NCBI RefSeq assembly: GCF_002563855.1 | Contig: NZ_PDJQ01000001.1 | Coordinates: forward strand, 1,798,001-1,862,000 | Direction of reading: 5' to 3' | Source of the DNA: Tepidiforma thermophila | GTDB taxonomy: Bacteria; Chloroflexota; Dehalococcoidia; Tepidiformales; Tepidiformaceae | DNA: 64,000 nt | Shown here: positions 1 to 64,000 of the stretch, piece after piece | Layout of the letters: every line of letters starts with the position of its first letter | How positions within the stretch are numbered: the first letter of the stretch is position 1 | Translations under genes and position numbers: made by a program | The notes under the pieces: generated by a model | What the model saw: only the letters and a program-made list of their open reading frames with translations | Databases searched by the model: none | Told to the model about the DNA's origin: nothing

Positions 1-21
1 ATTCCCATCCGCGCGGTCCTC

Positions 22-339
22 ATGTCGTCGGAGATTATGAACGGCGGGACCGGGTTCCACCGTCTCGTCTTCAAGGTCGATGGCGGCCGTGCCGGGATGT
101 CGACCGTCACCGTGCTGATCTCACAGGACGCGCACCGGAAGCTCGTCCAGCAGATGACACGTGCGCGGTTCGCACCCGTCGAGAAGGCCACGCTTCTGAA
201 GACCTGGGCACGATGGGAGCTGGCCATGCGGCTCGAGGAGTACGGGATGCTTCCGTCCACGGTAACAATCACCTCTCGCGATATCGACGACTTCGGCGCC
301 TACGCCTGCGACCTCGGCCGCACGTTGCAGGTCGGGTGA
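22..339 (+). CDS. hypothetical protein, possibly 5'-truncated by window edge
   Basis: Encodes about 105 residues that I do not recognise. The first ATG in this frame is at 22, but the frame is open back to base 1, so the true start may lie outside the window. The sequence is soluble and mixed, with no signal peptide, membrane segment or Cys motif. It ends 48 bases before cheX, on the same strand, and could be co-transcribed with it. A chemotaxis or sensing role would be a guess from position only. Confidence 0.55.
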   Translation: MSSEIMNGGTGFHRLVFKVDGGRAGMSTVTVLISQDAHRKLVQQMTRARFAPVEKATLLKTWARWELAMRLEEYGMLPSTVTITSRDIDDFGAYACDLGRTLQVG

Positions 340-387
340 GCGCGGCGGCCGACTGCAACGCCATCCCTCGTCTAACAGGAGGATTCC

Positions 388-909
388 ATGCACGCCCGTA
401 TCACCGTTGCCGAAGCCGCGCAGGCCGCCGCAGAAGCAGGCGACAAAGCGCGCATCGAACTCGTTGCCCCGTTCGTCGAGGCAGCAGCCCGCGTCATCCA
501 GCAGGAGTGCGGCGAAAAGGTGACCCGCGGCCAGCTCCATCGGGTCCGCTCCCCCCAGACGACGAACGACGTCTCCGTGCTCATCGCCATTACGGGCGGG
601 GTTGCAGGACTCGTCATCTATTCGATGACGGAGGCCACCGCGATGCAGTTTGCCTCGCGGATGATCGGTGAACAGGTTCAGCAATTCGACTCGCTTCCGC
701 AAAGCGCCATTGCTGAGCTGGCGAACATGATTACCGGCCAGGCGAGCATTGCGCTCGAGCGGAACGGGTTCCCGAGCGATATGTCGCCGCCGGTCCTCCT
801 GCTCGGCAAGGGCAGCAGCATTGCAACGCTGAACCTCACTCGCCTGGTCGTGCCGCTCGTCGTTTCGTTCGGCGAGTTCACCATCGACATCGCCATTAAG
901 GAAGTCTGA
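388..909 (+). CDS. cheX: CheX-like chemotaxis phosphatase
   Basis: Predicted CheC/CheX/FliY-family protein of 173 residues, which dephosphorylates the response regulator CheY-P. The family signature is visible near residues 106-134: a Ser, then Glu110 and Asn113 as the E-x2-N catalytic pair in SAIAELANMITG, followed about 20 residues later by a Pro-rich strand (MSPPVLLLG). One such motif, as in CheX, rather than two as in CheC. The N-terminal 40 residues are an Ala-rich helix. Start ATG 388 is preceded by a good AGGAGG site. No other chemotaxis gene lies in the window, so it may act on a stand-alone response regulator. Confidence 0.82.
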   Translation: MHARITVAEAAQAAAEAGDKARIELVAPFVEAAARVIQQECGEKVTRGQLHRVRSPQTTNDVSVLIAITGGVAGLVIYSMTEATAMQFASRMIGEQVQQFDSLPQSAIAELANMITGQASIALERNGFPSDMSPPVLLLGKGSSIATLNLTRLVVPLVVSFGEFTIDIAIKEV

Positions 910-951
910 GCCCGGCTGGAGCGTTGGATGCCCGGGCGGTAGCATCGCCCT

Positions 952-1191
952 GTGACCAGCGATCGCCCGCGCCGCCGACGCCGGATTGATGTCCCTGCCG
1001 CCTCGCTGCCCCGTCCGACCCCAGTCCGGGCAGCCCCTCAGGCGGCCCCAAGTCGGCGTGCACCGGTCGGTCGACCGCTCCATCATGTGAACCGCGATTA
1101 CGGCTACGTGCGGCGGGACCTGCTCGGCATCCTCGTTGTCGGGCTCATCAGCTTCGGCTTCATCGGCGCGATGAGCTTCGTCGTCCGGTAG
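952..1191 (+). CDS. small single-pass membrane protein
   Basis: A 79-residue protein starting at GTG 952. The first 50 residues are Arg/Pro-rich (DRPRRRRRID and similar), and one hydrophobic segment lies at the C-terminus (LLGILVVGLISFGFIGAMSF). This predicts a tail-anchored or C-in membrane protein with a basic cytoplasmic head. It lies between cheX and the convergent DnaJ-domain gene, whose stop is 11 bases away. No family is recognised, and the ribosome-binding site is not obvious. Confidence 0.55.
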   Translation: MTSDRPRRRRRIDVPAASLPRPTPVRAAPQAAPSRRAPVGRPLHHVNRDYGYVRRDLLGILVVGLISFGFIGAMSFVVR

Positions 1192-1202
1192 CGGCCCCCC
1201 AT

Positions 1203-1943
1203 TCAGCGCAGGTTCATATAGGCCAGGTAGGCGCCAATTCCCGCAGGGAGCACCCCGTACAGCCAAACCTGCGGAACCAGCAGCGCCATCACGCCCCAGG
1301 CGATGACAATGCCGGCGATAGCGAAGGCAACGACCGCGGGGCCCCGCTTCCGTCCGGTGGCAACCTCGAGCACCCGTGTGAAGGCATACCCCAGCCCAGC
1401 GCCGACGAAGATCGCAAAGAATCCGAACGTAAACGGCAGGAGAATGAGGCCCCAGGCGAGCCCCATCACAACTCCGCCGATGAGCGAGGCCGCTGCCGCC
1501 CGAACCATCCCGCCAGCAGTGAGCGTGTAAATCGGGTTCCTGGCGATCCGGGCGCAATCCCGGCAACGCGCGCCGACGGGCGTCTGCACAAGGCAGCGGG
1601 GGCAGATGGGGGTTCCGCAGCGGCTGCAGCGCAGGGCAGTTTCGACCCCGGGATCGCGCGGGCACACGACAACCGTGCCCGGCGGCGGCGCGTCGGCGAC
1701 CACGGTCGCCGCAGGGGCGCCGCGGCGGCCGGCGTCGTACTCGGCCCGCCTCCGGGGGTCTCCCAGGACAGCCCACGCCGCATCGAGTTCGCGGCGCCGC
1801 TCGCGGATTCTCGGGTCGGGGTCCGCACCGTACCGAGCCGAGAGGCTCCGATAGGCCGCCTCGATGACCTCCTGGCTGGCGTTCGGCGAAACCTCGAGCA
1901 CCTCATACAGGTCGCGCTCAGGCGGAGACTCCTGTGCCGGCAT
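1203..1943 (-). CDS. J-domain and B-box-type zinc-finger membrane protein
   Basis: A 246-residue protein in three parts. The N-terminal J-like domain (residues ~10-70: RDLYEVLEVSPNASQEVIEAAY) lacks a clean HPD motif, the usual site being SARYGADPDP, so it may not stimulate DnaK. A zinc-finger segment follows at ~95-125, with Cys pairs in CSRCGTPICPRCLVQTP and CRDCA. Three or four membrane segments fill residues ~135-240. I chose ATG 1943 (MPAQESPP) because the next upstream start would run into hisS. Hsp40-like adaptor proteins of this architecture are common in Chloroflexota and Actinobacteria. The function is unknown. Confidence 0.75.
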   Translation of the reverse strand: MPAQESPPERDLYEVLEVSPNASQEVIEAAYRSLSARYGADPDPRIRERRRELDAAWAVLGDPRRRAEYDAGRRGAPAATVVADAPPPGTVVVCPRDPGVETALRCSRCGTPICPRCLVQTPVGARCRDCARIARNPIYTLTAGGMVRAAAASLIGGVVMGLAWGLILLPFTFGFFAIFVGAGLGYAFTRVLEVATGRKRGPAVVAFAIAGIVIAWGVMALLVPQVWLYGVLPAGIGAYLAYMNLR

Positions 1944-1989
1944 TCGATGATCGTAGCCGCTGGAACGTAAAGGGGAACGGAACCAGGGG

Positions 1990-3264
1990 CTACCCGCGCA
2001 GGCGGCGGGCAACCTCTGCGGGCGCGGCTGCGAGCGGCTGCGGCTCCTGCTCGCCCTCACCCGCGAGCGGCTTCAGCAGCACGACCCCATTCGCCAGCTC
2101 ATCTTCGCCGAGGATGAGGGCAATCCGGGCGCCGGCCGCGTTCGCCGACCGCAACTGCGCCTTAAACGACCGGTCGCCCTCGCCGACCACCGTTGCCACC
2201 CCGAGGTCGCGCAGTGCCGTCGCCAGCTGGATTGCCGCGGTCGCGGTGCCCTCGCCCCGGTGCACGATGAACGCCTCGGCTGCGGGGGATGGCTCGAAGG
2301 TAATGCCGTTCTTCTGCATCTCGAGGATGATGCGCTCAATGCCTGTCCCAAAGCCGATGCCCGGCGTCGGCGGGCCGCCGAGCAGCTCGACCAGCCCATC
2401 GTAGCGGCCCCCGCCGCCGATGGTCCCCTGTGCCCGCTCGTCGTCGTCGGGCACCACTTCAAAGACGGTGCGGTTGTAGTAGTCCAGCCCGCGGACCAGC
2501 AGCGGGTCGACCAGGAACTTCACGTTTGCCGCCCTCAGCGCGGCCATCACGGCCTCGTGGTGCTCGCGGGCCGCGGGGCTGAGCCGGTCGATAAGCTTGG
2601 GAGCGCCCTCCTTGAACGGGAGGTCGCGTTCATCCTTGCTGTCGAGCAGGCGGAGCGGGTTGCGCTCGAATCGCCGCTGGCTGTCCTCGGAAAGGCTCGC
2701 GAGGTGGGGCCGGTAATACTCCTTCAGGTCACGAATGTAGGCGCGCCGGGGTTCGAGGTCATCGAGCGAACCGAGGCGCACGGTAATGTTCCGGATTCCG
2801 AGCATGCCGTACAGCCGCCAGAGCATCGTGATGACCTCAGCATCGACGAGCGGGTCGCTGGAGCCCAGCACCTCGCTATCAAACTGCGTGTGCTGGCGGT
2901 AGCGGCCCTTCTGCGGCCGGTCGTACCGGAACATCGGGTGGGTGGTGTAAAGGCGCACGGGCTGCGGCCAGCTTGCCATTCCGTGCTCGAGGTAGGCGCG
3001 GACGATTGCCGGGGTTCCCTCCGGTGTCAGGGCAAGGCGGTCGCCGCCCCGGTCTTCGAAGACGTACATCTCCTTTTCGACGATGTCGGTCGAGTCGCCG
3101 CTCCCCTTCTCGAAAACGCGCGCATCTTCGAATACGGGGGTATCGATGCGCTGGAAGCCGTGGAGCCGGGTGACTTCGCGGACCGCATCAAGGACGGCCT
3201 GCCAGTAGGGCTGCATCGCGGGCAGGACGTCCTGCGTGCCGCGGGGAGCCTGGAATCGGGTCAT
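1990..3264 (-). CDS. hisS: histidyl-tRNA synthetase
   Basis: Class II aminoacyl-tRNA synthetase of 424 residues that charges tRNA-His in the cytoplasm. The N-terminus carries PRGTQDVLP (motif 1 region), followed by RYDRPQKGRYRQHTQFDSE (motif 2), the histidine-specific loops RGLDYYNRTVFEVV and GGGGRYDGL, and motif 3 GIGFGTGIERI. A C-terminal anticodon-binding domain covers ~325-424. ATG 3264 gives the usual N-terminus; longer in-frame extensions are unsupported. It is divergent from rel, with 76 bases between starts. Confidence 0.96.
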   Translation of the reverse strand: MTRFQAPRGTQDVLPAMQPYWQAVLDAVREVTRLHGFQRIDTPVFEDARVFEKGSGDSTDIVEKEMYVFEDRGGDRLALTPEGTPAIVRAYLEHGMASWPQPVRLYTTHPMFRYDRPQKGRYRQHTQFDSEVLGSSDPLVDAEVITMLWRLYGMLGIRNITVRLGSLDDLEPRRAYIRDLKEYYRPHLASLSEDSQRRFERNPLRLLDSKDERDLPFKEGAPKLIDRLSPAAREHHEAVMAALRAANVKFLVDPLLVRGLDYYNRTVFEVVPDDDERAQGTIGGGGRYDGLVELLGGPPTPGIGFGTGIERIILEMQKNGITFEPSPAAEAFIVHRGEGTATAAIQLATALRDLGVATVVGEGDRSFKAQLRSANAAGARIALILGEDELANGVVLLKPLAGEGEQEPQPLAAAPAEVARRLRG

Positions 3265-3340
3265 GGGATGTCCTGACGTGGGGCGCTGAATGCATGCTAG
3301 GATAAGAAGAAGGTTTCCCCCGGCAAAGAGGCTGCTGCCA

Positions 3341-5605
3341 ATGTCCGTCAGCCAAGGAGAGCCCGCCGTAGCCAGCGTCACGATTGACGCCCTGCTGGAG
3401 CGCGCGGGCAAGTACCTCCCGGCTGAGCGCCTCGACATCATCCGCGACGCCTTCGAATTTGCAGCCCGCCATCATGAAGGGCAGTTCCGGAAGACCGGCG
3501 ACCCCTACATAACGCACCCGGTCGCAGTCGCCGAACTCGTCGCCAACCTCGAACTCGATCACCTCGCTATCGCAGCTGCCCTCCTGCACGATGTCCAGGA
3601 GGACTGCGGCGTTCGGAACGAGGAAATTGCGGAACGGTTCGGGCCGCGCGTCGCGAAGCTCGTCGACGCCCTGACCAAGCTCGACAAGCTCCCGATGAAC
3701 GTTGCCGAGCTCGATCCCATGCGGGGGACAACGCAGGCCCAAAACCTGCGCAAGATGTTCCTCGCCATGGCTGAGGACCTAAGCGTCGTCCTCATCAAGC
3801 TGTGCGACCGCCTGCACAACATGCGGACGCTCTGGGCGTTTCCGCCCGAAAAGCAGCGGCGCATCGCCCTCGAAACGCAGGAGATTTTCGCGCCGCTCGC
3901 GAGCCGGCTCGGCGTCTGGCAGATTAAGTGGGAGCTCGAAGATCTTGCCTTCCGCTACCTGGAGCCCGAGAAGTACCGGGAGATTGCGGAGCTGCTCGCT
4001 TCGAAGCGCGTCACCCGCGAGCGGGTCATCGCGGAAGCCTCAGCCATCCTGAAGGAGCACCTCGAAGCGGCCGGCATCAAGGCGGAGGTCACCGGGCGGG
4101 CGAAGCATATCTACAGCATCTACCAGAAGATGCGCCGCTACTCGGCCCAGTCGAAGAGCTTCGACCAGATCTACGACCTCCTGGCCATGCGGGTCTTCGT
4201 CGATACCGTCTCCGAGTGTTACCACGCCCTGGGCGTGATCCACGCCCTCTGGCGGCCCATTCCCGGACAGTTCGACGACTACATCGGGAACCCGAAGGAC
4301 TCGATGTACCAGTCGCTCCACACCACCGTAGTGGGGCCAGGCGGCCGGCCGCTCGAGATCCAGATTCGGACCTGGGAGATGCACCGGGTTGCCGAATACG
4401 GCGTCGCCGCCCACTGGCGGTATAAGGAGGGCGGGAGGCAGGCAGGCCGCGACGAGGAGCGTATCGCCTGGCTGCGGCAACTCATCGAATGGCAGCGCGA
4501 CCTGGCCGGCGCCGACGAATTTGTGGAATCGGTCAAAACCGACATCTTTCACGACCAGGTGTTCGTGTACACGCCGAAGGGCGATGTGCTGGACCTCCCG
4601 GCCGGGGCAACCCCTCTGGACTTTGCCTATCGCATCCACACCGACCTCGGGCACCAGACGGTAGGCGCGAAGGTGAATGGCCGAATGGTGCCGCTCAACT
4701 CACCGCTGAAAACCGGCGACGTCGTCGAAATTCTGCGGAGCCGGACCAGCAAGGGGCCCTCTCGCGACTGGCTCAATCAAAATCTCGGCTACATCCGCAC
4801 GGCCCACTCGCGGGAGAAGATCCGGCAGTGGTTCCGGAAACAGGAGCGGGCCGAGAACATCGAGCGCGGCCGGGAGATGCTCGAGAAAGAGCTCAAACGG
4901 CTTGGTTGGGACGTTTCGGAGCGGCAGGAACAGCTCTTATCTCTTTTCAACTACACCAGCTGGGAAGACTTCCTCGCAGCGATCGGCTACGGGGGCATCA
5001 GCACCAACAGCATCGCCCGCAAGGTCGCGGCCGTCATCGAGCGGGAGGAGGCGGAGGCAGAGACCCCGCCTGAGCTCCCGCAGAAGCAGGAACCGGCCAA
5101 GCTCGGAGGCCCCGGAATGCGCGTCCTTGGGGTGGGCAACCTGCTCACCACCATGGCCCGCTGCTGCAATCCGGTCCCGGGCGACCAGATCATCGGGTAT
5201 GTCACCCGCTCCCGAGGCGTCAGTGTCCACCGGGCCGACTGTCTCAATGTCCTCAACGAAGCCGAACGCGAACGGATCGTCGAGGTCGAGTGGGGCACAG
5301 TTACCCGGACCTACCCGGTGTCGGTGCGGATAGAGGCGTGGGACCGGGTCGGCCTCCTCCGGGACATCACGACGGTCGTGACCGACGAGAAGGTCAACAT
5401 GGTCGGTGTTCGAACCATCGAGAACGGCGACGGCTCGGTCACCATCACGACCACACTCGAAACCACTGGCATCGAACAGCTTTCGCGACTGCTGTCGCGG
5501 ATTGAAATTATCCGCGGCGTGCGGTCCGTTGAGCGGGTGCAGGAGCGGCGGCGAAAACCGCTGCCCGACGAGCAGACCGTCCCGCTGCGTCGGACGGCGC
5601 CCTGA
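3341..5605 (+). CDS. rel: bifunctional (p)ppGpp synthetase/hydrolase (RSH)
   Basis: Long RelA/SpoT homologue of 754 residues that makes and degrades the alarmone (p)ppGpp in the stringent response. The hydrolase HD domain is intact (H59 in YITHP; H83-D84 in ALLHDVQEDC). The synthetase domain follows, with YQSLHTTVVGP and EIQIRTWEMHRVAEYGVAAH. A TGS domain is at ~410-470 (VYTPKGDVLDLPAGATPLDF), then a helical region, a zinc/CC segment (ARCCNPVPGD) and a C-terminal ACT domain. Intact HD residues support a bifunctional enzyme. ATG 3341 is used; a longer in-frame start at 3290 is unlikely. Confidence 0.95.
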   Translation: MSVSQGEPAVASVTIDALLERAGKYLPAERLDIIRDAFEFAARHHEGQFRKTGDPYITHPVAVAELVANLELDHLAIAAALLHDVQEDCGVRNEEIAERFGPRVAKLVDALTKLDKLPMNVAELDPMRGTTQAQNLRKMFLAMAEDLSVVLIKLCDRLHNMRTLWAFPPEKQRRIALETQEIFAPLASRLGVWQIKWELEDLAFRYLEPEKYREIAELLASKRVTRERVIAEASAILKEHLEAAGIKAEVTGRAKHIYSIYQKMRRYSAQSKSFDQIYDLLAMRVFVDTVSECYHALGVIHALWRPIPGQFDDYIGNPKDSMYQSLHTTVVGPGGRPLEIQIRTWEMHRVAEYGVAAHWRYKEGGRQAGRDEERIAWLRQLIEWQRDLAGADEFVESVKTDIFHDQVFVYTPKGDVLDLPAGATPLDFAYRIHTDLGHQTVGAKVNGRMVPLNSPLKTGDVVEILRSRTSKGPSRDWLNQNLGYIRTAHSREKIRQWFRKQERAENIERGREMLEKELKRLGWDVSERQEQLLSLFNYTSWEDFLAAIGYGGISTNSIARKVAAVIEREEAEAETPPELPQKQEPAKLGGPGMRVLGVGNLLTTMARCCNPVPGDQIIGYVTRSRGVSVHRADCLNVLNEAERERIVEVEWGTVTRTYPVSVRIEAWDRVGLLRDITTVVTDEKVNMVGVRTIENGDGSVTITTTLETTGIEQLSRLLSRIEIIRGVRSVERVQERRRKPLPDEQTVPLRRTAP

Positions 5606-5606
5606 T

Positions 5607-5819
5607 TCAGGCTGCGCGACCTCGACCGACGGCGTATCGGGTCCTGGACGTCCTGGCTGAAGCCCTTTTCTTGCAGGCTACGGTGGGGCGACTGGTGCCT
5701 CCCACCCCAACATGAGGACGGCGTTCGCCCCATGCCTCGGCCATCATCGAGGCCGCGATGGCGAGCGCGCTGCCGACCAGGATGAGGTCGACAAGGATGG
5801 TGAGGGCGGGATTGACCAT
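5607..5819 (-). CDS. small membrane protein behind an SOS-like promoter
   Basis: A tentative 70-residue protein starting at ATG 5819. It has one hydrophobic segment at residues ~3-25 (PALTILVDLILVGSALAIAA) and a strongly basic tail (CKKRASARTSRTRYAVGRGR). An in-frame ATG at 5867 lies inside the predicted operator/promoter, so I prefer 5819; its ribosome-binding site is weak. It lies between the ends of rel and comM. Evidence is a clear TM helix plus a strong promoter-like sequence immediately upstream. Small single-pass proteins under LexA control inhibit division in several bacteria; that parallel is inference only. Confidence 0.4.
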   Translation of the reverse strand: MVNPALTILVDLILVGSALAIAASMMAEAWGERRPHVGVGGTSRPTVACKKRASARTSRTRYAVGRGRAA

Positions 5820-5850
5820 GATGCGCACATCCGTTCGAAAGCTGGTCGGC

Positions 5851-5892
5851 AGCGTAGACGAACACATGTACTACTGTCAACACATATGTTCG
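5851..5892 (-). promoter_or_regulatory. promoter with inverted-repeat operator resembling a Gram-positive LexA box
   Basis: On the minus strand a perfect -35 TTGACA (5880-5875) is followed by 18 bases and TACGCT (5856-5851). It sits inside a dyad whose arms, CGAACACATGT (5859-5869) and ACATATGTTCG (5882-5892), pair at 10 of 11 positions. Each arm reads like a degraded CGAAC-N4-GTTCG box, e.g. GTAC-ATGT-GTTC on the minus strand has one mismatch to GAAC-N4-GTTC. The patch is AT-rich against its surroundings. It would control the small membrane protein downstream. Confidence 0.5.
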
Positions 5893-5958
5893 AAAGTCGT
5901 CACGGCCTGTCGCCCTCGCCTCCAAATCCCTTGGTTCCGGGTGTTGCGCCCGGCCTGG

Positions 5959-7488
5959 TCAGTCCATCCGCGCCCGATACTGGATGCTCTCGGCCATGTG
6001 CGCCGCCGTGATTGTCGGGGAACCGGCGAGGTCGGCAATCGTCCGCGCCACCTTCAGGACCCGGTGGAATGCCCGGGCCGACAGGTTCAGCCGCTCGACG
6101 GCACGCTTCACCAGGTCGGCAGCGGCTGGCTCCATCTCCGACTGGGCGAAATCCCGCACCTGGGCCGCCGTCATTTCGCCGTTGGTGGCGGTCCGCGTTC
6201 CGGCAAAACGCCGCGCCTGGACCTGCCGCGCCGCGGTCACCCGTTCGCGCACCGCAGCTGAAGGCTCTCCACGCGTGGCGGCGCTCAGTTTCTCGAACGG
6301 CACCCGCGGGACATCGACGAAGAGGTCGATCCGGTCCATCAGCGGGCCGCTCAGCCGGCGCTGGTAGCGGCTCACCACGGTTGGCGGGCAGGTGCAGGCA
6401 CGCTCGGGGTCGCCAAGGTAGCCGCACGGGCACGGATTCAGGGCAGCGCACAGCATGAAGCTCGCAGGGAAGGTCACCGCCTGCTTTGCCCGGGCGATGG
6501 TGACCGTTTTGTCTTCGAGCGGCTGGCGCAGCATTTCGAGCACGTGCGGGTCGAACTCGAGCAGCTCGTCGAGGAAGAGCACGCCGCGGTGGGCGAGGGT
6601 GATTTCGCCCGGGCGGGGGATCGACCCCCCGCCGATCAGCCCGGCGTTCGAGATAGTGTGGTGTGGCGCACGGAACGGCCTGGCGGTCACGAGCCCAGTG
6701 CCTGGACTCAGCAGTCCCGCGACGCTGTAGATGCGCGTCACCTCCATCGCTTCGCCGGTAGTCAGCGGCGGGAGGATCCCGGGGACGGCCCGGGCAAGCA
6801 GCGTCTTCCCGCTGCCCGGAGGACCCTTCATGACGACGTTGTGGCCACCAGCTGCCGCAACCTCGAGCGCCCGCTTGACATGCTCCTGCCCAACGATGTC
6901 GGCAAAGTCGGTTGCGACCCAGGCCGGGTCATCGATGGCAGCCGGGGGCGGGGCCGTGCACACCGGCAACGGTACGGTTCCGTTCAGGTGAGCGACGACG
7001 CTCGCGAGCGAATCCACGGGATACACAGTGAGGCCGCTGACCAACGCCGCCTCAGCGCCATTGGCGGCGGGGACGAATGCCCGGCGGACCCCATGCGCGG
7101 CCGCCGTCATCGCCATGGGGAGCACGCCGCGGACGGGGCGTACGTCGCCGGTGAGCGCCAGCTCGCCGATGAAGACGGCGTCGGTTACGGTGCCTTCAAC
7201 CTGGCCGGAGGCGAGCAGGATGCCGATGGCAATGGGGAGGTCATAGGCGGGCCCCTCCTTGCGAAGGTCCGCCGGTGCGAGATTGACGGTGATGCGATTG
7301 TTGGCCGGCCAGGCGAGCCCGCTGTTCCGGATAGCGGCCCGGACCCGTTCGCGCGACTCCTGGACCGCGGTGTCCGGCAGCCCGACGACGGTCACTGCCG
7401 GGAGCTGGGCGCGCGTAATGTCAATCTCGACCTGGACGAGCTCGCCTTCGAGCCCGACGACCGCACAGCTCAGGACGCGGGCGAGCAT
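5959..7488 (-). CDS. comM: ComM/YifB family AAA+ ATPase (Mg chelatase-like)
   Basis: Full-length 509-residue member of the YifB/ComM family. ComM is a hexameric helicase that promotes branch migration during integration of transformed DNA. The N-terminal ChlI/Lon-type fold (residues 1-165; VTVVGLPDTAVQESRERVRAA) precedes the AAA+ core: Walker A GPPGSGKT at 222-229, then Walker B GVLFLDELLEF. A Cys cluster (NPCPCGYLGDPERACTCPP) is typical of the family. The C-terminal Mg_chelatase_C domain ends with RILKVARTIADLAG-like sequence. The start at 7488 gives the conserved MLARVLSCAVVGLEG. The gene is monocistronic in appearance. Confidence 0.93.
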   Translation of the reverse strand: MLARVLSCAVVGLEGELVQVEIDITRAQLPAVTVVGLPDTAVQESRERVRAAIRNSGLAWPANNRITVNLAPADLRKEGPAYDLPIAIGILLASGQVEGTVTDAVFIGELALTGDVRPVRGVLPMAMTAAAHGVRRAFVPAANGAEAALVSGLTVYPVDSLASVVAHLNGTVPLPVCTAPPPAAIDDPAWVATDFADIVGQEHVKRALEVAAAGGHNVVMKGPPGSGKTLLARAVPGILPPLTTGEAMEVTRIYSVAGLLSPGTGLVTARPFRAPHHTISNAGLIGGGSIPRPGEITLAHRGVLFLDELLEFDPHVLEMLRQPLEDKTVTIARAKQAVTFPASFMLCAALNPCPCGYLGDPERACTCPPTVVSRYQRRLSGPLMDRIDLFVDVPRVPFEKLSAATRGEPSAAVRERVTAARQVQARRFAGTRTATNGEMTAAQVRDFAQSEMEPAAADLVKRAVERLNLSARAFHRVLKVARTIADLAGSPTITAAHMAESIQYRARMD

Positions 7489-7527
7489 CGGCGGATTGTA
7501 GGCCCCTGATTCGCCGTGTGGTCAACC

Positions 7528-7546
7528 CCCCGGGCTCTCCCCGGGG
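7528..7546 (-). terminator. GC hairpin after the hydrolase gene
   Basis: CCCCGGG (7528-7534) and CCCGGGG (7540-7546) form a 7-bp stem with a 5-base loop between the 3' end of the minus-strand hydrolase and the comM start. There is no T tract, so it could stabilise mRNA rather than terminate it. Confidence 0.3.
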
Positions 7547-7643
7547 TCGCGAGGGCGGCCGGTTCGTGGGCACCCACTTGCGGGGGACGGCTTGTTTCTG
7601 CCCAGGCTACCAGCGGCGGCCGCTACGGCCCCTGGCCGCTGCT

Positions 7644-8930
7644 TCATGGTTCTCCGATGCGCTCCTCGATCCACGGCACGATGAGGTCAATGAGGCGCTC
7701 GCGCGGGTCAGCCTGCCCGCGGCCCTCTTCGCCGACCGGGTTGAGATAGTGGTCGGCCCACTCGAGCGTGACGAGGGCTTTGTCCGTGGCGCCCGACTTT
7801 TCGAAGATCTCCCGCTGTTCGGAAGGGAAAATGTCGCAATCGCCGTCTGCGAACACAATGAGGGTCGGGATCTTCACGTGGGCGATAGTCTCGGGCAGGT
7901 CGGCCTGCGAGCTGGTGCCGCTCCAGGTGCTGAGCCATCCCCGCGGCGTCATCACGCGCGCAAGTCCGCCGTACCCGTAGTTGCCGATAATGGGGTCGCC
8001 GGGGGAAAAGATGCTCCCGAGGGGTCGCCGGCTCGGGTCGATGGATGGGTCGAGGTACGCGGGGTTCGCCAGCGTCCGGTAGATGACCATGTAGCGGCCG
8101 AGTCGGGCACGCCGCACAATCAGGCTGCGCGTGGCCGCGGGAAGTGCCGCGTAGCGGTCGGAACGCAGTTCGCCGCGGAAGTAAGCATGCTCGGCGAGGT
8201 ACTCGCGCGCGATGGCGTCGAGGCGCAGGCTGCGCTCGCGCTGCTGCTTGCGGTATTCCGCCAGCCATGTGGGGTCGTAGCTGCTCGGTTCGGGAAAGGG
8301 CCGGTACCCGTTGTCGGGGTTGTACATGTCCCAGCGAGGGTCGTAGCTCGCAGGGTCGGACTCGTTGGTGACGCTGGGGTCAAGCACGTTGAGCATGAAC
8401 CGGCCCTCGCCGAGGTGCGCGGCGACGGCGATGTACAGGTCGCCGGGCGGCATCTGCTCGGACGCCAGGTCAATTGGTTCTCCCGAGGGTGTCGACGACA
8501 GGCGCGCTGCGGACGGGCGCGATGCCTGCGACTGGTAAAAGGCGAGGAGCGACCCGCCCCCGGAGTTCCCGAGCAGGACGACCCGCTCAAAGCCCTGCCC
8601 GCGAAGCCAGCGCATCCCCGCAGCGATATCGAGCAGGATGCGCTCGTGGACCATGTCAGTGTCGTTGTTCAGGTAGCGGCTGTTCTGGCCGAACACCGCA
8701 TAGCCCCGCGCAGTCAGCCCCGGTACAACGTAGTGACGGGTGAACTCCCCGCGCGGATGCATCAGGTAGACGACCGTGCGCGGGTCGCGGTCGGGCGGGC
8801 GGTAGAGGATGCCGAACGTCTGCGCGGTATCGCTGGCTTCGAGGTAGACGACGTCGCGGCGAATGCGCGGGTCCAGCGCGGTGAAGGCGAATGGAAGGCG
8901 GCGTCCACGCGCTTCGAGGGGCTGGGTCAT
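7644..8930 (-). CDS. alpha/beta hydrolase
   Basis: A 428-residue cytoplasmic protein with an alpha/beta-hydrolase core. The nucleophile elbow is GNSGGG (VVLLGNSGGGSLLAFY), an Asp in FADGDCDIFP fits the acid position, and the His is in EWADHYLNP near the C-terminus. The oxyanion region is VVYLMHPRGEFTRHYV. Between core strands lies a large lid of about 150 residues rich in Tyr and Arg. ATG 8930 (MTQPLEARG) seems a better start than the one three codons upstream. The substrate cannot be told; similar proteins occur next to aromatic- or ester-degradation genes, none of which are here. Confidence 0.78.
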   Translation of the reverse strand: MTQPLEARGRRLPFAFTALDPRIRRDVVYLEASDTAQTFGILYRPPDRDPRTVVYLMHPRGEFTRHYVVPGLTARGYAVFGQNSRYLNNDTDMVHERILLDIAAGMRWLRGQGFERVVLLGNSGGGSLLAFYQSQASRPSAARLSSTPSGEPIDLASEQMPPGDLYIAVAAHLGEGRFMLNVLDPSVTNESDPASYDPRWDMYNPDNGYRPFPEPSSYDPTWLAEYRKQQRERSLRLDAIAREYLAEHAYFRGELRSDRYAALPAATRSLIVRRARLGRYMVIYRTLANPAYLDPSIDPSRRPLGSIFSPGDPIIGNYGYGGLARVMTPRGWLSTWSGTSSQADLPETIAHVKIPTLIVFADGDCDIFPSEQREIFEKSGATDKALVTLEWADHYLNPVGEEGRGQADPRERLIDLIVPWIEERIGEP

Positions 8931-8970
8931 GCGCCGCATCCTACCGGAGCGGCCCGCGAGGCAGCTACCC

Positions 8971-9603
8971 TCAGCGGGGAGCGCGAGCGGCGATCCGTTC
9001 GGCTACCATCTTGCGCACCGCCGCCACGGCCTCGGCATCGTTCCCGAGGGTATACACGATCGCAATCACCCTCCCCATGCGATACGCATCCGTATACACG
9101 AGGTTCCCCTGTCCGTCCGGCCTGGCGGTTACATAACTTCGTACGCCATCCGCGATGTAGACCGGGGTCCCGTCGGCCTGCGTGGTGCCCGGCCCGAAGA
9201 GGTCGGGAGGGGGATTCCGGAGCGCATCGGCGATGGCCGCGAATTGCGTCGACGCCGTCTCGGCACTTGGCAGGAGGTTCACCTCGACCCGCACGCTCGA
9301 AACGCCCGGCTTGCTGCCGGCGAAGACGGCGAGGTACGCGTCCTGTTCCGGTGTCAGCGAGGGCAACTTCCCTTTGGTATCTGCCCGGAAGCCGGCATCG
9401 GTAAGGTCGGGGATGAGCTCAGCAGCGGAGGTGACCGGCGGCGAAGGCGCATCCTCCTTGCCGCCGCATCCTGCCGCGAGCCCGAGACTCAGGAAAATGA
9501 CAATCGCGGCAGCGAGGCAAACTGCAAGATGATGTCGGCTGCCTGCCCCGGCGAGATGCGGTCGGTGCTGATGCAGAGGTCGTAGGTGCTCGGAGTCAAC
9601 CAT
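8971..9603 (-). CDS. exported lipoprotein, unknown function
   Basis: Predicted lipoprotein. A hydrophobic stretch (LAVCLAAAIVIFLSLG) runs into the lipobox LAAGC, followed by a charged linker and a ~150-residue soluble domain (VSSVRVEVNLLPSAETASTQFAAIADAL). The only ATG that includes the signal peptide is at 9603. That makes the gene overlap the end of the cytidylate-kinase-like gene by 115 bases in another frame. No GTG, TTG or ATG occurs between that ATG and the hydrophobic core. The mature domain is not recognised; it could be a substrate-sensing or envelope protein. Confidence 0.65.
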   Translation of the reverse strand: MVDSEHLRPLHQHRPHLAGAGSRHHLAVCLAAAIVIFLSLGLAAGCGGKEDAPSPPVTSAAELIPDLTDAGFRADTKGKLPSLTPEQDAYLAVFAGSKPGVSSVRVEVNLLPSAETASTQFAAIADALRNPPPDLFGPGTTQADGTPVYIADGVRSYVTARPDGQGNLVYTDAYRMGRVIAIVYTLGNDAEAVAAVRKMVAERIAARAPR

Positions 9604-10139
9604 CCCGTGTCGTAGAAGCGGCGGAAGTAGTCGAGCCGCTCAGTATCGGTCCTTTCGATGATTTTGAGCGCCTCCTTTTCGTCGACGCCCATGCCCGCCA
9701 TGATGCGCCGTGCGCGGAATTTGGGCGAGCCCGTCACCAGGACCCTGACGGTATCTGGCCGTTCGCGAAGGATGACCTGCGCAGCGTGGCCGACGATCAC
9801 GCAGCTGCCGCGCTCGGCGAGGTCGCGAATCACGTCCTCCAGGAAGCGGCGGTAGTCTGCGGAGGTGTAGAGCGGGCTCGTGGCCAGCGGAACCGGGTCA
9901 GCCCAGCCGGCGGCAGGCATCGCCGGGTTGCGGGCGAGCGCCTCGAGGATGCGCGTGAGGAGGGAGGGGCTGTGTTCCGCCTCAGAGACGGTCTCCGGTG
10001 AGACGCCAGCCTCAGCCGCCGCTTCCTGGATGACCTGGTAGTCGACATATCGGAAGCCCAGGCGGCTGGCAACTGCCTGCGCGACCTCTTCGCCCGCAGT
10101 CCCAACCTGCCGCGAGATAGAAACGACGCGTGTCGACAT
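9489..10139 (-). CDS. cytidylate kinase-like family protein
   Basis: A 216-residue P-loop-type protein of the Cytidylate_kin2 group. The N-terminus VVSISRQVGTAGEEVAQAVA replaces a textbook Walker A, as is usual in this family. CVIVGHAAQVILRE and VRVLVTGSPKFRARRIM give the nucleotide-binding core and Arg-rich lid, and RRFYDTGWLTPSTYDLCIST is a family hallmark near the C-terminus. It is probably a nucleoside-monophosphate kinase paralogue; the true phosphate acceptor is not known for this branch. ATG 10139 fits the family start. Its 3' end overlaps the lipoprotein gene. Confidence 0.85.
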   Translation of the reverse strand: MSTRVVSISRQVGTAGEEVAQAVASRLGFRYVDYQVIQEAAAEAGVSPETVSEAEHSPSLLTRILEALARNPAMPAAGWADPVPLATSPLYTSADYRRFLEDVIRDLAERGSCVIVGHAAQVILRERPDTVRVLVTGSPKFRARRIMAGMGVDEKEALKIIERTDTERLDYFRRFYDTGWLTPSTYDLCISTDRISPGQAADIILQFASLPRLSFS

Positions 10140-10205
10140 CGACGAACCCCCGCGAGGTGGTCGTGGCGGGCCATTGTAGCGCGGCGCCGTTGCCCCGAAC
10201 GTGCA

Positions 10206-10232
10206 AAGGGGGCCGCCTTGGCCGGCCCCCTT
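10206..10232 (-). terminator. hairpin terminator after the HD-GYP gene
   Basis: AAGGGGGCCG (10206-10215) pairs with CGGCCCCCTT (10223-10232), a 10-bp stem with a 7-base loop. On the minus strand the stem is followed by a short T run before GCAC. It lies just past the HD-GYP stop codon at 10272. Confidence 0.5.
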
Positions 10233-10271
10233 GCTGCGGGAGGTGCCCCTGCGGACGGGTTGGCGCCCGTC

Positions 10272-11618
10272 TCAGGCGTCGAACGGCCCCGCCACGCTTT
10301 CGAAGCGGGCGAGGAGGTAGGAGTCGAAACGGTTGCCGGCGAGTCCGCGCATGATTTCAAACGCCTCGGAACGCGGGAGGGCGCGGCGGTATGGGCGGTC
10401 GTTGGTCAGGGCATCGAAGGTTTCGCACATGCCGATAATCTGGGCTTCGACCGGCACCTCGCTTCCCTCCAGCATGCCCGGGTAGCCCTTACCGTCGACG
10501 CGTTCATGGTGGCAGCCGACCCACCAGGCTGCGGCGCCGAGCCCGGGGATTTCCCCGAGAATGTCCCGGGCATAGATGGGGTGCATCTGGACAGCTGACA
10601 TCTCATCGATGCTGAGGATATCTGGCTTCCGCAGGTACCGTGCCGGCACCCCGAGCGTCCCAATGTCGTGGAGCAGGGTGGCCACCTTCACGAGGTCGGC
10701 GCGGCGCTCGGTCATGTCGCAGTGAAGCGCGACCCGCCGGGCCATGTCCGCGATCCGCCGCCCCGACCCCTCTTCCCGCCCATTTCGCACATCCACAACG
10801 TCGCTCAGGACGCCCAGGAATTCGAACAGCTCATCGCGCCCGAGCACACCGCCGTAGTTCAGCGCCATCAACCCGGCGCCGAGATCGTTGTCGTACAGTC
10901 CCATCCAGAAGTCGTCCCGGGTGGCCAGCTCGGCCATGCGGTGGGCCAGCTCCGGGTCGAGTTCCCGCCCGGCCATGTCGCGCACGAGCGCCGGGCCGCT
11001 CCTGCGGAGCGCGAGCGGCGGCGCATCGCCGTCAAGCAGCGTCTCGAAGCGGTCGGCCAGGGCGACGATTCGGCTGACCAGCGGTGCGGCATCGCCCCGG
11101 AGCGCCCCTGGCCTGCCGGAGCCGTCCCAGCAATCGTGGTGACCGAGCACGGCCGCGGCGACGGGCTCCGAGAAGCCCATGCGGCGCGCCACGGCTGCTC
11201 CCGTTTCGCAGTGCCTGGCGATTGTCTCAATAATCTCGGACCAGCCGCCGCTCGACGGCCGCACGAGCACCTCGGCGCTGCTCCGGCCATTCCGCGCCCA
11301 GCGCGTCGCCACCGGCGCAGCCTGAATGCTGACCGGGTCGAGCACCGACATCCCGACGTCGTGGAGCAGGCAGCCGAAATACACCTCCTCGATGCGCGCC
11401 GGTTCGAGCCCGAGGTCGCTGGCGAGGTAGACGCCGATGTAGGCGACCCGCTGGGCGTGCCCCGGCTTCCTCCCCTCGGCCAGGTCGAACGCGCGGCTGA
11501 GGGCTCCAAGAATGGTCCCCCGGCTGAGCCGGGGGACCCCGGAGAGGCCGGTGTCTTCGTAGAGCGACGGATCGAGAAAGTCCGCCTTGACCGTCTGGAT
11601 CTGCGCTTTGGAAGCCAT
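10272..11618 (-). CDS. tandem HD / HD-GYP domain phosphodiesterase
   Basis: A 448-residue cytoplasmic protein with two HD-type metal-dependent phosphohydrolase domains. The first (residues ~50-200) has LLHDVGMS and GHHDCWDGSGRPG, where the GYP triad is changed to GRP. The second (~280-430) has the full HD-GYP set: LLHDIGTLGVPARYLRKPD, HPIYARDILG, HHERVDGKGYP and FDALTNDRPYR. HD-GYP enzymes hydrolyse cyclic di-GMP. The first domain may be regulatory or use another substrate. No receiver or PAS domain is present. ATG 11618 starts the conserved protein. It is divergent from the CBS gene at 11883. Confidence 0.88.
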   Translation of the reverse strand: MASKAQIQTVKADFLDPSLYEDTGLSGVPRLSRGTILGALSRAFDLAEGRKPGHAQRVAYIGVYLASDLGLEPARIEEVYFGCLLHDVGMSVLDPVSIQAAPVATRWARNGRSSAEVLVRPSSGGWSEIIETIARHCETGAAVARRMGFSEPVAAAVLGHHDCWDGSGRPGALRGDAAPLVSRIVALADRFETLLDGDAPPLALRRSGPALVRDMAGRELDPELAHRMAELATRDDFWMGLYDNDLGAGLMALNYGGVLGRDELFEFLGVLSDVVDVRNGREEGSGRRIADMARRVALHCDMTERRADLVKVATLLHDIGTLGVPARYLRKPDILSIDEMSAVQMHPIYARDILGEIPGLGAAAWWVGCHHERVDGKGYPGMLEGSEVPVEAQIIGMCETFDALTNDRPYRRALPRSEAFEIMRGLAGNRFDSYLLARFESVAGPFDA

Positions 11619-11785
11619 GATTCCCCGTGTCCCGCAGGTAGCAGGGCGTATTCGGAATATCGGCCCCGGGAACGGGGCGCTGCAGGGACGGCCCGGTGAC
11701 GTCCCGGAGAAATAGGGAAGAGTCGTACGGGCTATCGGGGGTGCCGACGTTCGCCGCCCTGGAATCGCGCGGGGGCTTGCTCTGC

Positions 11786-11805
11786 ACGCGTTTGCGAAAG
11801 CGCGT
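11786..11805. promoter_or_regulatory. imperfect dyad in the divergent HD-GYP/CBS spacer
   Basis: ACGCG (11786-11790) and CGCGT (11801-11805) flank TTT...AAA, giving a dyad of about eight paired positions in the 264-bp divergent spacer. It could be an operator for either gene. No clear -35/-10 pair was found with normal spacing. Confidence 0.22.
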
Positions 11806-11882
11806 AGACTTGAAGTAACGCGCACGGTGTGCCTTCGCGTCCGCCGGTCCGCACAAACCTATCCAGGCGAACGACAGCGCAG

Positions 11883-12356
11883 ATGGATCGCACCCGGCTC
11901 AGCCGGTTCGTCAACCAACGCCTCTCCGAGCTGACCCTCAGCGAGCCAGCCACCGTTTCGCCATTCATTCCCGTCCGGAAGGCCGTCGAGACCATGAACC
12001 GACTGGGGACGTCCTGCGTCCTCGCTGTGGAGCAGGGTCAACTCCAGGGGATCTTCACGGAACGCGACGTCCTTACGAAATGCATGGTGGATGGGTTCGA
12101 CTGGGACCAGCCGCTCAGTGCTTCGGTGCTCACGAAGCAGCCCCGGGTGATTGCCTCCACAGGGACGGTGGCCGAAGCAATCGCCCTGATGCAGCAGCAC
12201 CACTACCGGAATCTGCCTGTGGTGGAAGGCAACTGGGTTGTGGGGGTGCTGCGGCTGGGCGACCTCCTGCGAGACCTCGCCGAGGCATACCCCGAAGACG
12301 TCCTGAACCTGCCTCCTCGCCCTCACCAGGTGATGGAGCAACCAGAGGGTGGATAG
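11883..12356 (+). CDS. CBS-domain pair protein upstream of korAB
   Basis: A 157-residue protein made of one Bateman module. CBS1 is at ~20-75 (VRKAVETMNRLGTSCVLAVEQGQLQGIFTERDVL, written here in parts: VRKAVETMNRLGTS, GIFTERDVL) and CBS2 is at ~85-140 (VAEAIALMQQHHYRNLPVV, GVLRLGDLL). Such modules bind adenylates and sense energy charge. It ends 12 bases before korA on the same strand, so probably belongs to that operon. ATG 11883 is preferred over GTG 11829. No catalytic domain is attached, which suggests a stand-alone regulator of the neighbouring enzyme. Confidence 0.82.
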   Translation: MDRTRLSRFVNQRLSELTLSEPATVSPFIPVRKAVETMNRLGTSCVLAVEQGQLQGIFTERDVLTKCMVDGFDWDQPLSASVLTKQPRVIASTGTVAEAIALMQQHHYRNLPVVEGNWVVGVLRLGDLLRDLAEAYPEDVLNLPPRPHQVMEQPEGG

Positions 12357-12368
12357 AAGCAGAGACCC

Positions 12369-14279
12369 ATGACTACTGAAGCGCAGCTCAAGCCCGAACA
12401 CCAGATTGAAGAGCTCGAACGTGTCACCATCCGCTTCGCCGGCGACTCCGGCGACGGCATGCAGCTGACCGGCACCCAGTTCACCCGGACCGCGGCCGTC
12501 TTCGGAAACGACCTCGCAACCCTTCCCGACTTTCCGGCGGAGATCCGTGCTCCCGCCGGCTCCCTCCCCGGCGTCTCCGGCTTCCAGATCTCGTTCGCAA
12601 GCACCGAAATTTACACCCCGGGTGACCGCCCCGACGTTCTCGTCGCGATGAACCCGGCCGCCCTCAAAACGAACCTCGGCGACCTGAAGCCTGGCGGCCT
12701 TCTCATTGTGGACAAGGACGAGTTCGAGCCGACGAACCTCAAGAAGGCGGCCTACGAAACGAACCCGCTTGAGGACGGCTCGCTCAACGGCTACCAGGTC
12801 GTCCCGATCTCGATCACACGGCAGAACGAACTGGCGCTCGAGGGACTGCCGCTGAGCGCCAAGGACAAGTTCCGTTGCCGCAACTTCTACGCGCTTGGGC
12901 TCGTCCTCTGGCTGTACGGCCGCACACTGGATACCACCATCAAGTGGGCGACCGAACAGTTCAAGCGGCGTCCCGATATCCTCGAAGCAAACCTGCGCGC
13001 GCTCCGGGCCGGATATAACTTCGGCGAGACAACCGAACTGTTCCGCGTCCAGTACCGCGTACCTCCCGCCAAGGTCCCGCCCGGCGTTTACCGGCACATC
13101 AGCGGGAACGAAGCTACAGCCCTCGGGTTTGTCGCGGCTTCAGTCCTGAGCGGTCTGCCGCTCTTCTATGCGAGCTATCCGATCACCCCGGCCAGCGACA
13201 TCCTCCACGAGCTCTCCAAGCTGAAGAACTTTGGCATCAAGACGTTCCAGGCCGAGGACGAGATTGCCGCCATCGGCGCGGCCATCGGCGCGGCCTACGG
13301 CGGGCACCTCGGGCTGACGGGTACGAGCGGCCCCGGCCTCGCCCTCAAGAGCGAAGCGCTCAATCTCGCTGTCATGACCGAGCTCCCGATTGTCGTCATT
13401 GATGTTCAGCGGGCCGGTCCGTCCACGGGTATGCCGACCAAGACCGAGCAGGCCGACCTGCTCCAGGCGATGTTCGGCCGCAACGGTGACAGCTACGTGG
13501 CAATCGTCGCGCCCTGCACGCCCTCGGACTGCTTCTACATGGCGATTGAGGCCTTCCGGATCGCGCTGAAGTACATGGTGCCGGTCGTGTTCCTGAGCGA
13601 CGGGTACCTCGGCAACGGCTCGGAGCCGTGGCGCATCCCCGATATCTCTGAGCTGCCGAAAATCGAATGGCACTATGCCGAACCGCAGGACGGGAAGTTC
13701 AATCCGTACCTGCGCGATCCGAAGACCCTCGCCCGGCCGTGGGCCGTCCCCGGCCAGCGTGGACTCGAGCACCGTATTGGCGGCCTTGAAAAATCCGGGG
13801 AAACGGGCGACATCAGCTACGACCCCCGCAACCACCATGAAATGACGCTCGCCCGCAAGGGCAAGGTCGAGCGCATCGTGCAGGATATCCCGCCGCTGGA
13901 GGTGACCGGCCCCGAGGAGGGCGACCTGCTCGTGCTCGGGTGGGGCGGCACGTACGGCTCAATCACCAGCGCGTGCGACAACGCCCGCAAGCGCGGCCTC
14001 AGCGTCGCCTCGGCACACCTTCGGTATCTCAATCCCTTCCCGGGCAACCTCGGCGATGTGCTCAAGCGCTACCGAAAGGTGCTCATCCCCGAGCTGAACA
14101 CCGGGCAGCTCGCGCTCCTCATCCGGGGGCGCTACCTGGTTGACGCCATCCCCTTCAACAAAATCTCAGGTCAGCCGTTCAAAATCGCCGAAATCGAAGG
14201 CAAAATCGACGAAGTGCTCGGCCTGCGCGACGAATATGTTCTCGAGTTCACCCGCAGTGCCGGGGTAAGTGGAGGCTGA
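12369..14279 (+). CDS. korA: 2-oxoacid:acceptor oxidoreductase, fused gamma-alpha subunit
   Basis: A 636-residue subunit of a ferredoxin-linked 2-oxoacid oxidoreductase, most like 2-oxoglutarate synthase. The N-terminal ~190 residues are the gamma domain (RFAGDSGDGMQLTG; PDFPAEIRAPAGSLPGVSGF). The alpha domain follows from ~230 (YPITPASDILHEL; QAEDEIAAIGAAIGAAYGG; GTSGPGLALKSEALNLAVM), and domain II/III runs to the end. The reaction is 2-oxoacid + CoA + oxidised ferredoxin to acyl-CoA + CO2. It is followed by korB one base after the stop codon. Enzymes of this form serve the oxidative or reductive TCA branch. Confidence 0.94.
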   Translation: MTTEAQLKPEHQIEELERVTIRFAGDSGDGMQLTGTQFTRTAAVFGNDLATLPDFPAEIRAPAGSLPGVSGFQISFASTEIYTPGDRPDVLVAMNPAALKTNLGDLKPGGLLIVDKDEFEPTNLKKAAYETNPLEDGSLNGYQVVPISITRQNELALEGLPLSAKDKFRCRNFYALGLVLWLYGRTLDTTIKWATEQFKRRPDILEANLRALRAGYNFGETTELFRVQYRVPPAKVPPGVYRHISGNEATALGFVAASVLSGLPLFYASYPITPASDILHELSKLKNFGIKTFQAEDEIAAIGAAIGAAYGGHLGLTGTSGPGLALKSEALNLAVMTELPIVVIDVQRAGPSTGMPTKTEQADLLQAMFGRNGDSYVAIVAPCTPSDCFYMAIEAFRIALKYMVPVVFLSDGYLGNGSEPWRIPDISELPKIEWHYAEPQDGKFNPYLRDPKTLARPWAVPGQRGLEHRIGGLEKSGETGDISYDPRNHHEMTLARKGKVERIVQDIPPLEVTGPEEGDLLVLGWGGTYGSITSACDNARKRGLSVASAHLRYLNPFPGNLGDVLKRYRKVLIPELNTGQLALLIRGRYLVDAIPFNKISGQPFKIAEIEGKIDEVLGLRDEYVLEFTRSAGVSGG

Positions 14280-14280
14280 C

Positions 14281-15321
14281 ATGACCGCACCAACCGCTCC
14301 CAACGACGGCCTGATTTCGCCCGACCTCCCGGTCCTGACCCGCAAGGATTTCGTCACCGACCAGGAAGTGCGCTGGTGTCCCGGCTGCGGCGACTACTCA
14401 ATCCTCGCCCAGATGCAAAAAATGCTCCCCGAGCTTGGTATCCCGCGGGAGCAGATCGTCTTCATCAGCGGGATTGGCTGCTCCAGCCGGTTCCCGTACT
14501 ACGTCAATACGTACGGTTTCCACAGCATCCACGGCCGCGCCCCGACCATCGCGACGGGCCTGAAGACGGCGCGGCCCGAGCTGACCGTTTTCGTCATCAC
14601 CGGCGACGGCGATGGCTTGAGCATCGGCGGCAACCACCTGCTCCACGCGATGCGGCGGAACGTGGACCTCAACATCATCCTCTTCAACAACCGCATTTAT
14701 GGGCTGACAAAAGGGCAATACTCCCCGACGTCCGAATTCGGGAAGATCACGAAGTCGTCGCCGTACGGCACCACCGAGCGCCCGCTCAACCCTATTCGCA
14801 TTGCACTCGCGGCCGGCGCTACCTTCGTGGCCCGGTCCGTCGATCGGGATACCCGGCATCTCGAGGAAATGCTCTACCGCGCAGCGAAGCACCGCGGCGT
14901 CTCGTTCGTCGAGGTCTACCAGAACTGCAACATCTTCAACGACGGGGCCTTCGCGGCCTTTGCCGAAAAAGAAGTACGGGCCGATCGGATGATTTACCTC
15001 GAGCACGGCAAACCCCTCCGCTTCGGGAAGGAGAACCAACACGGCATTCGGCTGAACGGGTTCACGCCCGAAATCGTCGAGAATGCAACGACCGATGAGG
15101 GCCTGCTTGTTCACGACGCTCACACCGAGAACATCACGCTGGCCAACATCCTCGTCGGCATGGACTACCCCGACTTCCCGGTGCCAATCGGTGTCTTCCG
15201 CGACGTCGATGCACCCACCTTCGACCAGCTCGTCCAGCAGCAGGTCGAGGAGGCGATGGCGAAGGGCAAGGGCTCGCTGGAGGCCGTACTCCGGGCCGGG
15301 GAAACCTGGGTCGTGGAGTAG
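14281..15321 (+). CDS. korB: 2-oxoacid:ferredoxin oxidoreductase, beta subunit
   Basis: A 346-residue thiamine-diphosphate subunit. Near the N-terminus RWCPGCGDYSIL holds two of the [4Fe-4S] Cys residues, with more in GIGCSSRFPYYV. The ThDP/Mg site is GDGDGLSIGGNHLLHAMRRN with NNRIYGLTKGQ after it. A further Cys is in YQNCNIFNDG. ATG 14281 is preceded by a GTGGAGG site; the earlier in-frame codon at 14269 lies inside korA. It pairs with korA to form the complete enzyme. Confidence 0.95.
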   Translation: MTAPTAPNDGLISPDLPVLTRKDFVTDQEVRWCPGCGDYSILAQMQKMLPELGIPREQIVFISGIGCSSRFPYYVNTYGFHSIHGRAPTIATGLKTARPELTVFVITGDGDGLSIGGNHLLHAMRRNVDLNIILFNNRIYGLTKGQYSPTSEFGKITKSSPYGTTERPLNPIRIALAAGATFVARSVDRDTRHLEEMLYRAAKHRGVSFVEVYQNCNIFNDGAFAAFAEKEVRADRMIYLEHGKPLRFGKENQHGIRLNGFTPEIVENATTDEGLLVHDAHTENITLANILVGMDYPDFPVPIGVFRDVDAPTFDQLVQQQVEEAMAKGKGSLEAVLRAGETWVVE

Positions 15322-15356
15322 GTCGTTCTGTAACGCCAGCCGGGGTAATCTGCTAT

Positions 15357-15382
15357 CGTCGGGGCCGAGCTCGGCCCCGACG
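15357..15382. terminator. perfect 26-bp palindrome after korB
   Basis: The half-site CGTCGGGGCCGAG is followed immediately by its exact reverse complement, so the whole 26 bases are self-complementary. It lies between the korB stop (15321) and the zinc-ribbon CBS gene (15414). As RNA it would form a strong hairpin. No T run follows, so it may be an intercistronic stabiliser or an operator instead of a terminator. Confidence 0.45.
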
Positions 15383-15413
15383 CGTGTTATAGGGTCAGGC
15401 GAAGGAGGCGTGA

Positions 15414-15947
15414 ATGATGCCCGGAGAACCGGCGAATGTCATCGTCTGCCCGAGCTGCGGCGCTGAGAACATCGAAGGCGCCGATACCTGCGAGCGCTGC
15501 CTCAGTGACCTCAGCAGCATCGACGTGCCGGAAGGCGCGCAGGTGCTCAAGGAGTCCGACCTGTCGCTCCCAATCGGGGCTGTCCGCTGGAGCAAGGCAT
15601 TGCTTGTCCAGGCGACCGCCACCGTCCGCGAGGCCGTGCAGCTTATGCAGCGCGAACGGGCCGGCGCCGTCGTTGTCATGAACGGCCTGTCGATCGCCGG
15701 CATCTTCACCGACCGTGACGTGCTCAGGAAGGTGGCCCCCGACCCCTCCGTGCTCGACCGCCCAGTCTCCGACGTCATGACGCCCGACCCGGTCGTCCTG
15801 CGAGAGGACGACATGATGGCCTACGCACTGAACAAAATGGGCGTCGGCGGCTTTCGCCACATTCCCATCGTGCGCGGCGACACGGTCATCGGCATGCTCA
15901 CGGGCCGGGACGTCCTGAACTGGGTGATGGGCCGCTACTTCGACTGA
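15414..15947 (+). CDS. zinc-ribbon plus CBS-pair protein
   Basis: A 177-residue protein. The N-terminus is a two-Cys-pair zinc ribbon (CPSCGAENIEGADTCERC), joined by a linker (residues ~30-55) to a Bateman module: CBS1 VREAVQLMQRERAGAVVVM with GIFTDRDVLRKV, and CBS2 MMAYALNKMGVGGFRHIPIV with GMLTGRDVLNWV. The start is ATG 15414 or 15417 with GGAGG upstream. It is the second CBS protein beside korAB. A nucleotide-sensing partner of that enzyme is inferred from position; no catalytic domain is visible. Confidence 0.85.
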   Translation: MMPGEPANVIVCPSCGAENIEGADTCERCLSDLSSIDVPEGAQVLKESDLSLPIGAVRWSKALLVQATATVREAVQLMQRERAGAVVVMNGLSIAGIFTDRDVLRKVAPDPSVLDRPVSDVMTPDPVVLREDDMMAYALNKMGVGGFRHIPIVRGDTVIGMLTGRDVLNWVMGRYFD

Positions 15948-16052
15948 CGCGTAACGTTCCGGTCGGTCGATGGAATTATGGCGCTGGCTTATGGCTGAGC
16001 AGGGGCGTATGCTCGAACCATAGCCTCACCCTATCGATGGGGGACGAGTCAT

Positions 16053-16952
16053 ATGGAACTCGCCCAGCTCGAAGCGTTCATTACAGCGGCAGATTGCGGC
16101 AGCTTCAGCCGGGCCGCTGAGCTGCTGAATGTCGCGCAGCCGTCGCTCAGCAACCGCATCCAGGCGCTCGAGCGGGAGGTTGGACAGCCGCTGTTTGAGC
16201 GCATGGGCCGCGGCGTAAAGCTCACTGACGCCGGCCGAGCCTTCCTCCCCTATGCTCAGCGGGTAATGCGGACCCTCAACGACGGACTCATGATGCTCGA
16301 GGGCACCCGCGACGGCACGGCAGGGCGCCTGCTCATCGGCACGGCGCCTGCCGTCGGTACCTACGTCCTCCCGCGGCTCCTCAAGGTCTTCTGCGACACG
16401 CATCCCGGCGTCGATGTCCTCGTGCGCACCGGCCACAGCGACGAGGTCCTCCAGATGGTTCTCGACGACGACGTGCAGGTGGGCCTCGGCCGGCCGATCA
16501 ACCACCCTGATGTCCGCACTGTCGTGCTCTACCGGGATGAGCTGGTCCTCGTCGTCTCGGCTCAGCACCGGTACGCGAAAAAAGGCTCCGTGCGGGTGGA
16601 AGACCTCGCGGAGGACTCCCTCATCCTGTTCGACCGCGACTCCGGCTACTACGGAATGATCATGGGCCTCTTCCGGGACCTCGGCGTGGTCCCGCATCAG
16701 CAGATGCAGCTCGACTCCATCGAAGCGACGAAGAAGATGGTTGAAGCCAACCTTGGCATCGCCCTGCTCCCTGAGGTCTCCGTCGAGCGCGAAATTCGTC
16801 TCGGGACGCTCCATAAGGTGCACATCGAATCCGCGGAGCCGGTGCAGCGCGATATCGCTGTCATGTATCGCCGAAACAAGCCCCAGTCCGGGCCGATGGC
16901 CGGGTTCCTCGACCTGCTGGGCGAAATCTACGGCGTGCGCCTGCCGCGCTGA
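16053..16952 (+). CDS. LysR-family transcriptional regulator
   Basis: A 299-residue LTTR. The winged-helix DNA-binding domain is at residues 1-60 (QLEAFITAADCGSFSRAAEL, VAQPSLSNRIQALEREVGQPLF). The effector domain starts near 90 (RLLIGTAPAVGTYVLPRLL) and has typical periplasmic-binding-protein folds. The ligand is unknown. It sits on the same strand as a PHP-domain gene two bases downstream, with no divergent partner, which is unusual for LysR regulators. The start is ATG 16053 after GGGGA. Confidence 0.92.
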   Translation: MELAQLEAFITAADCGSFSRAAELLNVAQPSLSNRIQALEREVGQPLFERMGRGVKLTDAGRAFLPYAQRVMRTLNDGLMMLEGTRDGTAGRLLIGTAPAVGTYVLPRLLKVFCDTHPGVDVLVRTGHSDEVLQMVLDDDVQVGLGRPINHPDVRTVVLYRDELVLVVSAQHRYAKKGSVRVEDLAEDSLILFDRDSGYYGMIMGLFRDLGVVPHQQMQLDSIEATKKMVEANLGIALLPEVSVEREIRLGTLHKVHIESAEPVQRDIAVMYRRNKPQSGPMAGFLDLLGEIYGVRLPR

Positions 16953-16954
16953 CG

Positions 16955-17542
16955 ATGCTGGTCGACCTTCACTGCCACACCCGGCCGCGCTCTGCCTGCA
17001 GCGCCCTCGAACCGATCGAGCTGGCCTACCTGGCAGCGGAGCGGGGACTCGATGGCATCTGCCTGACGGAACACGACCGGTCCTGGGCCCACGACGAGCT
17101 GGAGGCCCTCCGGGCTGCGGCGCCGATTGCAGTCTTCCATGCGGTTGAGCTGACTACTGACCTCGGCCACATCCTGGCATTTGGTCTCCCGTCTACGGCC
17201 TTCTCTGCCTCGGCGCGGGAGGTTGCCGCCGTCGCGGAGCAGTGTGGAGCGCTGCTCTATCTTGCTCACCCTGCTCGAGACGGGTTGCTCCGTGTCACCC
17301 GGGAGACGGTGGAGTACTTCGTCTCCGTCGAATCGGTGAACGGTTCAGATTCACGCCTCCAGAACATCGCCGCCGCCGGCCTCGCGAAGGGATTCAGGCT
17401 GCCCGGCATCGGCGGCTCAGATGCGCACACCGCAGACGAGGTCGGGCGGGCTGCGACGCGCTTCGCTGGCCGGCTCACCTCCGACGCCGACCTGCTGGAG
17501 GCGCTTCGCTCCGGTGCGTACGAAGCCCTGCTGCTTGGTTAG
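16955..17542 (+). CDS. PHP-domain metal-dependent phosphoesterase
   Basis: A 195-residue PHP-fold protein. Metal ligands are visible as VDLHCHT (residues 3-9), LTEHDRSW, an Glu in HAVELTTDLGHILAFG, AHPARDG, and GSDAHTADEVG near the C-terminus. Stand-alone members hydrolyse phosphate esters such as 3',5'-nucleoside bisphosphates (Trp operon leader-associated YciV/RNase AM type), but this one is shorter than those at about 280 residues. The start ATG follows the LysR stop by two bases, so the genes are co-transcribed. It converges on the DinB-like gene with a 4-base overlap. Confidence 0.85.
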   Translation: MLVDLHCHTRPRSACSALEPIELAYLAAERGLDGICLTEHDRSWAHDELEALRAAAPIAVFHAVELTTDLGHILAFGLPSTAFSASAREVAAVAEQCGALLYLAHPARDGLLRVTRETVEYFVSVESVNGSDSRLQNIAAAGLAKGFRLPGIGGSDAHTADEVGRAATRFAGRLTSDADLLEALRSGAYEALLLG

Positions 17543-18048
17543 CCGCTGAGCCACGTCCGGGCGTGGTGGCGGTCAAATTCCTGGTGGAGGTTGAGCAGGG
17601 CGACGAAGTGCTCGAGCGCGTGTGCGAGCGCCCGCTCGGCAACCCATGCGAGGTCTACCTCGCCGACGCCGCCCGGCCAGACCGCAGTCCGGGTCCACTG
17701 ATCGGGGGTGAGGTCCTTGAAGTAGCCGACGGTCTGCTCGCGGGCCCGCATGAACGCTTCGGCGAGCTCCTCGATGTCGCCCTCGGGGCGGTACTCCCGC
17801 TCCATGTGGGCTGTCTGGTCCCAGCTTTCGAACACCGGCCGGTCCTCGGCAAGGATGCGCGGGACCCGCACGTGGAAGACGTTCTGCTCGGCGGCCAGGA
17901 GGTGCGCCACGTGCTGGTGGGGTGTCCACCCCCCGCCAGGCGGGGTGTCATGCTGCCACCGGCGCACCAGCCCGGCCGCCCAGTCGACGCCCTTGACGCT
18001 GAGCTGGAGCCGGGCCATCAGGGTCGGGTCGGGGATGCGTCGTTCCAC
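17539..18048 (-). CDS. DinB-like / maleylpyruvate isomerase-type four-helix protein
   Basis: A 169-residue predicted four-helix bundle of the DinB/YfiT superfamily. Metal-binding-type His residues occur in TPHQHVAHLLAAEQ and in the C-terminal RALAHALEHFVALLNLH, with a third likely in the middle helix. Members are thiol-dependent transferases or hydrolases; this one is not assigned. The start is GTG 18048, with ATG 18018 as an alternative. It converges with the PHP gene. Confidence 0.75.
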   Translation of the reverse strand: MERRIPDPTLMARLQLSVKGVDWAAGLVRRWQHDTPPGGGWTPHQHVAHLLAAEQNVFHVRVPRILAEDRPVFESWDQTAHMEREYRPEGDIEELAEAFMRAREQTVGYFKDLTPDQWTRTAVWPGGVGEVDLAWVAERALAHALEHFVALLNLHQEFDRHHARTWLSG

Positions 18049-18139
18049 GGGAGCACCTTCGGATTCAGGGAATTTCAGCGGGGCGAATCGGGGAAGCCCC
18101 CGCGGCCGCCGGGCATGTCGAGGGTACTACCATCGTGGT

Positions 18140-18778
18140 ATGGCGATCGACCCGCTGGCGGCCGGTGCTCCGTCACCTCTCCATGTGTCACTCGCTGAGG
18201 CGGGACTGCACGCGCGCTCCCTCCGCGAGGGAGGATTCGCCGCTGCGCTCCGCCATGCCTCCGCGCCGGCAGGCGCTCCCGGTCTGCAACCTGCGCGCGC
18301 CGCTGGCAAATCCCCGGCCGCGGGCCGGCCAGCTCCCGAGCCGCACACCCCGGTCGTCTCGCGCGAGCCCGCGGGCGACCCCGACCGCTGGGACGGCCTG
18401 CTGAACCGGCTGGGGCAGAAATACGGGGTTCCCCCGCTCTTCCTGAAAGCGGTGATGCTCATCGAGAGTGGCGGCCGGCCAGATGCGATCGGCGACGGCG
18501 GTCACTCCGTCGGCCTCTTCCAGCTCCACGACCAAGGGTACGGCCATGAGATGGGCGACCTCCGCTTCGACCCCGAGGCGAACGCTGACCGCGCGGCCCG
18601 CGGACTGGCTGCCTCGTGGCGGAAGCTCGAGCAGGCCGGGTATTCGGGCGAATACCTGGTCCGCGCCGCGTACGACGATACCTTCAACCCGGGCGGCGGG
18701 TTTGCCCACCAGGGCGACGCGCTGGTTCGCACCTTGAACCGGCTGCTTGCTCAACAGGGCCTGCCGCCACTTGCCTGA
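18140..18778 (+). CDS. lytic transglycosylase-like (SLT) domain protein
   Basis: A 212-residue protein. The first ~85 residues are low-complexity Ala/Pro/Arg sequence. The rest is an SLT/goose-lysozyme fold: LGQKYGVPPLFLKAVMLIES with catalytic Glu in ESGG, then GHSVGLFQLHDQGYG, and YLVRAAYDDTFNPGGGF. It would cleave the MurNAc-GlcNAc bond of peptidoglycan. No signal peptide is visible, so export by a non-classical route (as for phage or flagellar enzymes), or an unrecognised start, must be considered. The start codon is within a short TACCA-TCG-TGGTA dyad. Confidence 0.72.
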   Translation: MAIDPLAAGAPSPLHVSLAEAGLHARSLREGGFAAALRHASAPAGAPGLQPARAAGKSPAAGRPAPEPHTPVVSREPAGDPDRWDGLLNRLGQKYGVPPLFLKAVMLIESGGRPDAIGDGGHSVGLFQLHDQGYGHEMGDLRFDPEANADRAARGLAASWRKLEQAGYSGEYLVRAAYDDTFNPGGGFAHQGDALVRTLNRLLAQQGLPPLA

Positions 18779-18859
18779 TTTCGAACGGTCAGCCGCCCGC
18801 CCCGGTGGTATCATCGGCTGAAGGGGTATCCCCCTGCGCGCCCACACGGGAGGTGAGCT

Positions 18860-20266
18860 GTGGTTACGGCCGGGTACGTTGAACGCTCGGTAACGGTGAA
18901 CGGCCTGAAGCTGGCCTACCAGGAGTGGGGGAATCCGTCCGCGCCCCCGATCGTTATGCTGCACGGTTTCGGCGTCTCCGGGCACATGTTCGACGAGTTC
19001 GCCGAGCGCATGCAGGACCGGTACTGGCTCCTGGCGCTCGACCAGCGCGGTCACGGCGACAGCGACTGGTCGGAAAGCGGAGATTACTCACGCGAGGCGT
19101 TTGTCGAAGACCTCGAAGGCTTCCGGAAGGCGCTGGGCCTCGACAGGTTCATTCTCATCGGGCACTCCATGGGAGGGCTCAACGCCGTTTCATATGTGAA
19201 CACCTACCCCGGGCACGTCACGGCACTGGTGCTCGTCGATGTGGGCCCCGAGTCTTCAAAAGAAGGTGTTGACAACATCGTCCGCTTTACCCGGGGCCCG
19301 GATGAGCTGGAATTTGAAGAGTTTGTGCAGATGGCGCACCGCTTCAATCCGCGGCGCACCCTCGAGAACATCCGGGAGCGGATGCGCCACCGGCTGAAGC
19401 CGACCGAGGGCGGCAAGTGGACGTGGAAGTTCGACCGGCGATTCCGCCAGCCGGACAGCGGGATCACGGTCGGCTGGCGGCTCAGCAACGACGAGATGTG
19501 GCAGCTGTTCCGGAACATCACCATCCCGACGCTGCTGGTTCGCGGGGCCGAAAGCGACGTACTGTCCGCCGAGGTTGCGGAGCGGTGCGTCCAGGAGATG
19601 CCGGCCGCCCGGCTCGTCACCATTCCCGGTGCCGGCCACAGCGTCCCGGGCGATAACCCCGACGCCTTTACCGAAGCGGTCGCCAGCTTTCTTGGCGAGG
19701 TCCAGCGCGGTGAGTTCCCGCCGAAGGCGGCCACGGAGCCGCCGGCCCTCCAGCAGCTGGTCGAGGAGCAGACGACGGCCCGGCGCCGCGGTCCCGGCAC
19801 GATGACGCTGGTGCTTGCCGGCGCCGGTGCCGTGATCGCCTTGGCCGGGCTCGGGTTCCTCATCCGGAAAGGCACTGAAGCCCGCCGGGAACGGCGCAGG
19901 CCGGCCACGAAGCGAGCATTCGGGACGGTTCGCGAGGCCGCGCCACCAATCCCACCTGTGGACCTCGAACTTGCGCGGGAGCGGGCTGCGGAAACGGTCG
20001 CCCGGCTTGCGGAGATCAGCGCCCGCGGCGCCCGGAGCGCCCGCCGCACCATCGACGACGCCGACCTCTCGCGAGCCCGTGCCGCGGCCGGAGAACTGCT
20101 CGCCGCCCTGGGAGAAACCGGGCGCCACGCACCCGAACTTGTCCGGGAGGCTGCGCACCGGGTTGAGTCCGTCGCCCGCCGGCGGCGGAAGACCGGCCGC
20201 GCGCAGCGACTTCTCTGGCTCCTGCCTGGCCGCTCCAGCCGCAGCCGCCGCGGGTGGTTCCGCTAG
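18860..20266 (+). CDS. alpha/beta hydrolase with C-terminal membrane anchor and basic helical tail
   Basis: A 468-residue protein. Residues 1-290 are a canonical hydrolase: MLHGFGVSGHMFDEF (oxyanion), GHSMGG nucleophile elbow, acid in LLVRGAESDVLS, and His in IPGAGHSVPGDNP. A TM helix follows at ~315-335 (MTLVLAGAGAVIALAGLGFL), then ~130 residues rich in Ala and Arg predicted helical (RERAAETVARLAEI). The start GTG 18860 has GGGAGG upstream. The tail may anchor the enzyme on the membrane or the nucleoid; neither is shown. A second hydrolase gene follows after 3 bases. Confidence 0.85.
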   Translation: MVTAGYVERSVTVNGLKLAYQEWGNPSAPPIVMLHGFGVSGHMFDEFAERMQDRYWLLALDQRGHGDSDWSESGDYSREAFVEDLEGFRKALGLDRFILIGHSMGGLNAVSYVNTYPGHVTALVLVDVGPESSKEGVDNIVRFTRGPDELEFEEFVQMAHRFNPRRTLENIRERMRHRLKPTEGGKWTWKFDRRFRQPDSGITVGWRLSNDEMWQLFRNITIPTLLVRGAESDVLSAEVAERCVQEMPAARLVTIPGAGHSVPGDNPDAFTEAVASFLGEVQRGEFPPKAATEPPALQQLVEEQTTARRRGPGTMTLVLAGAGAVIALAGLGFLIRKGTEARRERRRPATKRAFGTVREAAPPIPPVDLELARERAAETVARLAEISARGARSARRTIDDADLSRARAAAGELLAALGETGRHAPELVREAAHRVESVARRRRKTGRAQRLLWLLPGRSSRSRRGWFR

Positions 20267-20269
20267 GCC

Positions 20270-21046
20270 ATGGCGGGCATCCTGGCGTACGCCGATACCG
20301 GCAGGGGCGGCCCGCCGCTGCTGTTCATCCATGGCCTCTGCTGCGACCGCCGCGCGTGGGACCCGCAGATTGCCGACCTCTCACGTGACCACCGCTGCAT
20401 CGCTGTCGACCTGCGCGGCCGGGGAGCGACGCCGGCCGTTCCCCCCTTCGGCATCCGGCAGGCTGCCGCCGACATCGCTGAGTTGCTCGATGACCTCGAA
20501 GTTGGCCCGGCCGTCCTCATCGGCCACAGCCTCGGCGGAATCACGGCGCTGGTCGTCAACGACCTCCGGCCGGACCGCGTCATCGGCATCGTGACCGGCG
20601 ACTCCCCGATTTCTGCCCCGCGCGCGGACGGCTCCGGCGCCAATCCCCTGGTCCAGCGCATTCGCGAACTCGGAACAAAAGAAGGCTTGCGACCGCTCAT
20701 TGAGACGTTCTTTACGGCTGAATCGACCCCCGAGGCCCGGGCCTACGTGGATGACGTGATGTACCAGTGCCCGGCGGAGGTGGCCGCCGGCATGCTCGAA
20801 GATGCGCCGGACGTCCTGGCGTCGCTGCCTGAACTGGTCCGGAAAGCGGACCAGAAGCCGCTCATGGCCATCTGGGCCGAACGGCCGCTCGGCGATCCGG
20901 CGTGGCTCCGTTCGGTCACAAAGTTCGTCCGGCAGGAGCCCATTGCCGGCGCCGGGCACTTCTTCCAGCTCGAACAGCCCGCGGTAACCAGCGCGCTGCT
21001 CCGTGCATTCCTCAATGATGTCGCGTCCGACCCGAGAATCCGGTAG
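20270..21046 (+). CDS. alpha/beta hydrolase
   Basis: A compact 258-residue alpha/beta hydrolase. It has LLFIHGLCCDRRAWDPQI (oxyanion hole), the nucleophile elbow GHSLGG, and the catalytic His in IAGAGHFFQLEQP. Cap helices lie at ~125-190. The family spans esterases, haloperoxidases and C-C hydrolases; the substrate is not evident. It follows the preceding hydrolase gene by 3 bases on the same strand and is probably in one transcript with it. Confidence 0.85.
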   Translation: MAGILAYADTGRGGPPLLFIHGLCCDRRAWDPQIADLSRDHRCIAVDLRGRGATPAVPPFGIRQAAADIAELLDDLEVGPAVLIGHSLGGITALVVNDLRPDRVIGIVTGDSPISAPRADGSGANPLVQRIRELGTKEGLRPLIETFFTAESTPEARAYVDDVMYQCPAEVAAGMLEDAPDVLASLPELVRKADQKPLMAIWAERPLGDPAWLRSVTKFVRQEPIAGAGHFFQLEQPAVTSALLRAFLNDVASDPRIR

Positions 21047-21102
21047 CCCGGACGGATGCCCGGCGCTGGGCCGCTGCGGCGGGCAGCGATAAGGTAGGCA
21101 GG

Positions 21103-21972
21103 ATGGCAGACACCGGCGCACGGAAACGGACCCGGGTGCGTCGCGCACGGGCGGTCGGGGAGCGGCGCGAGGCGTTCAACTGGCAGCCCGTCTTCATCGC
21201 GTCAGTGGTCGCGGTCATGCTCAGCATCGTCATCCTTGTGACGGTTGCGGCTGATGGTGCGAGCCGGGGAAACGGCAGTCCGCCGCCGGCCGAGCCGGCC
21301 GGGCCGGCGACAGAACCGGCGACGACACCGGCGGCTGCCTGGAGTTCGCCCACGCCGACCGAGCCGCCTGCCAGGCAGACACCTTCGCCCACGCCGAATG
21401 CCGACGGAGCGATCGTCGTTGCTTGCGGGGACATCCTCGCCCCGCTCGACAAGCAGCACCGTCTCCCCGCCGACTGTGAGCCGCCCGACCTCGAGCGGCT
21501 GCCGGCGGAGATTTCCTTCGGCGGCGCCCAGTATCTTCGGCGTGAGGCGCTCGATGCCCTGCTCGAACTGTTCGACGCCGCGCGGCGGGACGGCTACAGC
21601 CTCGCGGTGAACAGCAGCTATCGCAGCTACGCCACCCAGGCCCAAACCTACAACTCGTGGGTGCAGCTGTACGGACAGGAGTACGCCGACCGCACGAGCG
21701 CGCGGCCCGGCCACTCCGAACACCAGCTCGGGACGACGGCTGATGTTGGGGCGCGCGGGCTCTTCCTGGAGAACTTTGCCGGAACGCCCGAGGCAGCCTG
21801 GCTCCAGGAGAACGCCTGGAAATTCGGCTTCATCATCAGCTACCCGGCAGGCAAGGAGCACATCACCGGGTATGCCTATGAGCCCTGGCACATCCGCTAT
21901 GTCGGTCGCGATGTGGCGGCGGAGGTCCACCGTTCAGGCCTGACGCTTCGGGAGTATTTGCTCCAGCGCTGA
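21103..21972 (+). CDS. membrane-anchored D-Ala-D-Ala carboxypeptidase (VanY-type, M15B)
   Basis: A 289-residue type II membrane protein. It has a basic N-terminus, TM helix ~30-52 (VFIASVVAVMLSIVILVTV), a Pro/Thr/Glu-rich linker to ~100, then the M15B peptidase. Zinc ligands and signature: SYRSYATQAQTYNSW, ARPGHSEHQLGTTADV (HSEHQxG...D) and EPWHIRYVG. It trims the terminal D-Ala from peptidoglycan stem peptides outside the membrane. Family-typical length. The start is ATG 21103. Confidence 0.9.
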   Translation: MADTGARKRTRVRRARAVGERREAFNWQPVFIASVVAVMLSIVILVTVAADGASRGNGSPPPAEPAGPATEPATTPAAAWSSPTPTEPPARQTPSPTPNADGAIVVACGDILAPLDKQHRLPADCEPPDLERLPAEISFGGAQYLRREALDALLELFDAARRDGYSLAVNSSYRSYATQAQTYNSWVQLYGQEYADRTSARPGHSEHQLGTTADVGARGLFLENFAGTPEAAWLQENAWKFGFIISYPAGKEHITGYAYEPWHIRYVGRDVAAEVHRSGLTLREYLLQR

Positions 21973-22050
21973 CCCCGGCGCTTGCCGGGCCGCGCCGCCG
22001 ATGCCACACTCCCGGGGCAACCTGATCAACGCCCCTGCAGGAGTCCCACC

Positions 22051-22860
22051 GTGGTTTCGCCGTCGCCAACCCCCGAGCTGCTTGTCGAACACTCGGACTA
22101 CATCCTGACCATCACGCTCAACCGCCCCGACCGCCTCAACGCGATCAGCGGTCCGATGCTCAGTGCGCTTTCAAAGACACTCCAGGAAGCCAACATCGAC
22201 CGCGACGTCCGCTGTGTCATCCTGACCGGCGCCGGACGCGGCTTTTGCGCAGGCCTCGACCTGAAGGACCAGATGTCGGGCGGCGACGGCTCGCTCCAGC
22301 CTGGCCGCGGCGGATATCAGCTGTTCGACCTCCATAATTCGCCGCCTATCGTCATCAACCGCATGGACAAGCCGATGATCTGCGCCCTCAACGGCGCCGC
22401 CGCGGGCTACGGTATGGACCTCGCCCTCGGCTGCGACATCCGCATCGCCAGCGAGCACGCCAAGATGGGAGCCGTCTTCGCGAAGCGCGGCGTGCTGCCC
22501 GAGAGCGGCGGGTGCTGGTACCTGCCGCGCCTGCTTGGGTGGGCCCGCGCCGCGGAGGTCGCCTTCCTCGGCGATGTCCTCGATGCCCAGCGTTCGCTCG
22601 AGCTTGGGCTGGTCAACAAGGTCGTACCCCATGACCAGCTCATGACCGAAGCCCGGGCATGGGCGACCAAGATCGCGAACAACGCGCCGCTGAGCGTCCA
22701 GGCCACCAAGCGCATGATGCGGCTCGGGATGGAGGAGACGTTCGAAGCGGCTGTCGACCACATCTATCTCCAGCTGCTGCCGCTCTTCCAGAGCGAGGAC
22801 TTCAAGGAGGGCCTGGCTGCCTTTGCCGAGCGCCGGGAGCCGGTCTTCAAGGGCCGGTAG
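22051..22860 (+). CDS. enoyl-CoA hydratase/isomerase family protein
   Basis: A 269-residue crotonase-fold protein. The CoA/oxyanion elements are CVILTGAGRGFCAGLDLKD and CALNGAAAGYGMDLALGCDI. The second catalytic Glu of hydratases is kept (GVLPESGGCWYLPRL), while the first is replaced by Asp (GYGMDLAL instead of GGGCELAM). This allows hydratase, isomerase or another crotonase chemistry. I use GTG 22051, which has GGAG upstream; the longer frame from 21982 is unsupported. It converges with the P-loop gene, with a 14-base overlap. Confidence 0.87.
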   Translation: MVSPSPTPELLVEHSDYILTITLNRPDRLNAISGPMLSALSKTLQEANIDRDVRCVILTGAGRGFCAGLDLKDQMSGGDGSLQPGRGGYQLFDLHNSPPIVINRMDKPMICALNGAAAGYGMDLALGCDIRIASEHAKMGAVFAKRGVLPESGGCWYLPRLLGWARAAEVAFLGDVLDAQRSLELGLVNKVVPHDQLMTEARAWATKIANNAPLSVQATKRMMRLGMEETFEAAVDHIYLQLLPLFQSEDFKEGLAAFAERREPVFKGR

Positions 22861-23449
22861 GCGCCTCGGTCCGGCCCTGTCCGCCCACTGAGGCAAGCAG
22901 CCGCGCGATATCGCCGCGGGAACGAAGCCGCAGGAAGCGTTTTCTTGCGGCTTCGGCTTCTCGTGCTGCCTGTTCAAATAGCTCCCGACACTGGGCGCGG
23001 CGCGATATGTTGTACCGGATGAGCGACAGGTTGGGGTCCCAGAAGGCGAGTTGCCGCCAGAAGTTCTCCCGGCAGACGCCCCAGAGCAGCTCGTTCGAGC
23101 GCCATCGGCGCCAGGAGCGGCGCAGCACCCGCCAGGAGGTCGTCGCCACCCCAACATCCAGCCAGAGAATCGTGTCGGCCAACGGCCAGGTGATGTGAAC
23201 GGTCTGTCGGAGGTAGTTGCCTGCGCTCACCCAGCCGTCGCCGCTATGTGCACCGCGAAGAAGGGCACAGAACTCTTCGTCGGTCGGCCGCGTCCAGTTC
23301 TCCCGCCAGTAGAGCGCGTCCAGTTCGATGAAGGGCAGACCGAGCCGGTCGGCCAGTATAGCCCCGAGCGTCGATTTCCCGGAGCAGCTCGGACCAACGA
23401 CGACGATCCGGCTGCCGAGGCGCCCGGCCGCAGGTGTCCCGTCCGTCAC
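22847..23449 (-). CDS. P-loop kinase-like ATPase (topology-modulation/FlaR type)
   Basis: A 200-residue P-loop protein with Walker A GPSCSGKST at residues ~19-27, an adenylate-kinase-like start (IVVVGPSCSGKSTLGAILAD), and ILWLDVGVATTSWRVLRR in the lid region. It resembles the small kinases annotated as DNA topology modulation protein FlaR; the substrate is unknown. Its start overlaps the stop of the upstream 102-residue gene by ATGA, indicating translational coupling. Convergent with the crotonase gene. Confidence 0.78.
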   Translation of the reverse strand: MTDGTPAAGRLGSRIVVVGPSCSGKSTLGAILADRLGLPFIELDALYWRENWTRPTDEEFCALLRGAHSGDGWVSAGNYLRQTVHITWPLADTILWLDVGVATTSWRVLRRSWRRWRSNELLWGVCRENFWRQLAFWDPNLSLIRYNISRRAQCRELFEQAAREAEAARKRFLRLRSRGDIARLLASVGGQGRTEAPTGP

Positions 23450-23754
23450 TTGAGTTGCTGCCGCAGCGATTCCGGCAGGTCAGCCGGCAGTTCGCTCACG
23501 GGCAGGGTCGCCGGGGCGATGGTGATGTCGAAGAGGTCGCCCCAGGCGGCTTCGTAGTAGTCCCCCGGTCCTTCATCGTCGGCTTCCCAGGCAAGGACGA
23601 CCTGCGGTAGCCCTTCAGGAGCGTTCACCCACAGCTCGGCAAGCACCCTGGCCTGCCGCGGATGCCGGAACGTTTTGCGCCGCTCGAACGCTTCGAGCCC
23701 CTGCAGGACGTTCGTGCCCGGCTTGAAACGGAAGAACGCAACGTACAGTGCCAT
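23446..23754 (-). CDS. small ferredoxin-like-fold protein (DUF3303-like)
   Basis: A 102-residue soluble protein beginning MALYVAFFRFKPGTNVLQGLEAFERRK-type sequence (read as MALYVAFFRFKPG, then LEAFERRKTF). The pattern of strand, helix and strand, and the AELWVNAPEGLPQVVLAWEA stretch, fit the dimeric alpha/beta-barrel fold of DUF3303-like proteins. The function is unknown. It is coupled to the downstream kinase-like gene by ATGA overlap, so the two likely act together. Confidence 0.65.
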   Translation of the reverse strand: MALYVAFFRFKPGTNVLQGLEAFERRKTFRHPRQARVLAELWVNAPEGLPQVVLAWEADDEGPGDYYEAAWGDLFDITIAPATLPVSELPADLPESLRQQLK

Positions 23755-23849
23755 CGGCGGAGATTATAGCCGCCCGGCGGCCCCAACCCGGGCCCTCTGG
23801 TAGACTTCCCCCGGGCCGGCCGCAGAAGCGGCGCGAACCGGGGTGAAGC

Positions 23850-24503
23850 ATGTATCGACGCATCCTCTCGGGCATCGTCGCCCAGGGAAAGACGCGGGAA
23901 TTCCTCGACGCCATGCGCGTCGCGACCGACTTCCAGGTCGAGCGCGGCATCCGGGCGCGGACGGCAGTCTGGGGGTCAATGACAGGACGCAATAACGGCG
24001 TTCTCATCGCTGCCGATTTCAACACGCTTGAGGACCTTGAGCGCTGGACTGACATGGCCACTGAAGATGCCCGGTTCGCACAGGTCCGGCGTGGCGTGCG
24101 CCAGCACATGGTCTACGACGACGTGAAGGTCTCGATCCACCGGCTGGCCTACCACTCTGAAGGCCTGATGACCTCGGAAGAGGCGACAGCCCCTCGGAAG
24201 TTCATGCGGGTGCTCACCGGCGAAGTCAAGCCGGGCCAGCACCGGGACTTCGTGTTGTCGGTCTCCCAGGCGCTCGACTACCAGAAGCAGCGCGGGATTG
24301 ATGCGACCACGAGTGTCTGGAGCGCGATGACCGGCCACACGAGCGGCGTTGCCATCGTGGCGGAGTTCGACTCGCTCGCCGAGCTGGAAAAATTTGATGA
24401 GATGGCTGTGACCGATGCCGAGTTTGCCCGCCTCCGTGCGGCCACTCGAGCCTCGATGGTGTTCCTGACCACCGAAACTCACCTGATGCGGCGGCTGATG
24501 TAG
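23850..24503 (+). CDS. duplicated dimeric alpha/beta-barrel (ABM-like) protein
   Basis: A 217-residue protein made of two repeats of about 100 residues. Repeat 1 has ILSGIVAQGKTREFLDAM, GIRARTAVWGSMTGRNNGVL and FNTLEDLERWTDMATEDARF. Repeat 2 has VLTGEVKPGQHRDFVLSV, GIDATTSVWSAMTGHTSGVA and FDSLAELEKFDEMAVTDAEF. The shared pattern VWxxMTGxxxGV is diagnostic of internal duplication. The fold is that of antibiotic-biosynthesis-monooxygenase-like barrels, usually dimers; fusion of two copies would give an intramolecular barrel. No catalytic residues are evident. Confidence 0.8.
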   Translation: MYRRILSGIVAQGKTREFLDAMRVATDFQVERGIRARTAVWGSMTGRNNGVLIAADFNTLEDLERWTDMATEDARFAQVRRGVRQHMVYDDVKVSIHRLAYHSEGLMTSEEATAPRKFMRVLTGEVKPGQHRDFVLSVSQALDYQKQRGIDATTSVWSAMTGHTSGVAIVAEFDSLAELEKFDEMAVTDAEFARLRAATRASMVFLTTETHLMRRLM

Positions 24504-24537
24504 GAGAGCCGTTCACCTACAGGCCCAAGGGGGTGCT

Positions 24538-24575
24538 GAAAAACGAGAGAGGGGAGCCCATGGGCTTCCCTCTCT
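24538..24575 (-). terminator. rho-independent terminator of the IscA/ErpA gene
   Basis: AGAGAGGGGAGCCCA and TGGGCTTCCCTCTCT (24546-24575) form a near-perfect 15-bp stem with one mismatch. On the minus strand it is followed by CG and a T5 run (complement of the AAAAA at 24539-24543). The position is just past the minus-strand gene at 24601; the plus-strand duplicated-barrel gene also ends nearby. Confidence 0.85.
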
Positions 24576-24600
24576 TCTCGTCCGTTCCGGGATGGCTGTC

Positions 24601-24987
24601 CTAGCAGCAGGCGCGCGGCTGGCCGCTGCCGTCCGCCGTCTGGAAGCTCGAACCGCATGCGCAGCTCTTGACGGCGTTCGGGTTGTAGATGCTGAAGCCG
24701 CTCTTCATGATGTCATCAACATAATCAATCTCGGCGCCCTCGAGGTAGCGGGCGCTCTCCGGGTCTACCAGGATGCGGACGCCGTACTGCTCGATGACGA
24801 TGTCATCCTCCTCGGACGACCGTGCAAGCGCCATGCCGTACTGGTAGCCGGAGCAGCCGCCGCCGGCGACAAAGACGCGCAGCGCGCCATTCGGCAGCTC
24901 CCGGGCTTCGAGGAGCGCGCGGGCCTTCTCAGCTGCCCGCTCCGTGATGTTGACGAGCGCGACCGACGCGCCGGGTTCCACAGACAT
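24601..24987 (-). CDS. erpA: A-type iron-sulfur cluster carrier (IscA/ErpA family)
   Basis: A 128-residue HesB/IscA-fold protein. The three cluster-binding Cys are in AGGGCSGYQYGMA and in SCACGSSF (C-x-C). The family signature DIMKSGFSIYNPNAVKSCAC is present. It delivers [Fe-S] clusters to apo-proteins; the window has several clients (KorB, FDH subunits, endonuclease III-like protein, nitrite/sulfite reductase). A GGAGG site precedes ATG 24987, so the upstream in-frame extension is discarded. Unusual feature: a short C-terminal extension ending RACC. ErpA versus IscA cannot be separated by sequence alone here. Confidence 0.9.
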   Translation of the reverse strand: MSVEPGASVALVNITERAAEKARALLEARELPNGALRVFVAGGGCSGYQYGMALARSSEEDDIVIEQYGVRILVDPESARYLEGAEIDYVDDIMKSGFSIYNPNAVKSCACGSSFQTADGSGQPRACC

Positions 24988-25127
24988 CGCACATCCTCCT
25001 GCGTGGTGGCAGACGCGGGGCTCTGGTCCCACCCGCTGCACTATGAAGATGATAGCCATTTCACAGGGGCGCGTCCACGCAGTTCGCTTTTTTTGCGCCA
25101 CGACGCTGCCCGCCGCACACTGCACGC

Positions 25128-26063
25128 GTGGACGCCGCTGTTGCGCGTGCCCTGGGCGAACTGGGGTTGAGCCCGCGCCACCGCGGCCTCCTTGCCGTGC
25201 TCGGCGCGGCCGTCCTGTGGAGCACCGGAGGGCTCTTTATCAAGTGGGTCACGCTCGATGCACTCGGGGTCACCATGTGGCGCTCCGGATTCGCCGCCCT
25301 CACCATCATCGCACTTGTCCGTCCGCGGCCGGTATGGCCGCGGCAGGTGAGCCGGCTCACGTGGGCGATCGCCGTAACGTACGCGCTCACCCTGGTCATG
25401 TTCGTGGCTGCGACGAAGCTCACGACGGCCGCAAATGCCATCTTCCTCCAGTACACGGCTCCGGTGTACCTGCTGTTCGCTGGCCCGCTCTTGCTCCGTG
25501 AGCGGGTCACCCGGCTCGACGTCGCAGCCGTCGTCATCGCATTCGGAGGCATGAGTCTCTTCTTCGTCGGCAGGTTCGAAGGCGATGCCCTCGGCGGCAA
25601 TCTCCTTGCTGCAGCCTCCGGGGTCACGCTGGCGGCGATGTTCATGCTCCTCCGTGCGCCGGGGTGTACGCAGGAGACGCGCCCTCTCGCGATGCTGCTG
25701 GGCAACCTCCTGCTGGTTGCGGCCCTGGTGCCCGTTAACCTCGTCCGCGGCGGCACTGCGCAGTTCGCCCCGAGTCCGGGCGATCTGGCCGGGCTGGCCT
25801 TCCTTGGCGTCGTCCAGATCGGCCTCGCTTACCTGCTGTTTGGGTACGCCATGCGGACCGTCCCCGCCCTCGAGGCGTCGCTTATCGGGATGCTGGAGCC
25901 GGTCCTGAACCCCGTCTGGGTGTTTCTCGTCCTTGGCGAAACTCCCGGGTGGTGGGCGGTGCTCGGCGGCGCGATCATCATCGGGGCAGTGACGTTCCGC
26001 ACCTGGGTCACCGAACGCGCTGCCCGCCTGCCGGGCCCCGAAGGCCCCGGGATGCCCCGCTGA
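25128..26063 (+). CDS. EamA/DMT-family transporter
   Basis: A 311-residue inner-membrane protein with about ten hydrophobic helices in two EamA halves. The first half contains LLAVLGAAVLWSTGGLFIKW and ANAIFLQYTAPVYLLFAGPL; the second contains VQIGLAYLLFGYAMRTVPAL and SLIGMLEPVLNPVWVFLVLG. This is the drug/metabolite exporter superfamily; the solute is unknown. The start is GTG 25128. The endonuclease III-like gene begins two bases after its stop. Confidence 0.9.
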   Translation: MDAAVARALGELGLSPRHRGLLAVLGAAVLWSTGGLFIKWVTLDALGVTMWRSGFAALTIIALVRPRPVWPRQVSRLTWAIAVTYALTLVMFVAATKLTTAANAIFLQYTAPVYLLFAGPLLLRERVTRLDVAAVVIAFGGMSLFFVGRFEGDALGGNLLAAASGVTLAAMFMLLRAPGCTQETRPLAMLLGNLLLVAALVPVNLVRGGTAQFAPSPGDLAGLAFLGVVQIGLAYLLFGYAMRTVPALEASLIGMLEPVLNPVWVFLVLGETPGWWAVLGGAIIIGAVTFRTWVTERAARLPGPEGPGMPR

Positions 26064-26065
26064 CC

Positions 26066-26734
26066 ATGCTGACTGTGCCCGAGATCATCGCCGAGCTCGA
26101 AGCGATGCACGGCCAACGGGAATGGCACTGGTGGCCGGAAAAGCCGCCGTTCGAGGTCTGCGTGGGCGCCATCCTCGTCCAGAACACGGCCTGGACGAAT
26201 GTTGAACGGGCGCTCGAGCAGCTGCGAGCCGCGGGCGCCCTTGACCCGGAACGCATGGCGGCCCTTAGCGATGCCGAACTGCAGTCACTTATTCGGCCCA
26301 GCGGCCAGTACCGGCAGAAGGCCCGCAAGCTCCGGGCCTTCCTCGCGACCTGTGCAGGGGCAGGCGGGCTCGACCGGCTGCTCGCCCTGCCCGCGGGCGA
26401 GCTCCGCTCGCGCCTGCTGCAAACCTGGGGCATCGGACCGGAGACGGCCGACTGCATCGTGTGCTACGCCGCCCGGCAACCGACGCTGGTCGTGGATGCG
26501 TACACGGCCCGCCTCTTTCGGCGGCTCGGCATGGGGCCGACGGCCGAAGGGTACGGTGCCTGGCAGGATTGGCTCGTTTCTTCACTTTCGGTGGCGACGG
26601 ACGAGGGGTCGGCCGAATGGTACGCCAGGGTGCACGCGCTTATTGTTCTCCACGCCAAGCACCTCTGCCGAAAGCGGAACCCCCGGTGCGGCGAGTGCCT
26701 GTTGCGACGGGCCTGCTCTGTCCCCAAAACATAA
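26066..26734 (+). CDS. endonuclease III-like HhH-GPD DNA glycosylase
   Basis: A 222-residue base-excision-repair glycosylase homologue. HhH-GPD region: LLQTWGIGPETADCIVCYAA followed by the catalytic Asp in LVVDAYTARLFRRLG. The [4Fe-4S] loop is canonical (C-x6-C-x2-C-x5-C, ending CRKRNPRCGECLLRRAC). The Lys used as Schiff-base nucleophile in Nth (GVGRKTA) is replaced: here GIGPETA. So it should be a monofunctional glycosylase, such as a 3-methyladenine or mismatch type, without lyase activity. ATG 26066 is used. The gene is co-directional with the transporter upstream. Confidence 0.87.
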   Translation: MLTVPEIIAELEAMHGQREWHWWPEKPPFEVCVGAILVQNTAWTNVERALEQLRAAGALDPERMAALSDAELQSLIRPSGQYRQKARKLRAFLATCAGAGGLDRLLALPAGELRSRLLQTWGIGPETADCIVCYAARQPTLVVDAYTARLFRRLGMGPTAEGYGAWQDWLVSSLSVATDEGSAEWYARVHALIVLHAKHLCRKRNPRCGECLLRRACSVPKT

Positions 26735-26760
26735 CGGCCCCCGGGTGTGACCGGAGGCCG
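26735..26760. terminator. bidirectional hairpin between convergent genes
   Basis: CGGCCCCCGG (26735-26744) pairs with CCGGAGGCCG (26751-26760) with one mismatch and a 6-base loop. It lies directly after the glycosylase stop and 24 bases beyond the tatA stop. On the minus strand it is followed by TTATGTTTT, a fair terminator tail for tatA. Confidence 0.5.
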
Positions 26761-26784
26761 CACGATGCTAACAGGACAATCTGC

Positions 26785-27078
26785 TTAAAACAGGTTGGGG
26801 GTGTTGCGGTTGCTGGAGTCGCCGGTCTGCTGCTGGCTCGAGGCAGGCGGCTGGGCGGCGACGGGAGGGGGTGGGGGAGGCGCCTGCGTGACCTGCTGGT
26901 AGGTCGGCTGCTGCGGCTGCTTCTGCGCCTCAGCATCCTCGTCCTTGACGGCACGGCGGAACTCCTTGATCGACGTGCCGAGCTCGCGCCCGAGCCCGGA
27001 GATCTTCCCGACACCGAAGATGAGGACGATGACGAGGGCAATGATGATGAGCTCCGGGGCTCCGAGGGAACCGAACAT
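26785..27078 (-). CDS. tatA: TatA/E-type twin-arginine translocase subunit
   Basis: A 97-residue Tat pore component. The single N-terminal TM helix (PELIIIALVIVLIFGVGKI) is followed by the conserved FG/GK hinge and amphipathic helix (GRELGTSIKEFRRAVKDE), then a Gln/Pro-rich acidic tail. ATG 27078 (MFGSLGAPELI) has AAGGAAGG upstream. It inserts in the membrane and forms the translocation assembly with TatC, which is not in this window. Formate dehydrogenase-type molybdoenzymes are classic Tat clients, but the FDH here looks cytoplasmic. Confidence 0.92.
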   Translation of the reverse strand: MFGSLGAPELIIIALVIVLIFGVGKISGLGRELGTSIKEFRRAVKDEDAEAQKQPQQPTYQQVTQAPPPPPPVAAQPPASSQQQTGDSSNRNTPNLF

Positions 27079-27163
27079 ACCTTCCTTCTTCCTGCGGGTC
27101 ACCTTGGCTGGCCCGCTGCCTTGATGCTACCACGCCGCCACGGTCTGGCGAATGCCCTGGTGC

Positions 27164-27568
27164 TTACCCTAACCGTTCAACGAATACGTCCATCACACCG
27201 CCGCAGATCTTGTCGTCACCGTCGGTGGGTTCGGTGAGGTCCACCACGACACTCCGCGGGCGCCCATCCTCAAGGGCGGCCATCGCCTCCTGCCAGACCT
27301 CCGCTTCGCCGCAGCCGCCGCCGATGGTGCCGAAAAAACTGCCGTCAGCCCGGATGAGCATCTTGGCGCCGGGCTTGCGGGGGGTTGAGCCGCGGGCACG
27401 GGTAACGGTTGCCAGGGCGACGGGCTCGCCGGCGGAAAGGGCACGCTGGAGCTCCCGGTAGATGGCTGCGTCCACGAGGTGATCGTGCGCTTTTGCGGGG
27501 TGCGCCGCAAGCGGCACCGGCATCACGGGGTCGTGCGGGTAAACCCCAGGGCGGGAGGGCGATGCCAT
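27164..27568 (-). CDS. XdhC/CoxI-type molybdoenzyme maturation protein
   Basis: A 134-residue protein matching the N-terminal XdhC_CoxI domain: EPVALATVTRARGSTPRKPG, FGTIGGGCGEAEV and GGVMDVFVERLG. XdhC binds molybdenum cofactor and helps sulfurate and insert it into xanthine dehydrogenase-type enzymes. The usual C-terminal Rossmann domain is absent, so this is the short version. No xdh/cox structural gene is in the window. The start is uncertain (ATG 27568 or 27523). Divergent from the export operon beginning at 27744. Confidence 0.82.
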   Translation of the reverse strand: MASPSRPGVYPHDPVMPVPLAAHPAKAHDHLVDAAIYRELQRALSAGEPVALATVTRARGSTPRKPGAKMLIRADGSFFGTIGGGCGEAEVWQEAMAALEDGRPRSVVVDLTEPTDGDDKICGGVMDVFVERLG

Positions 27569-27635
27569 ATCGGCAGCCGCGGGCGGACCTGAATCGCCAT
27601 TGCCCGAAGTTGATTAAGACAATCTCGTATAGACT

Positions 27636-27743
27636 CGAGGGGCGCTCTTTCACGCCCCGTCCACCCGGACGAATTCCTCCAGCGAAAGGCGTTCGCGCCT
27701 GAATCCGCGGCGGAAGCCCCGCCAGCAACCTGGAGGAGAGTCC
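27636..27743 (+). other. structured leader of the export operon
   Basis: The 175-bp spacer upstream of the first export gene contains three hairpins in a row. They are GGGGCG/CGCCCC (27639-27644 with 27653-27658), AGGCG-TTCG-CGCCT and GGCGG-AAGCC-CCGCC. A strong GGAGGAG ribosome-binding site then precedes ATG 27744. It may be a regulatory or stabilising 5' leader. Its order of GCGAAAGGC and GCCTGAA segments recalls the 3' half of a GEMM riboswitch only loosely. Confidence 0.35.
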
Positions 27744-28124
27744 ATGATTGTTCGCAGTTTGAGGAGTCCGCGCCGGCTGCTTGCCGCAGCGGTCTTCTCC
27801 ATCGTCGCCGTTTCGGCTCTCGGCTTCGCGGCGACGAATACCGTCCCCGCAACGAACGCCGGCGACGGTTCGAACACGGTTTCCGGGTACACCATCAGCA
27901 ATGTGCATTACAACCTGGACCCGGCGAACCCGGCCACGGCGAACTCGGTTACGTTCGACATTTCGCCAGCCGTTCCGGCCACCGGCACCGCCGCCGTGTC
28001 CTTTGACGGCGGCACCACCTGGTCCTCGAGCTGCACGACCGGCTCGACCATCACCTGCACGTTCTCGACGGCGCAGCCGATCGGCGCCGCCTTCACCAGC
28101 CTGCGAGTGGTCGCTGCGCAGTAG
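27744..28124 (+). CDS. NTVP-tagged exported protein A (putative surface subunit)
   Basis: A 126-residue exported protein. A basic N-terminus and hydrophobic core (RRLLAAAVFSIVAVSALG) are followed by A29-A30-T-N-T-V-P-A-T-N, the block shared with the next two exported proteins. The mature part is Thr/Ser-rich and probably all-beta, with two Cys seven residues apart (CTTGSTITC), a likely disulfide, and the C-terminus LRVVAAQ. It is the first gene of an operon with a SipW-like peptidase. Architecture resembles SipW-dependent TasA/CalY-type fibre subunits, but no domain match is claimed. A good GGAGGAG site precedes the ATG. Confidence 0.8.
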   Translation: MIVRSLRSPRRLLAAAVFSIVAVSALGFAATNTVPATNAGDGSNTVSGYTISNVHYNLDPANPATANSVTFDISPAVPATGTAAVSFDGGTTWSSSCTTGSTITCTFSTAQPIGAAFTSLRVVAAQ

Positions 28125-28171
28125 CGACGCGCAAACCCCGGCGCGGTCACGCCGGGAAGACGACGGCGTGA

Positions 28172-28212
28172 GCCCGGGGGCACACGCCCCCGGGCCCATG
28201 GGCCCCGGGAGG
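28172..28212 (+). promoter_or_regulatory. intercistronic hairpin with alternative pairing over the ribosome-binding site
   Basis: Hairpin 1: GCCCGGGGGC (28172-28181), loop ACAC, GCCCCCGGGC (28186-28195), a perfect 10-bp stem. Hairpin 2: CCCGGG (28189-28194) with CCCGGG (28204-28209), which overlaps hairpin 1 and the start of the GGGAGG site (28207-28212) of gene B. The two cannot form together. This could set relative expression of protein A and the downstream genes. Confidence 0.45.
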
Positions 28213-28216
28213 ACAT

Positions 28217-28588
28217 ATGGCTCGCCTGCTGATCTTCGTACCGCGGCACCTCGCCCTGGCCGCGGGACTGGCCGTAGTTGTAGCTGCGTCCTACGGCTTT
28301 GCCGCCGCAAACACGGTCCCGGCAACCCGAGCCGGTGACGGTGCTGCAGCCGTGAGCGGCTATACGGTGACCAACGTCCACTACAACCTCAACGCTTCGA
28401 ACCCGCAGCAGCTCGCGTCCGTCACCTTCACGATTTCCCCCGCGGTACCGCCGACGGGTACCGTCCGCGTCTCGACCGACGGGGGCGCGACCTGGGGCGC
28501 AGCCTGCACCACGGGCTCGAGCATCACCTGCACGACCTCGGCCACGGTGGCGTCGGTCACTGGCCTGCGCGTCGTGGCGGCGCAGTAG
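28217..28588 (+). CDS. NTVP-tagged exported protein B (paralogue of A)
   Basis: A 123-residue paralogue of the preceding protein. The signal core is HLALAAGLAVVVAASYG, with A29-A30-A-N-T-V-P-A-T-R at exactly the same residue numbers as in A. The mature region aligns throughout (GYTVTNVHYNLNASNP; FTISPAVPPTGTV; CTTGSSITCT) and ends in the same LRVVAAQ. Two tandem copies suggest a two-subunit fibre or matrix, for instance major and minor subunits. Gene B ends one base before the peptidase start, indicating tight coupling. The GGGAGG site upstream is involved in a hairpin. Confidence 0.8.
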   Translation: MARLLIFVPRHLALAAGLAVVVAASYGFAAANTVPATRAGDGAAAVSGYTVTNVHYNLNASNPQQLASVTFTISPAVPPTGTVRVSTDGGATWGAACTTGSSITCTTSATVASVTGLRVVAAQ

Positions 28589-28589
28589 G

Positions 28590-30209
28590 GTGCGCGAGGG
28601 CGGCGCGGTGATCCGGGGAGCAGTGGGCAACCTTGCGGGCCTCCCGTGCGATGGTGCGCGAAGCCGGGGTGTTATCGCAGCAGTCGCGGTCGCCCTCCTG
28701 GTCGTCGCGGTCGGCTGCGCATGGGTCCTGTTTGCCCCGCCCCAGCTTGGCGGCCAGGCGTCGTACGTGATTGTGAACGGAAACTCGATGGAGCCCGGCA
28801 TGCACCGAGGCGACCTGGCCATCGTCCGCCCGGCCGACAGGTACGTTCCCGGCGATGTTGTCACCTATCGTCACCCGGATGTCGGTCACGTCATCCACCG
28901 CATCATCGAAGAGAAGGATGGGCGGTTCATCCTGAAGGGCGACCATAACGACTTCGAGGATTCGTACCGGCCAACCGCCAACGACATTGTCGGGAAACTC
29001 TGGCTGCACATTCCCGGCGCCGGGAGTCTCCTCTGGCACCTCAGGTCGCCGCTGTGGGCAGGCCTGGTGCTCTTCATCGCCTTCGCCGGCGTGTTTGCGG
29101 GCGCCGGCGCGTCGCGCGCTGCAGCTCCTGTCCGCCCCGGCCGGCAACGCACAAACGGAGGTGCTCCAATGACCCCGATCTACCGGAACTGGCAGGACAC
29201 GCTTGCCTTGCTCCTCGCGCTTGCCATCGGGTTCGCAGCGCTCGCATGGGTAGCCTTCGCACGGCCAGGGCACCGCGAAGTAACAGCCGAGTTCTCGTAC
29301 AGCCAGCGCGGCCAGTTTTCGTATGAAGCCGCCGCGGTCGACGCCAGGCTGTACGACGCCGGGAAAGCTACGACCGGTGAGCCGGTCTATCTCCGCCTGA
29401 GCGATACGGTCGCCTTCACCTTCACGTACGAGTTCATCTCCCCGTCGCCGGCGCAGCTCACCGGAACCTACCAGCTGGTGGCCGAACTGGGAGACATCAG
29501 CGGCTGGAAGCGCACCATCCCGATCGGGGAACCTGGTTCGTTTGCAGGCACCGCGTTCCGGACGGACGGCATCCTTCGCCTGGCCGACCTGCAGGAGCAG
29601 ATTGCGACGCTCGAAGTGCAAACCGGCGTCCGCAACGACCGCTACACCGTGACGATTCGCCCGAAGGTGCAGGTCGAAGGTGACCTGAGCGGGACGCCCT
29701 TCACGGCCGACTTCCCCGAAGCGGCGCTTCCAATGGCGCTCGACCGCACCCAGCTGCGCCTCGACACCGCGAAGCCTGATGCTGCGATCGCCCCGGCTGC
29801 GACGGGCACCGTCGTGAACCGGCAGCGTGTCGGCAATGCCGTCCGCATCCTCTTCGTCAGCGTCCCCGTTGTCGCGGCGCGCCTTGTCGGCGTAGCCGGA
29901 GCTGCGGTGATGGTGGCCTGCGCGGGTGCGCTCTTCATTGCGGTCGCTCGCAGGGGCTGGTCGGAAGCCTCCGACGCCCATGCCTTGGATGCCGTTCCGG
30001 TTCGGGTCACCGGCCCGGTTGCCCCCAGCGACGTTCCGGTAGTGGATGTCGCCTCCATGGAAGACCTCGAACGGCTTGCTGCCAGGACGGGCGGTATCAT
30101 CCTGCGGGAGGCCCGGCCCGGGCAGCACGTCTGCTACGTCCGGGACGGCGGCGTGGTCTACCGGTTCGCCTTCGACCCCGGGGAATACGGTACGGAGCGC
30201 GCCGCATGA
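28590..30209 (+). CDS. SipW-like signal peptidase I fused to DUF5305-like membrane domain
   Basis: A 539-residue membrane protein. Residues 28-175 form an S26B (archaeal/ER-type) signal peptidase: TM helix, NGNSMEPGM with Ser66, GDVVTYRHPDVGHVIHRI with His103 where bacterial LepB has Lys, and GDHND with Asp118, then a second TM helix. From Met194 a DUF5305-like part starts: TM helix 202-220, EVTAEFSYSQRGQFSYEA, a beta-rich ~190-residue extracytoplasmic domain, a TM near 415-440 and a cytoplasmic tail. These two parts are usually separate neighbouring genes. It would process the NTVP proteins of this operon. The start is GTG 28590; GTG 28608 is possible. Confidence 0.85.
   Translation: MREGGAVIRGAVGNLAGLPCDGARSRGVIAAVAVALLVVAVGCAWVLFAPPQLGGQASYVIVNGNSMEPGMHRGDLAIVRPADRYVPGDVVTYRHPDVGHVIHRIIEEKDGRFILKGDHNDFEDSYRPTANDIVGKLWLHIPGAGSLLWHLRSPLWAGLVLFIAFAGVFAGAGASRAAAPVRPGRQRTNGGAPMTPIYRNWQDTLALLLALAIGFAALAWVAFARPGHREVTAEFSYSQRGQFSYEAAAVDARLYDAGKATTGEPVYLRLSDTVAFTFTYEFISPSPAQLTGTYQLVAELGDISGWKRTIPIGEPGSFAGTAFRTDGILRLADLQEQIATLEVQTGVRNDRYTVTIRPKVQVEGDLSGTPFTADFPEAALPMALDRTQLRLDTAKPDAAIAPAATGTVVNRQRVGNAVRILFVSVPVVAARLVGVAGAAVMVACAGALFIAVARRGWSEASDAHALDAVPVRVTGPVAPSDVPVVDVASMEDLERLAARTGGIILREARPGQHVCYVRDGGVVYRFAFDPGEYGTERAA
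29157..29171 (+). promoter_or_regulatory. internal ribosome-binding site and ATG inside the fusion gene
   Basis: GGAGG (29157-29161), seven bases, then ATG 29169, in frame at Met194, exactly where the DUF5305-like part begins. It could give a separate 346-residue product as well as the fusion. Confidence 0.55.
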
Positions 30210-30652
30210 TGGGCCGGCTCCTGCAGTTAGGTGCCGCAGCAGCAGGTGCGATCACGCTGGCGGCGGCGTTTTCGGCCTCCGCCGCCACCAACACGGTGCC
30301 CTCAACCAACATCGGCATCTCGGACGTGGCGCTAACGATAGCTCAACTCACTCCGCCAGAGTGTGCCCACCTGACCCTCACAGCCATCGTTTACAGTGGC
30401 ACCGGCGGCGCTGGCAATGACCTCGTGCTCGGCGGCGGGAGTACGCCCTCCACACTGTCCGGGCGAGGCGGAAACGATTGCATCGTCGGCGGTGCCAACA
30501 ATGCCACGCTCCGTGGGCAGGGCGGAAATGACGTGCTCATCGGGGGGCCCCGCTCCTCGGTCAACCTCCAGGGCGGTCCAGGCAACGACATCTGTTACCG
30601 TGGCCTTGCGACAACTGCGTTCCCGACGGGCTGCGAGACCTACATCCCGTAG
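30206..30652 (+). CDS. NTVP-tagged exported protein C with RTX-like calcium repeats
   Basis: A 148-residue exported protein whose signal core (AAAAGAITLAAAFSASA) runs into A-T-N-T-V-P-S-T-N, the same block as in proteins A and B although the mature domain is unrelated. The mature part has glycine/Asp repeats of the hemolysin type: GGAGNDLVLGGG, GRGGNDCIVGG, GQGGNDVLIGG and GGPGNDICYRG, which bind Ca2+ in a parallel beta-roll outside the cell. Four Cys may form disulfides. ATG 30206 overlaps the peptidase stop (ATGA), so it is translationally coupled. Probable last gene of the operon. Confidence 0.82.
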   Translation: MMGRLLQLGAAAAGAITLAAAFSASAATNTVPSTNIGISDVALTIAQLTPPECAHLTLTAIVYSGTGGAGNDLVLGGGSTPSTLSGRGGNDCIVGGANNATLRGQGGNDVLIGGPRSSVNLQGGPGNDICYRGLATTAFPTGCETYIP

Positions 30653-30661
30653 CCACGCCCG

Positions 30662-31483
30662 CTACAGCGCCCGGGGGTAGCTCCCGAACACCTTGAACTC
30701 TGCACAGAGCGGCCGGATGCGGTCGAGCACCTCGCGGACCGCGGGGTCCTTCTGGTGTCCTTCAAAGTCGATCAGGAACACGTACTCGCCGAAAGTGGCC
30801 TTTGTCGGGCGGCTCTCGATCTTCGTGCAGTTGATGTTCGCTGCGGCGAACGCGTTCAGGACGCTCGCAAGCGCGCCGGGCCGGTCCTCAGGGAACGTGA
30901 AGGCGATCGACGTGCGGTCCCGGCCCGTTGGTGGGGGCAGGCCCCGGCCCAGGACGAGGAACCGTGTGACATTGTTTTCGGAGTCCTGGATGTCGCGGGC
31001 GAGCACTTCAGCGCTGAAGAGCTGGGCAGCGCGCTCGGTCGCGATTGCCGCCGCGTCGCCATCGCGCCGGAGGGCGAGTTCAACAGCTTCCGTAGTGGAC
31101 AGCGCTGCTTCGGCCTGGGCGCGTGGGAAGCAGCGCTCGAGAAATCGTCGGCACTGGCCCAGCGCCTGGGGGTGGGAGTATATGACGCGGACGTCGGCAG
31201 GGCGTGTACCTGGCTTGGCCACCAGGTAGTGGCGCACCGGGACGACCAGTTCCGCCTGGATCTGGAGGTCGGTTTCGTGAATGAGGATGTCGAGCGTCTC
31301 CTGTACGGAGCCGTTAATCAGGTTTTCGATGGCGACGACGCCGAGGTCGGCCATTCCCGACTCCACGGCCGCGGCGACTGCTGCGTGTGAAGGGAAGGGC
31401 ATCAGCTCGGCCGTCGGGTCGTACTGCATCGCGGCCAGCTCGCCGAACGTGCCCGGCGGACCCAGGTAGGCGATACGCGTCAT
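30662..31483 (-). CDS. pheA: prephenate dehydratase
   Basis: A 273-residue monofunctional enzyme that converts prephenate to phenylpyruvate in phenylalanine biosynthesis. The N-terminus is IAYLGPPGTFGELAA; the catalytic region has VVAIENLINGSVQETLD and the TRF motif in NNVTRFLVLG. The C-terminal ACT domain has the Phe-binding ESRP motif (CTKIESRPTKATFGEYVF), so feedback inhibition is expected. No chorismate mutase domain. It converges on the export operon with 9 bases between stops, and heads away from two TrkA-like genes upstream (stop of the first 12 bases away). Confidence 0.93.
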   Translation of the reverse strand: MTRIAYLGPPGTFGELAAMQYDPTAELMPFPSHAAVAAAVESGMADLGVVAIENLINGSVQETLDILIHETDLQIQAELVVPVRHYLVAKPGTRPADVRVIYSHPQALGQCRRFLERCFPRAQAEAALSTTEAVELALRRDGDAAAIATERAAQLFSAEVLARDIQDSENNVTRFLVLGRGLPPPTGRDRTSIAFTFPEDRPGALASVLNAFAAANINCTKIESRPTKATFGEYVFLIDFEGHQKDPAVREVLDRIRPLCAEFKVFGSYPRAL

Positions 31484-31495
31484 CCGCTTTGCCCC

Positions 31496-32170
31496 CTACG
31501 TGTCCAGGCCATGCGTCGAACCGACGAGCTGCTCGCGGAGCATATCGAGGCTGTCCTTGGGCGCTACCACCACCAGCGCGTCGCCGGCGTGCAGGCGGGT
31601 GTCGCCGCTGGGCATCCGCGGCACGCCGCCGGGGTCCACGACCAGCGAAATGAGCGACTCGGCCGGCAGCAGGATTTCGCGGACCGACCGGCCGACCACC
31701 GGCGAGGTTTCGGGGAGCTTCACCTCAATGAGCTCGAGCCCGGAGTGCAGCTGCAGCAGCGGGATCATCGACTGGGTCGGGAGTTCCTGCTCGATCTGAG
31801 CGAGCACGGCCTGGGTCGCCGAGATGGTCGTCTCGATGCCGCGCTTCCGAAAAATCAGCTCATTGCGGGGGTTGTTGATCCGGGCGATGGTCCGCTTGAC
31901 GCCCCGGTAGCGGGCGATATCGCACATCACCAGGTTGTCCTCGTCGTCGCCGGTGACCGCCGCAACGAGGTCTGCACGGGCGATGCCGGCGGTATCCAGC
32001 GTGGTGGCCTCGCAAGCGTCGCCGAGGAGGATGTTGCCGGCGAGTTCCTCCCGGATATTGGAGACCCGCGCCGGGTCGCGTTCGATCACGAGGACCTCGT
32101 GCCCCTGCTGGATGAGCTCCTGCGCGAGGTGAAAACCGACTTTGCCGCCGCCGCCGATGATGATGTACAC
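31496..32170 (-). CDS. TrkA-type potassium uptake regulator (RCK_N + RCK_C)
   Basis: A 224-residue cytoplasmic gating subunit of Trk/Ktr potassium systems. The Rossmann RCK_N domain starts MYIIIGGGGKVGFHLAQEL (GGGGKVG nucleotide loop) with an acidic residue at the end of strand 2 (VLVIERDPARV). The RCK_C domain is at ~140-220 (GLELIEVKLPETSPVVGRSV; LHAGDALVVVAPKD), a known binding site for nucleotides or c-di-AMP. It is paired with the shorter TrkA-like gene three bases upstream; no Trk/Ktr channel subunit is in the window. Confidence 0.88.
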   Translation of the reverse strand: MYIIIGGGGKVGFHLAQELIQQGHEVLVIERDPARVSNIREELAGNILLGDACEATTLDTAGIARADLVAAVTGDDEDNLVMCDIARYRGVKRTIARINNPRNELIFRKRGIETTISATQAVLAQIEQELPTQSMIPLLQLHSGLELIEVKLPETSPVVGRSVREILLPAESLISLVVDPGGVPRMPSGDTRLHAGDALVVVAPKDSLDMLREQLVGSTHGLDT

Positions 32171-32173
32171 GGC

Positions 32174-32587
32174 CTACCTCCGGGTTGGCTCGTTGAGAAG
32201 CATATCGACCATAATCTGCGCCCCGTAGCTGGTCGGGCTGAAGGTTTCGAGCCCGAGGTCGCGGAAGATCCCCTCGCGCACCGGGTCGTAGACCCTGCAG
32301 AGGACCCGCCTGACGCCGTAAATCTCGCGGGCAACCTGGCTGGCGAAATAGTTTCGATTGTCCCCCTGCGTCACTGCGAAAAAGGCGTCTGCGTTCTCAA
32401 TACCGGCGCGTTCCAATGTTTTCTGGTCCATCCCGTTCCCCACGATACGCCGGCCCCCGAAACCTTCGGGCAGGCGGCGGAATGCGGTCTCGGTGATGTC
32501 GATGATGGTGACGGCGTGCCCCTGCCGCTCGAGCATCGAAGCGATGCGTGCGCCGAGTCGGCCGCACCCCATGATGACCACGTTCAT
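32174..32587 (-). CDS. TrkA-N (RCK_N only) potassium uptake regulator
   Basis: A 137-residue protein consisting only of the NAD-binding RCK_N domain: MNVVIMGCGRLGARIASMLE with GCGRLG, then VTIIDITETAFRRLP and VRRVLCRVYDPVREGIF. The C-terminal RCK_C domain is missing, so this is the short partner of the 224-residue protein. Together they may form a mixed octameric ring. ATG 32587 overlaps the stop of the universal stress gene (ATGA). Confidence 0.87.
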   Translation of the reverse strand: MNVVIMGCGRLGARIASMLERQGHAVTIIDITETAFRRLPEGFGGRRIVGNGMDQKTLERAGIENADAFFAVTQGDNRNYFASQVAREIYGVRRVLCRVYDPVREGIFRDLGLETFSPTSYGAQIMVDMLLNEPTRR

Positions 32588-33048
32588 GGTCCCTCGTGAC
32601 CCCCTCGGGAGATGTCTCGCATTGGCCGCCGGATGAGCCAGACTTCGCAGGGCGCATGCCGGAGCAAGAACTCCGCTGTCGGCCCGATGGCGAACGGCCG
32701 GTCTTCGCCCTGGAAAGGCGGAAGCCCCAGAACAATGACGTCGATGTGGTGTGTACGTGCTTCTTCGAGGATCGCCGGACCCGCTTCCCGGGCCTGGACG
32801 ACCGCCGTGCGGACGTTGCTGCAGCCGGCATCGGCCGCAGCGAGGCGCGCCCGCTCGATCACCTGTTGTGCCCGCCGGCTCTCGTGCTCGAGTTCGATAT
32901 TGAGCGGCAGCGACCTTCCAACCTCGATCACGTGGAGAAGATGGAGCGTTCCCCTCCGCGGTTTCGCGACGGCGCCGGCCACGTGGACCGCTTCGAGGCT
33001 CACACGATCCAGGCTCACAGGGACGAGAAATCGCTGCCAGCTGTCCAC
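32584..33048 (-). CDS. universal stress protein (UspA family)
   Basis: A 154-residue UspA-fold protein: RFLVPVSLDRVSLEAVHVAG at the start, HHIDVIVLGLPPFQGEDRPF in the middle, and FAIGPTAEFLLRHAPCEVWL near the end. The usual ATP-binding G-x2-G-x9-G-S pattern is only partial (GLPPFQG...GPTAEFLL), so nucleotide binding is uncertain. I prefer GTG 33048, which has AGGAG eight bases upstream, over GTG 33057. It overlaps the TrkA-N gene by four bases. Association with K+ regulators hints at osmotic or ionic stress. Confidence 0.82.
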   Translation of the reverse strand: MDSWQRFLVPVSLDRVSLEAVHVAGAVAKPRRGTLHLLHVIEVGRSLPLNIELEHESRRAQQVIERARLAAADAGCSNVRTAVVQAREAGPAILEEARTHHIDVIVLGLPPFQGEDRPFAIGPTAEFLLRHAPCEVWLIRRPMRDISRGGHEGP

Positions 33049-33076
33049 CGGAGTCACTCCTGCCCGGTCCCGGGCG

Positions 33077-33244
33077 TCAGCGGTCGTCCTGCGCGAACCA
33101 TAACCGCACCGCCCCGTTGAGAATGAGGACGACCCCGATGGCCATCCCGATATTCCACTCTACTGCCTGCGTGAGGAGGAAGAGGATCAGCACAACGCCG
33201 AGAACAATGGAGATGACCGAGAAAATGAGATTCGCTGTGCGCAT
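33077..33244 (-). CDS. small two-helix membrane protein
   Basis: A 55-residue protein with two hydrophobic helices (LIFSVISIVLGVVLILFLLT and IGMAIGVVLILNGAVRLWF) separated by a short polar turn, plus a charged C-terminus (QDDR). ATG 33244 is used. It lies upstream of, and on the same strand as, the universal stress and TrkA genes, 28 bases away, so may be in their transcript. No known family is recognised. Confidence 0.6.
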   Translation of the reverse strand: MRTANLIFSVISIVLGVVLILFLLTQAVEWNIGMAIGVVLILNGAVRLWFAQDDR

Positions 33245-33309
33245 GGCTCGTGACGGGGCAGCCTCTCCGCCCATGCTACGCCCGGGCCCGGAAAGGGGGA
33301 ATGTCGCCG

Positions 33310-33525
33310 CTACGCAAGCCTGAGCAGCGGCTGCCCCTGTTCGACCCGCTCACCTGCGCTGACCAGCACTTCGGCGACGGTGCCGGCCACCTCGGCCTCG
33401 ATCGGCAGTTCCATCTTCATGGATTCGACAACGAATAGCTCCCGTCCGGGTTCAATGTGGTCGCCCGGGCGGGTAAGCACCTCCTTAATCGTTCCGGTCA
33501 TCGGTGAGTGCAGCTCGTTCGGCAC
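33310..33525 (-). CDS. biotin/lipoyl carrier protein (BCCP-like)
   Basis: A 71-residue biotin-carrier domain. The biotinylation motif is VESMKMELP, the Lys in M-K-M, within a hammerhead fold (LHSPMTGTIKEVLTRPGDHI; ERVEQGQPLLRLA). It is a free-standing carrier such as in methylmalonyl/propionyl- or acetyl-CoA carboxylases; no carboxylase subunit is nearby. The start is ambiguous; GTG 33525 gives the domain without extension and has GGAGG 11 bases upstream. The gap beyond it is noncoding. Confidence 0.85.
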   Translation of the reverse strand: MPNELHSPMTGTIKEVLTRPGDHIEPGRELFVVESMKMELPIEAEVAGTVAEVLVSAGERVEQGQPLLRLA

Positions 33526-34042
33526 CTGGTGAATTCCTCCGCGGGGCTTGCGCCGGCATCCTACTGTGCGCGCCGGCACCGCGCGACCGGGCGCAGGCGG
33601 AGGAACGGCGCAGGGGCCGCTCCCGGCCCCTGAAGGCGGAAGCGGCCCCTGGCTGAAGTTGGAGGACGTCTATCGGGGCCGTTGCGGGCTGCGGGTGGAC
33701 CCCAGCGCGCATGATCGCGCCCATTCGCCGGGCGGTTCGTGCAGTGCAGCCCGGAGGCGCACCGCCTACCCGACCTGGCTGGCCGCCCGTACCGGAGCCG
33801 TGACTCACAGCCGGGCTGTCGTCGCCGTCCGGGGCGTCAGCCCCGGGGGCGCTGGCGCGGCGGCTCCCGACCACCCCGCCTCCAACTGGCGGGAACTGTA
33901 TCGCCGGGAGCGCCGGGGACCAAGCAACTTATGACGTCTGACCCAACCCTTGACAAACTCTTGATATCCGGAACTTCCGACTGCGGCCGTTGAATGGCAA
34001 CTCGACAGAATTTCCCGTGCAGGCGCCTAAATTTACCGTCGA
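33526..34042. other. 517-bp gap: hairpin-rich, no convincing gene
   Basis: No frame here looks like a protein; both strands give Arg/Pro/Gly-rich shadow translations. Several stable hairpins occur. AGGGGCCG/CGGCCCCT is at 33612-33631, and the same left arm extended to AGGGGCCGCT pairs instead with AGCGGCCCCT (33641-33650). CCGGGGC/GCCCCGG is at 33829-33846. A promoter-like -35/-10 pair and a repeat array lie at 33928-33969. A structured RNA on the minus strand is possible. I see no tmRNA, RNase P or SRP signature. Confidence 0.4.
33928..33969 (-). promoter_or_regulatory. CarH-operator-like direct repeats with embedded promoter
   Basis: Three contiguous 11-mers, TCTGACCCAAC, CCTTGACAAAC and TCTTGATATCC (33937-33969), follow the spacing of the carH spacer at 54648-54680. 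The second fits the pattern nnTnnACAnnn fully, the others partly. The core TTGACAAA-nn-TTGA-n-ATCCGG is nearly the same at both loci. On the minus strand TTGTCA (33956-33951), 17 bases, CATAAG (33933-33928) could be a promoter reading into the gap. Confidence 0.45.
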
Positions 34043-35020
34043 CTAGACAAACTCGAGGGGTCGTTCGGCACTGAAAGGAGTGAGCTCTTCCTTGATGTCG
34101 AAGCGGACCTGCTTCCAGGTGAACTTCACGGCCTTCTCGCCCTTCTCCGGGAGCGGCTCGACGATCGCCTCGAACATGCCCTGGTTGGTGACCTCCTTCG
34201 GCTGCGAAAGCAGCTGCATGAAGCCTTCGGCGGCTTCGTGGGTCTCGAGCATGCGGGGCTGCCACCGTCCGAAGACCTTCGGATTCTCCGCGTATTCGTT
34301 CGTCATCCCCGTGCGCACGAAGGGATAGAGGACCGAGAATGCAGAGACCAGCTCCGCGCTGCGGCCAAGGTTCACCTGCAGCACCTTCGGGAGCTGGAGC
34401 ACGGCCCAGTTGGCGATGGCGTAGCCGGGGACGCTGACGCCCGGGTCGATGGCCTGTCGCGAGGAGATGTACACGAACTCGATCGGCTCGTTGGCATACA
34501 CGGCCTCCCCGGACCAGAGGTGGGTCATCGCCATGAAGCCATCGATCTTCGTGTCGAGCACGAGGCGGGTCTCGGTGAGGTTGTTGATGAACGCCTGGCG
34601 AACCCGGGCGCGCCGCATTGCCATCGATTCCCCCTCGATCTCACGGAGCGAGCGGCCGAACGAGTAGCCCTTCTCGGTGAGCCCCGAGTTGCAGATGACG
34701 AGATTGGGGATGCCGCCCATTTTCTCAATGACATAACTTCGACTCGCCCACAGGTCCCCCATGTTCGTGACGTCGGCCTGCAGCGGGAACGCATTGACGC
34801 CCTGGCTGCGCAGGTATTCAACCAGGTCGAGGCCGTCGTCATAGGACGAGTGGAAGTGGACGGCGACGCTCTCGGCTCCGTTCAGGCCGGCGGCCAGGGC
34901 GAACGACTGGCCCAGGCCGCCATCCTTACCGGCGCCGGAGATGAGGACGCGCTTGCCCTTCACCCCGGCCGAGAACTCAGGGGGAAAACGAAACTTGTCT
35001 GGGTTGACGGTGAATGCCAT
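34043..35020 (-). CDS. short-chain dehydrogenase/reductase-like protein, atypical active site
   Basis: A 325-residue Rossmann-fold SDR. The dinucleotide motif is VLISGAGKDGGLGQSFALAA and a NxxG-like strand reads LVICNSGLTEKG. The catalytic Ser-Tyr are in FVYISSRQAIDPGVSVPGYA, but the usual YxxxK reads YAIAN, so Lys is replaced by Asn. Longer than classical SDRs by about 70 residues (C-terminal ~60 residues with KFTWKQVRFDI). It may be an unusual or inactive member, or it may supply the proton relay differently. Upstream, CATAAT (35053-35048, minus) is a likely -10. Confidence 0.8.
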   Translation of the reverse strand: MAFTVNPDKFRFPPEFSAGVKGKRVLISGAGKDGGLGQSFALAAGLNGAESVAVHFHSSYDDGLDLVEYLRSQGVNAFPLQADVTNMGDLWASRSYVIEKMGGIPNLVICNSGLTEKGYSFGRSLREIEGESMAMRRARVRQAFINNLTETRLVLDTKIDGFMAMTHLWSGEAVYANEPIEFVYISSRQAIDPGVSVPGYAIANWAVLQLPKVLQVNLGRSAELVSAFSVLYPFVRTGMTNEYAENPKVFGRWQPRMLETHEAAEGFMQLLSQPKEVTNQGMFEAIVEPLPEKGEKAVKFTWKQVRFDIKEELTPFSAERPLEFV

Positions 35021-35089
35021 GTGCGAACTCCGAAGGTATTGGTCCGCATTATGGCAGAGGGCCGGCCTATAGCGCAGTCGTGGCCGGAA

Positions 35090-36127
35090 TTACCGAACCC
35101 CGGCGCGAGGTCGAATCAGCCCGCGCCGTGCGGCCTCCTCGATAATCTGCACCACGTTGGTAGCCGCCCCTTTTCGGATGCTGTCCGTGACGGTCCAGAA
35201 CGTGATCCCGCCCGGGGTGGAGTGATCAGGCCGGAGACGCCCGACCAGCACCCGGTCCGTCCCGGCGACATCCATCGGCGTGGGGTATCGCTCAGCGGCC
35301 GGGTCATCCATCAGCTCGATACCAGGTGCAGCCGCCATCAGCCCCCGCGCCTCTGCCGCCGAAATCGGCCGTTCGAACTCGGCCCAGACGCTCATCGCGT
35401 GCCCGAAGAACGTCGGAATGCGCACACACGTGGCGCTCACCCGCACCTCCGGGGCATGGAGGATCTTGCGCGTCTCGTTCGCCATCTTCAGCTCTTCCTT
35501 CGTGTAGCCGTCGTCGGCGAACAGGTCGATCTGCGGGACGGCGTTGAAGGCGATTTCTCGCTTCTGCGTGCCGCTCGGCTCGTGCCGCCCCGCGAGGGCG
35601 GCTTCGGTCTCCCTGCGGAGACCCTCAATTGCAGCAGCACCGGCGCCCGCGACGGCCTGGTAGGTGCTGACGATGACGCGCTTCAGCGGATTAACCCGGT
35701 GGATAGGGTTCAGCGCGAGGACCATGGGGGTGGTGGTGCAGTTCGGCTGACTGACAATCCCGCGGTGCCACTCGAGGTCCTCCGGGTTGATCTCCGGGAT
35801 CACGAGCGGCACGTTTGGGTCCATCCGGAACGCGCTCGAGTCATCGATCACGAAGCTCCCGTTGGCAGCGGCGATCGGTGCGTACTGTTTCGATGCTGCA
35901 CCGGATGCCGAGAGGAAGACGATGTGGTCCTCAGGGCCGAAGCTTTCGGCGGTCGTCTCCTCGACGACGATCTCGCGCCCGCGGAACTGGACAACCTTAC
36001 CGGCCGAGCGGGCCGTGGCCAGCAGGCGGAGTCGCCCGACGGGCAACTGCCGCTCGTCGAGAATCTTGAGGAATTCTTGGCCAACGATGCCGCTCGCGCC
36101 GACGACGGTGATGTTATAGGCCTCCAT
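35090..36127 (-). CDS. asd: aspartate-semialdehyde dehydrogenase
   Basis: A 345-residue NADP-dependent enzyme that reduces aspartyl-phosphate to aspartate semialdehyde in the Lys/Met/Thr/diaminopimelate pathway. The N-terminus is ITVVGASGIVGQEFLKIL. The catalytic Cys130 is in IVSQPNCTTTPMVLAL, and the substrate Arg/Glu region is at VRIPTFFGHAMSVW with the catalytic His in HAMS. Family length. It is transcribed toward the SDR, with 69 bases between, and is divergent from the crotonase at 36248. Confidence 0.95.
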   Translation of the reverse strand: MEAYNITVVGASGIVGQEFLKILDERQLPVGRLRLLATARSAGKVVQFRGREIVVEETTAESFGPEDHIVFLSASGAASKQYAPIAAANGSFVIDDSSAFRMDPNVPLVIPEINPEDLEWHRGIVSQPNCTTTPMVLALNPIHRVNPLKRVIVSTYQAVAGAGAAAIEGLRRETEAALAGRHEPSGTQKREIAFNAVPQIDLFADDGYTKEELKMANETRKILHAPEVRVSATCVRIPTFFGHAMSVWAEFERPISAAEARGLMAAAPGIELMDDPAAERYPTPMDVAGTDRVLVGRLRPDHSTPGGITFWTVTDSIRKGAATNVVQIIEEAARRGLIRPRAGVR

Positions 36128-36247
36128 CGAGAGCTCCGGGGGCTGAGTCTATCCTGCCATGGTAGGTGCTCCCACCGAACCGGTGAACCCGCGACCGCCC
36201 GGCTTCCGCGCCGGTACACTTCCCCCACCCTTCCGCGGAGTGCAGCC

Positions 36248-37090
36248 ATGGAGTTCGAGGACCTCCTCTACCGGGTGGATGGGCCGATCGCCTGGATCAC
36301 CTTCAATCGCCCCCAGTACCGCAATGCCCAGTCCTGGCGCTTGCTCGACGAGTACGACCGCGCCATGGACCTCGCGGTGGCCGACCCCGCAGTTCGCGTC
36401 ATCATCACGCGGGGCGCCGGCGGCAACTTCTCGAGCGGGCACGACCTCGGAACGCCCGAGCAGGCCGCTGATCGTGCCGCGCGCGGCATCGCGGACGCCG
36501 GTATCGAGTTTTATGAGAACTTCCGGCACTACAACCTCGACCTGCTTGTGAAGTGGCGGAATGCCCCGAAGCCCACGATCGCTATGGTCGAGGGCTACTG
36601 CATCTTCGCCGGCTGGATGATGGCGGCCTGCGTCGACCTTGTCTTCGCAGCGCGCAACGCCCTGTTCCTGCCGGCCATGCTCGAGTACTTTTCCCTTCCC
36701 TACGACGTTGGGGTCCGCAAAGCGAAGGAGCTGATGTTCGAGAGCCGGTTCCTGACGGCTGAGGAGGCGATGCAGCTCGGGTTCGTCAACCGCGTCTACG
36801 ATCCGGATGACCTTGAACGCGAAACAACCGGGTATGCCCTGCGTGTTGCGGAGAACAACCCGGTGGTAGTTCGTCTCTCGAAGGCGGCCGCGAACCGGGC
36901 GCAGGACATGATGGGCTACTCCGCCTTCCTCGACGCCGGGCTCTCCGATTACCTCGTGATGATGGCAAACCGCGGCGAGGCGCGGACCCGCGGAGGCCGG
37001 CGGCTCGGCGGGGTCGAACTCGCCCTTCGAGGGCTGCGGGGCGAACGTCCGGGGCTCACGCCGCGTGCGGGCGGCGAAGCCGCGCCGTAA
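36248..37090 (+). CDS. enoyl-CoA hydratase/isomerase-family protein, catalytic Glu residues not conserved
   Basis: A 280-residue crotonase-fold protein: IAWITFNRPQYRNAQSWRLL, IITRGAGGNFSSGHDLGTP and IAMVEGYCIFAGWMMAACVD. Neither hydratase Glu is clearly present: the GGGCE position reads AGWMM, and the P-E-x-G-G position reads LEYFSLPYDVG. A different crotonase activity, such as a decarboxylase or racemase-like function, or a non-catalytic role, is likely. It ends inside murJ (35-base convergent overlap). The much longer open frame upstream, antisense to asd and the SDR, is not used. Confidence 0.82.
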   Translation: MEFEDLLYRVDGPIAWITFNRPQYRNAQSWRLLDEYDRAMDLAVADPAVRVIITRGAGGNFSSGHDLGTPEQAADRAARGIADAGIEFYENFRHYNLDLLVKWRNAPKPTIAMVEGYCIFAGWMMAACVDLVFAARNALFLPAMLEYFSLPYDVGVRKAKELMFESRFLTAEEAMQLGFVNRVYDPDDLERETTGYALRVAENNPVVVRLSKAAANRAQDMMGYSAFLDAGLSDYLVMMANRGEARTRGGRRLGGVELALRGLRGERPGLTPRAGGEAAP

Positions 37091-38663
37091 GGCGGCCAAC
37101 GACCTCCTCAAACTCTGGGACGCCCAGTGTTCTCGCCGCCGCTGCATAGGCGAGCGCGCCGACGACAGTGCCCGCGACGGAACTCACGGCGGCATTTACC
37201 CATGTGTCGTACCGGAGAACGGTTGAGACGACGGCGAGGGCTGCGCCCATCAGGGCTCCGGCCAGGGCGATGCGTGCGATGCCCGCCAGCTCCGGCCACG
37301 GGCCCCAACCAGTGCGGCGGACAAAGAGCGCATACAGCGCCAGCCACTCGACCCACGACGCCGCTCCAACAGCGAACGCAAGGCCGCGGACGCCGAACGG
37401 ATCCCACAGCAGCGCGCCGAGCGCAAGGTTGACGGCAACCGCGAGCACGGCGAGGGCGACCGGCGTCCGGGTATCACCGAGGGCGTAGAAGCCGCGGCTG
37501 TGAATCTCGATACCGGCCTGGGGAACGATACCCAGGCAGTACCAGCCCAGCGCTGCGGCTGTCATCAGCGAGTCGCTGCGGGTGAAAGCTCCTCGCTCAA
37601 GGAGGGTGACCACTGCCGGTTCGCGCAGCAAGGCCAGGCCGAGGGCAGCAGGGACGGTGAGGAACATAATCAGGCGCAACACGCGCGAGACCGTTTCGTT
37701 CAACGCATCGAGTTCGTCACGGGCTACCTGGCCGGCAAGCCGCGGGAACACCGCCGTCGAGAGCGCCATGCCGAAGAGCGCGAGCGGCAATCCTGCAAGA
37801 AGCCATGCGTAGGTCATGTTGGAGATGGCGGAGGCGCCGACTTTCGATGCGAAGAACCCCGTCACCACGAAGTTGAGCTGGGCGGCGGCCAGCCCCACCA
37901 CTCTTGGCGCCATGAGCCGGCCCACTTCCCGGACAGCCGGGTCGGCCCACCCCAGGGTCGGCCGGTAGCGGAATCCCTCGCGAATGACCCCCGGGACCTG
38001 CACCCCGAGGTGCATCCCCGCGCCGAGGACAACGCCGAATGCAAGGCCATTGACGCCCCAGCGGTCGGCGAGGACGACCGCGCCGAAGATGATGCCGAGG
38101 TTGTACAGCATCGGTGCGAGCGCAGGCAGGAAGAACCGCTCGCGCCCGTTCAGCATGCCCGTCAGCATCCCGCTCGCAGCGAAGAGCAGGGTCGATGCGA
38201 GCATGATGCGGGTCAGCTCTACCGCCCGTCCGGTGAGCTTCTCCGACCGCCCGAGGTCGTCGCCCAGCCCCGGGGCGATGGCAGGCACGAGGACGGGTGC
38301 GAGCATGAACGCCGCCAGGCACAGTGCGGCCGTTGCGAGCACGACGAGATTGAGCACGCGGCTGGCCAGCAGCCAGGCTGCCGGCGGGCCTTCCCGCTCG
38401 AACTTCCTGGCGAACACGGGGATGAAGGCGCTGCCGAGTGTCGCCCCGGCCAGTACCTGGAAGATGAGGTCCGGAATGCGGAACGCGACGTTGTAGGCAT
38501 CGAGTTCCGGCGAGGCGCCGAACGCGTTGGCGATGACGATGGTCCGAACGACGCCCAGCAGCCGCGACCCCACGAAGCCGAACGCCACAATGGCCGCGGC
38601 GAGGGCGAGCCCGCCCCCGAGGGCCGCACGCGGGGACCCGGTGGCTCCGGGTGCTTCAGACAT
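37056..38663 (-). CDS. murJ: MurJ lipid II flippase
   Basis: A 535-residue integral membrane protein of the MVF/MOP superfamily with about 14 hydrophobic helices. Signature regions are GSRLLGVVRTIVIANAFGAS (helix 1), NVAFRIPDLIFQVLAGATLG (helix 2) and LYNLGIIFGAVVLA. It flips lipid-linked peptidoglycan precursors across the cytoplasmic membrane. ATG 38663 gives a short polar N-terminus. Family length is typical, and the gene stands alone between a convergent crotonase and a same-strand mannosidase. Confidence 0.93.
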   Translation of the reverse strand: MSEAPGATGSPRAALGGGLALAAAIVAFGFVGSRLLGVVRTIVIANAFGASPELDAYNVAFRIPDLIFQVLAGATLGSAFIPVFARKFEREGPPAAWLLASRVLNLVVLATAALCLAAFMLAPVLVPAIAPGLGDDLGRSEKLTGRAVELTRIMLASTLLFAASGMLTGMLNGRERFFLPALAPMLYNLGIIFGAVVLADRWGVNGLAFGVVLGAGMHLGVQVPGVIREGFRYRPTLGWADPAVREVGRLMAPRVVGLAAAQLNFVVTGFFASKVGASAISNMTYAWLLAGLPLALFGMALSTAVFPRLAGQVARDELDALNETVSRVLRLIMFLTVPAALGLALLREPAVVTLLERGAFTRSDSLMTAAALGWYCLGIVPQAGIEIHSRGFYALGDTRTPVALAVLAVAVNLALGALLWDPFGVRGLAFAVGAASWVEWLALYALFVRRTGWGPWPELAGIARIALAGALMGAALAVVSTVLRYDTWVNAAVSSVAGTVVGALAYAAAARTLGVPEFEEVVGRLTARLRRPHAA

Positions 38664-38698
38664 GGGCGCATGCTACGGCGGGCGGACGCAATGGGCGT

Positions 38699-41458
38699 TC
38701 AGCCCTCCTGGAAAGCGATGGTCGCAATCTCCCACGGACGAAGGTCGAGCTGCCAGCGGCCGTCTCGTCCATTCAGCTCTGTTGGGTTCCGTTCGAGCAG
38801 GTCGACCCGTGCCGCCTGCCACCCCGCGAGGGCTGGCGCCTCCAGGGTCACGGGTCCTGCCGCCGGCCCGCCGTAGACCCGGACGATGGGCTGGCCGGTC
38901 TCCTCGCTGCGGTGGGCTGCGCTGAGCGTTGCATCGCCAGAGATGCCGACAAGCGGGAGGTATGGCGGCAGGGGTCCCTCATGGCCGTTGGTGGCCCAGC
39001 CGATGGAGGGAAATGCCCAGGCGCGGGCGAGCCGGTCAATACCCGCGGTGTGCCATCCGCCTGTGTACGGGGCAATTGCGAACGCAAAGGAGTGCCGCCC
39101 GGGGCACTGGCTGTCGAACGTAGCAACCGTTGGGCCGGCGCCGCCCCTCCGGGTCCGGAGGTCCGGCCGCGACAACCAACCCACGCACCGCAAGAGGGTC
39201 AGGGCGAGGGCTTTCCTGCCGTTCCACTTGACGAATTCTCCCTCCGGCTGGCCGCGGTTGAACACCGCCACACCGAGCCCGCTCCCCTCGGCGGCAGCGA
39301 ACGTTTTCTGGGGAAAGGTGGTAGGCGGCAATTCCGCGCTCACGCCGTTCCAAGGCGCCGGCGCGAGGCCGCGAACGGCGACGTGGAAGTGGTTGTCGGT
39401 GACCGCGTACTCCGGCTCGAACGGCAAAGGGACCAGCGCACGCAGGCGGTGGTCTCGAGCCCGGTTCTCGACCGTGAGCCGGAGCTCCACCAGGGGCAGG
39501 CCGTGCCAGAGGCGGACCGCAACGTCAATTGGCTGGAGGACCCGCTCCCGGCGCGAACGCCGCTTCCGTCCCCGGCCCAGCCGCGCTGGCAGGTCGAACG
39601 TGAGCGTGTAGCGGAGCTCCTGCCAGGCAGGGGTGCTGATAGTTCCCGCGAGCGTTACCGCTGCCGGCTCCTCAACGGCGTCGTCGAGGATGTCCGCGTT
39701 GTATTCATCTCCCCGGTCCCCCTCGGAAACAACGATGCACGCCGGGTCGAGCACCATGTCGGTTTCGCGGTCGTGCACCGCCAGGCGCGCGCCGTACAGG
39801 CGGAGGTCGAACCGGTCGTTCCGGAGCCGCCGGGCCGAGGGCGTTCTGCGCGGCCGGGGAATCGCCGAATTGACGGGAACCGCCAGCTCCAGCCCTGCCG
39901 CCGCAGCGGATGGGAGGACTGCAGAAAGTCGCGCGCGCGGGCTCGTGCGAACGATCACCTCGGCGGTGTCGGCCAGCCCTTCGCCCGCAATCCGGCGAAC
40001 CGCCTCGCGCACCTCCGCCTCATCAACGACGGTGATGTCCGGCCCGACGGTCGTTGTCACGCGCAGGTGGCGGGCATCGAGCTCCCACGCCATGGCTTCG
40101 ATCGCGTGGACGTCGTACCGCTGCTCGCGGAGGAAGTCCAGGTGGCGCAGAGCCCCGCGCGGGCTTACCTGCTCATGCAAAAGGACGTCTCCGCCGCCGG
40201 CGGGTTCGAGCGCGAAGGGCACCTCGGTGCCGCCGGGGAGGCGCAGGGCATCGAACTGGGCCCACGCCGCAGGGACGTCCGCCTCGATGATGCACGGGGC
40301 GCCCGCGACCGGCCGCCATACGCCGAGGCCGCCCTGCGGCGGGACCTCGATTCGGCGCAGGAGGTGCCCGGCAGCCTCGCGGGCGACCTCCACCGCGAGC
40401 TGCTCCGCCCGGTCGTACCGGGGCAGCATCTCGCGGTGGACCTGGTCCACACTGCAGCCGCAAATCGAGTCGTGGGGCGTGTTTTCGAGCTCCAGCCGCC
40501 ACGCGTGCCGCAATGCAGGACTGCCGTCGGGACCCCCATGGAGCCGGGCGAGCAGCTCGAGCGGTTCGGCATACCGCTCGAGGGCGCGCGTCACCTCGAA
40601 ATCGCGCTGCTTCAAGTACATTCGTGAGGAGAGCACACCGACCAGGACATTCGAACGGTCGGGCGAGCGAAGTTCGCCGCGAAGCACCACGGCGTCGATC
40701 CCGGCGTCGAGCACGGCACGCTCATAATCGGCGAGGGTCGCCAGGACGAAACGGTAGCCGCGGCCCTCCGCAGCGGCCAGCACCTCCGGGACGTGCGGCT
40801 CCATCCGGGAATGGTCGGTGCCGTTCATCAGGAGGGCTGGCAGCCCCTCGCGGAGGTCGCGCTCCTGCCGCCGAACCCGCTCGAGAAAGTCGTCGACCTG
40901 TTCAGGCAGCCGCCAGCCGCTGGAGTAGCTGTTACGGAGGTACAGAACCGGGATGCGAGTTCCATCCGGTGCTTCCCACCAGAAGCTCCACCCCGGCACG
41001 CTATCGGGCACCCCCCGCCAGAGGCAGGCGCTGGTGAGGCCGAGCTGCCGCATGATCTGCGGCATCTGGGCGATATGTCCAAACTGGTCTGCACAGTGGC
41101 CGACGCGGAGACAGCCGCCCATCCGCTCAGCGAAGCGGATGCCGCGCTGGAAGCTGCGGATATGCGACTCGGCTGAGGGGAGAAACTCATCCGGCTGGAC
41201 CCACCACGGGCCGATGACGATGCGGCCAGCCTCGATAAGTGCGCGCAACCGCCCCTCGTTCTCGGGTCGCAGCTCAAGGTAGTCGGCGATGACGATGCTT
41301 TGGCCGTCGAGGTTGAAGCAGCGGAACGCGGGGTCCCGCTCCATGTGGTCGATAAGCTCGTCGACCATCTGGACCAGTCGCCAGCGAAAGAGCTCGTGAG
41401 GCTGATACCACTCCCGGTCCCAGTGGGTATGCGGGACGACGTAGACGGTGCGTTCCAT
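38699..41458 (-). CDS. GH38 alpha-mannosidase
   Basis: A 919-residue glycoside hydrolase family 38 enzyme. The zinc ligands are in the N-terminal HTHWDREWY (His10, His12, Asp14), and the nucleophile Asp124 in GHCADQFGHIAQMPQI. Helical and beta domains follow: YLRNSYSSGWRLPEQ, HDSICGCSVDQVHREML (typical middle-domain sequence). It is probably cytoplasmic, since no signal peptide exists. It releases alpha-mannose, for example from storage or 2-O-mannosylglycerate-type compounds as MngB does. ATG 41458 is used. Neighbouring genes give no substrate clue. Confidence 0.92.
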   Translation of the reverse strand: MERTVYVVPHTHWDREWYQPHELFRWRLVQMVDELIDHMERDPAFRCFNLDGQSIVIADYLELRPENEGRLRALIEAGRIVIGPWWVQPDEFLPSAESHIRSFQRGIRFAERMGGCLRVGHCADQFGHIAQMPQIMRQLGLTSACLWRGVPDSVPGWSFWWEAPDGTRIPVLYLRNSYSSGWRLPEQVDDFLERVRRQERDLREGLPALLMNGTDHSRMEPHVPEVLAAAEGRGYRFVLATLADYERAVLDAGIDAVVLRGELRSPDRSNVLVGVLSSRMYLKQRDFEVTRALERYAEPLELLARLHGGPDGSPALRHAWRLELENTPHDSICGCSVDQVHREMLPRYDRAEQLAVEVAREAAGHLLRRIEVPPQGGLGVWRPVAGAPCIIEADVPAAWAQFDALRLPGGTEVPFALEPAGGGDVLLHEQVSPRGALRHLDFLREQRYDVHAIEAMAWELDARHLRVTTTVGPDITVVDEAEVREAVRRIAGEGLADTAEVIVRTSPRARLSAVLPSAAAAGLELAVPVNSAIPRPRRTPSARRLRNDRFDLRLYGARLAVHDRETDMVLDPACIVVSEGDRGDEYNADILDDAVEEPAAVTLAGTISTPAWQELRYTLTFDLPARLGRGRKRRSRRERVLQPIDVAVRLWHGLPLVELRLTVENRARDHRLRALVPLPFEPEYAVTDNHFHVAVRGLAPAPWNGVSAELPPTTFPQKTFAAAEGSGLGVAVFNRGQPEGEFVKWNGRKALALTLLRCVGWLSRPDLRTRRGGAGPTVATFDSQCPGRHSFAFAIAPYTGGWHTAGIDRLARAWAFPSIGWATNGHEGPLPPYLPLVGISGDATLSAAHRSEETGQPIVRVYGGPAAGPVTLEAPALAGWQAARVDLLERNPTELNGRDGRWQLDLRPWEIATIAFQEG

Positions 41459-41547
41459 GGCGAGCCTCCCTCGACCCCGTTCCGGCGATTGTACGGGGCA
41501 GGGCATTGCTGCTTGCACCTGCACGTGCGGCAGTGTTCCATCAGCCA

Positions 41548-42387
41548 GTGCCAACCTTCACCTGCGACGCGCTCGAATTCGCATACGAGAACGCCGGCGA
41601 CCCGGAGCTGCCGGCGGTGGTCCTCCTGCATGGCTTCACAAGCGACCTGCGGATGTGGCACCCCGTCGCCGAAGAGCTTGCGCGGCACTACTTCGTCGTC
41701 ATGCCGGACCTTCGCGGCCACGGGCGGAGCGCCGCTCCCGAGGACCCGGGGGCCTACACGGCGGATGCCCTGGCGGGGGACGTGCTCGCCCTACTCGACC
41801 ACCTCGAGCTCGAGGTTTGTGCCCTCGCCGGCTGCAGCTTTGGCGGGATGATCGCCCTCCAGGTCGCGGTTACCTGGCCTGGGCGGCTCGCCGCGCTGGC
41901 CGTGAGCGATGCGGGAGCGGCATACGCCCATCCACGCTACGACGAGCGGTACTGGCAGCGAGAACGAGCGATCGACGACTCGACCGAAATTGTTCGGAAG
42001 TTTGGAACCGCCGAACTGGGGCGGCGCGCCGCACTCAACGTGTCGGACCCATTCCTTGCCCGGGGGCTCCGCGAGCGGTATGCCCGCCTTTCGGCCGATG
42101 GCTGGCTGGGGTGCGCCCGCGTCCGCAAGGAGCGTCCCGACCTCCTTCCCGTGCTGCGGAGCAGGCTGACCATGCCGGTGATGATTGCGTACGGCGAGGA
42201 CGACCCGGTTCGCTGCGCCGCAGAGGTGATGGCCGATGAGCTGCCTGCCGCGCGCGTGGTGATGGTCCGCGGCGCCGGGCACGGGCTGCCGGCCGTCGCC
42301 CCGCACACCTACGCCAGGGAACTGCTGCGCTTCCTCCAGGATGTCGAGGAGGGGCGCGACGTGGCGGCCCGCCGAACGGCCGGCTGA
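41548..42387 (+). CDS. alpha/beta hydrolase (3-oxoadipate enol-lactonase-like)
   Basis: A 279-residue alpha/beta hydrolase: VVLLHGFTSDLRMWHPVAEE (oxyanion), LAGCSFGGMIALQ (nucleophile elbow GCSFGG), acid in IAYGEDDPVR, and His in VRGAGHGLPAVAP. The cap has the YWQRERAIDD region. The start is uncertain: GTG 41548 or TTG 41506. Divergent from the mannosidase. Confidence 0.82.
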   Translation: MPTFTCDALEFAYENAGDPELPAVVLLHGFTSDLRMWHPVAEELARHYFVVMPDLRGHGRSAAPEDPGAYTADALAGDVLALLDHLELEVCALAGCSFGGMIALQVAVTWPGRLAALAVSDAGAAYAHPRYDERYWQRERAIDDSTEIVRKFGTAELGRRAALNVSDPFLARGLRERYARLSADGWLGCARVRKERPDLLPVLRSRLTMPVMIAYGEDDPVRCAAEVMADELPAARVVMVRGAGHGLPAVAPHTYARELLRFLQDVEEGRDVAARRTAG

Positions 42388-42394
42388 ACGGCCG

Positions 42395-42411
42395 GAAATC
42401 CCGGGAATTTC
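42395..42411. promoter_or_regulatory. 17-bp dyad upstream of the TetR gene
   Basis: GAAAT (42395-42399) and ATTTC (42407-42411) flank CCCGGGA, an imperfect palindrome of operator size in the 101-bp spacer before the TetR gene. Autoregulation is plausible. Confidence 0.3.
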
Positions 42412-42488
42412 GAGGCGGCGAGCGAGATGGTAGAGTGACGCAGGACGCGACCGGCCCCTAGCGCGTACCTGCTTTCGGAGTCCAATCC

Positions 42489-43115
42489 ATGGGACGTTCC
42501 AGTGTCACAGCCGAGCGGCGCCGCCAGATTATCGACGCAACCGTTCGGGTGATGGGGGAGAAGGGGTGGCAGGAGGCCTCGATTGACGAAATCAGCAAGG
42601 CTGCCGGCGTCAGCCGCGGGCTGGTTTCCTACCACTTCGGCGACAAAGCGGCCCTCCTTGCTGGCGTCCTCGAGCGCTGCCGCGAAGTGTTTGTCGATAC
42701 GGTCGCCGTCTCAATCGGACCCGGGCTCGACCCGGTATATCGCCTGCGGATGGTGACCCGGACCGCCATCCTGATGGCGCGGAAGGAATCGCTTACCTAC
42801 GACGTTTTTCTGCACTTCACCGCCAGTGCCCGGACCGAACGGGCCCTTGGCGACCGCCTCCGCGAGCTTTACCGGGACTTCCGCCGCGGTATTGCCAACG
42901 CCATCCGCGATGGCCAGAGAATCGGCGCGTTCCGGCTCGATATCGACCCCGAGGCCGCGGCAGCTCACCACATCGGCACAGTTATCGGCATCGCCTTCCA
43001 GTGGCTGCTCGACCCCAACGGGTTCGACCTCGACCTTGCCGCGCGGAACGCAGAGGACGCCCTGGTCTCCCACCTCACTCGCCGGTTCCCACAGTTCGCG
43101 GAAGCCGACGGCTGA
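42489..43115 (+). CDS. TetR-family transcriptional regulator
   Basis: A 208-residue repressor. The N-terminal HTH is at residues 8-55 (RRRQIIDATVRVMGEKGWQE; SRGLVSYHFGDKAALLAGVL, the recognition helix being GVSRGLVSYHF). The C-terminal domain resembles BetI/TetR_C_6-type ligand-binding folds (LMARKESLTYDVFLHF). The ligand is unknown. Convergent with the cyclase gene; GGAG near the start (ttcggagtccaatccATG). Confidence 0.9.
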   Translation: MGRSSVTAERRRQIIDATVRVMGEKGWQEASIDEISKAAGVSRGLVSYHFGDKAALLAGVLERCREVFVDTVAVSIGPGLDPVYRLRMVTRTAILMARKESLTYDVFLHFTASARTERALGDRLRELYRDFRRGIANAIRDGQRIGAFRLDIDPEAAAAHHIGTVIGIAFQWLLDPNGFDLDLAARNAEDALVSHLTRRFPQFAEADG

Positions 43116-43130
43116 CGGTCCGGCTGCCCG

Positions 43131-44090
43131 CTACTTCAGAGCGATGGCATTGGGCGGAGACCCGATGCCGCCCGTTTTGTTGAGCGGCGCCGAGACCAGG
43201 AACGCTTCGTAACGCCCATCGGCGGCGCAATCGGCTGCCAGCCGCGAGAGGTCCCACAGCTCCCCGATGGCCATCCCGAACATCCCGAGGAGCCGCTCGT
43301 GGAGGAAGCCGCCGTGTTCCCGCCGCGGCGGCCACGCTTCGACCGAGGGAAGGTCGCTGGCGATTGCGCAGATGTGCAGGTTCCACAGGTACCGGGCCAT
43401 CGCCTCGCCCGCCGCGATACCGGGAGCCCGGAAGGTGGCCATGTTGGCCAGGGCTGCCCGGCCGCGCTCGTCGAGTCCCTCATACCATTCGGTCCACCCG
43501 GTCCGGAGCAGGAGCACATCGCCGGTTTCGAATGTGACGCCCTGGGCAGCCCGGCACGCTTCCAGGTCGTCCACCGTGAAGCGCCGGTCACTGGCGAAGT
43601 CGATCGCGTCGCCGCGGGCGGCGAAGAACCGTCCGATGTCGAGGAGAACGGCGCGGCCAGCAATCCCCCGGCGGGCCCAGTGGTCGATGCCGCCCTTCGA
43701 GCCCGGGCGGCCGGTGACCTCCTCCTTGCGGATGCCGTTGTAGAACCCGTACTGGGAGTTCCCGACATGAACCAGCGTGTCCCACTGGCTGCTTGCCTGG
43801 GGATAGAAGTTGTCGAGGACGTCGTCGTGGTGGATGGCGCCGCCGAAGATGGTCTGGCGGACCGCTCCACGGTTGAAGAGCGGCGGGTTCGGGAGTTCCA
43901 TGTTCCAGTTCAGCGGGAACATAACCCCGCGCTGGACCAGCCGGGCCGCGCGCGCGATGCGTTCCGGCGTCTGGAGGTTGAAGAGCCCGACCTGGTCATC
44001 TTTGCCGAAGAGCCACCAGGCCGACTTCGGCGGCGCGCCTTCGACCGCCGGGAGCTGGTCAAATGTCGGAAGTGTATCGTCGTCTGCCAT
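43131..44090 (-). CDS. cyclase-family (kynurenine formamidase-like) hydrolase
   Basis: A 319-residue metal-dependent cyclase-fold protein. The site normally reading HxGTHxD is here SSQWDTLVHVGNSQYG, the variant found in the longer subfamily. Further conserved parts are GIAGRAVLLDIGRFFA, GDVLLLRTGWTEWYE and CAIASDLPSVEAWP. Members hydrolyse amide or ester bonds of small ring or acyl substrates. ATG 44090 is used. It converges with the TetR gene, with only 15 bases between. Confidence 0.84.
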   Translation of the reverse strand: MADDDTLPTFDQLPAVEGAPPKSAWWLFGKDDQVGLFNLQTPERIARAARLVQRGVMFPLNWNMELPNPPLFNRGAVRQTIFGGAIHHDDVLDNFYPQASSQWDTLVHVGNSQYGFYNGIRKEEVTGRPGSKGGIDHWARRGIAGRAVLLDIGRFFAARGDAIDFASDRRFTVDDLEACRAAQGVTFETGDVLLLRTGWTEWYEGLDERGRAALANMATFRAPGIAAGEAMARYLWNLHICAIASDLPSVEAWPPRREHGGFLHERLLGMFGMAIGELWDLSRLAADCAADGRYEAFLVSAPLNKTGGIGSPPNAIALK

Positions 44091-44128
44091 AGCCGCGGAT
44101 TGTACGCGCCGCAGTCGTTGCGGCGACC

Positions 44129-45379
44129 TCATCGGTTGAGCAGGTAGCGGGCAAGCGCCTCGGCCGCATCGGATTGCCCGGCGAAAATGAGGGTAACCTC
44201 ATTGCCCTGGGGTTCGAGCTGGACCACGGTGACGCTATCACGCCGATCGGCCGTCAGCATCCCCGGCCGTTGGGTTAGGCGGTCTGCGCGCCGTTCGAGG
44301 AGCTCGCGGTGCCGGGACGCGAACTCGCCTGCTTCCTTCGCGTCCTGGAAGCGGATGCGCCACGCCATCGCGGGCCGTCCGTCAGCCGTCCGGTACAACT
44401 GGATGGTATCCGCCGCCCAGCCTGCAGCAGCCTGGAAGGATGGCAGGGCGGGCAGCGCCGACTGGAGGTAGCTGGCAAGGAGGAACTCGCCGAGGGAGTC
44501 CGAATCGTTCGCCTGCCAGCCTTCAGCCGGTGCCCCCGGCGGGATCGCCGCGCCTGACGGAGTCCAGCCGGTCCGGGGGAGGTCCGGGTGGAGCACGAGG
44601 GCGGTTGCGAGGGGTGACGCATCACGAAGCAGGCGATCCACGGCAGCAGGCCCGCTCCCCCGGAGCAGTGCGACCCATTCGGTTCCGTTCACGTACTGGA
44701 AGTTCACCTCGCGGGCGATGGCGGGCGGCGGAGCTGCGGATGCTGCGGGGGGCTGTAGCGCCGCTGCCGAGGCCAGGCGGGGCAGGAGCACCGTGGCCGT
44801 CCACCGTGACTCCGTCCAGGTAGCGTCACCTTCGAGGAGCGCCCGCAGGGCGAGCCAGGCGTCGGTCGTCCGGGCGGTTCGCTCCAGGGCCGGGATGTCG
44901 AAATGGTAGTCCTGGATCGCGTGGGCGAATTCGTGCGCAAGGAGGCGCTGCTCCCACGGCTCGAGCTCCGCCGGCGAACCGGGCAGGGGTCCGTTGCGAA
45001 CGAGCCAGACCTCGCGTTTGCCGGGCACGTAGAAGGCGCCGACGGCGTCGTCGAGCCCGGAACGGGAGGCCGCGGCGTAGTCGATGCCCTCGGGCAGCAG
45101 GCCGAGCAGCCGGTAGACGGTCGTCAGCCGGTCCATGCGTGCCGCATCCCGGGTGATCTCGCCGCCGAGGATGTCGGCGAGCCGGTCGCGCGAGACAACA
45201 CCGATACGCAGGGTCGAGGGCGGGGCAAGCCCCCGTTCCGCCGCAACCTGCGCCAGCATCTCCGCATAGGCCGGGGGGAGCGGCACAGCTGCAGGCCCGC
45301 CTTCGCCGCTGCCGCGATCGCAGGCGGGAACAGCAACGAGGACGGCAGCGAAGGCCACAAGCGAAAACCAGCGCAGCAT
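44129..45379 (-). CDS. lipoprotein with zinc-metallopeptidase-like HExxH motif
   Basis: A 416-residue lipoprotein. The signal sequence is LRWFSLVAFAAVLVAVPAC with the lipobox at VPAC. The domain has an intact HEFAH zinc motif (RLLAHEFAHAIQDYHFDI), so is likely a gluzincin-type peptidase or a pseudo-peptidase on the cell surface. A later Glu could be the third ligand (LEGDATWTESRW). The C-terminal region (FQAAAGWAADTIQLYR; GNEVTLIFAGQSDAA) resembles a folded domain of unknown function. ATG 45379 is used. Next to tRNA-Glu upstream. Confidence 0.78.
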   Translation of the reverse strand: MLRWFSLVAFAAVLVAVPACDRGSGEGGPAAVPLPPAYAEMLAQVAAERGLAPPSTLRIGVVSRDRLADILGGEITRDAARMDRLTTVYRLLGLLPEGIDYAAASRSGLDDAVGAFYVPGKREVWLVRNGPLPGSPAELEPWEQRLLAHEFAHAIQDYHFDIPALERTARTTDAWLALRALLEGDATWTESRWTATVLLPRLASAAALQPPAASAAPPPAIAREVNFQYVNGTEWVALLRGSGPAAVDRLLRDASPLATALVLHPDLPRTGWTPSGAAIPPGAPAEGWQANDSDSLGEFLLASYLQSALPALPSFQAAAGWAADTIQLYRTADGRPAMAWRIRFQDAKEAGEFASRHRELLERRADRLTQRPGMLTADRRDSVTVVQLEPQGNEVTLIFAGQSDAAEALARYLLNR

Positions 45380-45391
45380 CCGGGGCCAACC

Positions 45392-45421
45392 TTGCCCGAA
45401 TCGTCGCACGTTGGCTATCCT
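45392..45421 (+). promoter_or_regulatory. candidate promoter of tRNA-Glu(CTC)
   Basis: TTGCCC (45392-45397), 18 bases, TATCCT (45416-45421); each hexamer matches the sigma-70 consensus at 4 of 6. The tRNA begins at 45431. Confidence 0.45.
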
Positions 45422-45430
45422 CGATGAAAC

Positions 45431-45507
45431 GGCGCATTCGTCTAGTGGCCTAGGACACCGCCCTCTCAAGGCGGAGATCGCGGGTTCGAATCCCGCATGC
45501 GCTACCA
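45431..45507 (+). tRNA. tRNA-Glu (anticodon CTC)
   Basis: A 77-base tRNA with encoded CCA. The acceptor GGCGCAT pairs with ATGCGCT (one G-T at the end), the D arm contains CTAGTGGCCTAGG, the anticodon loop is CTCTCAA with anticodon CTC, and the T arm is CGGGTTCGAATCCCG. It reads GAG codons, and is the first of two Glu tRNAs in this window. Confidence 0.95.
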
Positions 45508-45516
45508 CGACAGTAT

Positions 45517-45548
45517 CGCGGGGCCCGGCGTCAAAACCGGGCCCCGCG
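45517..45548 (+). terminator. strong hairpin downstream of tRNA-Glu(CTC)
   Basis: CGCGGGGCCCGG (45517-45528) pairs perfectly with CCGGGCCCCGCG (45537-45548), a 12-bp stem with an 8-base loop, ten bases after the tRNA. There is no T run. Confidence 0.5.
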
Positions 45549-45589
45549 CGCTTACGATCGCCCCGTGCAGCTGTTCCCGGAGGCCCGCA

Positions 45590-45844
45590 ATGCGTTTCGC
45601 CGATGATGCGACGATCGAGGCCTACCGCGAGGCGTGGTCGGCCTGGCAGAAGCAGCTCGACCACCTCCACCGCGTCTTCCTCGACGGCGAGCCCATCCGT
45701 CCGGACCAGCTGAAAGGACTCCTTGGCCGCGAGGCGCGGGCGAAAGAGCGCTGGGAGGCGGCCCGCCGGAAACTGCTCGGCCTGGATTCACCGCTCGCTG
45801 AGCCCGGCGGCAAGCCAGCAGAGGGTGGAAACCCGTTCAAGTGA
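45590..45844 (+). CDS. small hypothetical protein
   Basis: An 84-residue soluble protein, predicted helical and charged (ATIEAYREAWSAWQKQLDHL; REARAKERWEAARRKLLGLD), with a Pro/Gly-rich C-terminus. ATG 45590 has GGAGG upstream. No family is recognised. It precedes the CcdA gene by 64 bases on the same strand. Confidence 0.65.
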   Translation: MRFADDATIEAYREAWSAWQKQLDHLHRVFLDGEPIRPDQLKGLLGREARAKERWEAARRKLLGLDSPLAEPGGKPAEGGNPFK

Positions 45845-45908
45845 TGGTCAAGACAGGGACCTTCGCCCGGGTGCCGGCGGGCGGCGTGCCCCTACAATGG
45901 GTAGTGGC

Positions 45909-46922
45909 ATGGCACGAGAGGGCAGCATCGCACACCCCCGTCTGAACCGGACGACCGGCTACCTGTTGCTGGCGCTCCTGGCAGCCATTCCGGTGGTCCT
46001 CTTTGCGGCCGGTCCGCTCTCGAGTGGCAGTTTCAGCCTCCGCGGCCCCGGAGGCCCGCTCCTGGCATTCTCCGCCGGTGTGCTCTCGTTCGTGTCGCCT
46101 TGCGTGCTGCCGCTGGTTCCGATATTCATCGCGCAGATCTCGGGTGCGAGCATCGAACACGGGAGAGTGGTGGCCAGCCGCCGGGTGACGTTCACCCACG
46201 CGGTCGCCTTCGTGACTGGCCTCTCGATCGTCTTCATCGCCCTCGGAGCGGCAGCCGGCCTGTTCGGCTCGTACGTGCTGGTCGACCACCAGCAGCGGCT
46301 CGGGGAAATTGCCGGTGCGATGCTCGTCCTCATGGGCGTCCTCGTCGTGCCTCCGCGCGGCAGGGCCGAGCCATTGCTCTCGGCGCTTCTCTTGCTGCTT
46401 TGCACGGGGGTATTCGTCCTGCTCGCCGACCTCGGCGACCTGCAGAATGACCGGCTGCGGTTGGCAGCGCTGGGCCTGGTCCTGCTGGTAGTGTGGCTGC
46501 GCTTCGCCGGATACGTACAGCTCTCGGTGTTCCAGCGGACCTTCGAAGTACCGATTGCGCGCAACCATGGCGTGGGATACCTCCGCTCGGCGTTCGTGGG
46601 CGGAGCATTTGCGCTGGGGTGGACGCCGTGCGTGGGGCCGATCCTCGGCTCCATCCTGACCCTGGCAGCCACATCGGGTGAAGCGCTGCGGGGGACCTAT
46701 CTGCTCACCTGGTACGCAGCCGGTCTCGCCGTGCCCTTCCTGATGGCCGGCCTCGCGGTCTCGGACGCACAGCGAATCATTCGGCGGGTTCAAAGGTATG
46801 GCCCAATCATCGAGATCATTAGCGGCATGGCCCTGATCGTGGTCGGAGTCCTGCTCGTCAGCGGGCGCCTGACGGCGCTGAACGACTTCTTCACGTTCGC
46901 GGATTTCAACCAGGGCCTCTAG
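45909..46922 (+). CDS. ccdA: CcdA/DsbD-type cytochrome c biogenesis membrane protein
   Basis: A 337-residue membrane protein of the CcdA family. It has a long N-terminal TM helix followed by the two reactive Cys in conserved PC motifs, FVSPCVLPLVPIF and GWTPCVGPILGSIL, which carry electrons across the membrane to reduce apocytochrome c or thioredoxin-like proteins. About seven or eight TM helices; there is an extra hydrophobic stretch at 160-210 (LLSALLLLLCTGVFVLLADL) that makes it longer than the minimal 220-residue form. ATG 45909 is used. Confidence 0.88.
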   Translation: MAREGSIAHPRLNRTTGYLLLALLAAIPVVLFAAGPLSSGSFSLRGPGGPLLAFSAGVLSFVSPCVLPLVPIFIAQISGASIEHGRVVASRRVTFTHAVAFVTGLSIVFIALGAAAGLFGSYVLVDHQQRLGEIAGAMLVLMGVLVVPPRGRAEPLLSALLLLLCTGVFVLLADLGDLQNDRLRLAALGLVLLVVWLRFAGYVQLSVFQRTFEVPIARNHGVGYLRSAFVGGAFALGWTPCVGPILGSILTLAATSGEALRGTYLLTWYAAGLAVPFLMAGLAVSDAQRIIRRVQRYGPIIEIISGMALIVVGVLLVSGRLTALNDFFTFADFNQGL

Positions 46923-47019
46923 CAAAGGGTGCCCCCTCGACATCGCTCGCGGGCGGCCCAAGGGACAGAACAGGTGCCCGGAAGCGCCCGGCATGGTAGC
47001 CTGTTCCGAGACGTACAGC

Positions 47020-47096
47020 GGCGCGTTCGTCTAGAGGCCCAGGACGCCACCCTTTCAAGGTGGAGATCAGGGGTTCGAATCCCCTACGCGCTACCA
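47020..47096 (+). tRNA. tRNA-Glu (anticodon TTC)
   Basis: A 77-base tRNA with encoded CCA. The acceptor GGCGCGT pairs with ACGCGCT, the anticodon loop is CTTTCAA with anticodon TTC, and the T arm is AGGGGTTCGAATCCCCT. It reads GAA and wobble GAG, and complements the CTC tRNA 1.6 kb upstream. Confidence 0.95.
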
Positions 47097-47107
47097 GCAC
47101 CACTGGC

Positions 47108-47136
47108 GAGGCCCGACATCTGTCGGGCCTCTTTTT
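47108..47136 (+). terminator. rho-independent terminator after tRNA-Glu(TTC)
   Basis: GAGGCCCGACA (47108-47118) pairs with TGTCGGGCCTC (47121-47131), followed by TTTTT. Eleven bases after the tRNA end. Confidence 0.93.
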
Positions 47137-47346
47137 GTTGCACCCGCTCTGGCAGTTCGCCGCTGGCGCGGCCGCTGCCACGTTATCACCCGGGTCGGGC
47201 GGGGGGCGCCATAGCGAACCTCGGCCGGGGCCAGTCGGCCGGAAGCCCGAACGGTGAACGGCATCCCATGCGGCCCGGCGGAAACGCGAACGGCCGGGGG
47301 ATGCCCGGCCGTTCCGGTGTGCGTTGCCTGACGGGGTTCTGGGGGT

Positions 47347-47422
47347 TGGTGGAGCTGAGGGGATTCGAACCCCTTACCTCAACACTGCCAGTGTTGCGCT
47401 CTCCCGATTGAGCTACAGCCCC
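47347..47422 (-). tRNA. tRNA-Ala (anticodon GGC)
   Basis: A 76-base tRNA on the minus strand with encoded CCA. It starts GGGGCTGTAGCTCA, has anticodon loop CTGGCAG with anticodon GGC and T arm AAGGGGTTCGAATCCCCT-type sequence, and acceptor GGGGCTG/CAGCTCC. It reads GCC/GCU. It lies in the spacer between tRNA-Glu and the ABC transporter. Confidence 0.94.
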
Positions 47423-47492
47423 GCCCTTCTCCTCCTGATAGTACCAGCAGGCGCAATTCCGCGCCAAACTGCCGCCTGCCGAACGGCCACGC

Positions 47493-48464
47493 CTACCGCC
47501 GTGTTCGCGGGTCGAGCGCGTCCCTCAGGCCGTCGCCGAGGAAGGTGAAGCAGAGCATGAGTGTGGCCACCATGACGGTGGGCCAGATGAGTTGCACAGG
47601 GTGCACCTGGATGGAGTCCAGCCCGGCGCCGATCAGCGAGCCGAGTGACGCATTGGGAGGCGGCACGCCAAGGCCAATGAACCCCAGCGTGGCTTCGGCG
47701 AAGATGGCGAGCGGGATGCCGAACGTCGCAGAGACGATGACGGCGCTCAGGGTGTTCGGGAGCATGTGAACCCGCACCACACGCCAGGGGCTGGCGCCCA
47801 TCGCCCGCGCGGCCGTGACATAATCCTGTTCCTTGATCGAGAGCATCTGGCCGCGCACCAGGCGGGCGACCGTCGTCCAGCTGACGAAGGAGATGGCGAT
47901 GATGGTGACGAGCAACACCCCGTTGAAGCCGGGGATCTGCGGGTCGCCCTCACCGATGATGGGCCAGTCCCGGCCGAGCAGCACCTGTCGCAGGAGGATG
48001 ATGGCGAGCAGGTCGGGGAAGGCGTAGGCGAGGTCGGTAATCCACATCAGGACGGTGTCGCTCACTCGCCCGGCGAGCGCTGCGGCCATGCCGATGGTGA
48101 CCCCGATGAGGAGAACGATGACCTGGGTCCCGATGCCGATTTTCAGTGAAAACAGGGTCCCCTGGAGGAGGCGGGACCAGAGGTCACGGCCGAGGGTATC
48201 GGTGCCCAGCCAGTGGTCCCAGCTCGGATTCTGCTCAGTCGCCTGGAAGTCCGGGACAGTGGGATCGTACCGCTGCACGGTCCGGCTCACGTCGGCCGCG
48301 AATGACACCGCGGCGATGACGATCAGGATGACGCCTGCCGCGACGGCGAGCCGGTTCCGGAGGAGCCGCTGCCATGCCTGGGCCCAGAGGCCGCGCTGTT
48401 TGGTGTGCAGCTGTTCGCTGAGGAAGTCGAATGGCTGGGCGATGGGTTGGTCAGTGGCGGCCAC
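47493..48464 (-). CDS. peptide/nickel-type ABC transporter permease (OppC/DppC-like)
   Basis: A 323-residue inner-membrane permease of BPD_transp_1 type. It has a hydrophilic N-terminus, a first TM helix (LAVAAGVILIVIAAVSFAAD), the family OppC-N region (HWLGTDTLGRDLWSRLLQG), and the EAA motif region EQDYVTAARAMGASPWRVVRVHMLPN. The C-terminus is LGDGLRDALDPRTRR, as in OppC/DppC. I prefer GTG 48464, since the upstream TTG 48524 would overlap the preceding permease stop. The gene is last of SBP-permease-permease on the minus strand. Confidence 0.9.
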   Translation of the reverse strand: MAATDQPIAQPFDFLSEQLHTKQRGLWAQAWQRLLRNRLAVAAGVILIVIAAVSFAADVSRTVQRYDPTVPDFQATEQNPSWDHWLGTDTLGRDLWSRLLQGTLFSLKIGIGTQVIVLLIGVTIGMAAALAGRVSDTVLMWITDLAYAFPDLLAIILLRQVLLGRDWPIIGEGDPQIPGFNGVLLVTIIAISFVSWTTVARLVRGQMLSIKEQDYVTAARAMGASPWRVVRVHMLPNTLSAVIVSATFGIPLAIFAEATLGFIGLGVPPPNASLGSLIGAGLDSIQVHPVQLIWPTVMVATLMLCFTFLGDGLRDALDPRTRR

Positions 48465-48498
48465 GGTGGCAGTCCTGGCTGAAGATGATTGGAGCGTA

Positions 48499-49446
48499 TC
48501 AGTACCGGATGCGGGGGTCCGCAAGACCGTAGAGCAGGTCGACGACCAGGTTCATGAACGCGATGATGACCGCGTAGAAGACGGTCACGCCCATGATGAG
48601 CCCGTAGTCGCGGATCAGCACGGAGCGGACAAATTCGCGCCCGAGCCCGGGGATAGCGAAAAGTGTTTCAATGACGAGTGAGCCTGTGATGAGCCCGGCA
48701 AAGATCGGCCCGAGGACCGTGAGGACCGGGATCATGGCATTCCGGGCTGCGTGGCGGACCACCACGACGAATTCGCTCAGGCCTTTCGAGCGTGCGGTGC
48801 GAACGTAATCCTGCCGCAGTACCTCGAGCATCGACGCCCGGGTAATCCGCGCGATGAACGCCATGGGCAGGAATCCGAGCGCAACGGTCGGCAGGACGAC
48901 CTGCCGCCAGTTGCTGAAATCACCCCGGAACCAGTCCGTAAAGCCGTAGTCGGAACTGAGCACATTGAACCAGCCGAGCTTCACCGCGAAGACAATCGTC
49001 AGGAGCGGGGCCAGGACGATGGACGGCATGGCTGCGCCGATGGTCGCGATAAATACGCCTGCGTAATCTCCGGGGCCGTTCTGGTTCAGGGCTGAAAGGA
49101 TGCCCAGGGTCAGCCCGAACACCGTGGCGAAGAGAAACGTCGCGATGCCCAGCTGCACGGAGACCCGCATCCGCTCACGAATGATGTCGGTGATGTCCCG
49201 GTTGTTCGCGATGGAGATGCCGAAGTCGAATTTGGCGAGGTTTGCTAGGTAATTGACGTACTGAATGGGCAGCGGGTCGTCGAGCCCGTATCGGCGCTTC
49301 AGGTTCTCCAGCGTCGCCGCGGGCAGTGGCTTGTCTGTATCAAACGGGCCTCCCTCCACAGCGTGCATCAGGAGGAACGTGATGGTGGCGATGGCGATGA
49401 TGAGGGGAATCATCGCGAGGATGCGCCGGATGGTGTAGGCGACCAT
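48499..49446 (-). CDS. peptide/nickel-type ABC transporter permease (OppB/DppB-like)
   Basis: A 315-residue permease with six TM helices. It begins MVAYTIRRILAMIPLIIAIA, typical of OppB/DppB, and carries the LGLDDPLPIQY-type loop (RRYGLDDPLPIQYVNYLANL), an EAA loop EVLRQDYVRTARSKGLSEFV, and ends DLLYGLADPRIRY. It pairs with the OppC-like subunit. ATG 49446 is used. Confidence 0.92.
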   Translation of the reverse strand: MVAYTIRRILAMIPLIIAIATITFLLMHAVEGGPFDTDKPLPAATLENLKRRYGLDDPLPIQYVNYLANLAKFDFGISIANNRDITDIIRERMRVSVQLGIATFLFATVFGLTLGILSALNQNGPGDYAGVFIATIGAAMPSIVLAPLLTIVFAVKLGWFNVLSSDYGFTDWFRGDFSNWRQVVLPTVALGFLPMAFIARITRASMLEVLRQDYVRTARSKGLSEFVVVVRHAARNAMIPVLTVLGPIFAGLITGSLVIETLFAIPGLGREFVRSVLIRDYGLIMGVTVFYAVIIAFMNLVVDLLYGLADPRIRY

Positions 49447-49467
49447 AGCGGTTTCCTTGGGACGTGA

Positions 49468-49499
49468 CGGAGCCGGGACCGGGCCCGGTCCCGGCTCCG
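49468..49499 (-). terminator. perfect 32-bp palindrome between SBP and permease genes
   Basis: The half CGGAGCCGGGACCGGG is followed directly by its exact reverse complement. As RNA it makes a very stable hairpin between the binding-protein stop (49524) and the OppB-like start (49446). No T run. The typical role would be partial termination or protection of the binding-protein mRNA. Confidence 0.55.
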
Positions 49500-49523
49500 C
49501 AGCGGTTCACCCTGGGGTGGACG

Positions 49524-51233
49524 TTATTTCTTTGACGTCTTCCAGAGCTCGATGTACCAGTCGCCCGGGACGAACGTATCGCCCGGCCGCTTGTTCTCGA
49601 CCATCCCGGAGATGTGCGGCTTCACCAGGAAGGCGGCGAGGGTATGCCAGAGCGGAGCGATACCGTTCGCCTCCTGGAGCAGGAGCTTCTCGGCCTCCCG
49701 GTACTGCTGGCGGCGCTGCTCGTCGTTCGTGTTGAACTTGGCCTTCGCGATGATGTCGTCGAGCGCCTTGATGCTGGTCTTGGTCTTGTTGATCGAGCCG
49801 CCCGTCTCCCAGAGTCCGAGGAACCAGTTCTCGGGGTCCGGGTAGTCCTCCTGCCAGCCGCCGGTGACCAGCTGGAAGTCCGAGCTGTTAAAGCGCGACG
49901 AACGAGTCTTGGAGTCCACAAACTCGAGCTTGAGGTCGATCCCGAGGTGCTTCTTCCACTCAGCCTGGAGGAATTCGCCCAGCAGCTTGCTCGTCTGGTT
50001 GTCGACAAGGAGCAGGGTGAGCTCAGGGAACCCCTTACCGTCGGGGTAGCCGGCCTTGGCCAGGTTCTCCTTCGCCTTCGTCGGGTTGAACCCAAGGATG
50101 GCGTCGTATTCGCCGCCCTTCAGGCCGTTGCGGGCCGGCGGTACCCAGCTGGTCGTCGGAGTGTTGGCGTCCTTGAAGATGACCTTGACGAGCGTGGCAC
50201 GGTCTGTCGCCTGCGAGAGGGCGAGGCGGACCTCCGGCTTATCCACAGGACTCTTAGTGACATTGAACTCGAGGCCGATGGTGCGGGTGGCCGGGTAGAG
50301 GTGGAGCTCCTTGGCGAACTCGGTCTTCAGCTTGTCGAGTTCCGGCTTGTTAGCGACGGTCGCATCGACTTCACCCGTCCGGTAGGCGTTGTTCAGGACG
50401 GCCGCGTCATCAACGTACTTCAGGACGACTTTCTCGACTCCCACGGGCGTCCCGGACCAGTTCGGGTTCGGCTTCAGCTCCATGCTGGCCTTCTCGGTAT
50501 ATGCGGAGGGCATGAACGGGCCGTTGTACACGTTCTCGAGCGGGCCGGGCCAGGGAGCGTCCACGCTGGCGAGCTTGTGCTTCGGAGCGGGGAAGGTCGG
50601 CCACAGCGCGAGGATGATGGGGAAGGTCGGCTGAGCTTCCTGGATCTTGATTTCGAGCGTCTGAGCGTCGATGGCCCTAACGCCGACCTTCTTCCGCAGC
50701 TCTTCTTTCTCTGCAGCCGACTTGTCCGCGGCGTTGTAGTAGTCGTCGCAGCCGACGATGTTCATCAGGATGTACTGGTAGTGGCCGGCAACATCGGGGT
50801 TGCAGGTGCGCTGGATGCCCAGGACGAAGTCCTCAGCCGTGAGCGGCTGGCCGTCCGACCACTTCAGGTCCTTCTTGAGCTTGATTGTGTAGGTCTTGCC
50901 ATCGCTGGAGACCTGGGGGGCGCCGTCAGCCATGGCGGGCTGAGGCTTGTCGTTGATGTCGAGGTGGTAGAGGCCGCGCCAGACGTAGACGAAGTGGGCA
51001 ATGTCCTGCGCGAAGTCGGAGAAGTGCGGGTCCCAGGTTTCGAACTGAGTTGCCCCGATCGTGATGGTGCCCGAAGGGGCACCGGTGCCGCCCGGGGCAG
51101 TTGCGGTTGCAGCCGAACCGCCGTTGCCACCGGAGCCGCTGTCATCGTCGTCGTCGCCGCAGGCGACGGCCGCGACGGCGACGGCAACGATGGCAGCTGC
51201 GCTGAGCAGCGTGCGCCAGTAACGTTTGGTCAT
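49524..51233 (-). CDS. peptide-binding lipoprotein (SBP family 5) of an ABC transporter
   Basis: A 569-residue extracytoplasmic solute-binding protein. The signal peptide ends in VAVAAVAC (lipobox), followed by an Asp/Ser/Gly spacer (GDDDDDSGSGGNGGSAATA in part). The SBP_bac_5 fold follows: FAQDIAHFVYVWRGLYHLD, KTYTIKLKKDLKWSDGQPLT and a C-terminal RRQQYREAEKLLLQEANGIA. It delivers peptides or related solutes to the two permeases downstream. ATP-binding subunits are absent from this cluster. A -35 TTGACA is at 51301-51296 (minus). Confidence 0.92.
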   Translation of the reverse strand: MTKRYWRTLLSAAAIVAVAVAAVACGDDDDDSGSGGNGGSAATATAPGGTGAPSGTITIGATQFETWDPHFSDFAQDIAHFVYVWRGLYHLDINDKPQPAMADGAPQVSSDGKTYTIKLKKDLKWSDGQPLTAEDFVLGIQRTCNPDVAGHYQYILMNIVGCDDYYNAADKSAAEKEELRKKVGVRAIDAQTLEIKIQEAQPTFPIILALWPTFPAPKHKLASVDAPWPGPLENVYNGPFMPSAYTEKASMELKPNPNWSGTPVGVEKVVLKYVDDAAVLNNAYRTGEVDATVANKPELDKLKTEFAKELHLYPATRTIGLEFNVTKSPVDKPEVRLALSQATDRATLVKVIFKDANTPTTSWVPPARNGLKGGEYDAILGFNPTKAKENLAKAGYPDGKGFPELTLLLVDNQTSKLLGEFLQAEWKKHLGIDLKLEFVDSKTRSSRFNSSDFQLVTGGWQEDYPDPENWFLGLWETGGSINKTKTSIKALDDIIAKAKFNTNDEQRRQQYREAEKLLLQEANGIAPLWHTLAAFLVKPHISGMVENKRPGDTFVPGDWYIELWKTSKK

Positions 51234-51492
51234 CGGTCGTGGTTCCCTCCTCTTTGCGATTGACCGACCGGTAAGGTGCTCCCGGGTTTCGCTAGTGTCA
51301 ACAAATCTTTACCGGGCCGGGTAGCGTTTTTTCGAAGCCGAAACGTGTGCCGGCGTACCTCCCTGCGGGCCGGGATGATTGCGGGCCCCACAACGGTGTG
51401 CGCGGCGCACGAATACCGAATGGCGCCGGCTCGCCCCGACGTCGCGGCGAACCTATGCTGAAGGCCAGTACCGTATCCAAGGAGCCGGCCGG

Positions 51493-52386
51493 GTGAGCCG
51501 AATTCTTGCCATCGTGCACGTGCAGGGCCGCGACCAGAAGGGTGTTGTCGCCCGAATTAGCACCTACCTTGCCGAGCGGAACATCAACATCGAAGACATC
51601 GAGCAGCGGGTGGTCCGCGGCCAGTTCCTGATGGACATGCTCATCGATATCACCGATGCGACGGTCACGCTCGATGAGCTCGTCACGGGCCTCCTGGCCA
51701 TCGGCCAGGAGATCGGCATGGAGATTCGCGTGACGCTCCACAGCGAGCGTCAGCGTCAGCGGGTGGCAATTCTCGTTTCAAAGGAGCCGCACTGCCTCGA
51801 GCAGCTCATTGCCGACTGGAGGAGCGGCGACCTCCGCGGCGACCTGGTTTGTGTGCTCTCGAACCACGAGGTGCTGCGCCCTGTTGCCGAAGCTGCCGGC
51901 ATCCCCTTCGAGTGGTACCCGTCGGAGGATAAGGCCGCCCATGAAGCGTTCCTGCTCGACCGGCTGGCGCACTACCGGGCCGACCTGGTGGTGCTCGCCC
52001 GCTATATGCAGATCCTGAGCCCCGCAGTGGTCCAGCCCTATGCTGGGCGCATCATCAACATCCACCCCTCGCTGCTGCCGTACTTCCCGGGGGCGAACCC
52101 CTACCGCCGCGCCTGGGAGGATGGCGTGCGGGTGACCGGCTGTACCGCCCATTTCGTAACTGAGGAACTCGACGCCGGGCCGATCATCCTGCAGGACGTC
52201 TTTCACATCGATGTCGGGGTAGACACCGTCGAGGATGTGCGCCGTAAGGGGCGCGCGCTGGAAGGCGTCGTCCTGAGCCGGGCCGTCCAGCTCTACCTGA
52301 ACGGCGAAATTGTCGTCATTGACGGCAAGGTGGTGTTCAAGCCGGGAATGCGGACCCTGCTGCGGGACTTGCGGGATCGGCCGTAG
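51493..52386 (+). CDS. purU: formyltetrahydrofolate deformylase
   Basis: A 297-residue enzyme that hydrolyses 10-formyl-THF to formate and THF. The N-terminal ACT domain (residues 1-85) has ILAIVHVQGRDQKGVVARIS and NIEDIEQRVVRGQFLMDML. The formyl-transferase-like catalytic part has RVAILVSKEPHCLEQLI, VLARYMQILSP, IINIHPSLLPYFPGANPY with the catalytic Asn/His region, and CTAHFVTEELDAGPIILQD with the catalytic Asp. GTG 51493 has AAGGAG upstream. Formate it releases could feed the FDH operon further on. Confidence 0.94.
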   Translation: MSRILAIVHVQGRDQKGVVARISTYLAERNINIEDIEQRVVRGQFLMDMLIDITDATVTLDELVTGLLAIGQEIGMEIRVTLHSERQRQRVAILVSKEPHCLEQLIADWRSGDLRGDLVCVLSNHEVLRPVAEAAGIPFEWYPSEDKAAHEAFLLDRLAHYRADLVVLARYMQILSPAVVQPYAGRIINIHPSLLPYFPGANPYRRAWEDGVRVTGCTAHFVTEELDAGPIILQDVFHIDVGVDTVEDVRRKGRALEGVVLSRAVQLYLNGEIVVIDGKVVFKPGMRTLLRDLRDRP

Positions 52387-52627
52387 CGCCGTTCGAATCA
52401 GCGGAGCCGAGCCGCCACGCCATCCGCACACCGGGGACCCGTCCCCGGTAAATATCGACGACGTGCTCGGGACAAACGGGAACCATGGCGTGTTCCTCGC
52501 CGTCGATCGTTCCCATCCGGTGCGTTGCCGCACCAAGAAGGTCGGGTCTCGAGGTGAGCAGGCCAATGGGGTTGAGAACGGGCACACCGCGCTGGCCCGA
52601 AAGCTGGCAGATTGCGCACGGTGACAA
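52337..52627 (-). CDS. small Cys-motif protein (probable zinc-binding)
   Basis: A 96-residue candidate protein in the 311-bp gap after purU. Reading on the minus strand from TTG 52627, preceded by AGGAG seven bases upstream, gives SPCAICQLSGQRGVPVLNP, then VPVCPEHVVDIYRGRVPG. The CxxC and C-x2-H pair look like a structural zinc site. It overlaps the end of purU by 50 bases on the opposite strand. The codon pattern is protein-like. I do not recognise a family; a related zinc-ribbon-like hypothetical protein may exist. Confidence 0.5.
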   Translation of the reverse strand: MSPCAICQLSGQRGVPVLNPIGLLTSRPDLLGAATHRMGTIDGEEHAMVPVCPEHVVDIYRGRVPGVRMAWRLGSADSNGATADPASPAAGSAFPA

Positions 52628-52697
52628 GGGTCGCTCCTCCCTGGGGGCTGCGCCGGTCAGCCTAGCACGGTGGCCGCAATAACGGTGGCGTCCTTCG

Positions 52698-53159
52698 TCA
52701 AGATTTTTGACCGGCGGTGAGCAGCGCCCGGGTCCTCCGGTGCCGCCACCAGAACATGCCGAGCAAAGCCGGGCGGACAAGCAGCCACTCGACAAGCTCT
52801 CCGACCGGCGTAGGAAGCAGGCGAAAGGCGACGGCGTCCTCGAGCACCGCTCCGTCGGCCGCCGGGATGAAGCGGTGCTGGTGACGCCAGCGACGGAATG
52901 GTCCGCGGACCTGAGCGTCTTCGATAAGCCGGCCTTCGACCACCCGTGTGATGCGTGCCTCCCACGTTATTCCCGCGCGCTTCCATCCAAGCCGAAAAAC
53001 CTGGACATCGCCCTCTCGCGTCTGCGCACCTCCGCCGGCAACCAGCCGGAACGGCGGAAAAGGCGGCGAAATTCGGCCGAGGTTCGACACATCGGCGTGG
53101 AATTCGAATAGCCGTTCTGCCGGGACGGGAAGCTGACTGCGGAACCGCAGGTTCGTCAT
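52698..53159 (-). CDS. SRPBCC-family ligand-binding protein
   Basis: A 153-residue START/SRPBCC-fold protein. Pattern: FRSQLPVPAERLFEFHADVS at the start, then FRLGWKRAGITWEARITRVV and RWRHQHRFIPAADGAVLEDA. Such proteins bind hydrophobic ligands; members are found beside carotenoid or lipid genes. It overlaps the stop of the desaturase by four bases (ATGA) and lies downstream of it in the same transcript, which suggests a role with the desaturase product. Confidence 0.85.
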   Translation of the reverse strand: MTNLRFRSQLPVPAERLFEFHADVSNLGRISPPFPPFRLVAGGGAQTREGDVQVFRLGWKRAGITWEARITRVVEGRLIEDAQVRGPFRRWRHQHRFIPAADGAVLEDAVAFRLLPTPVGELVEWLLVRPALLGMFWWRHRRTRALLTAGQKS

Positions 53160-54631
53160 AAGGGCGCCTCCATACCAAGGTACTCCAGTACGTCGCGCGC
53201 GGCGTTGATGCCGGAGAGGGCCGTCCCGACGGTACCCTGGCCGGGAAATGTGTGGTCGCCCGCGAGCACCATCCCCCGTCCGGCGCGACGGCCAGGGGCC
53301 CGAAGTGCGACGACCGACGGTGTCTGGCGAAGCCCGCCGACGAATCCCCCGGGCCGCCCGGTGAACCGCTGGTAGGTCGCCGGGGTCGCAGAGCGCAGCA
53401 AAAGGATCCGATGGTCGACGTCCGGGATGACGCGCCGTACGGCCTCGAGGAGACGCCCTTCGAGCCTGCAGCGCAGCCGCTGCGCCTGGGCCGGGGGTAC
53501 GGCAAAGGCACCAGGCGGCACATGCGTCGAGACCGAGATGCTCCAGCGGTTCGCCCGGTCGCCGCGGCCGGGGTAGATCGACACAAGGCAGTTGTTGCCG
53601 GGAGTTTCGAGGTCGTTAAGGTCGGAAACGATCTGGTGGAACGGGTGGAGCGGCGCGAGCCCGGTCGCGTCGATTCCGAGGTGGAGAACAAACGCGCCCC
53701 AGGCCTTCCCGGGCTCGGGTAAGCGGGGCGGCCGGCCCATGAGGAGGTCGAGTCCGCCGGGCGGCAGGTTCGCAATAACTGCCCGAGCCGACAGGGTGGT
53801 CCCGTCGTCGAGGCGCACTCTCCAGCCGCTGCCGTCCGGCCGAAGCCCGGCGACGCCGTTGCCGAAGGTCACGGTGCCCCCGCTGGCTCTGATGGCGCGG
53901 ACCAGTTTCATCGCGAGCGCGCCCGTGCCCCCGTCGACCCACTGGCAGCCCCGCCGGTAGAGGTCGAGCGCGATGGCGCCCTGCACCGCGCTGCAGTCGG
54001 TCGCCGTTGCGCCCGTTGCGTCCAGGAGGAGGGCGTTGATCAGCGCGTCAGCAGCAGGGTCGCCGTCAGCGCCCAGGAGCCGCTTGACGCGGCGGATGGT
54101 GGCGAAGAGCCACGGCGCTGCCAGCACCAGCGAGGGGCTGACCGCCCGGAGCGAGCGGCGGATGTCGGCCGGCCGCTCGAGCGGGAACGACGGGAGCGCC
54201 GCGCCGATGCGATACACCTCGCCGCCCACGAGCCGCACCCACCGCCAGAAGCGCCGGTAGCCAGCCGGTGCGCCCGCGAACTGCTCCGCGAACAGGGCTT
54301 CCCACGCCGCATGGGAAGCGACGTACGGCACCACCCGGTCAGGCAGGTGGAACACGATCGAAGGGTCGAGCGGAACTGCCTCGACATCGAGGCCGACCGC
54401 GTCGAAAACCTGTCGAAGGATGCCGCCCGGCTCGAGCCCGGTGACGACGGTCGCTCCTGCGGGAAACCAGAATCCGCCGAGCGCGAAATCGCCGGCGCAG
54501 CCGCCCGGGCGCGTGTGCCGCTCGAACACGTGCACCCTTGCTCCGGCCCTCGCCGAAAGCGCTGCCGCGGTGAGCCCGCCGAAACCGCTCCCGATGACCA
54601 GGATGTCGGCCTCACAGTCTGTTGAAACCAT
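53156..54631 (-). CDS. CrtI-like FAD-dependent desaturase/isomerase
   Basis: A 491-residue flavoprotein of the phytoene desaturase/CrtISO superfamily. The N-terminal FAD motif is ILVIGSGFGGLTAAALSARA followed by VFERHTRPGGCAGDF; the C-terminal FAD-binding motif is MVLAGDHTFPGQGTVGTALSG. Middle region: GCQWVDGGTGALAMKLVRAI. It may act on carotenoid precursors or a related polyprenoid. ATG 54631 coincides with the predicted +1 of a promoter (TTGTCA, 18 bases, TACCAT) overlapping the CarH repeat array, so light control and a leaderless mRNA are likely. Confidence 0.85.
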   Translation of the reverse strand: MVSTDCEADILVIGSGFGGLTAAALSARAGARVHVFERHTRPGGCAGDFALGGFWFPAGATVVTGLEPGGILRQVFDAVGLDVEAVPLDPSIVFHLPDRVVPYVASHAAWEALFAEQFAGAPAGYRRFWRWVRLVGGEVYRIGAALPSFPLERPADIRRSLRAVSPSLVLAAPWLFATIRRVKRLLGADGDPAADALINALLLDATGATATDCSAVQGAIALDLYRRGCQWVDGGTGALAMKLVRAIRASGGTVTFGNGVAGLRPDGSGWRVRLDDGTTLSARAVIANLPPGGLDLLMGRPPRLPEPGKAWGAFVLHLGIDATGLAPLHPFHQIVSDLNDLETPGNNCLVSIYPGRGDRANRWSISVSTHVPPGAFAVPPAQAQRLRCRLEGRLLEAVRRVIPDVDHRILLLRSATPATYQRFTGRPGGFVGGLRQTPSVVALRAPGRRAGRGMVLAGDHTFPGQGTVGTALSGINAARDVLEYLGMEAPL

Positions 54632-54637
54632 GTAACC

Positions 54638-54690
54638 ATGGTAGAGACCTCGACGAGAGTTTGACAAATCTTTGAAATCCGGCGAGGATA
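54638..54690. promoter_or_regulatory. CarH operator (three 11-bp repeats) with divergent promoters
   Basis: CCTCGACGAGA (54648-54658), GTTTGACAAAT (54659-54669) and CTTTGAAATCC (54670-54680) are head-to-tail. The second fits the nnTnnACAnnn pattern known for Thermus CarH, the others differ at one recognition base. Plus promoter: TTGACA (54661-54666), 17 bases, GAGGAT (54684-54689). Minus promoter: TTGTCA (54667-54662), 18 bases, TACCAT (54643-54638). Both predicted +1 sites fall on the ATG of the divergent genes. Confidence 0.68.
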
Positions 54691-54695
54691 CCACT

Positions 54696-55604
54696 ATGCG
54701 GAAGCCCGGCATCTACCGGATTGCCCAGGTGGAATCCATGACCGGCGTGAGCGCGCACGCACTCCGGGCGTGGGAGCGCCGGTACGGCGTTCCCCGGCCC
54801 AGCCGCACTGGCGGCCAGCAGCGCACCTACTCCGAGGCGGACATCGCGATGATCCGCCGCATGCACGAACTGGCCAGCCAGGGCGTTCCGCTGGCCCGCG
54901 CCGCTGAGATCGTGCTCCAGGAGGCGGCCACGCCGGGCGAGGGGACCGGCCCCCGGATCGCACTGCTGAAGACGGAGCTGTTCGACGCCCTGCTTGCGTT
55001 CGACGAGCCGCGGGCCGCGGCGGCCTGGACCGAGCTTTTTGATACCTTGGACCTGCTGAGCGGGTTCGAACGGGTGGTCGTGCCCCTGATGCGCGATATC
55101 GGCATCGCCTGGCATGAGCAGCGCATCACCATCGCACAGGAGCACTTCGCGTCCAACTTCGTGCGGGCCCGCCTCGACCAGCTCAGCCGACAGGTGCAGC
55201 CGCTGCCCGGCGCCGCGACCGTCGTCCTTGCCTGTCTCGAAGGCGAACACCATGAAATCGGCCTGCTGATGCTCGCCGTCATGCTCCGCTTCCAGGGCAT
55301 TCGGACCATCTACCTCGGCCAGGATGTCCCGGACGAAGACCTCATCCGGACCGTGGAAGACGCCCAGCCCGAGGTGCTCGCTGTCAATGCGGGGACGCCG
55401 GAGGGTGCGCGCCACCTCCCGGGGGTGGTGAACGCCCTCGCCGAAACCGCGCCGCTGACCGCTATCGTCTACGGCGGCGGCGCCTTCGACGCCGACCCCT
55501 CCCTTCGTATTGAGAACGCGTATTATGGCGGGCCCCGCCTCGTTGAGGCGGTCGCACTCATCAATCAGCTCGGACGTTCACGCATCACAGGAGGTGCGGC
55601 ATGA
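54696..55604 (+). CDS. carH: CarH/LitR-type B12-dependent photoreceptor transcriptional repressor
   Basis: A 302-residue light-sensing repressor. The MerR-type HTH is at residues 5-75 (GIYRIAQVESMTGVSAHALR; AWERRYGVPRPSR). The light-sensing helical bundle contains the CarH hallmark W139-H140 ... E149-H150 (W-x9-E-H, WHEQRITIAQEH), and the cobalamin-binding domain has EGEHHEIG with His186 as lower ligand. CarH binds adenosylcobalamin in the dark, forms a tetramer on the operator, and falls apart on illumination. ATG 54696 is preferred; a TTG eight codons earlier lies inside the operator. The next gene overlaps it (ATGA). Confidence 0.92.
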   Translation: MRKPGIYRIAQVESMTGVSAHALRAWERRYGVPRPSRTGGQQRTYSEADIAMIRRMHELASQGVPLARAAEIVLQEAATPGEGTGPRIALLKTELFDALLAFDEPRAAAAWTELFDTLDLLSGFERVVVPLMRDIGIAWHEQRITIAQEHFASNFVRARLDQLSRQVQPLPGAATVVLACLEGEHHEIGLLMLAVMLRFQGIRTIYLGQDVPDEDLIRTVEDAQPEVLAVNAGTPEGARHLPGVVNALAETAPLTAIVYGGGAFDADPSLRIENAYYGGPRLVEAVALINQLGRSRITGGAA

Positions 55605-56500
55605 AAATCGCAGTCGCTGGCGGCACGGGGTTCCTTGGCCGCTCGATCACGAAGGCGCTTCTTGACGCCGGTCACGACGTCGTGGTCGGCTCGCGGCGGC
55701 GGCCCGAGAAGGCGCCGCTCGACCCGCGGGCGAAATGGGTCGCAGCCGACGTCACGGCTCCCGAGACGCTCTCGGCGCTGCTCGCCGGGGCCGACGCAGT
55801 CGTCGACGCCGTCCAGTTCCCGAATTCGCCCATCGAGAACCCGAAGAAGGGGTATACCTTCGAACGGATCGACCTCGGCGGTACCCGCAACCTGGTCGAT
55901 GCGGCCAAAGCAGCCGGGACGCCGCTGTTCATCGGCCTCAGCGGCGTCGGCGCGGCCGAGCACGCACCCTACCACTGGCAGCGGTTCAAGTGGGAGGAGG
56001 AGCAGCATATCGTGGCGTCCGGCGTGCCGTACGTAGTCTTCCGGCCGAGCTGGGTGTACGGACCCGGTGATGTCTCGCTCAACCGGTTCCTTAGCTTTGC
56101 GAAGTTCCTCCCGTTTGTCCCGGTCATTGGCAACGGGAAGACGCGAATCAACCCGCTCTACGTCGAAGACCTTGCGGCACATGTCGTGGCAGCGGTCCAG
56201 AAGCCGGAGGCGCGCGGGCGCATCTTCGAAATCGGCGGGCCTGAAGTCCTCACCATGGACGACGTCATCCGGACCGCGCTCAGGGTGTCGGGCCGCCGGC
56301 GACTCCTGCTCCACAGCCCGAAGCCGGTCATGAAGCTCGTCGCTTCGGTTGCGCAGCTTGCGCCCGGCCGGCCGCTCACCCCCGACGCCATCGACTTCAT
56401 CACGATGGACGGAGTTGCCGACACCAGCAGCCTGCGCGAGGTGTTCGGCCTCCGCCTGACGCCGCTTGAGGAGGGCCTGGCGGCCTATCTGAAGCGCTGA
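55601..56500 (+). CDS. NAD(P)-binding NDUFA9-like / atypical SDR protein
   Basis: A 299-residue extended-SDR-like protein: MKIAVAGGTGFLGRSITKAL (GGTGFLG), ALLAGADAVVDAVQFPNSPI and LFIGLSGVGAAEHAPYHWQR-type. YxxxK is not clear, as is usual in the NDUFA9/NmrA-like atypical group. It is translationally coupled to carH (ATGA overlap with GGAGG upstream), so would be expressed under CarH control as carotenoid- or redox-related function. Confidence 0.86.
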   Translation: MKIAVAGGTGFLGRSITKALLDAGHDVVVGSRRRPEKAPLDPRAKWVAADVTAPETLSALLAGADAVVDAVQFPNSPIENPKKGYTFERIDLGGTRNLVDAAKAAGTPLFIGLSGVGAAEHAPYHWQRFKWEEEQHIVASGVPYVVFRPSWVYGPGDVSLNRFLSFAKFLPFVPVIGNGKTRINPLYVEDLAAHVVAAVQKPEARGRIFEIGGPEVLTMDDVIRTALRVSGRRRLLLHSPKPVMKLVASVAQLAPGRPLTPDAIDFITMDGVADTSSLREVFGLRLTPLEEGLAAYLKR

Positions 56501-56561
56501 CAATCGGGGCTTTCATCTATAGCTCGCATCCACGGCTTGCATCGTCTCCGGCGGGATCGCG

Positions 56562-56567
56562 TACAAT
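56562..56567 (+). promoter_or_regulatory. -10-like element before the 56623 gene
   Basis: TACAAT at 56562-56567 matches the -10 consensus at 5 of 6. The best -35 is TTGCAT at 56537, with a 19-base spacer. It would serve the hypothetical gene at 56623. Confidence 0.35.
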
Positions 56568-56622
56568 CAGGCTGCGGCACCGCGGGGGCCGCGCACGACA
56601 CCCTATCCGCACGGGACGACCA

Positions 56623-57042
56623 TTGCGCGCTGACACCTCCGATGTAGCATTCCGCCTCTTGCTTGCCCTCGGCGACCTCTGGGAAGGCCTTCACCGGGCC
56701 GGGATCGACCCATCCGCTCGCGGGCTCCACATGACGCAGGAGTACCTGGGCGGCTACACGAGGTACTGCGCCGGGCCGGGGTCCCATCCCCGGCTCGTTG
56801 TCGAATGGAACGAATCGTCCCGCCACCTGCGCATCATCCGCTGTGAACCGTGGCCCGGCGCCGAAGCCACCATCTCGTCCACCGTTGCTTACGTGCGCAA
56901 TGAGGCCCGAGCCCGCGGCATCAGCGATATCGTCGACCGCACCCTGGTCGCGGCCTGCAAGGAGCCGCTCAAGCCTGCCCGCAAAACCATCGTCCCCTCG
57001 GCCCTGAATGGCACGCACGCACTTGCAGCGCGCCGGGTCTAG
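56623..57042 (+). CDS. hypothetical protein
   Basis: A 139-residue soluble protein: RLLLALGDLWEGLHRAGIDP at the N-terminus, then LGGYTRYCAGPGSHPRLVVE and VAYVRNEARARGISDIVDRT. No membrane segment or known motif was found. TTG 56623 is the likely start. It precedes the FDH operon by 33 bases on the same strand but its role there is unclear. Confidence 0.6.
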   Translation: MRADTSDVAFRLLLALGDLWEGLHRAGIDPSARGLHMTQEYLGGYTRYCAGPGSHPRLVVEWNESSRHLRIIRCEPWPGAEATISSTVAYVRNEARARGISDIVDRTLVAACKEPLKPARKTIVPSALNGTHALAARRV

Positions 57043-57075
57043 TATCGGTCACCGCCCCGGCGTACGATCGGCGGC

Positions 57076-58521
57076 GTGCCTGCCGCGTCAGTCTTCACCC
57101 TTCCCCGTCGCGCCCGGCTCCTTCCTGCACTGATTGCCCGTCACCGTGACGACGGCTTCCTCACGCCAGCGTCCGTTGAGGCGGTCGCCCGGGAGCTGGG
57201 TATCCCGGCGGCGGAGGCATGGGAGGCCGCGCGGTCGTCCCACGAGTTCCGTTTCGATGCGCCAGCTGGTGAGCGGGCCTGCGCCGGGATCGCCTGCGCA
57301 CTCCACCCTGGCTATCGCCAGCCCGAGCTGCCCGCCGGCTGCCTGTTTCGCTGCTACGCCCCGCCGGCATCCGGGGACGAGCAGCCCTTCCCGGCGGAGA
57401 TGGTGCGCGAAGCCGGTCCGCTTCTCGGGCCGACCGACCGGACGTGGGCGGGGCTGGAGCGCGCCCGCCGAATCGGGCCGGCCGCAGTCCTCGACGCGAT
57501 TGAAGAGGCCGGGCTGCGCGGTCGCGGCGGCGCCTACTTCCCCACCGCCCGTAAGTGGCGCGCCGCCCTCCGCCACGGGACGCCGATCGCCCTCGTCATG
57601 AACGCAGAGGAGGGGGAGCCCGGTGTCTTCAAGGACCGTGCGCTGCTCTGCCTCCGCCCGGAGCGGGTGGTTGAAGGGCTGGCCATCGCTATGGAGGCTT
57701 TAAAGCCGGCGGTGACCATCGCGTTCATCAACGGCGAAGCCGACCCCGCCGCGGAGGCATTTGAGCTGGCGCTCGCGGACTCGCCGATTGCCGGCCAGGT
57801 TCTGCTCTACCGCGGCGCCGGCGGCTACGTGCTCGGGGAGGAGACCGCGCTCCTGAACGCCATCGAAGGTCGCCGGGCCGTGCCCCGGCCGCGCCCGCCG
57901 CTGCCGGTGGATTCGGGCCTCTTCGGCATGCCGACCGTGGTCAATAATGTCGAAACTCTCGCTGCCGTCGCGGTGATTTTGCGCGAGGGCGCCGCAGCGT
58001 TCCGCGCCCTTGGTGCCCCCGAGGCGCCGGGGACCCGAATCCTCTCGCTCAGCGGCAGGGTTGAGCGCCCGGGAGTATACGAAGTGCCGCTCGGGACACC
58101 GCTTGCGGAGGTCCTCGACCGGGCCGGGGCGCCCGCTCAGGAGCGGGCCGCGGTCCTGTGCGGTGGACCGTCGGGCGGGTTTCTCCCCGGAGGGTTGGCC
58201 GCCCAGCCGGTCCTGCCCGGCCGCTACCACCCGACCGGTGCGATGCTCGGCGCCGGGGGCATCGTGGTGCTTGAAGCCCCGGGCGACATTCGCCGGGCGG
58301 CCCTCACCATGGCCGCCTTCAACGCCGAACAGTCGTGCGGCAAATGCACCCCCTGCCGGGAGGGGACGCCGCTTCTGCTCGAGGCACTGGGGGGCAATCC
58401 CGCCGACCTGGCCGAGGACCTGCTCGACGCCATCCAGCTGGCATCCCTCTGCGGCCTCGGCCAGATGGCAACCGGACCGGTCCGCTCCGCGCTTGCGTTC
58501 TGGCCGGAGGTGTTCTCGTGA
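57076..58521 (+). CDS. NAD-linked formate dehydrogenase beta subunit (compact NuoE fused to NuoF)
   Basis: A 481-residue diaphorase subunit. Residues 1-100 resemble NuoE (helical LLPALIARHRDDGFLTP) with four Cys of its [2Fe-2S] site: C69, C74 (ACAGIACAL) and C89, C93 (CLFRC), but the usual ~36-residue gap between pairs is only 15. NuoF follows: FMN/NAD site GRGGAYFPTARKW, NAEEGEPGVFKDR and GAGGYVLGEETALL. The [4Fe-4S] ligands are SCGKCTPCREG and SLCGLG. It passes electrons between FDH and NAD. The start is GTG 57076; the next gene overlaps by four bases. Confidence 0.92.
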   Translation: MPAASVFTLPRRARLLPALIARHRDDGFLTPASVEAVARELGIPAAEAWEAARSSHEFRFDAPAGERACAGIACALHPGYRQPELPAGCLFRCYAPPASGDEQPFPAEMVREAGPLLGPTDRTWAGLERARRIGPAAVLDAIEEAGLRGRGGAYFPTARKWRAALRHGTPIALVMNAEEGEPGVFKDRALLCLRPERVVEGLAIAMEALKPAVTIAFINGEADPAAEAFELALADSPIAGQVLLYRGAGGYVLGEETALLNAIEGRRAVPRPRPPLPVDSGLFGMPTVVNNVETLAAVAVILREGAAAFRALGAPEAPGTRILSLSGRVERPGVYEVPLGTPLAEVLDRAGAPAQERAAVLCGGPSGGFLPGGLAAQPVLPGRYHPTGAMLGAGGIVVLEAPGDIRRAALTMAAFNAEQSCGKCTPCREGTPLLLEALGGNPADLAEDLLDAIQLASLCGLGQMATGPVRSALAFWPEVFS

Positions 58522-59180
58522 AAGTCGACGGGCGCACCGCCCCGGAGACCGGCAGCATCCTCGATGCCGTGCTCGCGCTCGGCATCCACCTGCCGCACCT
58601 GTGCAAGGACGATAACCTGCCACCGATCGGGGCCTGCCGTACCTGCCTGGTGGAGGCCGATGGCCGGGTTGTCGCGGCCTGCCACACCCCAGCGGCAGGC
58701 GTTAGCGAAGTCCTGACCGCTTCTGAGCGGGTCGCCCGGCTGCGGCGCGAGGTGCTTCGGCTCACGTCTCGGATGCACGGCCGCGAGCCCGATGTGGCGG
58801 GCGGTCCGCGGAGCGGTGAGATCTGGGCAGCGTACGAGGAGCACGGCCTCGAACGCCCGGCGTTTCCGCGGCGCATCCGCGACGGCACCGATGCCACGAG
58901 CCCGTTCTTCGAATTCGAGGAACAGGCCTGCATCCTCTGCGGGCGGTGCGTCACGGCCTGTCAGCAGCTCCAGCACATCGGGGCGATCGGCATCGCCGGG
59001 ACGGCGACTTCGGCCCGCGTCACGCCGGGCGCCGGGGCAACCTTCGCGAGTTCGATCTGCACGGCGTGCGGCTCGTGCGTGGCGGCATGCCCCACGCATG
59101 CCCTGCGTCCGAAGCCGATGAGCGACCCAGCGCAGGCTGGCCGCTCCAGGAGACGAGGAAATGGAACGGAAGACCGTTAG
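58518..59180 (+). CDS. formate dehydrogenase Fe-S subunit (NuoG N-terminus/HoxU-like)
   Basis: A 220-residue electron-transfer subunit. The [2Fe-2S] ferredoxin domain has C29, C40, C43 and C55 (CKDDNLPPIGACRTC; AAC), followed by two [4Fe-4S] ferredoxin motifs, CILCGRCVTAC and CTACGSCVAACP. The NuoG H-x3-C-x2-C-x5-C site is not seen. It links the catalytic subunit and the NuoEF-like subunit. GTG 58518 overlaps the upstream stop; its own end overlaps fdhA by 20 bases, so the three are tightly coupled. Confidence 0.9.
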   Translation: MKVDGRTAPETGSILDAVLALGIHLPHLCKDDNLPPIGACRTCLVEADGRVVAACHTPAAGVSEVLTASERVARLRREVLRLTSRMHGREPDVAGGPRSGEIWAAYEEHGLERPAFPRRIRDGTDATSPFFEFEEQACILCGRCVTACQQLQHIGAIGIAGTATSARVTPGAGATFASSICTACGSCVAACPTHALRPKPMSDPAQAGRSRRRGNGTEDR

Positions 59181-61293
59181 CACCTGCCCGTTCTGCGGCG
59201 TCGGCTGCGGGATCGTGCTGCACACACGCGACGACCGCATCACCTGGGTCGACGACGACCCGGGCAACCCGTCGAGCCGGGGGATGCTCTGCGTGAAAGG
59301 GCGGTTCGGCATCCCCTTTGTCCAGCACCCCGACCGGCTCACGACGCCGCTGGTTCGCCGCGACGGCGAACTTCAGCCCGCGAGCTGGGACGACGCCCTG
59401 GACATCGTGGCCGAGCGGCTCCTTGAGTACCGCGGCGCCTTTGGCAGTTTCGCGAGCGCGAAGGCGACCAACGAGGACGCCTTCGTCCAGCAGAAATTCG
59501 TCCGGCTGGTGATGGGGACCAACAACATCGACCACTGCACCCGGCTCTGCCATTCCCCGAGCGTGGAGGCGATGCTGGTCCAGCTTGGCAGCGGGGCAAC
59601 GAGCAACTCCTACATCGACTACGAGGAGGCATCGTGCCTGGTCGTCGTCGGGTGCGACCCTGATTCGAACCACCCGGTCATCGCCTCGAGGATGCGCAAG
59701 GCGGTCGACGATTACGGGACGAAACTGGTGGTCGTCAACCCGAAGCGGATCGACCTCGCAGAGCGGGCCGACGTCTTCCTGCAGCCTGCGCCCGGGACCG
59801 ATGTCGCCCTTTTCAACGGCATGGCCCGCGCCATCCTCGATGATGGCCTTGAGGACCGGGAATTCATCGCCGCACGGACCGAGGGGTTCGAAGCCTGGCG
59901 GGCGGTGGTGATAGAACGGACCGTGGAGGAGTACGCCCAGGCGTGCGGGGTGGACCCGCACGCACTCCGGCTGGCCGCCCGCCTGTATGCCCGGCCGCCG
60001 GCCCGGCGCGGCCTGCCCGCGGATGAGCGCCCGGGGAGCTGCCTCGCCTGGGGCATGGGTATCACCCAGCACACCCACGGGACGGATAACGCGCATGCGC
60101 TCATCAATTTGGCGCTGCTCGCGGGCCAGCTGGGCCGGCCGGGCTGCGGGATTTCGCCGCTGCGCGGTCAGAACAACGTGCAGGGCTGCGGGGATGCCGG
60201 CTGCATCCCGGATTCGCTGCCCGGGTACCAGCCGTACCGGGATGACGTTGCCGCGCGCTTTGAAGAGGCCTGGAATGCCGGCATTCCCCGCGAGCCGGGC
60301 ATCAAAGCAACCGACATGGTCGAGCGCATCGCGACCGGCGAGATCCGGGCGATGTACATCGTCGGCGAGAACCCGCTGCTGTCAGAACCGAACCTGGCAC
60401 ACGCGGGCGATCTTTTTCGTCGGCTCGAGTTTCTCGTCGTCCAGGACCTGTTCCTTCACGAGACCGCAGAGCTTGCCGACGTGGTATTGCCCGCCTGCTC
60501 GTTTGCGGAAAAGGACGGGACGTTTACCAACAGCGAGCGAAGGGTGCAGCGGGTGCGCCAAGCCGTCCCGCGGGTCGGACAGTCCCGGCCGGACTGGGAG
60601 ATCATCTGTGACCTGGCCCGGCGGATGGCGCCGCGCGTGGGGGTCGACCTCGGCCAGTTCGCGTACCGCTCGCCTGCGGAGATTTTCGCCGAGATGGCGC
60701 GGCTCACGCCGCAGCTCCGGGGCATCAGCTATGAGCAGCTGGACCGCGAGGGCGGCATCCAGTGGCCCTGCCCGTCGGCCGATCACCCGGGCACGCGTTT
60801 CCTCTATGCAGAGAGCTTCCCGCGGGGGCGCGGAAGATTTGTGCCCGTCCGGCAGGCTACGCCGGCTGCCGAACTGCCCGATGCGGATTACCCGCTCATC
60901 CTCAACACTGGCCGGGTGCTCTACCACTGGCACGGCGGCACCCTGACCCGGCGCGTCCAGGCCCTGATGGACCAGGTGAGCGAGGTGCCGGTGACCATCC
61001 ACCCCGGCGATGCGGAGAGGCTTGGCATTGCCGACGGCGATGAGGTGGTAGTCCGCTCACGTCGCGGGCGGCTGACCGGGAGAGCCGTCGTCACCGATGC
61101 TGTGCGGACTGGCTCGGTATTCGTTCCGTTCGTCAAACTTCGCGAGAGCGCCGCCAACTTCCTGACGAACAACGCCTACGATGAACCCTCTCGCATCCCG
61201 GAGTACAAGGTCTGCGCGGTGCGGGTGGAAAAGAAGCGGCCCTGGGACGCAGCGCTTACCGGCGGGTGGCCCACTGCTTCGCGTGATAAGTGA
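59161..61293 (+). CDS. fdhA: formate dehydrogenase catalytic alpha subunit (Cys-containing, molybdopterin)
   Basis: A 710-residue Mo/W bis-pterin oxidoreductase that oxidises formate to CO2 (or the reverse). The N-terminal [4Fe-4S] motif is CPFCGVGC. The active site reads [17 protein letters not shown], with Cys in place of selenocysteine in R-x-U-H-G-P-S, and conserved His following. Mid-domains: [20 protein letters not shown] and [13 protein letters not shown]. The C-terminal dinucleotide-binding part has [18 protein letters not shown]. No Tat signal, so cytoplasmic with the subunits above. GGAG precedes the ATG. It converges with hemB with a 38-base overlap. Confidence 0.93.
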
Positions 61294-62248
61294 TGACGAT
61301 ATCGGCCCCGGCCCGGCGGATACCCGTGAGAGTCTCGTCGACCACGCGGTCGAGGTCAATCCAGCCATTCTGGGCCGCGGCCATGACCATCGCGTACTCG
61401 CCGCTCACGTTATAGGCGGCAACCGGGACCGTCGTCCGCTCGCGAACGGCACGGATGATGTCGAGGTAGGGGAGCGCGGGCTTGACCATCACCATATCCG
61501 CGCCCTGCTCGAGGTCGGCGAATACCTCGCCGAGCGCCATCCGCGCGTTGGCAGGGTCCATCTGGTAGCCGCGCCGGTCGCCGAAGGCAGGTGCGCTGTC
61601 GGCAGCTTCGCGGAACGGGCCGTAGAACCCGCTCGCGAACTTCGCCGCATACGAGAGGATGGGGACCGTCGCAAACCCTGCGGCGTCGAGCGCGCGCCGG
61701 ATGGCAAGCACGCGGCCGTCCATCATGTCGCTCGGCGCAATGACGTCGGCGCCCGCGCGCGCCAGCGAGACCGACGTTTCGGCGAGGAGCGGGAGCGCCG
61801 CGTCGTTGTCGACGGAGCCATCGGCGGAAAGGGGGCCGCAGTGCCCATGGCTGGTGTACTCGCAGAGGCAGACGTCGGCCATGATGACCAGGTCCGGCGC
61901 AGCGTCCTTCAGCCTGCCGATGGCCTGCTGGACGATGCCGTCGGCAGCCCACGCCCCGCTCCCGAGGTCATCCTTGGCTGCCGGGAGTCCGAACAGCATC
62001 ACGCCGCCGATACCCAGCCGGGCGAGGTCGCGGGCTTCATCTGCCAGCGCGTCCAGCCCGAGCCGGTCCTGCCCTGGCATCGAGGGAATGGGCTGGCGAC
62101 CGGAGAGTCCGGCCTCGACGAAGAGCGGGTAGATGAGGTGCGACGGGGTGAGCTCGTTCTCGCGGACGAGCCGGCGCATCGCTTCCGTCGAGCGGAGCCG
62201 GCGATGACGGGCGAAGGTCCCGAGTTGCATCGGTTGCCAGTCTAGCAT
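61256..62248 (-). CDS. hemB: delta-aminolevulinic acid dehydratase (porphobilinogen synthase)
   Basis: A 330-residue enzyme that condenses two 5-aminolevulinate to porphobilinogen, in heme, siroheme and B12 synthesis. The Zn-type active site is [15 protein letters not shown], with Cys127, Cys129, Cys137. The Schiff-base Lys lies in [19 protein letters not shown] and [12 protein letters not shown]. Start ATG 62248 has a GGGGG site; ATG 62230 is possible. It may supply siroheme to the neighbouring nitrite/sulfite reductase and B12 to CarH. Confidence 0.95.
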
Positions 62249-62307
62249 CGGTGAACCCCCGGAGGGCGAGATGAGCGAGGGGCGGTATCCTGTGGAGCCA
62301 GGGAACG

Positions 62308-62994
62308 ATGGAACGACGGTTGCCGCCGCAGTATGAAGGCTGGCAGGCGCACGAGGGGCGCATGCGCCGGATGACCACGCCAGAGCTGGTCGCCGAGGTG
62401 CAGGACGGCTCGCCCGAGCGGCGGCTGGCTGCGCTGTCGGTCATTAACCTTGCAGATGTTGACCCCTCGGTTGTCCGCGACTGGATTCGAACCCTTCCAG
62501 ATGCCGAAGCGAACGAACTCGCGGGGGCAATCCCCGTGCTCTCCCCTGATGGCACCTGCAACGATGATGCGCGCTGGGCTGCGCTCGCACGTGAGGGATA
62601 CGATGCCCGGCGGCTGCCGACCTTCCTCGTCGTCCTCATGGCCTCGCTCGAGGCGATGGAGTCCCGGGGCTGTCCCGGCGCAGCCTTCGAGTGGGAGCAA
62701 ACCGCCGACTGGCTCGGCGACATCTTCGACCGGCTTGCGGCAGCTGGCGATGAAGACGCTCTGGACGACATTTCGCTCTTCGTCTTCGAGAACTACCTCG
62801 ACCGGGACGCCATGTTCGAAGCGTTCTGCGGCGTCATCGTCCGGCACGAATGGTTTGCGCAGGAAGTGAGTGCAAACCCCTCAGTCTACCTGGCGAGACT
62901 CCCGGAAGAACGCCAGCGCCGCGCCCTCCTCGAAGCAGCCCAGGCTGGCGGGCTCCCGTTCGAGGTTGCCTGGTTTAACCTGCGCGGGAGCTGA
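62308..62994 (+). CDS. hypothetical protein
   Basis: A 228-residue soluble, acidic and mostly helical protein: [40 protein letters not shown] and [20 protein letters not shown]. It may form HEAT-like helical pairs; not recognised. It lies between two minus-strand genes as a single plus-strand gene, divergent from hemB by 59 bases and convergent with the reductase gene (17 bases between ends). Confidence 0.62.
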
Positions 62995-63011
62995 CCGCAC
63001 CGGAGCCGACG

Positions 63012-64000
63012 TCAGACGGCGCATTCTCCTTCCCCGCGCTGCAGGCGGTAGAGTTCGAGCCGGTTCCAGTCGATGAACATCCCGCGGTTGTCTTCCGTGA
63101 ACTCGCCCGGGATGCAGAGGTCCGCGATTGCACGTTCGAACGGCTCCGGCCCGACGCGGTCGAAGAACGCATTGAACGTCTCTCCCGGCTGGCGCTCGGC
63201 TTCGTAGAGGCGGATGAACCGTTCGACGGCATCGGGCCCCCGCTTCGCGGGCAGCCGCACTTTCAGCTGCTGCGCCAGCCGCAGCTCGCCGTTGTCGTAG
63301 TTGCCGCCGATGAAGACATGGTAGGCCGGGAGCTGGTGCTCCCCGACCTTCATGGCCGCGCCGTGAAACCCGATAGTGGCGATGTGGTGCTGCCCGCAGC
63401 TGTTCGGGCAGCCGCTCATCTTGATGTGAATCTGTTTGGTGAGCGGGTCGGTAATCTTCATCGCCTCGACGCGCTCCTGGATCGCCTGGTTCAGCCCCAT
63501 CGACGACGTGATGCCCAGCTTGCAGCTGTCGGTCCCCGGGCAGCTCACGACGTCGGTAATCGTCTGGGCCCCGACATCTGCCAGCCCGAGCTCCTTCAGC
63601 CGGGAGTACACCTCGTAGAGGCTTTCATCCCGGACCCAGCGGAGCACGATGTTCTGCCCGATGGTCGTCCGGGCGTAGCCTCCGGTGTACTCCCGCATGA
63701 TGGCTGCGAGGCCGCGGAACTGCTCTGGCCGCAGGTCGCCGCGATGCACTTTGACTTCGACCGCGCTGAACCCCTGCTGCTTCTGTGGCCGAACGTTGGC
63801 GGCAACGAACGCGGTGAATTCGCGGTGGTCGCCGTTCGGCTGCTGATAGTGCGGGCGCCGGGCGGGTGCGTTCGCCTCCTCGTCGTGGACGAAAAGGAGT
63901 GGGTCGGGACGGAAGTCCCGCCCGACGGTCCAGTCGCCCTCGAGCTCCTCCTCGACCATCCGGCGGAACTCGTCGATGCCAACCCGGTCGACAAGGAACT
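63012..64000 (-). CDS. nitrite/sulfite reductase, siroheme type (5' part outside window)
   Basis: C-terminal ~330 residues of a ferredoxin-dependent nitrite or sulfite reductase; the frame is open to base 64000 so the N-terminus lies beyond the window. The second half-repeat holds ferredoxin-like domains, and the siroheme-[4Fe-4S] ligands CPGTDSCKLGI and MSGCPNSCGQHHI (C-x5-C and C-x3-C). Basic residues for anion binding occur (GYARTTIGQNIVLRW). It reduces nitrite to ammonium or sulfite to sulfide with six electrons. Sulfite versus nitrite cannot be decided without the N-terminus. Convergent with the hypothetical gene. Confidence 0.92.
   Translation of the reverse strand, partial: FLVDRVGIDEFRRMVEEELEGDWTVGRDFRPDPLLFVHDEEANAPARRPHYQQPNGDHREFTAFVAANVRPQKQQGFSAVEVKVHRGDLRPEQFRGLAAIMREYTGGYARTTIGQNIVLRWVRDESLYEVYSRLKELGLADVGAQTITDVVSCPGTDSCKLGITSSMGLNQAIQERVEAMKITDPLTKQIHIKMSGCPNSCGQHHIATIGFHGAAMKVGEHQLPAYHVFIGGNYDNGELRLAQQLKVRLPAKRGPDAVERFIRLYEAERQPGETFNAFFDRVGPEPFERAIADLCIPGEFTEDNRGMFIDWNRLELYRLQRGEGECAV

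Follow-up and report, generated by a model that had tools for sequence, protein, structure and literature searches.

The 64-kb window analysed here, the whole stretch of DNA taken from the single-contig, 2.74 Mb genome of Tepidiforma thermophila, contains a carH-like gene divergent from a gene for an FAD-dependent oxidoreductase of the CrtI superfamily, with a 65-bp spacer between them that holds tandem 11-bp repeats and two predicted promoters (Table 1). The SRPBCC gene which overlaps the oxidoreductase end probably belongs to the same operon as the oxidoreductase, and the epimerase-type gene overlapping the carH stop codon is likewise probably cotranscribed with carH. The divergent pairing of carH with the same oxidoreductase is found in six Tepidiforma genomes and in G032, a representative of another genus of the same family with a CarH that is 63% identical; orthologues of the oxidoreductase occupy the same place in all seven, and in G032 the oxidoreductase-SRPBCC pair also lies beside carH. 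The T. flava oxidoreductase gene facing carH (L045, around 8975-9015) is broken across two frames near residue 67-80, through either a frameshift or an error in sequencing. At G012:C26:58672-58941, what was found of a carH orthologue is the final third alone (63% identical, in an open frame of 103 codons), possibly a remnant. Elsewhere in the window (57076-61293), genes for NuoF-like, ferredoxin-like and molybdopterin oxidoreductase proteins follow each other in a row which, we presume, resembles an NAD-linked formate dehydrogenase cluster.

Table 1. Features of the carH-oxidoreductase region, in window coordinates.
Feature	Position	Strand	Basis
SRPBCC (Polyketide_cyc) gene, overlaps oxidoreductase end	52698..53159	-	Pfam
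CrtI-superfamily FAD oxidoreductase (CrtD/CrtISO-like), 491 aa, predicted leaderless start	53156..54631	-	Profile matches; orthologues in same place
Divergent promoter -10, TACCAT (TANNAT in six Tepidiforma; TAGGCT in G032)	54638..54643	-	Alignment, scan
Repeat 1 (DR1), CCTCGACGAGA, degenerate here (TCGACG)	54648..54658	+	Sequence, alignment of relatives
Repeat 2 (DR2), GTTTGACAAAT, full TnnACA match, holds both -35 boxes	54659..54669	+	Sequence, alignment
carH promoter -35, TTGACA	54661..54666	+	Sequence; in all six Tepidiforma, G032 and G021
Divergent promoter -35, TTGTCA	54662..54667	-	Alignment, promoter scan
Claimed repeat 3, CTTTGAAATCC, without conservation	54670..54680	+	Sequence, alignment
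carH promoter weak -10, GAGGAT (3/6; NANNAT in relatives)	54684..54689	+	Sequence, alignment
carH-like gene, MerR DNA-binding and B12-binding domains, 302 aa, predicted leaderless start	54696..55604	+	Pfam, TtCarH match, residues
NAD(P)-binding epimerase-type gene, overlaps carH stop	55601..56500	+	ORF, Pfam

The carH-like protein displays the succession of MerR, four-helix and Rossmann B12-binding domains (Pfam MerR_1, B12-binding_2 and B12-binding), and its best matches in the PDB are Thermus CarH structures (residues 2-263, 1e-37). All residues aligned to Thermus W131, H132, E141, H142, E175, H177 and G180 are retained, as are those aligned to G192 and D201, and the position of R176 is occupied by His in the genus. 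The Wx9EH motif, which caps the adenosyl group, is intact (WHEQRITIAQEH), and ExHxxG and RxWERRY are also present. The upper-ligand His is needed for the bis-His cobalt of the light state (PMC10442372), and the conservation of the light-sensing residues implies that the Tepidiforma protein possesses it. From the B12 motif D/ExHx2G/P-x41-SxT/V-x22-27-GG, the protein has EHHEIG, GG and the lower-ligand His, with SxT/V replaced by NAG throughout the genus. Against the NCBIfam CarH equivalog model NF052513 it scores 182.8 bits (cutoff 400; Thermus CarH, 473.5), and given this score and the NAG deviation, we refer to the protein as CarH-type rather than as an NCBI-defined equivalog. The domains, the match to TtCarH and the light-sensing residues nevertheless support the CarH-type regulator proposed in the first-pass annotation. 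Cobalamin adenosyltransferases of both the PduO type and the BtuR type are encoded in the genome.

The oxidoreductase on the minus strand falls below every family cutoff, the nearest family being CrtD (188.7 bits versus a cutoff of 549.7). Although initially described as a desaturase, it is tied by homology only loosely to carotenoid enzymes. A clear phytoene desaturase (584 bits) is encoded 0.5 Mb away, in a crtB-crtI-P450-lycopene cyclase cluster. In view of the low CrtD score and of this second gene, a role of the oxidoreductase in carotenoid metabolism is likely but unproven. The cluster, comprising crtB, crtI, a cytochrome P450 gene and a lycopene cyclase gene (L041, 7094-11703), shows a TAGCGT box of the leaderless type, placed 7 nt ahead of a GTG codon. 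Colonies of T. flava and T. thermophila have been described as pale yellow (PMC10284905).

Within the spacer, three 11-mers adjoin without gaps at 54648-54680 and match 3/4, 4/4 and 3/4 of the TnnACA key bases, respectively, exactly as the first-pass annotation had read them. We compared the spacers of the six Tepidiforma (the same-genus relatives include T. flava and two Tepidiforma metagenome-assembled genomes) and G032, aligned on TTGACA. The conserved block runs from the minus-strand -10 box through repeat 1 to repeat 2 and then ends: mean pairwise identity is 0.77 in the -10 slot, 0.70 in repeat 1 and 0.92 in repeat 2, versus 0.33 in slot 3, on par with the edge slots of the compared region (0.30-0.32). 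The core of repeat 2 is invariant in the six Tepidiforma, and TTGACA is retained in G032 and G021. In repeat 1, the T, the C and the upstream A of AnnTnnACA, the published CarH operator consensus (PMC8156234), are constant in the six Tepidiforma; the repeat reads TCGACA in G001, G002, G003 and G032 and is weaker in T. thermophila and G004 than in three other species. Scored against this consensus (maximum 5), repeat 1 reaches 4, 3, 5, 5, 5 and 4 in the six Tepidiforma and 5 in G032, repeat 2 reaches 5 in all seven genomes, and slot 3 yields 3, 3, 0, 1, 3 and 1 in Tepidiforma and 2 in G032 (3, 3, 0, 1, 3 and 0 in the six Tepidiforma for the four TnnACA key bases). Thus, of the triple CarH-type array originally proposed, repeats 1 and 2 stand, being kept 11 bp apart across both -35 boxes, but slot 3 has diverged like unconstrained sequence, and repeat 3 is probably at most an accessory half-match. 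The locus therefore retains the layout of a CarH operator, namely, a full and a near-full tandem 11-bp TnnACA repeat over promoter boxes, with the third copy not conserved. Because repeat 1 occupies the stretch that separates the -35 box from the -10 box in the minus-strand promoter, polymerase binding alone does not account for its conservation.

The restriction of conservation to two repeats bears on the form in which the regulator would bind. A CarH dimer might occupy the two conserved repeats, as documented for Cystobacter CarH, which needs two tandem repeats (PMC9304148), instead of a Thermus-like tetramer on three; this would be a sub-case of the main reading with the same repression logic, and the replacement of R176 by His in the genus is consistent with it. 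Conversely, the positions of Thermus G192 and D201 are unchanged, slot 3 still matches 3/4 key bases in T. thermophila and two relatives, and in Sorangium, CarH binds an operator in which one of three repeats is full and the others are degenerate (PMC9304148). We regard the dimer as possible, at somewhat less than even odds.

The two -35 boxes overlap by 5 bp in one TTTGACAAA core and, as initially noted, both lie inside the middle repeat. The plus-strand promoter comprises a 17-nt spacer and the -10 box, followed by 6 nt and the ATG at 54696; on the minus strand, an 18-nt spacer and the -10 box are followed by 6 nt and the ATG at 54631. Accordingly, both start codons coincide with the predicted +1 positions, corroborating the earlier prediction, and the arrangement is kept in the relatives. 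The minus-strand -10 box is located exactly 6 nt before ATG or GTG in 7/7 genomes, and the plus-strand box 6-7 nt before the start codon in 5/6 Tepidiforma and 6 nt in G032, the exception being G005, in which carH starts 14 nt past the -10 box; the carH side is thus leaderless-like in 6/7 genomes. A consensus promoter scan recovered the minus-strand promoter (9/12; shuffles, 0.0 +/- 0.2) and missed the plus-strand one. In a survey of 94 called genes of this genome (~113 kb), TANNNT matches number 5, 10 and 3 at -12, -13 and -14 (18 in total) versus 0-6 at other offsets, a concentration suggesting that leaderless genes are common here. The minus-strand TACCAT and the plus-strand GAGGAT both sit at -12, although the latter lacks the first T of TANNNT. 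Other high-GC and thermophilic groups also have leaderless genes (PMC3160421), so that leaderless starts of carH and the oxidoreductase appear credible rather than remarkable. The 5' end of each message most likely coincides with the start codon or falls no more than 1-2 nt from it.

For carH, an alternative is that GAGGA at 54684-54688 serves as a Shine-Dalgarno sequence, with transcription starting further upstream. In T. thermophila, 8 nt separate the end of GAGG from the ATG, and the overlapping hexamer is a weak -10 box (3/6) which escaped the scan. However, G002, G004 and G005 carry no Shine-Dalgarno-like sequence at this position and yet keep an AxxAT hexamer at -10 spacing, and G032 has TAACTT 17 bp past TTGACA and 6 nt before the ATG, which makes a leadered carH message unlikely.

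Is the spacer an operator at all? The middle repeat contains TTGACA by necessity and could represent just two back-to-back overlapping -35 boxes, with the flanking repeats due to chance and CarH acting elsewhere. The 64-kb window contains a single triple as good as that in the spacer at lag 11, and for lags 8-10 and 12-15 the counts range from 0 to 2, that is, chance would deliver ~0-2 such triples per 64 kb per lag. Our rough estimate of the probability of such a triple in a spacer this small, ~0.001, is weakened by the fact that the middle repeat is not independent, the same bases forming the -35 box; together with the divergence of the third repeat, this favours the sceptical view. The comparative conservation is the stronger evidence for a predicted operator: repeat 1, outside both polymerase boxes, is kept in exact 11-bp register with the right bases, also in the other genus, and the search of Tepidiforma revealed no second place where the pattern is conserved.

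The same register recurs at other CarH-like genes of the class. Across 24 regions upstream of CarH-like genes from outside Tepidiforma, perfect TnnACA pairs occur 7 times at lag 11 versus 0-2 times at each other lag from 6 to 33. With the 5-key consensus, counted over 23 sequences (L058, in which the start was not located, was excluded), lag 11 accounts for 17 pairs scoring at least 8/10, spread over 10 sequences, compared with 0-9 such pairs at any other lag; among lags 8-15, good triplets are confined to lag 11. Given that the set contains mutually related sequences and G032 itself, these counts are supporting rather than formal evidence, but they render CarH-type recognition credible and, along with the conservation of repeat 1, leave a spacer devoid of CarH binding quite improbable. 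Upstream of carH-like genes of Chloroflexia (L084-L107), the spacing at which perfect TnnACA pairs are most frequent is 22 bp instead of 11 bp, which may reflect shared ancestry or a spaced operator; because these are mostly closely related species with no clear lag-11 signal, we gave this peak no weight. In G028, a CarH-like gene is located beside a DNA photolyase gene (L012 and L051), and the upstream region contains 11-bp repeats that face the other way (TGTCAA, TGCCAA, TGTCGA) as well as a same-orientation TGGACA/TGGACG pair.

A wider regulon did not emerge from the search. Matches to TNGACN6TNGACA are few per Tepidiforma genome, about as many as with a reversed-pattern control, and the carH spacer alone recurs. 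No CarH-type repeats were found upstream of the crtB-crtI-P450-cyclase cluster, and the photolyase upstream region yielded only weak 3+3 repeat pairs. One further candidate in T. thermophila, with two direct repeats 11 bp apart (TTGACAGCAATTTGACA; G000:C1:2450334-2450350, corresponding to L042, 7335-7351), was rejected, as it is absent from the other Tepidiforma genomes; it adjoins a phage-type integrase gene.

That the regulator binds the repeats independently of B12 or light, in the manner of CarA, or acts as an activator, would fit its score below the CarH model cutoff and the change of the B12 tail motif to NAG, but is highly improbable, considering that the intact Wx9EH, the next His and the B12-binding His motif constitute the feature distinguishing CarH from CarA (PMC9304148) and that the -35 overlap suits repression.

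Overall, the spacer is probably a real and functional CarH operator, and the wiring of the predicted switch is well supported by the comparison with relatives. Extending to this locus the binding, repression and light response known from the CarH family (PMC8156234; PMC9304148), we infer, with a probability of roughly 0.7, that the 65-bp spacer is a bidirectional operator-promoter, repressed in the dark and released by light for both genes. In the dark, a CarH oligomer with bound adenosylcobalamin would assemble on the tandem 11-bp repeats, chiefly 1 and 2, with repeat 3 being accessory at best, and would cover the overlapping -35 boxes, blocking RNA polymerase in both directions and silencing the oxidoreductase-SRPBCC operon along with carH itself, which would thereby be autoregulated. 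Light would cleave the B12 cofactor, the oligomer would fall apart, and both promoters would open; given the 5-bp overlap of the -35 boxes, two polymerases should then exclude each other. More tentatively, and with the odds rather against it, these features might amount to a distinct Tepidiforma-type design that combines a two-repeat operator, a central repeat that also provides two mutually exclusive polymerases with a common palindromic -35 element, leaderless messages and a CarH with an altered B12 tail motif. If so, a single 65-bp element would couple light, B12 and strand choice. The locus places a predicted B12-based light switch with a conserved predicted operator in Tepidiforma, hot-spring Chloroflexota with described species that grow as pale yellow colonies, and offers a very compact, conserved natural case for studying the reading of a two-repeat site by CarH and the control, by one operator, of two predicted leaderless promoters which share a -35 region.

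A search of open-licence papers returned none that deals with CarH in Tepidiforma. The closest precedent is the divergent crtI-carH promoter of Sorangium cellulosum, which has the same design in another phylum. The spacer of the latter (PcrtSc1) contains one full and two degenerate repeats, and a single site has been proposed to serve both promoters; a CarH-derived protein binds this operator in vitro in an AdoCbl-dependent manner, and expression is B12- and light-dependent, with derepression by light (PMC9304148). In both cases, carH is divergent from a CrtI-family gene across one full and two degenerate repeats. However, the partner in Sorangium is a phytoene desaturase, whereas that in Tepidiforma is CrtD/CrtISO-like, and Tepidiforma differs in that both genes have predicted leaderless starts and the two -35 boxes overlap within one repeat; the Sorangium paper nowhere uses the word 'leaderless' (PMC9304148). 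Thermus thermophilus CarH (PDB 5C8D, 5C8E and 5C8F) shares with the Tepidiforma system the domain order, the light-sensing residues, the 11-bp TnnACA direct repeats and the position of the -35 box inside a repeat, but has three repeats, compared to the two conserved in Tepidiforma, where in addition R176 is replaced by His and SxT/V by NAG. The operators of Bacillus megaterium and Cystobacter similarly consist of tandem 11-bp repeats with degenerate copies and variable repeat number, and the use of two tandem repeats by Cystobacter CarH dimers parallels the two conserved repeats of Tepidiforma (PMC9304148; PMC8156234), although the former operators contain four or five repeats in another gene setting. 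A further related case is that of bidirectional bacterial promoters, in which one pseudo-symmetrical sequence can be bound by polymerase in two exclusive orientations (PMC12825309); by comparison with the promoters described there, the symmetry at the carH locus resides in the -35 boxes, placing the predicted starts 65 bp apart. What sets the predicted Tepidiforma arrangement apart from these systems is its compactness: both -35 boxes fit in one repeat, and each coding sequence begins at its predicted +1, an arrangement shared by two genera.
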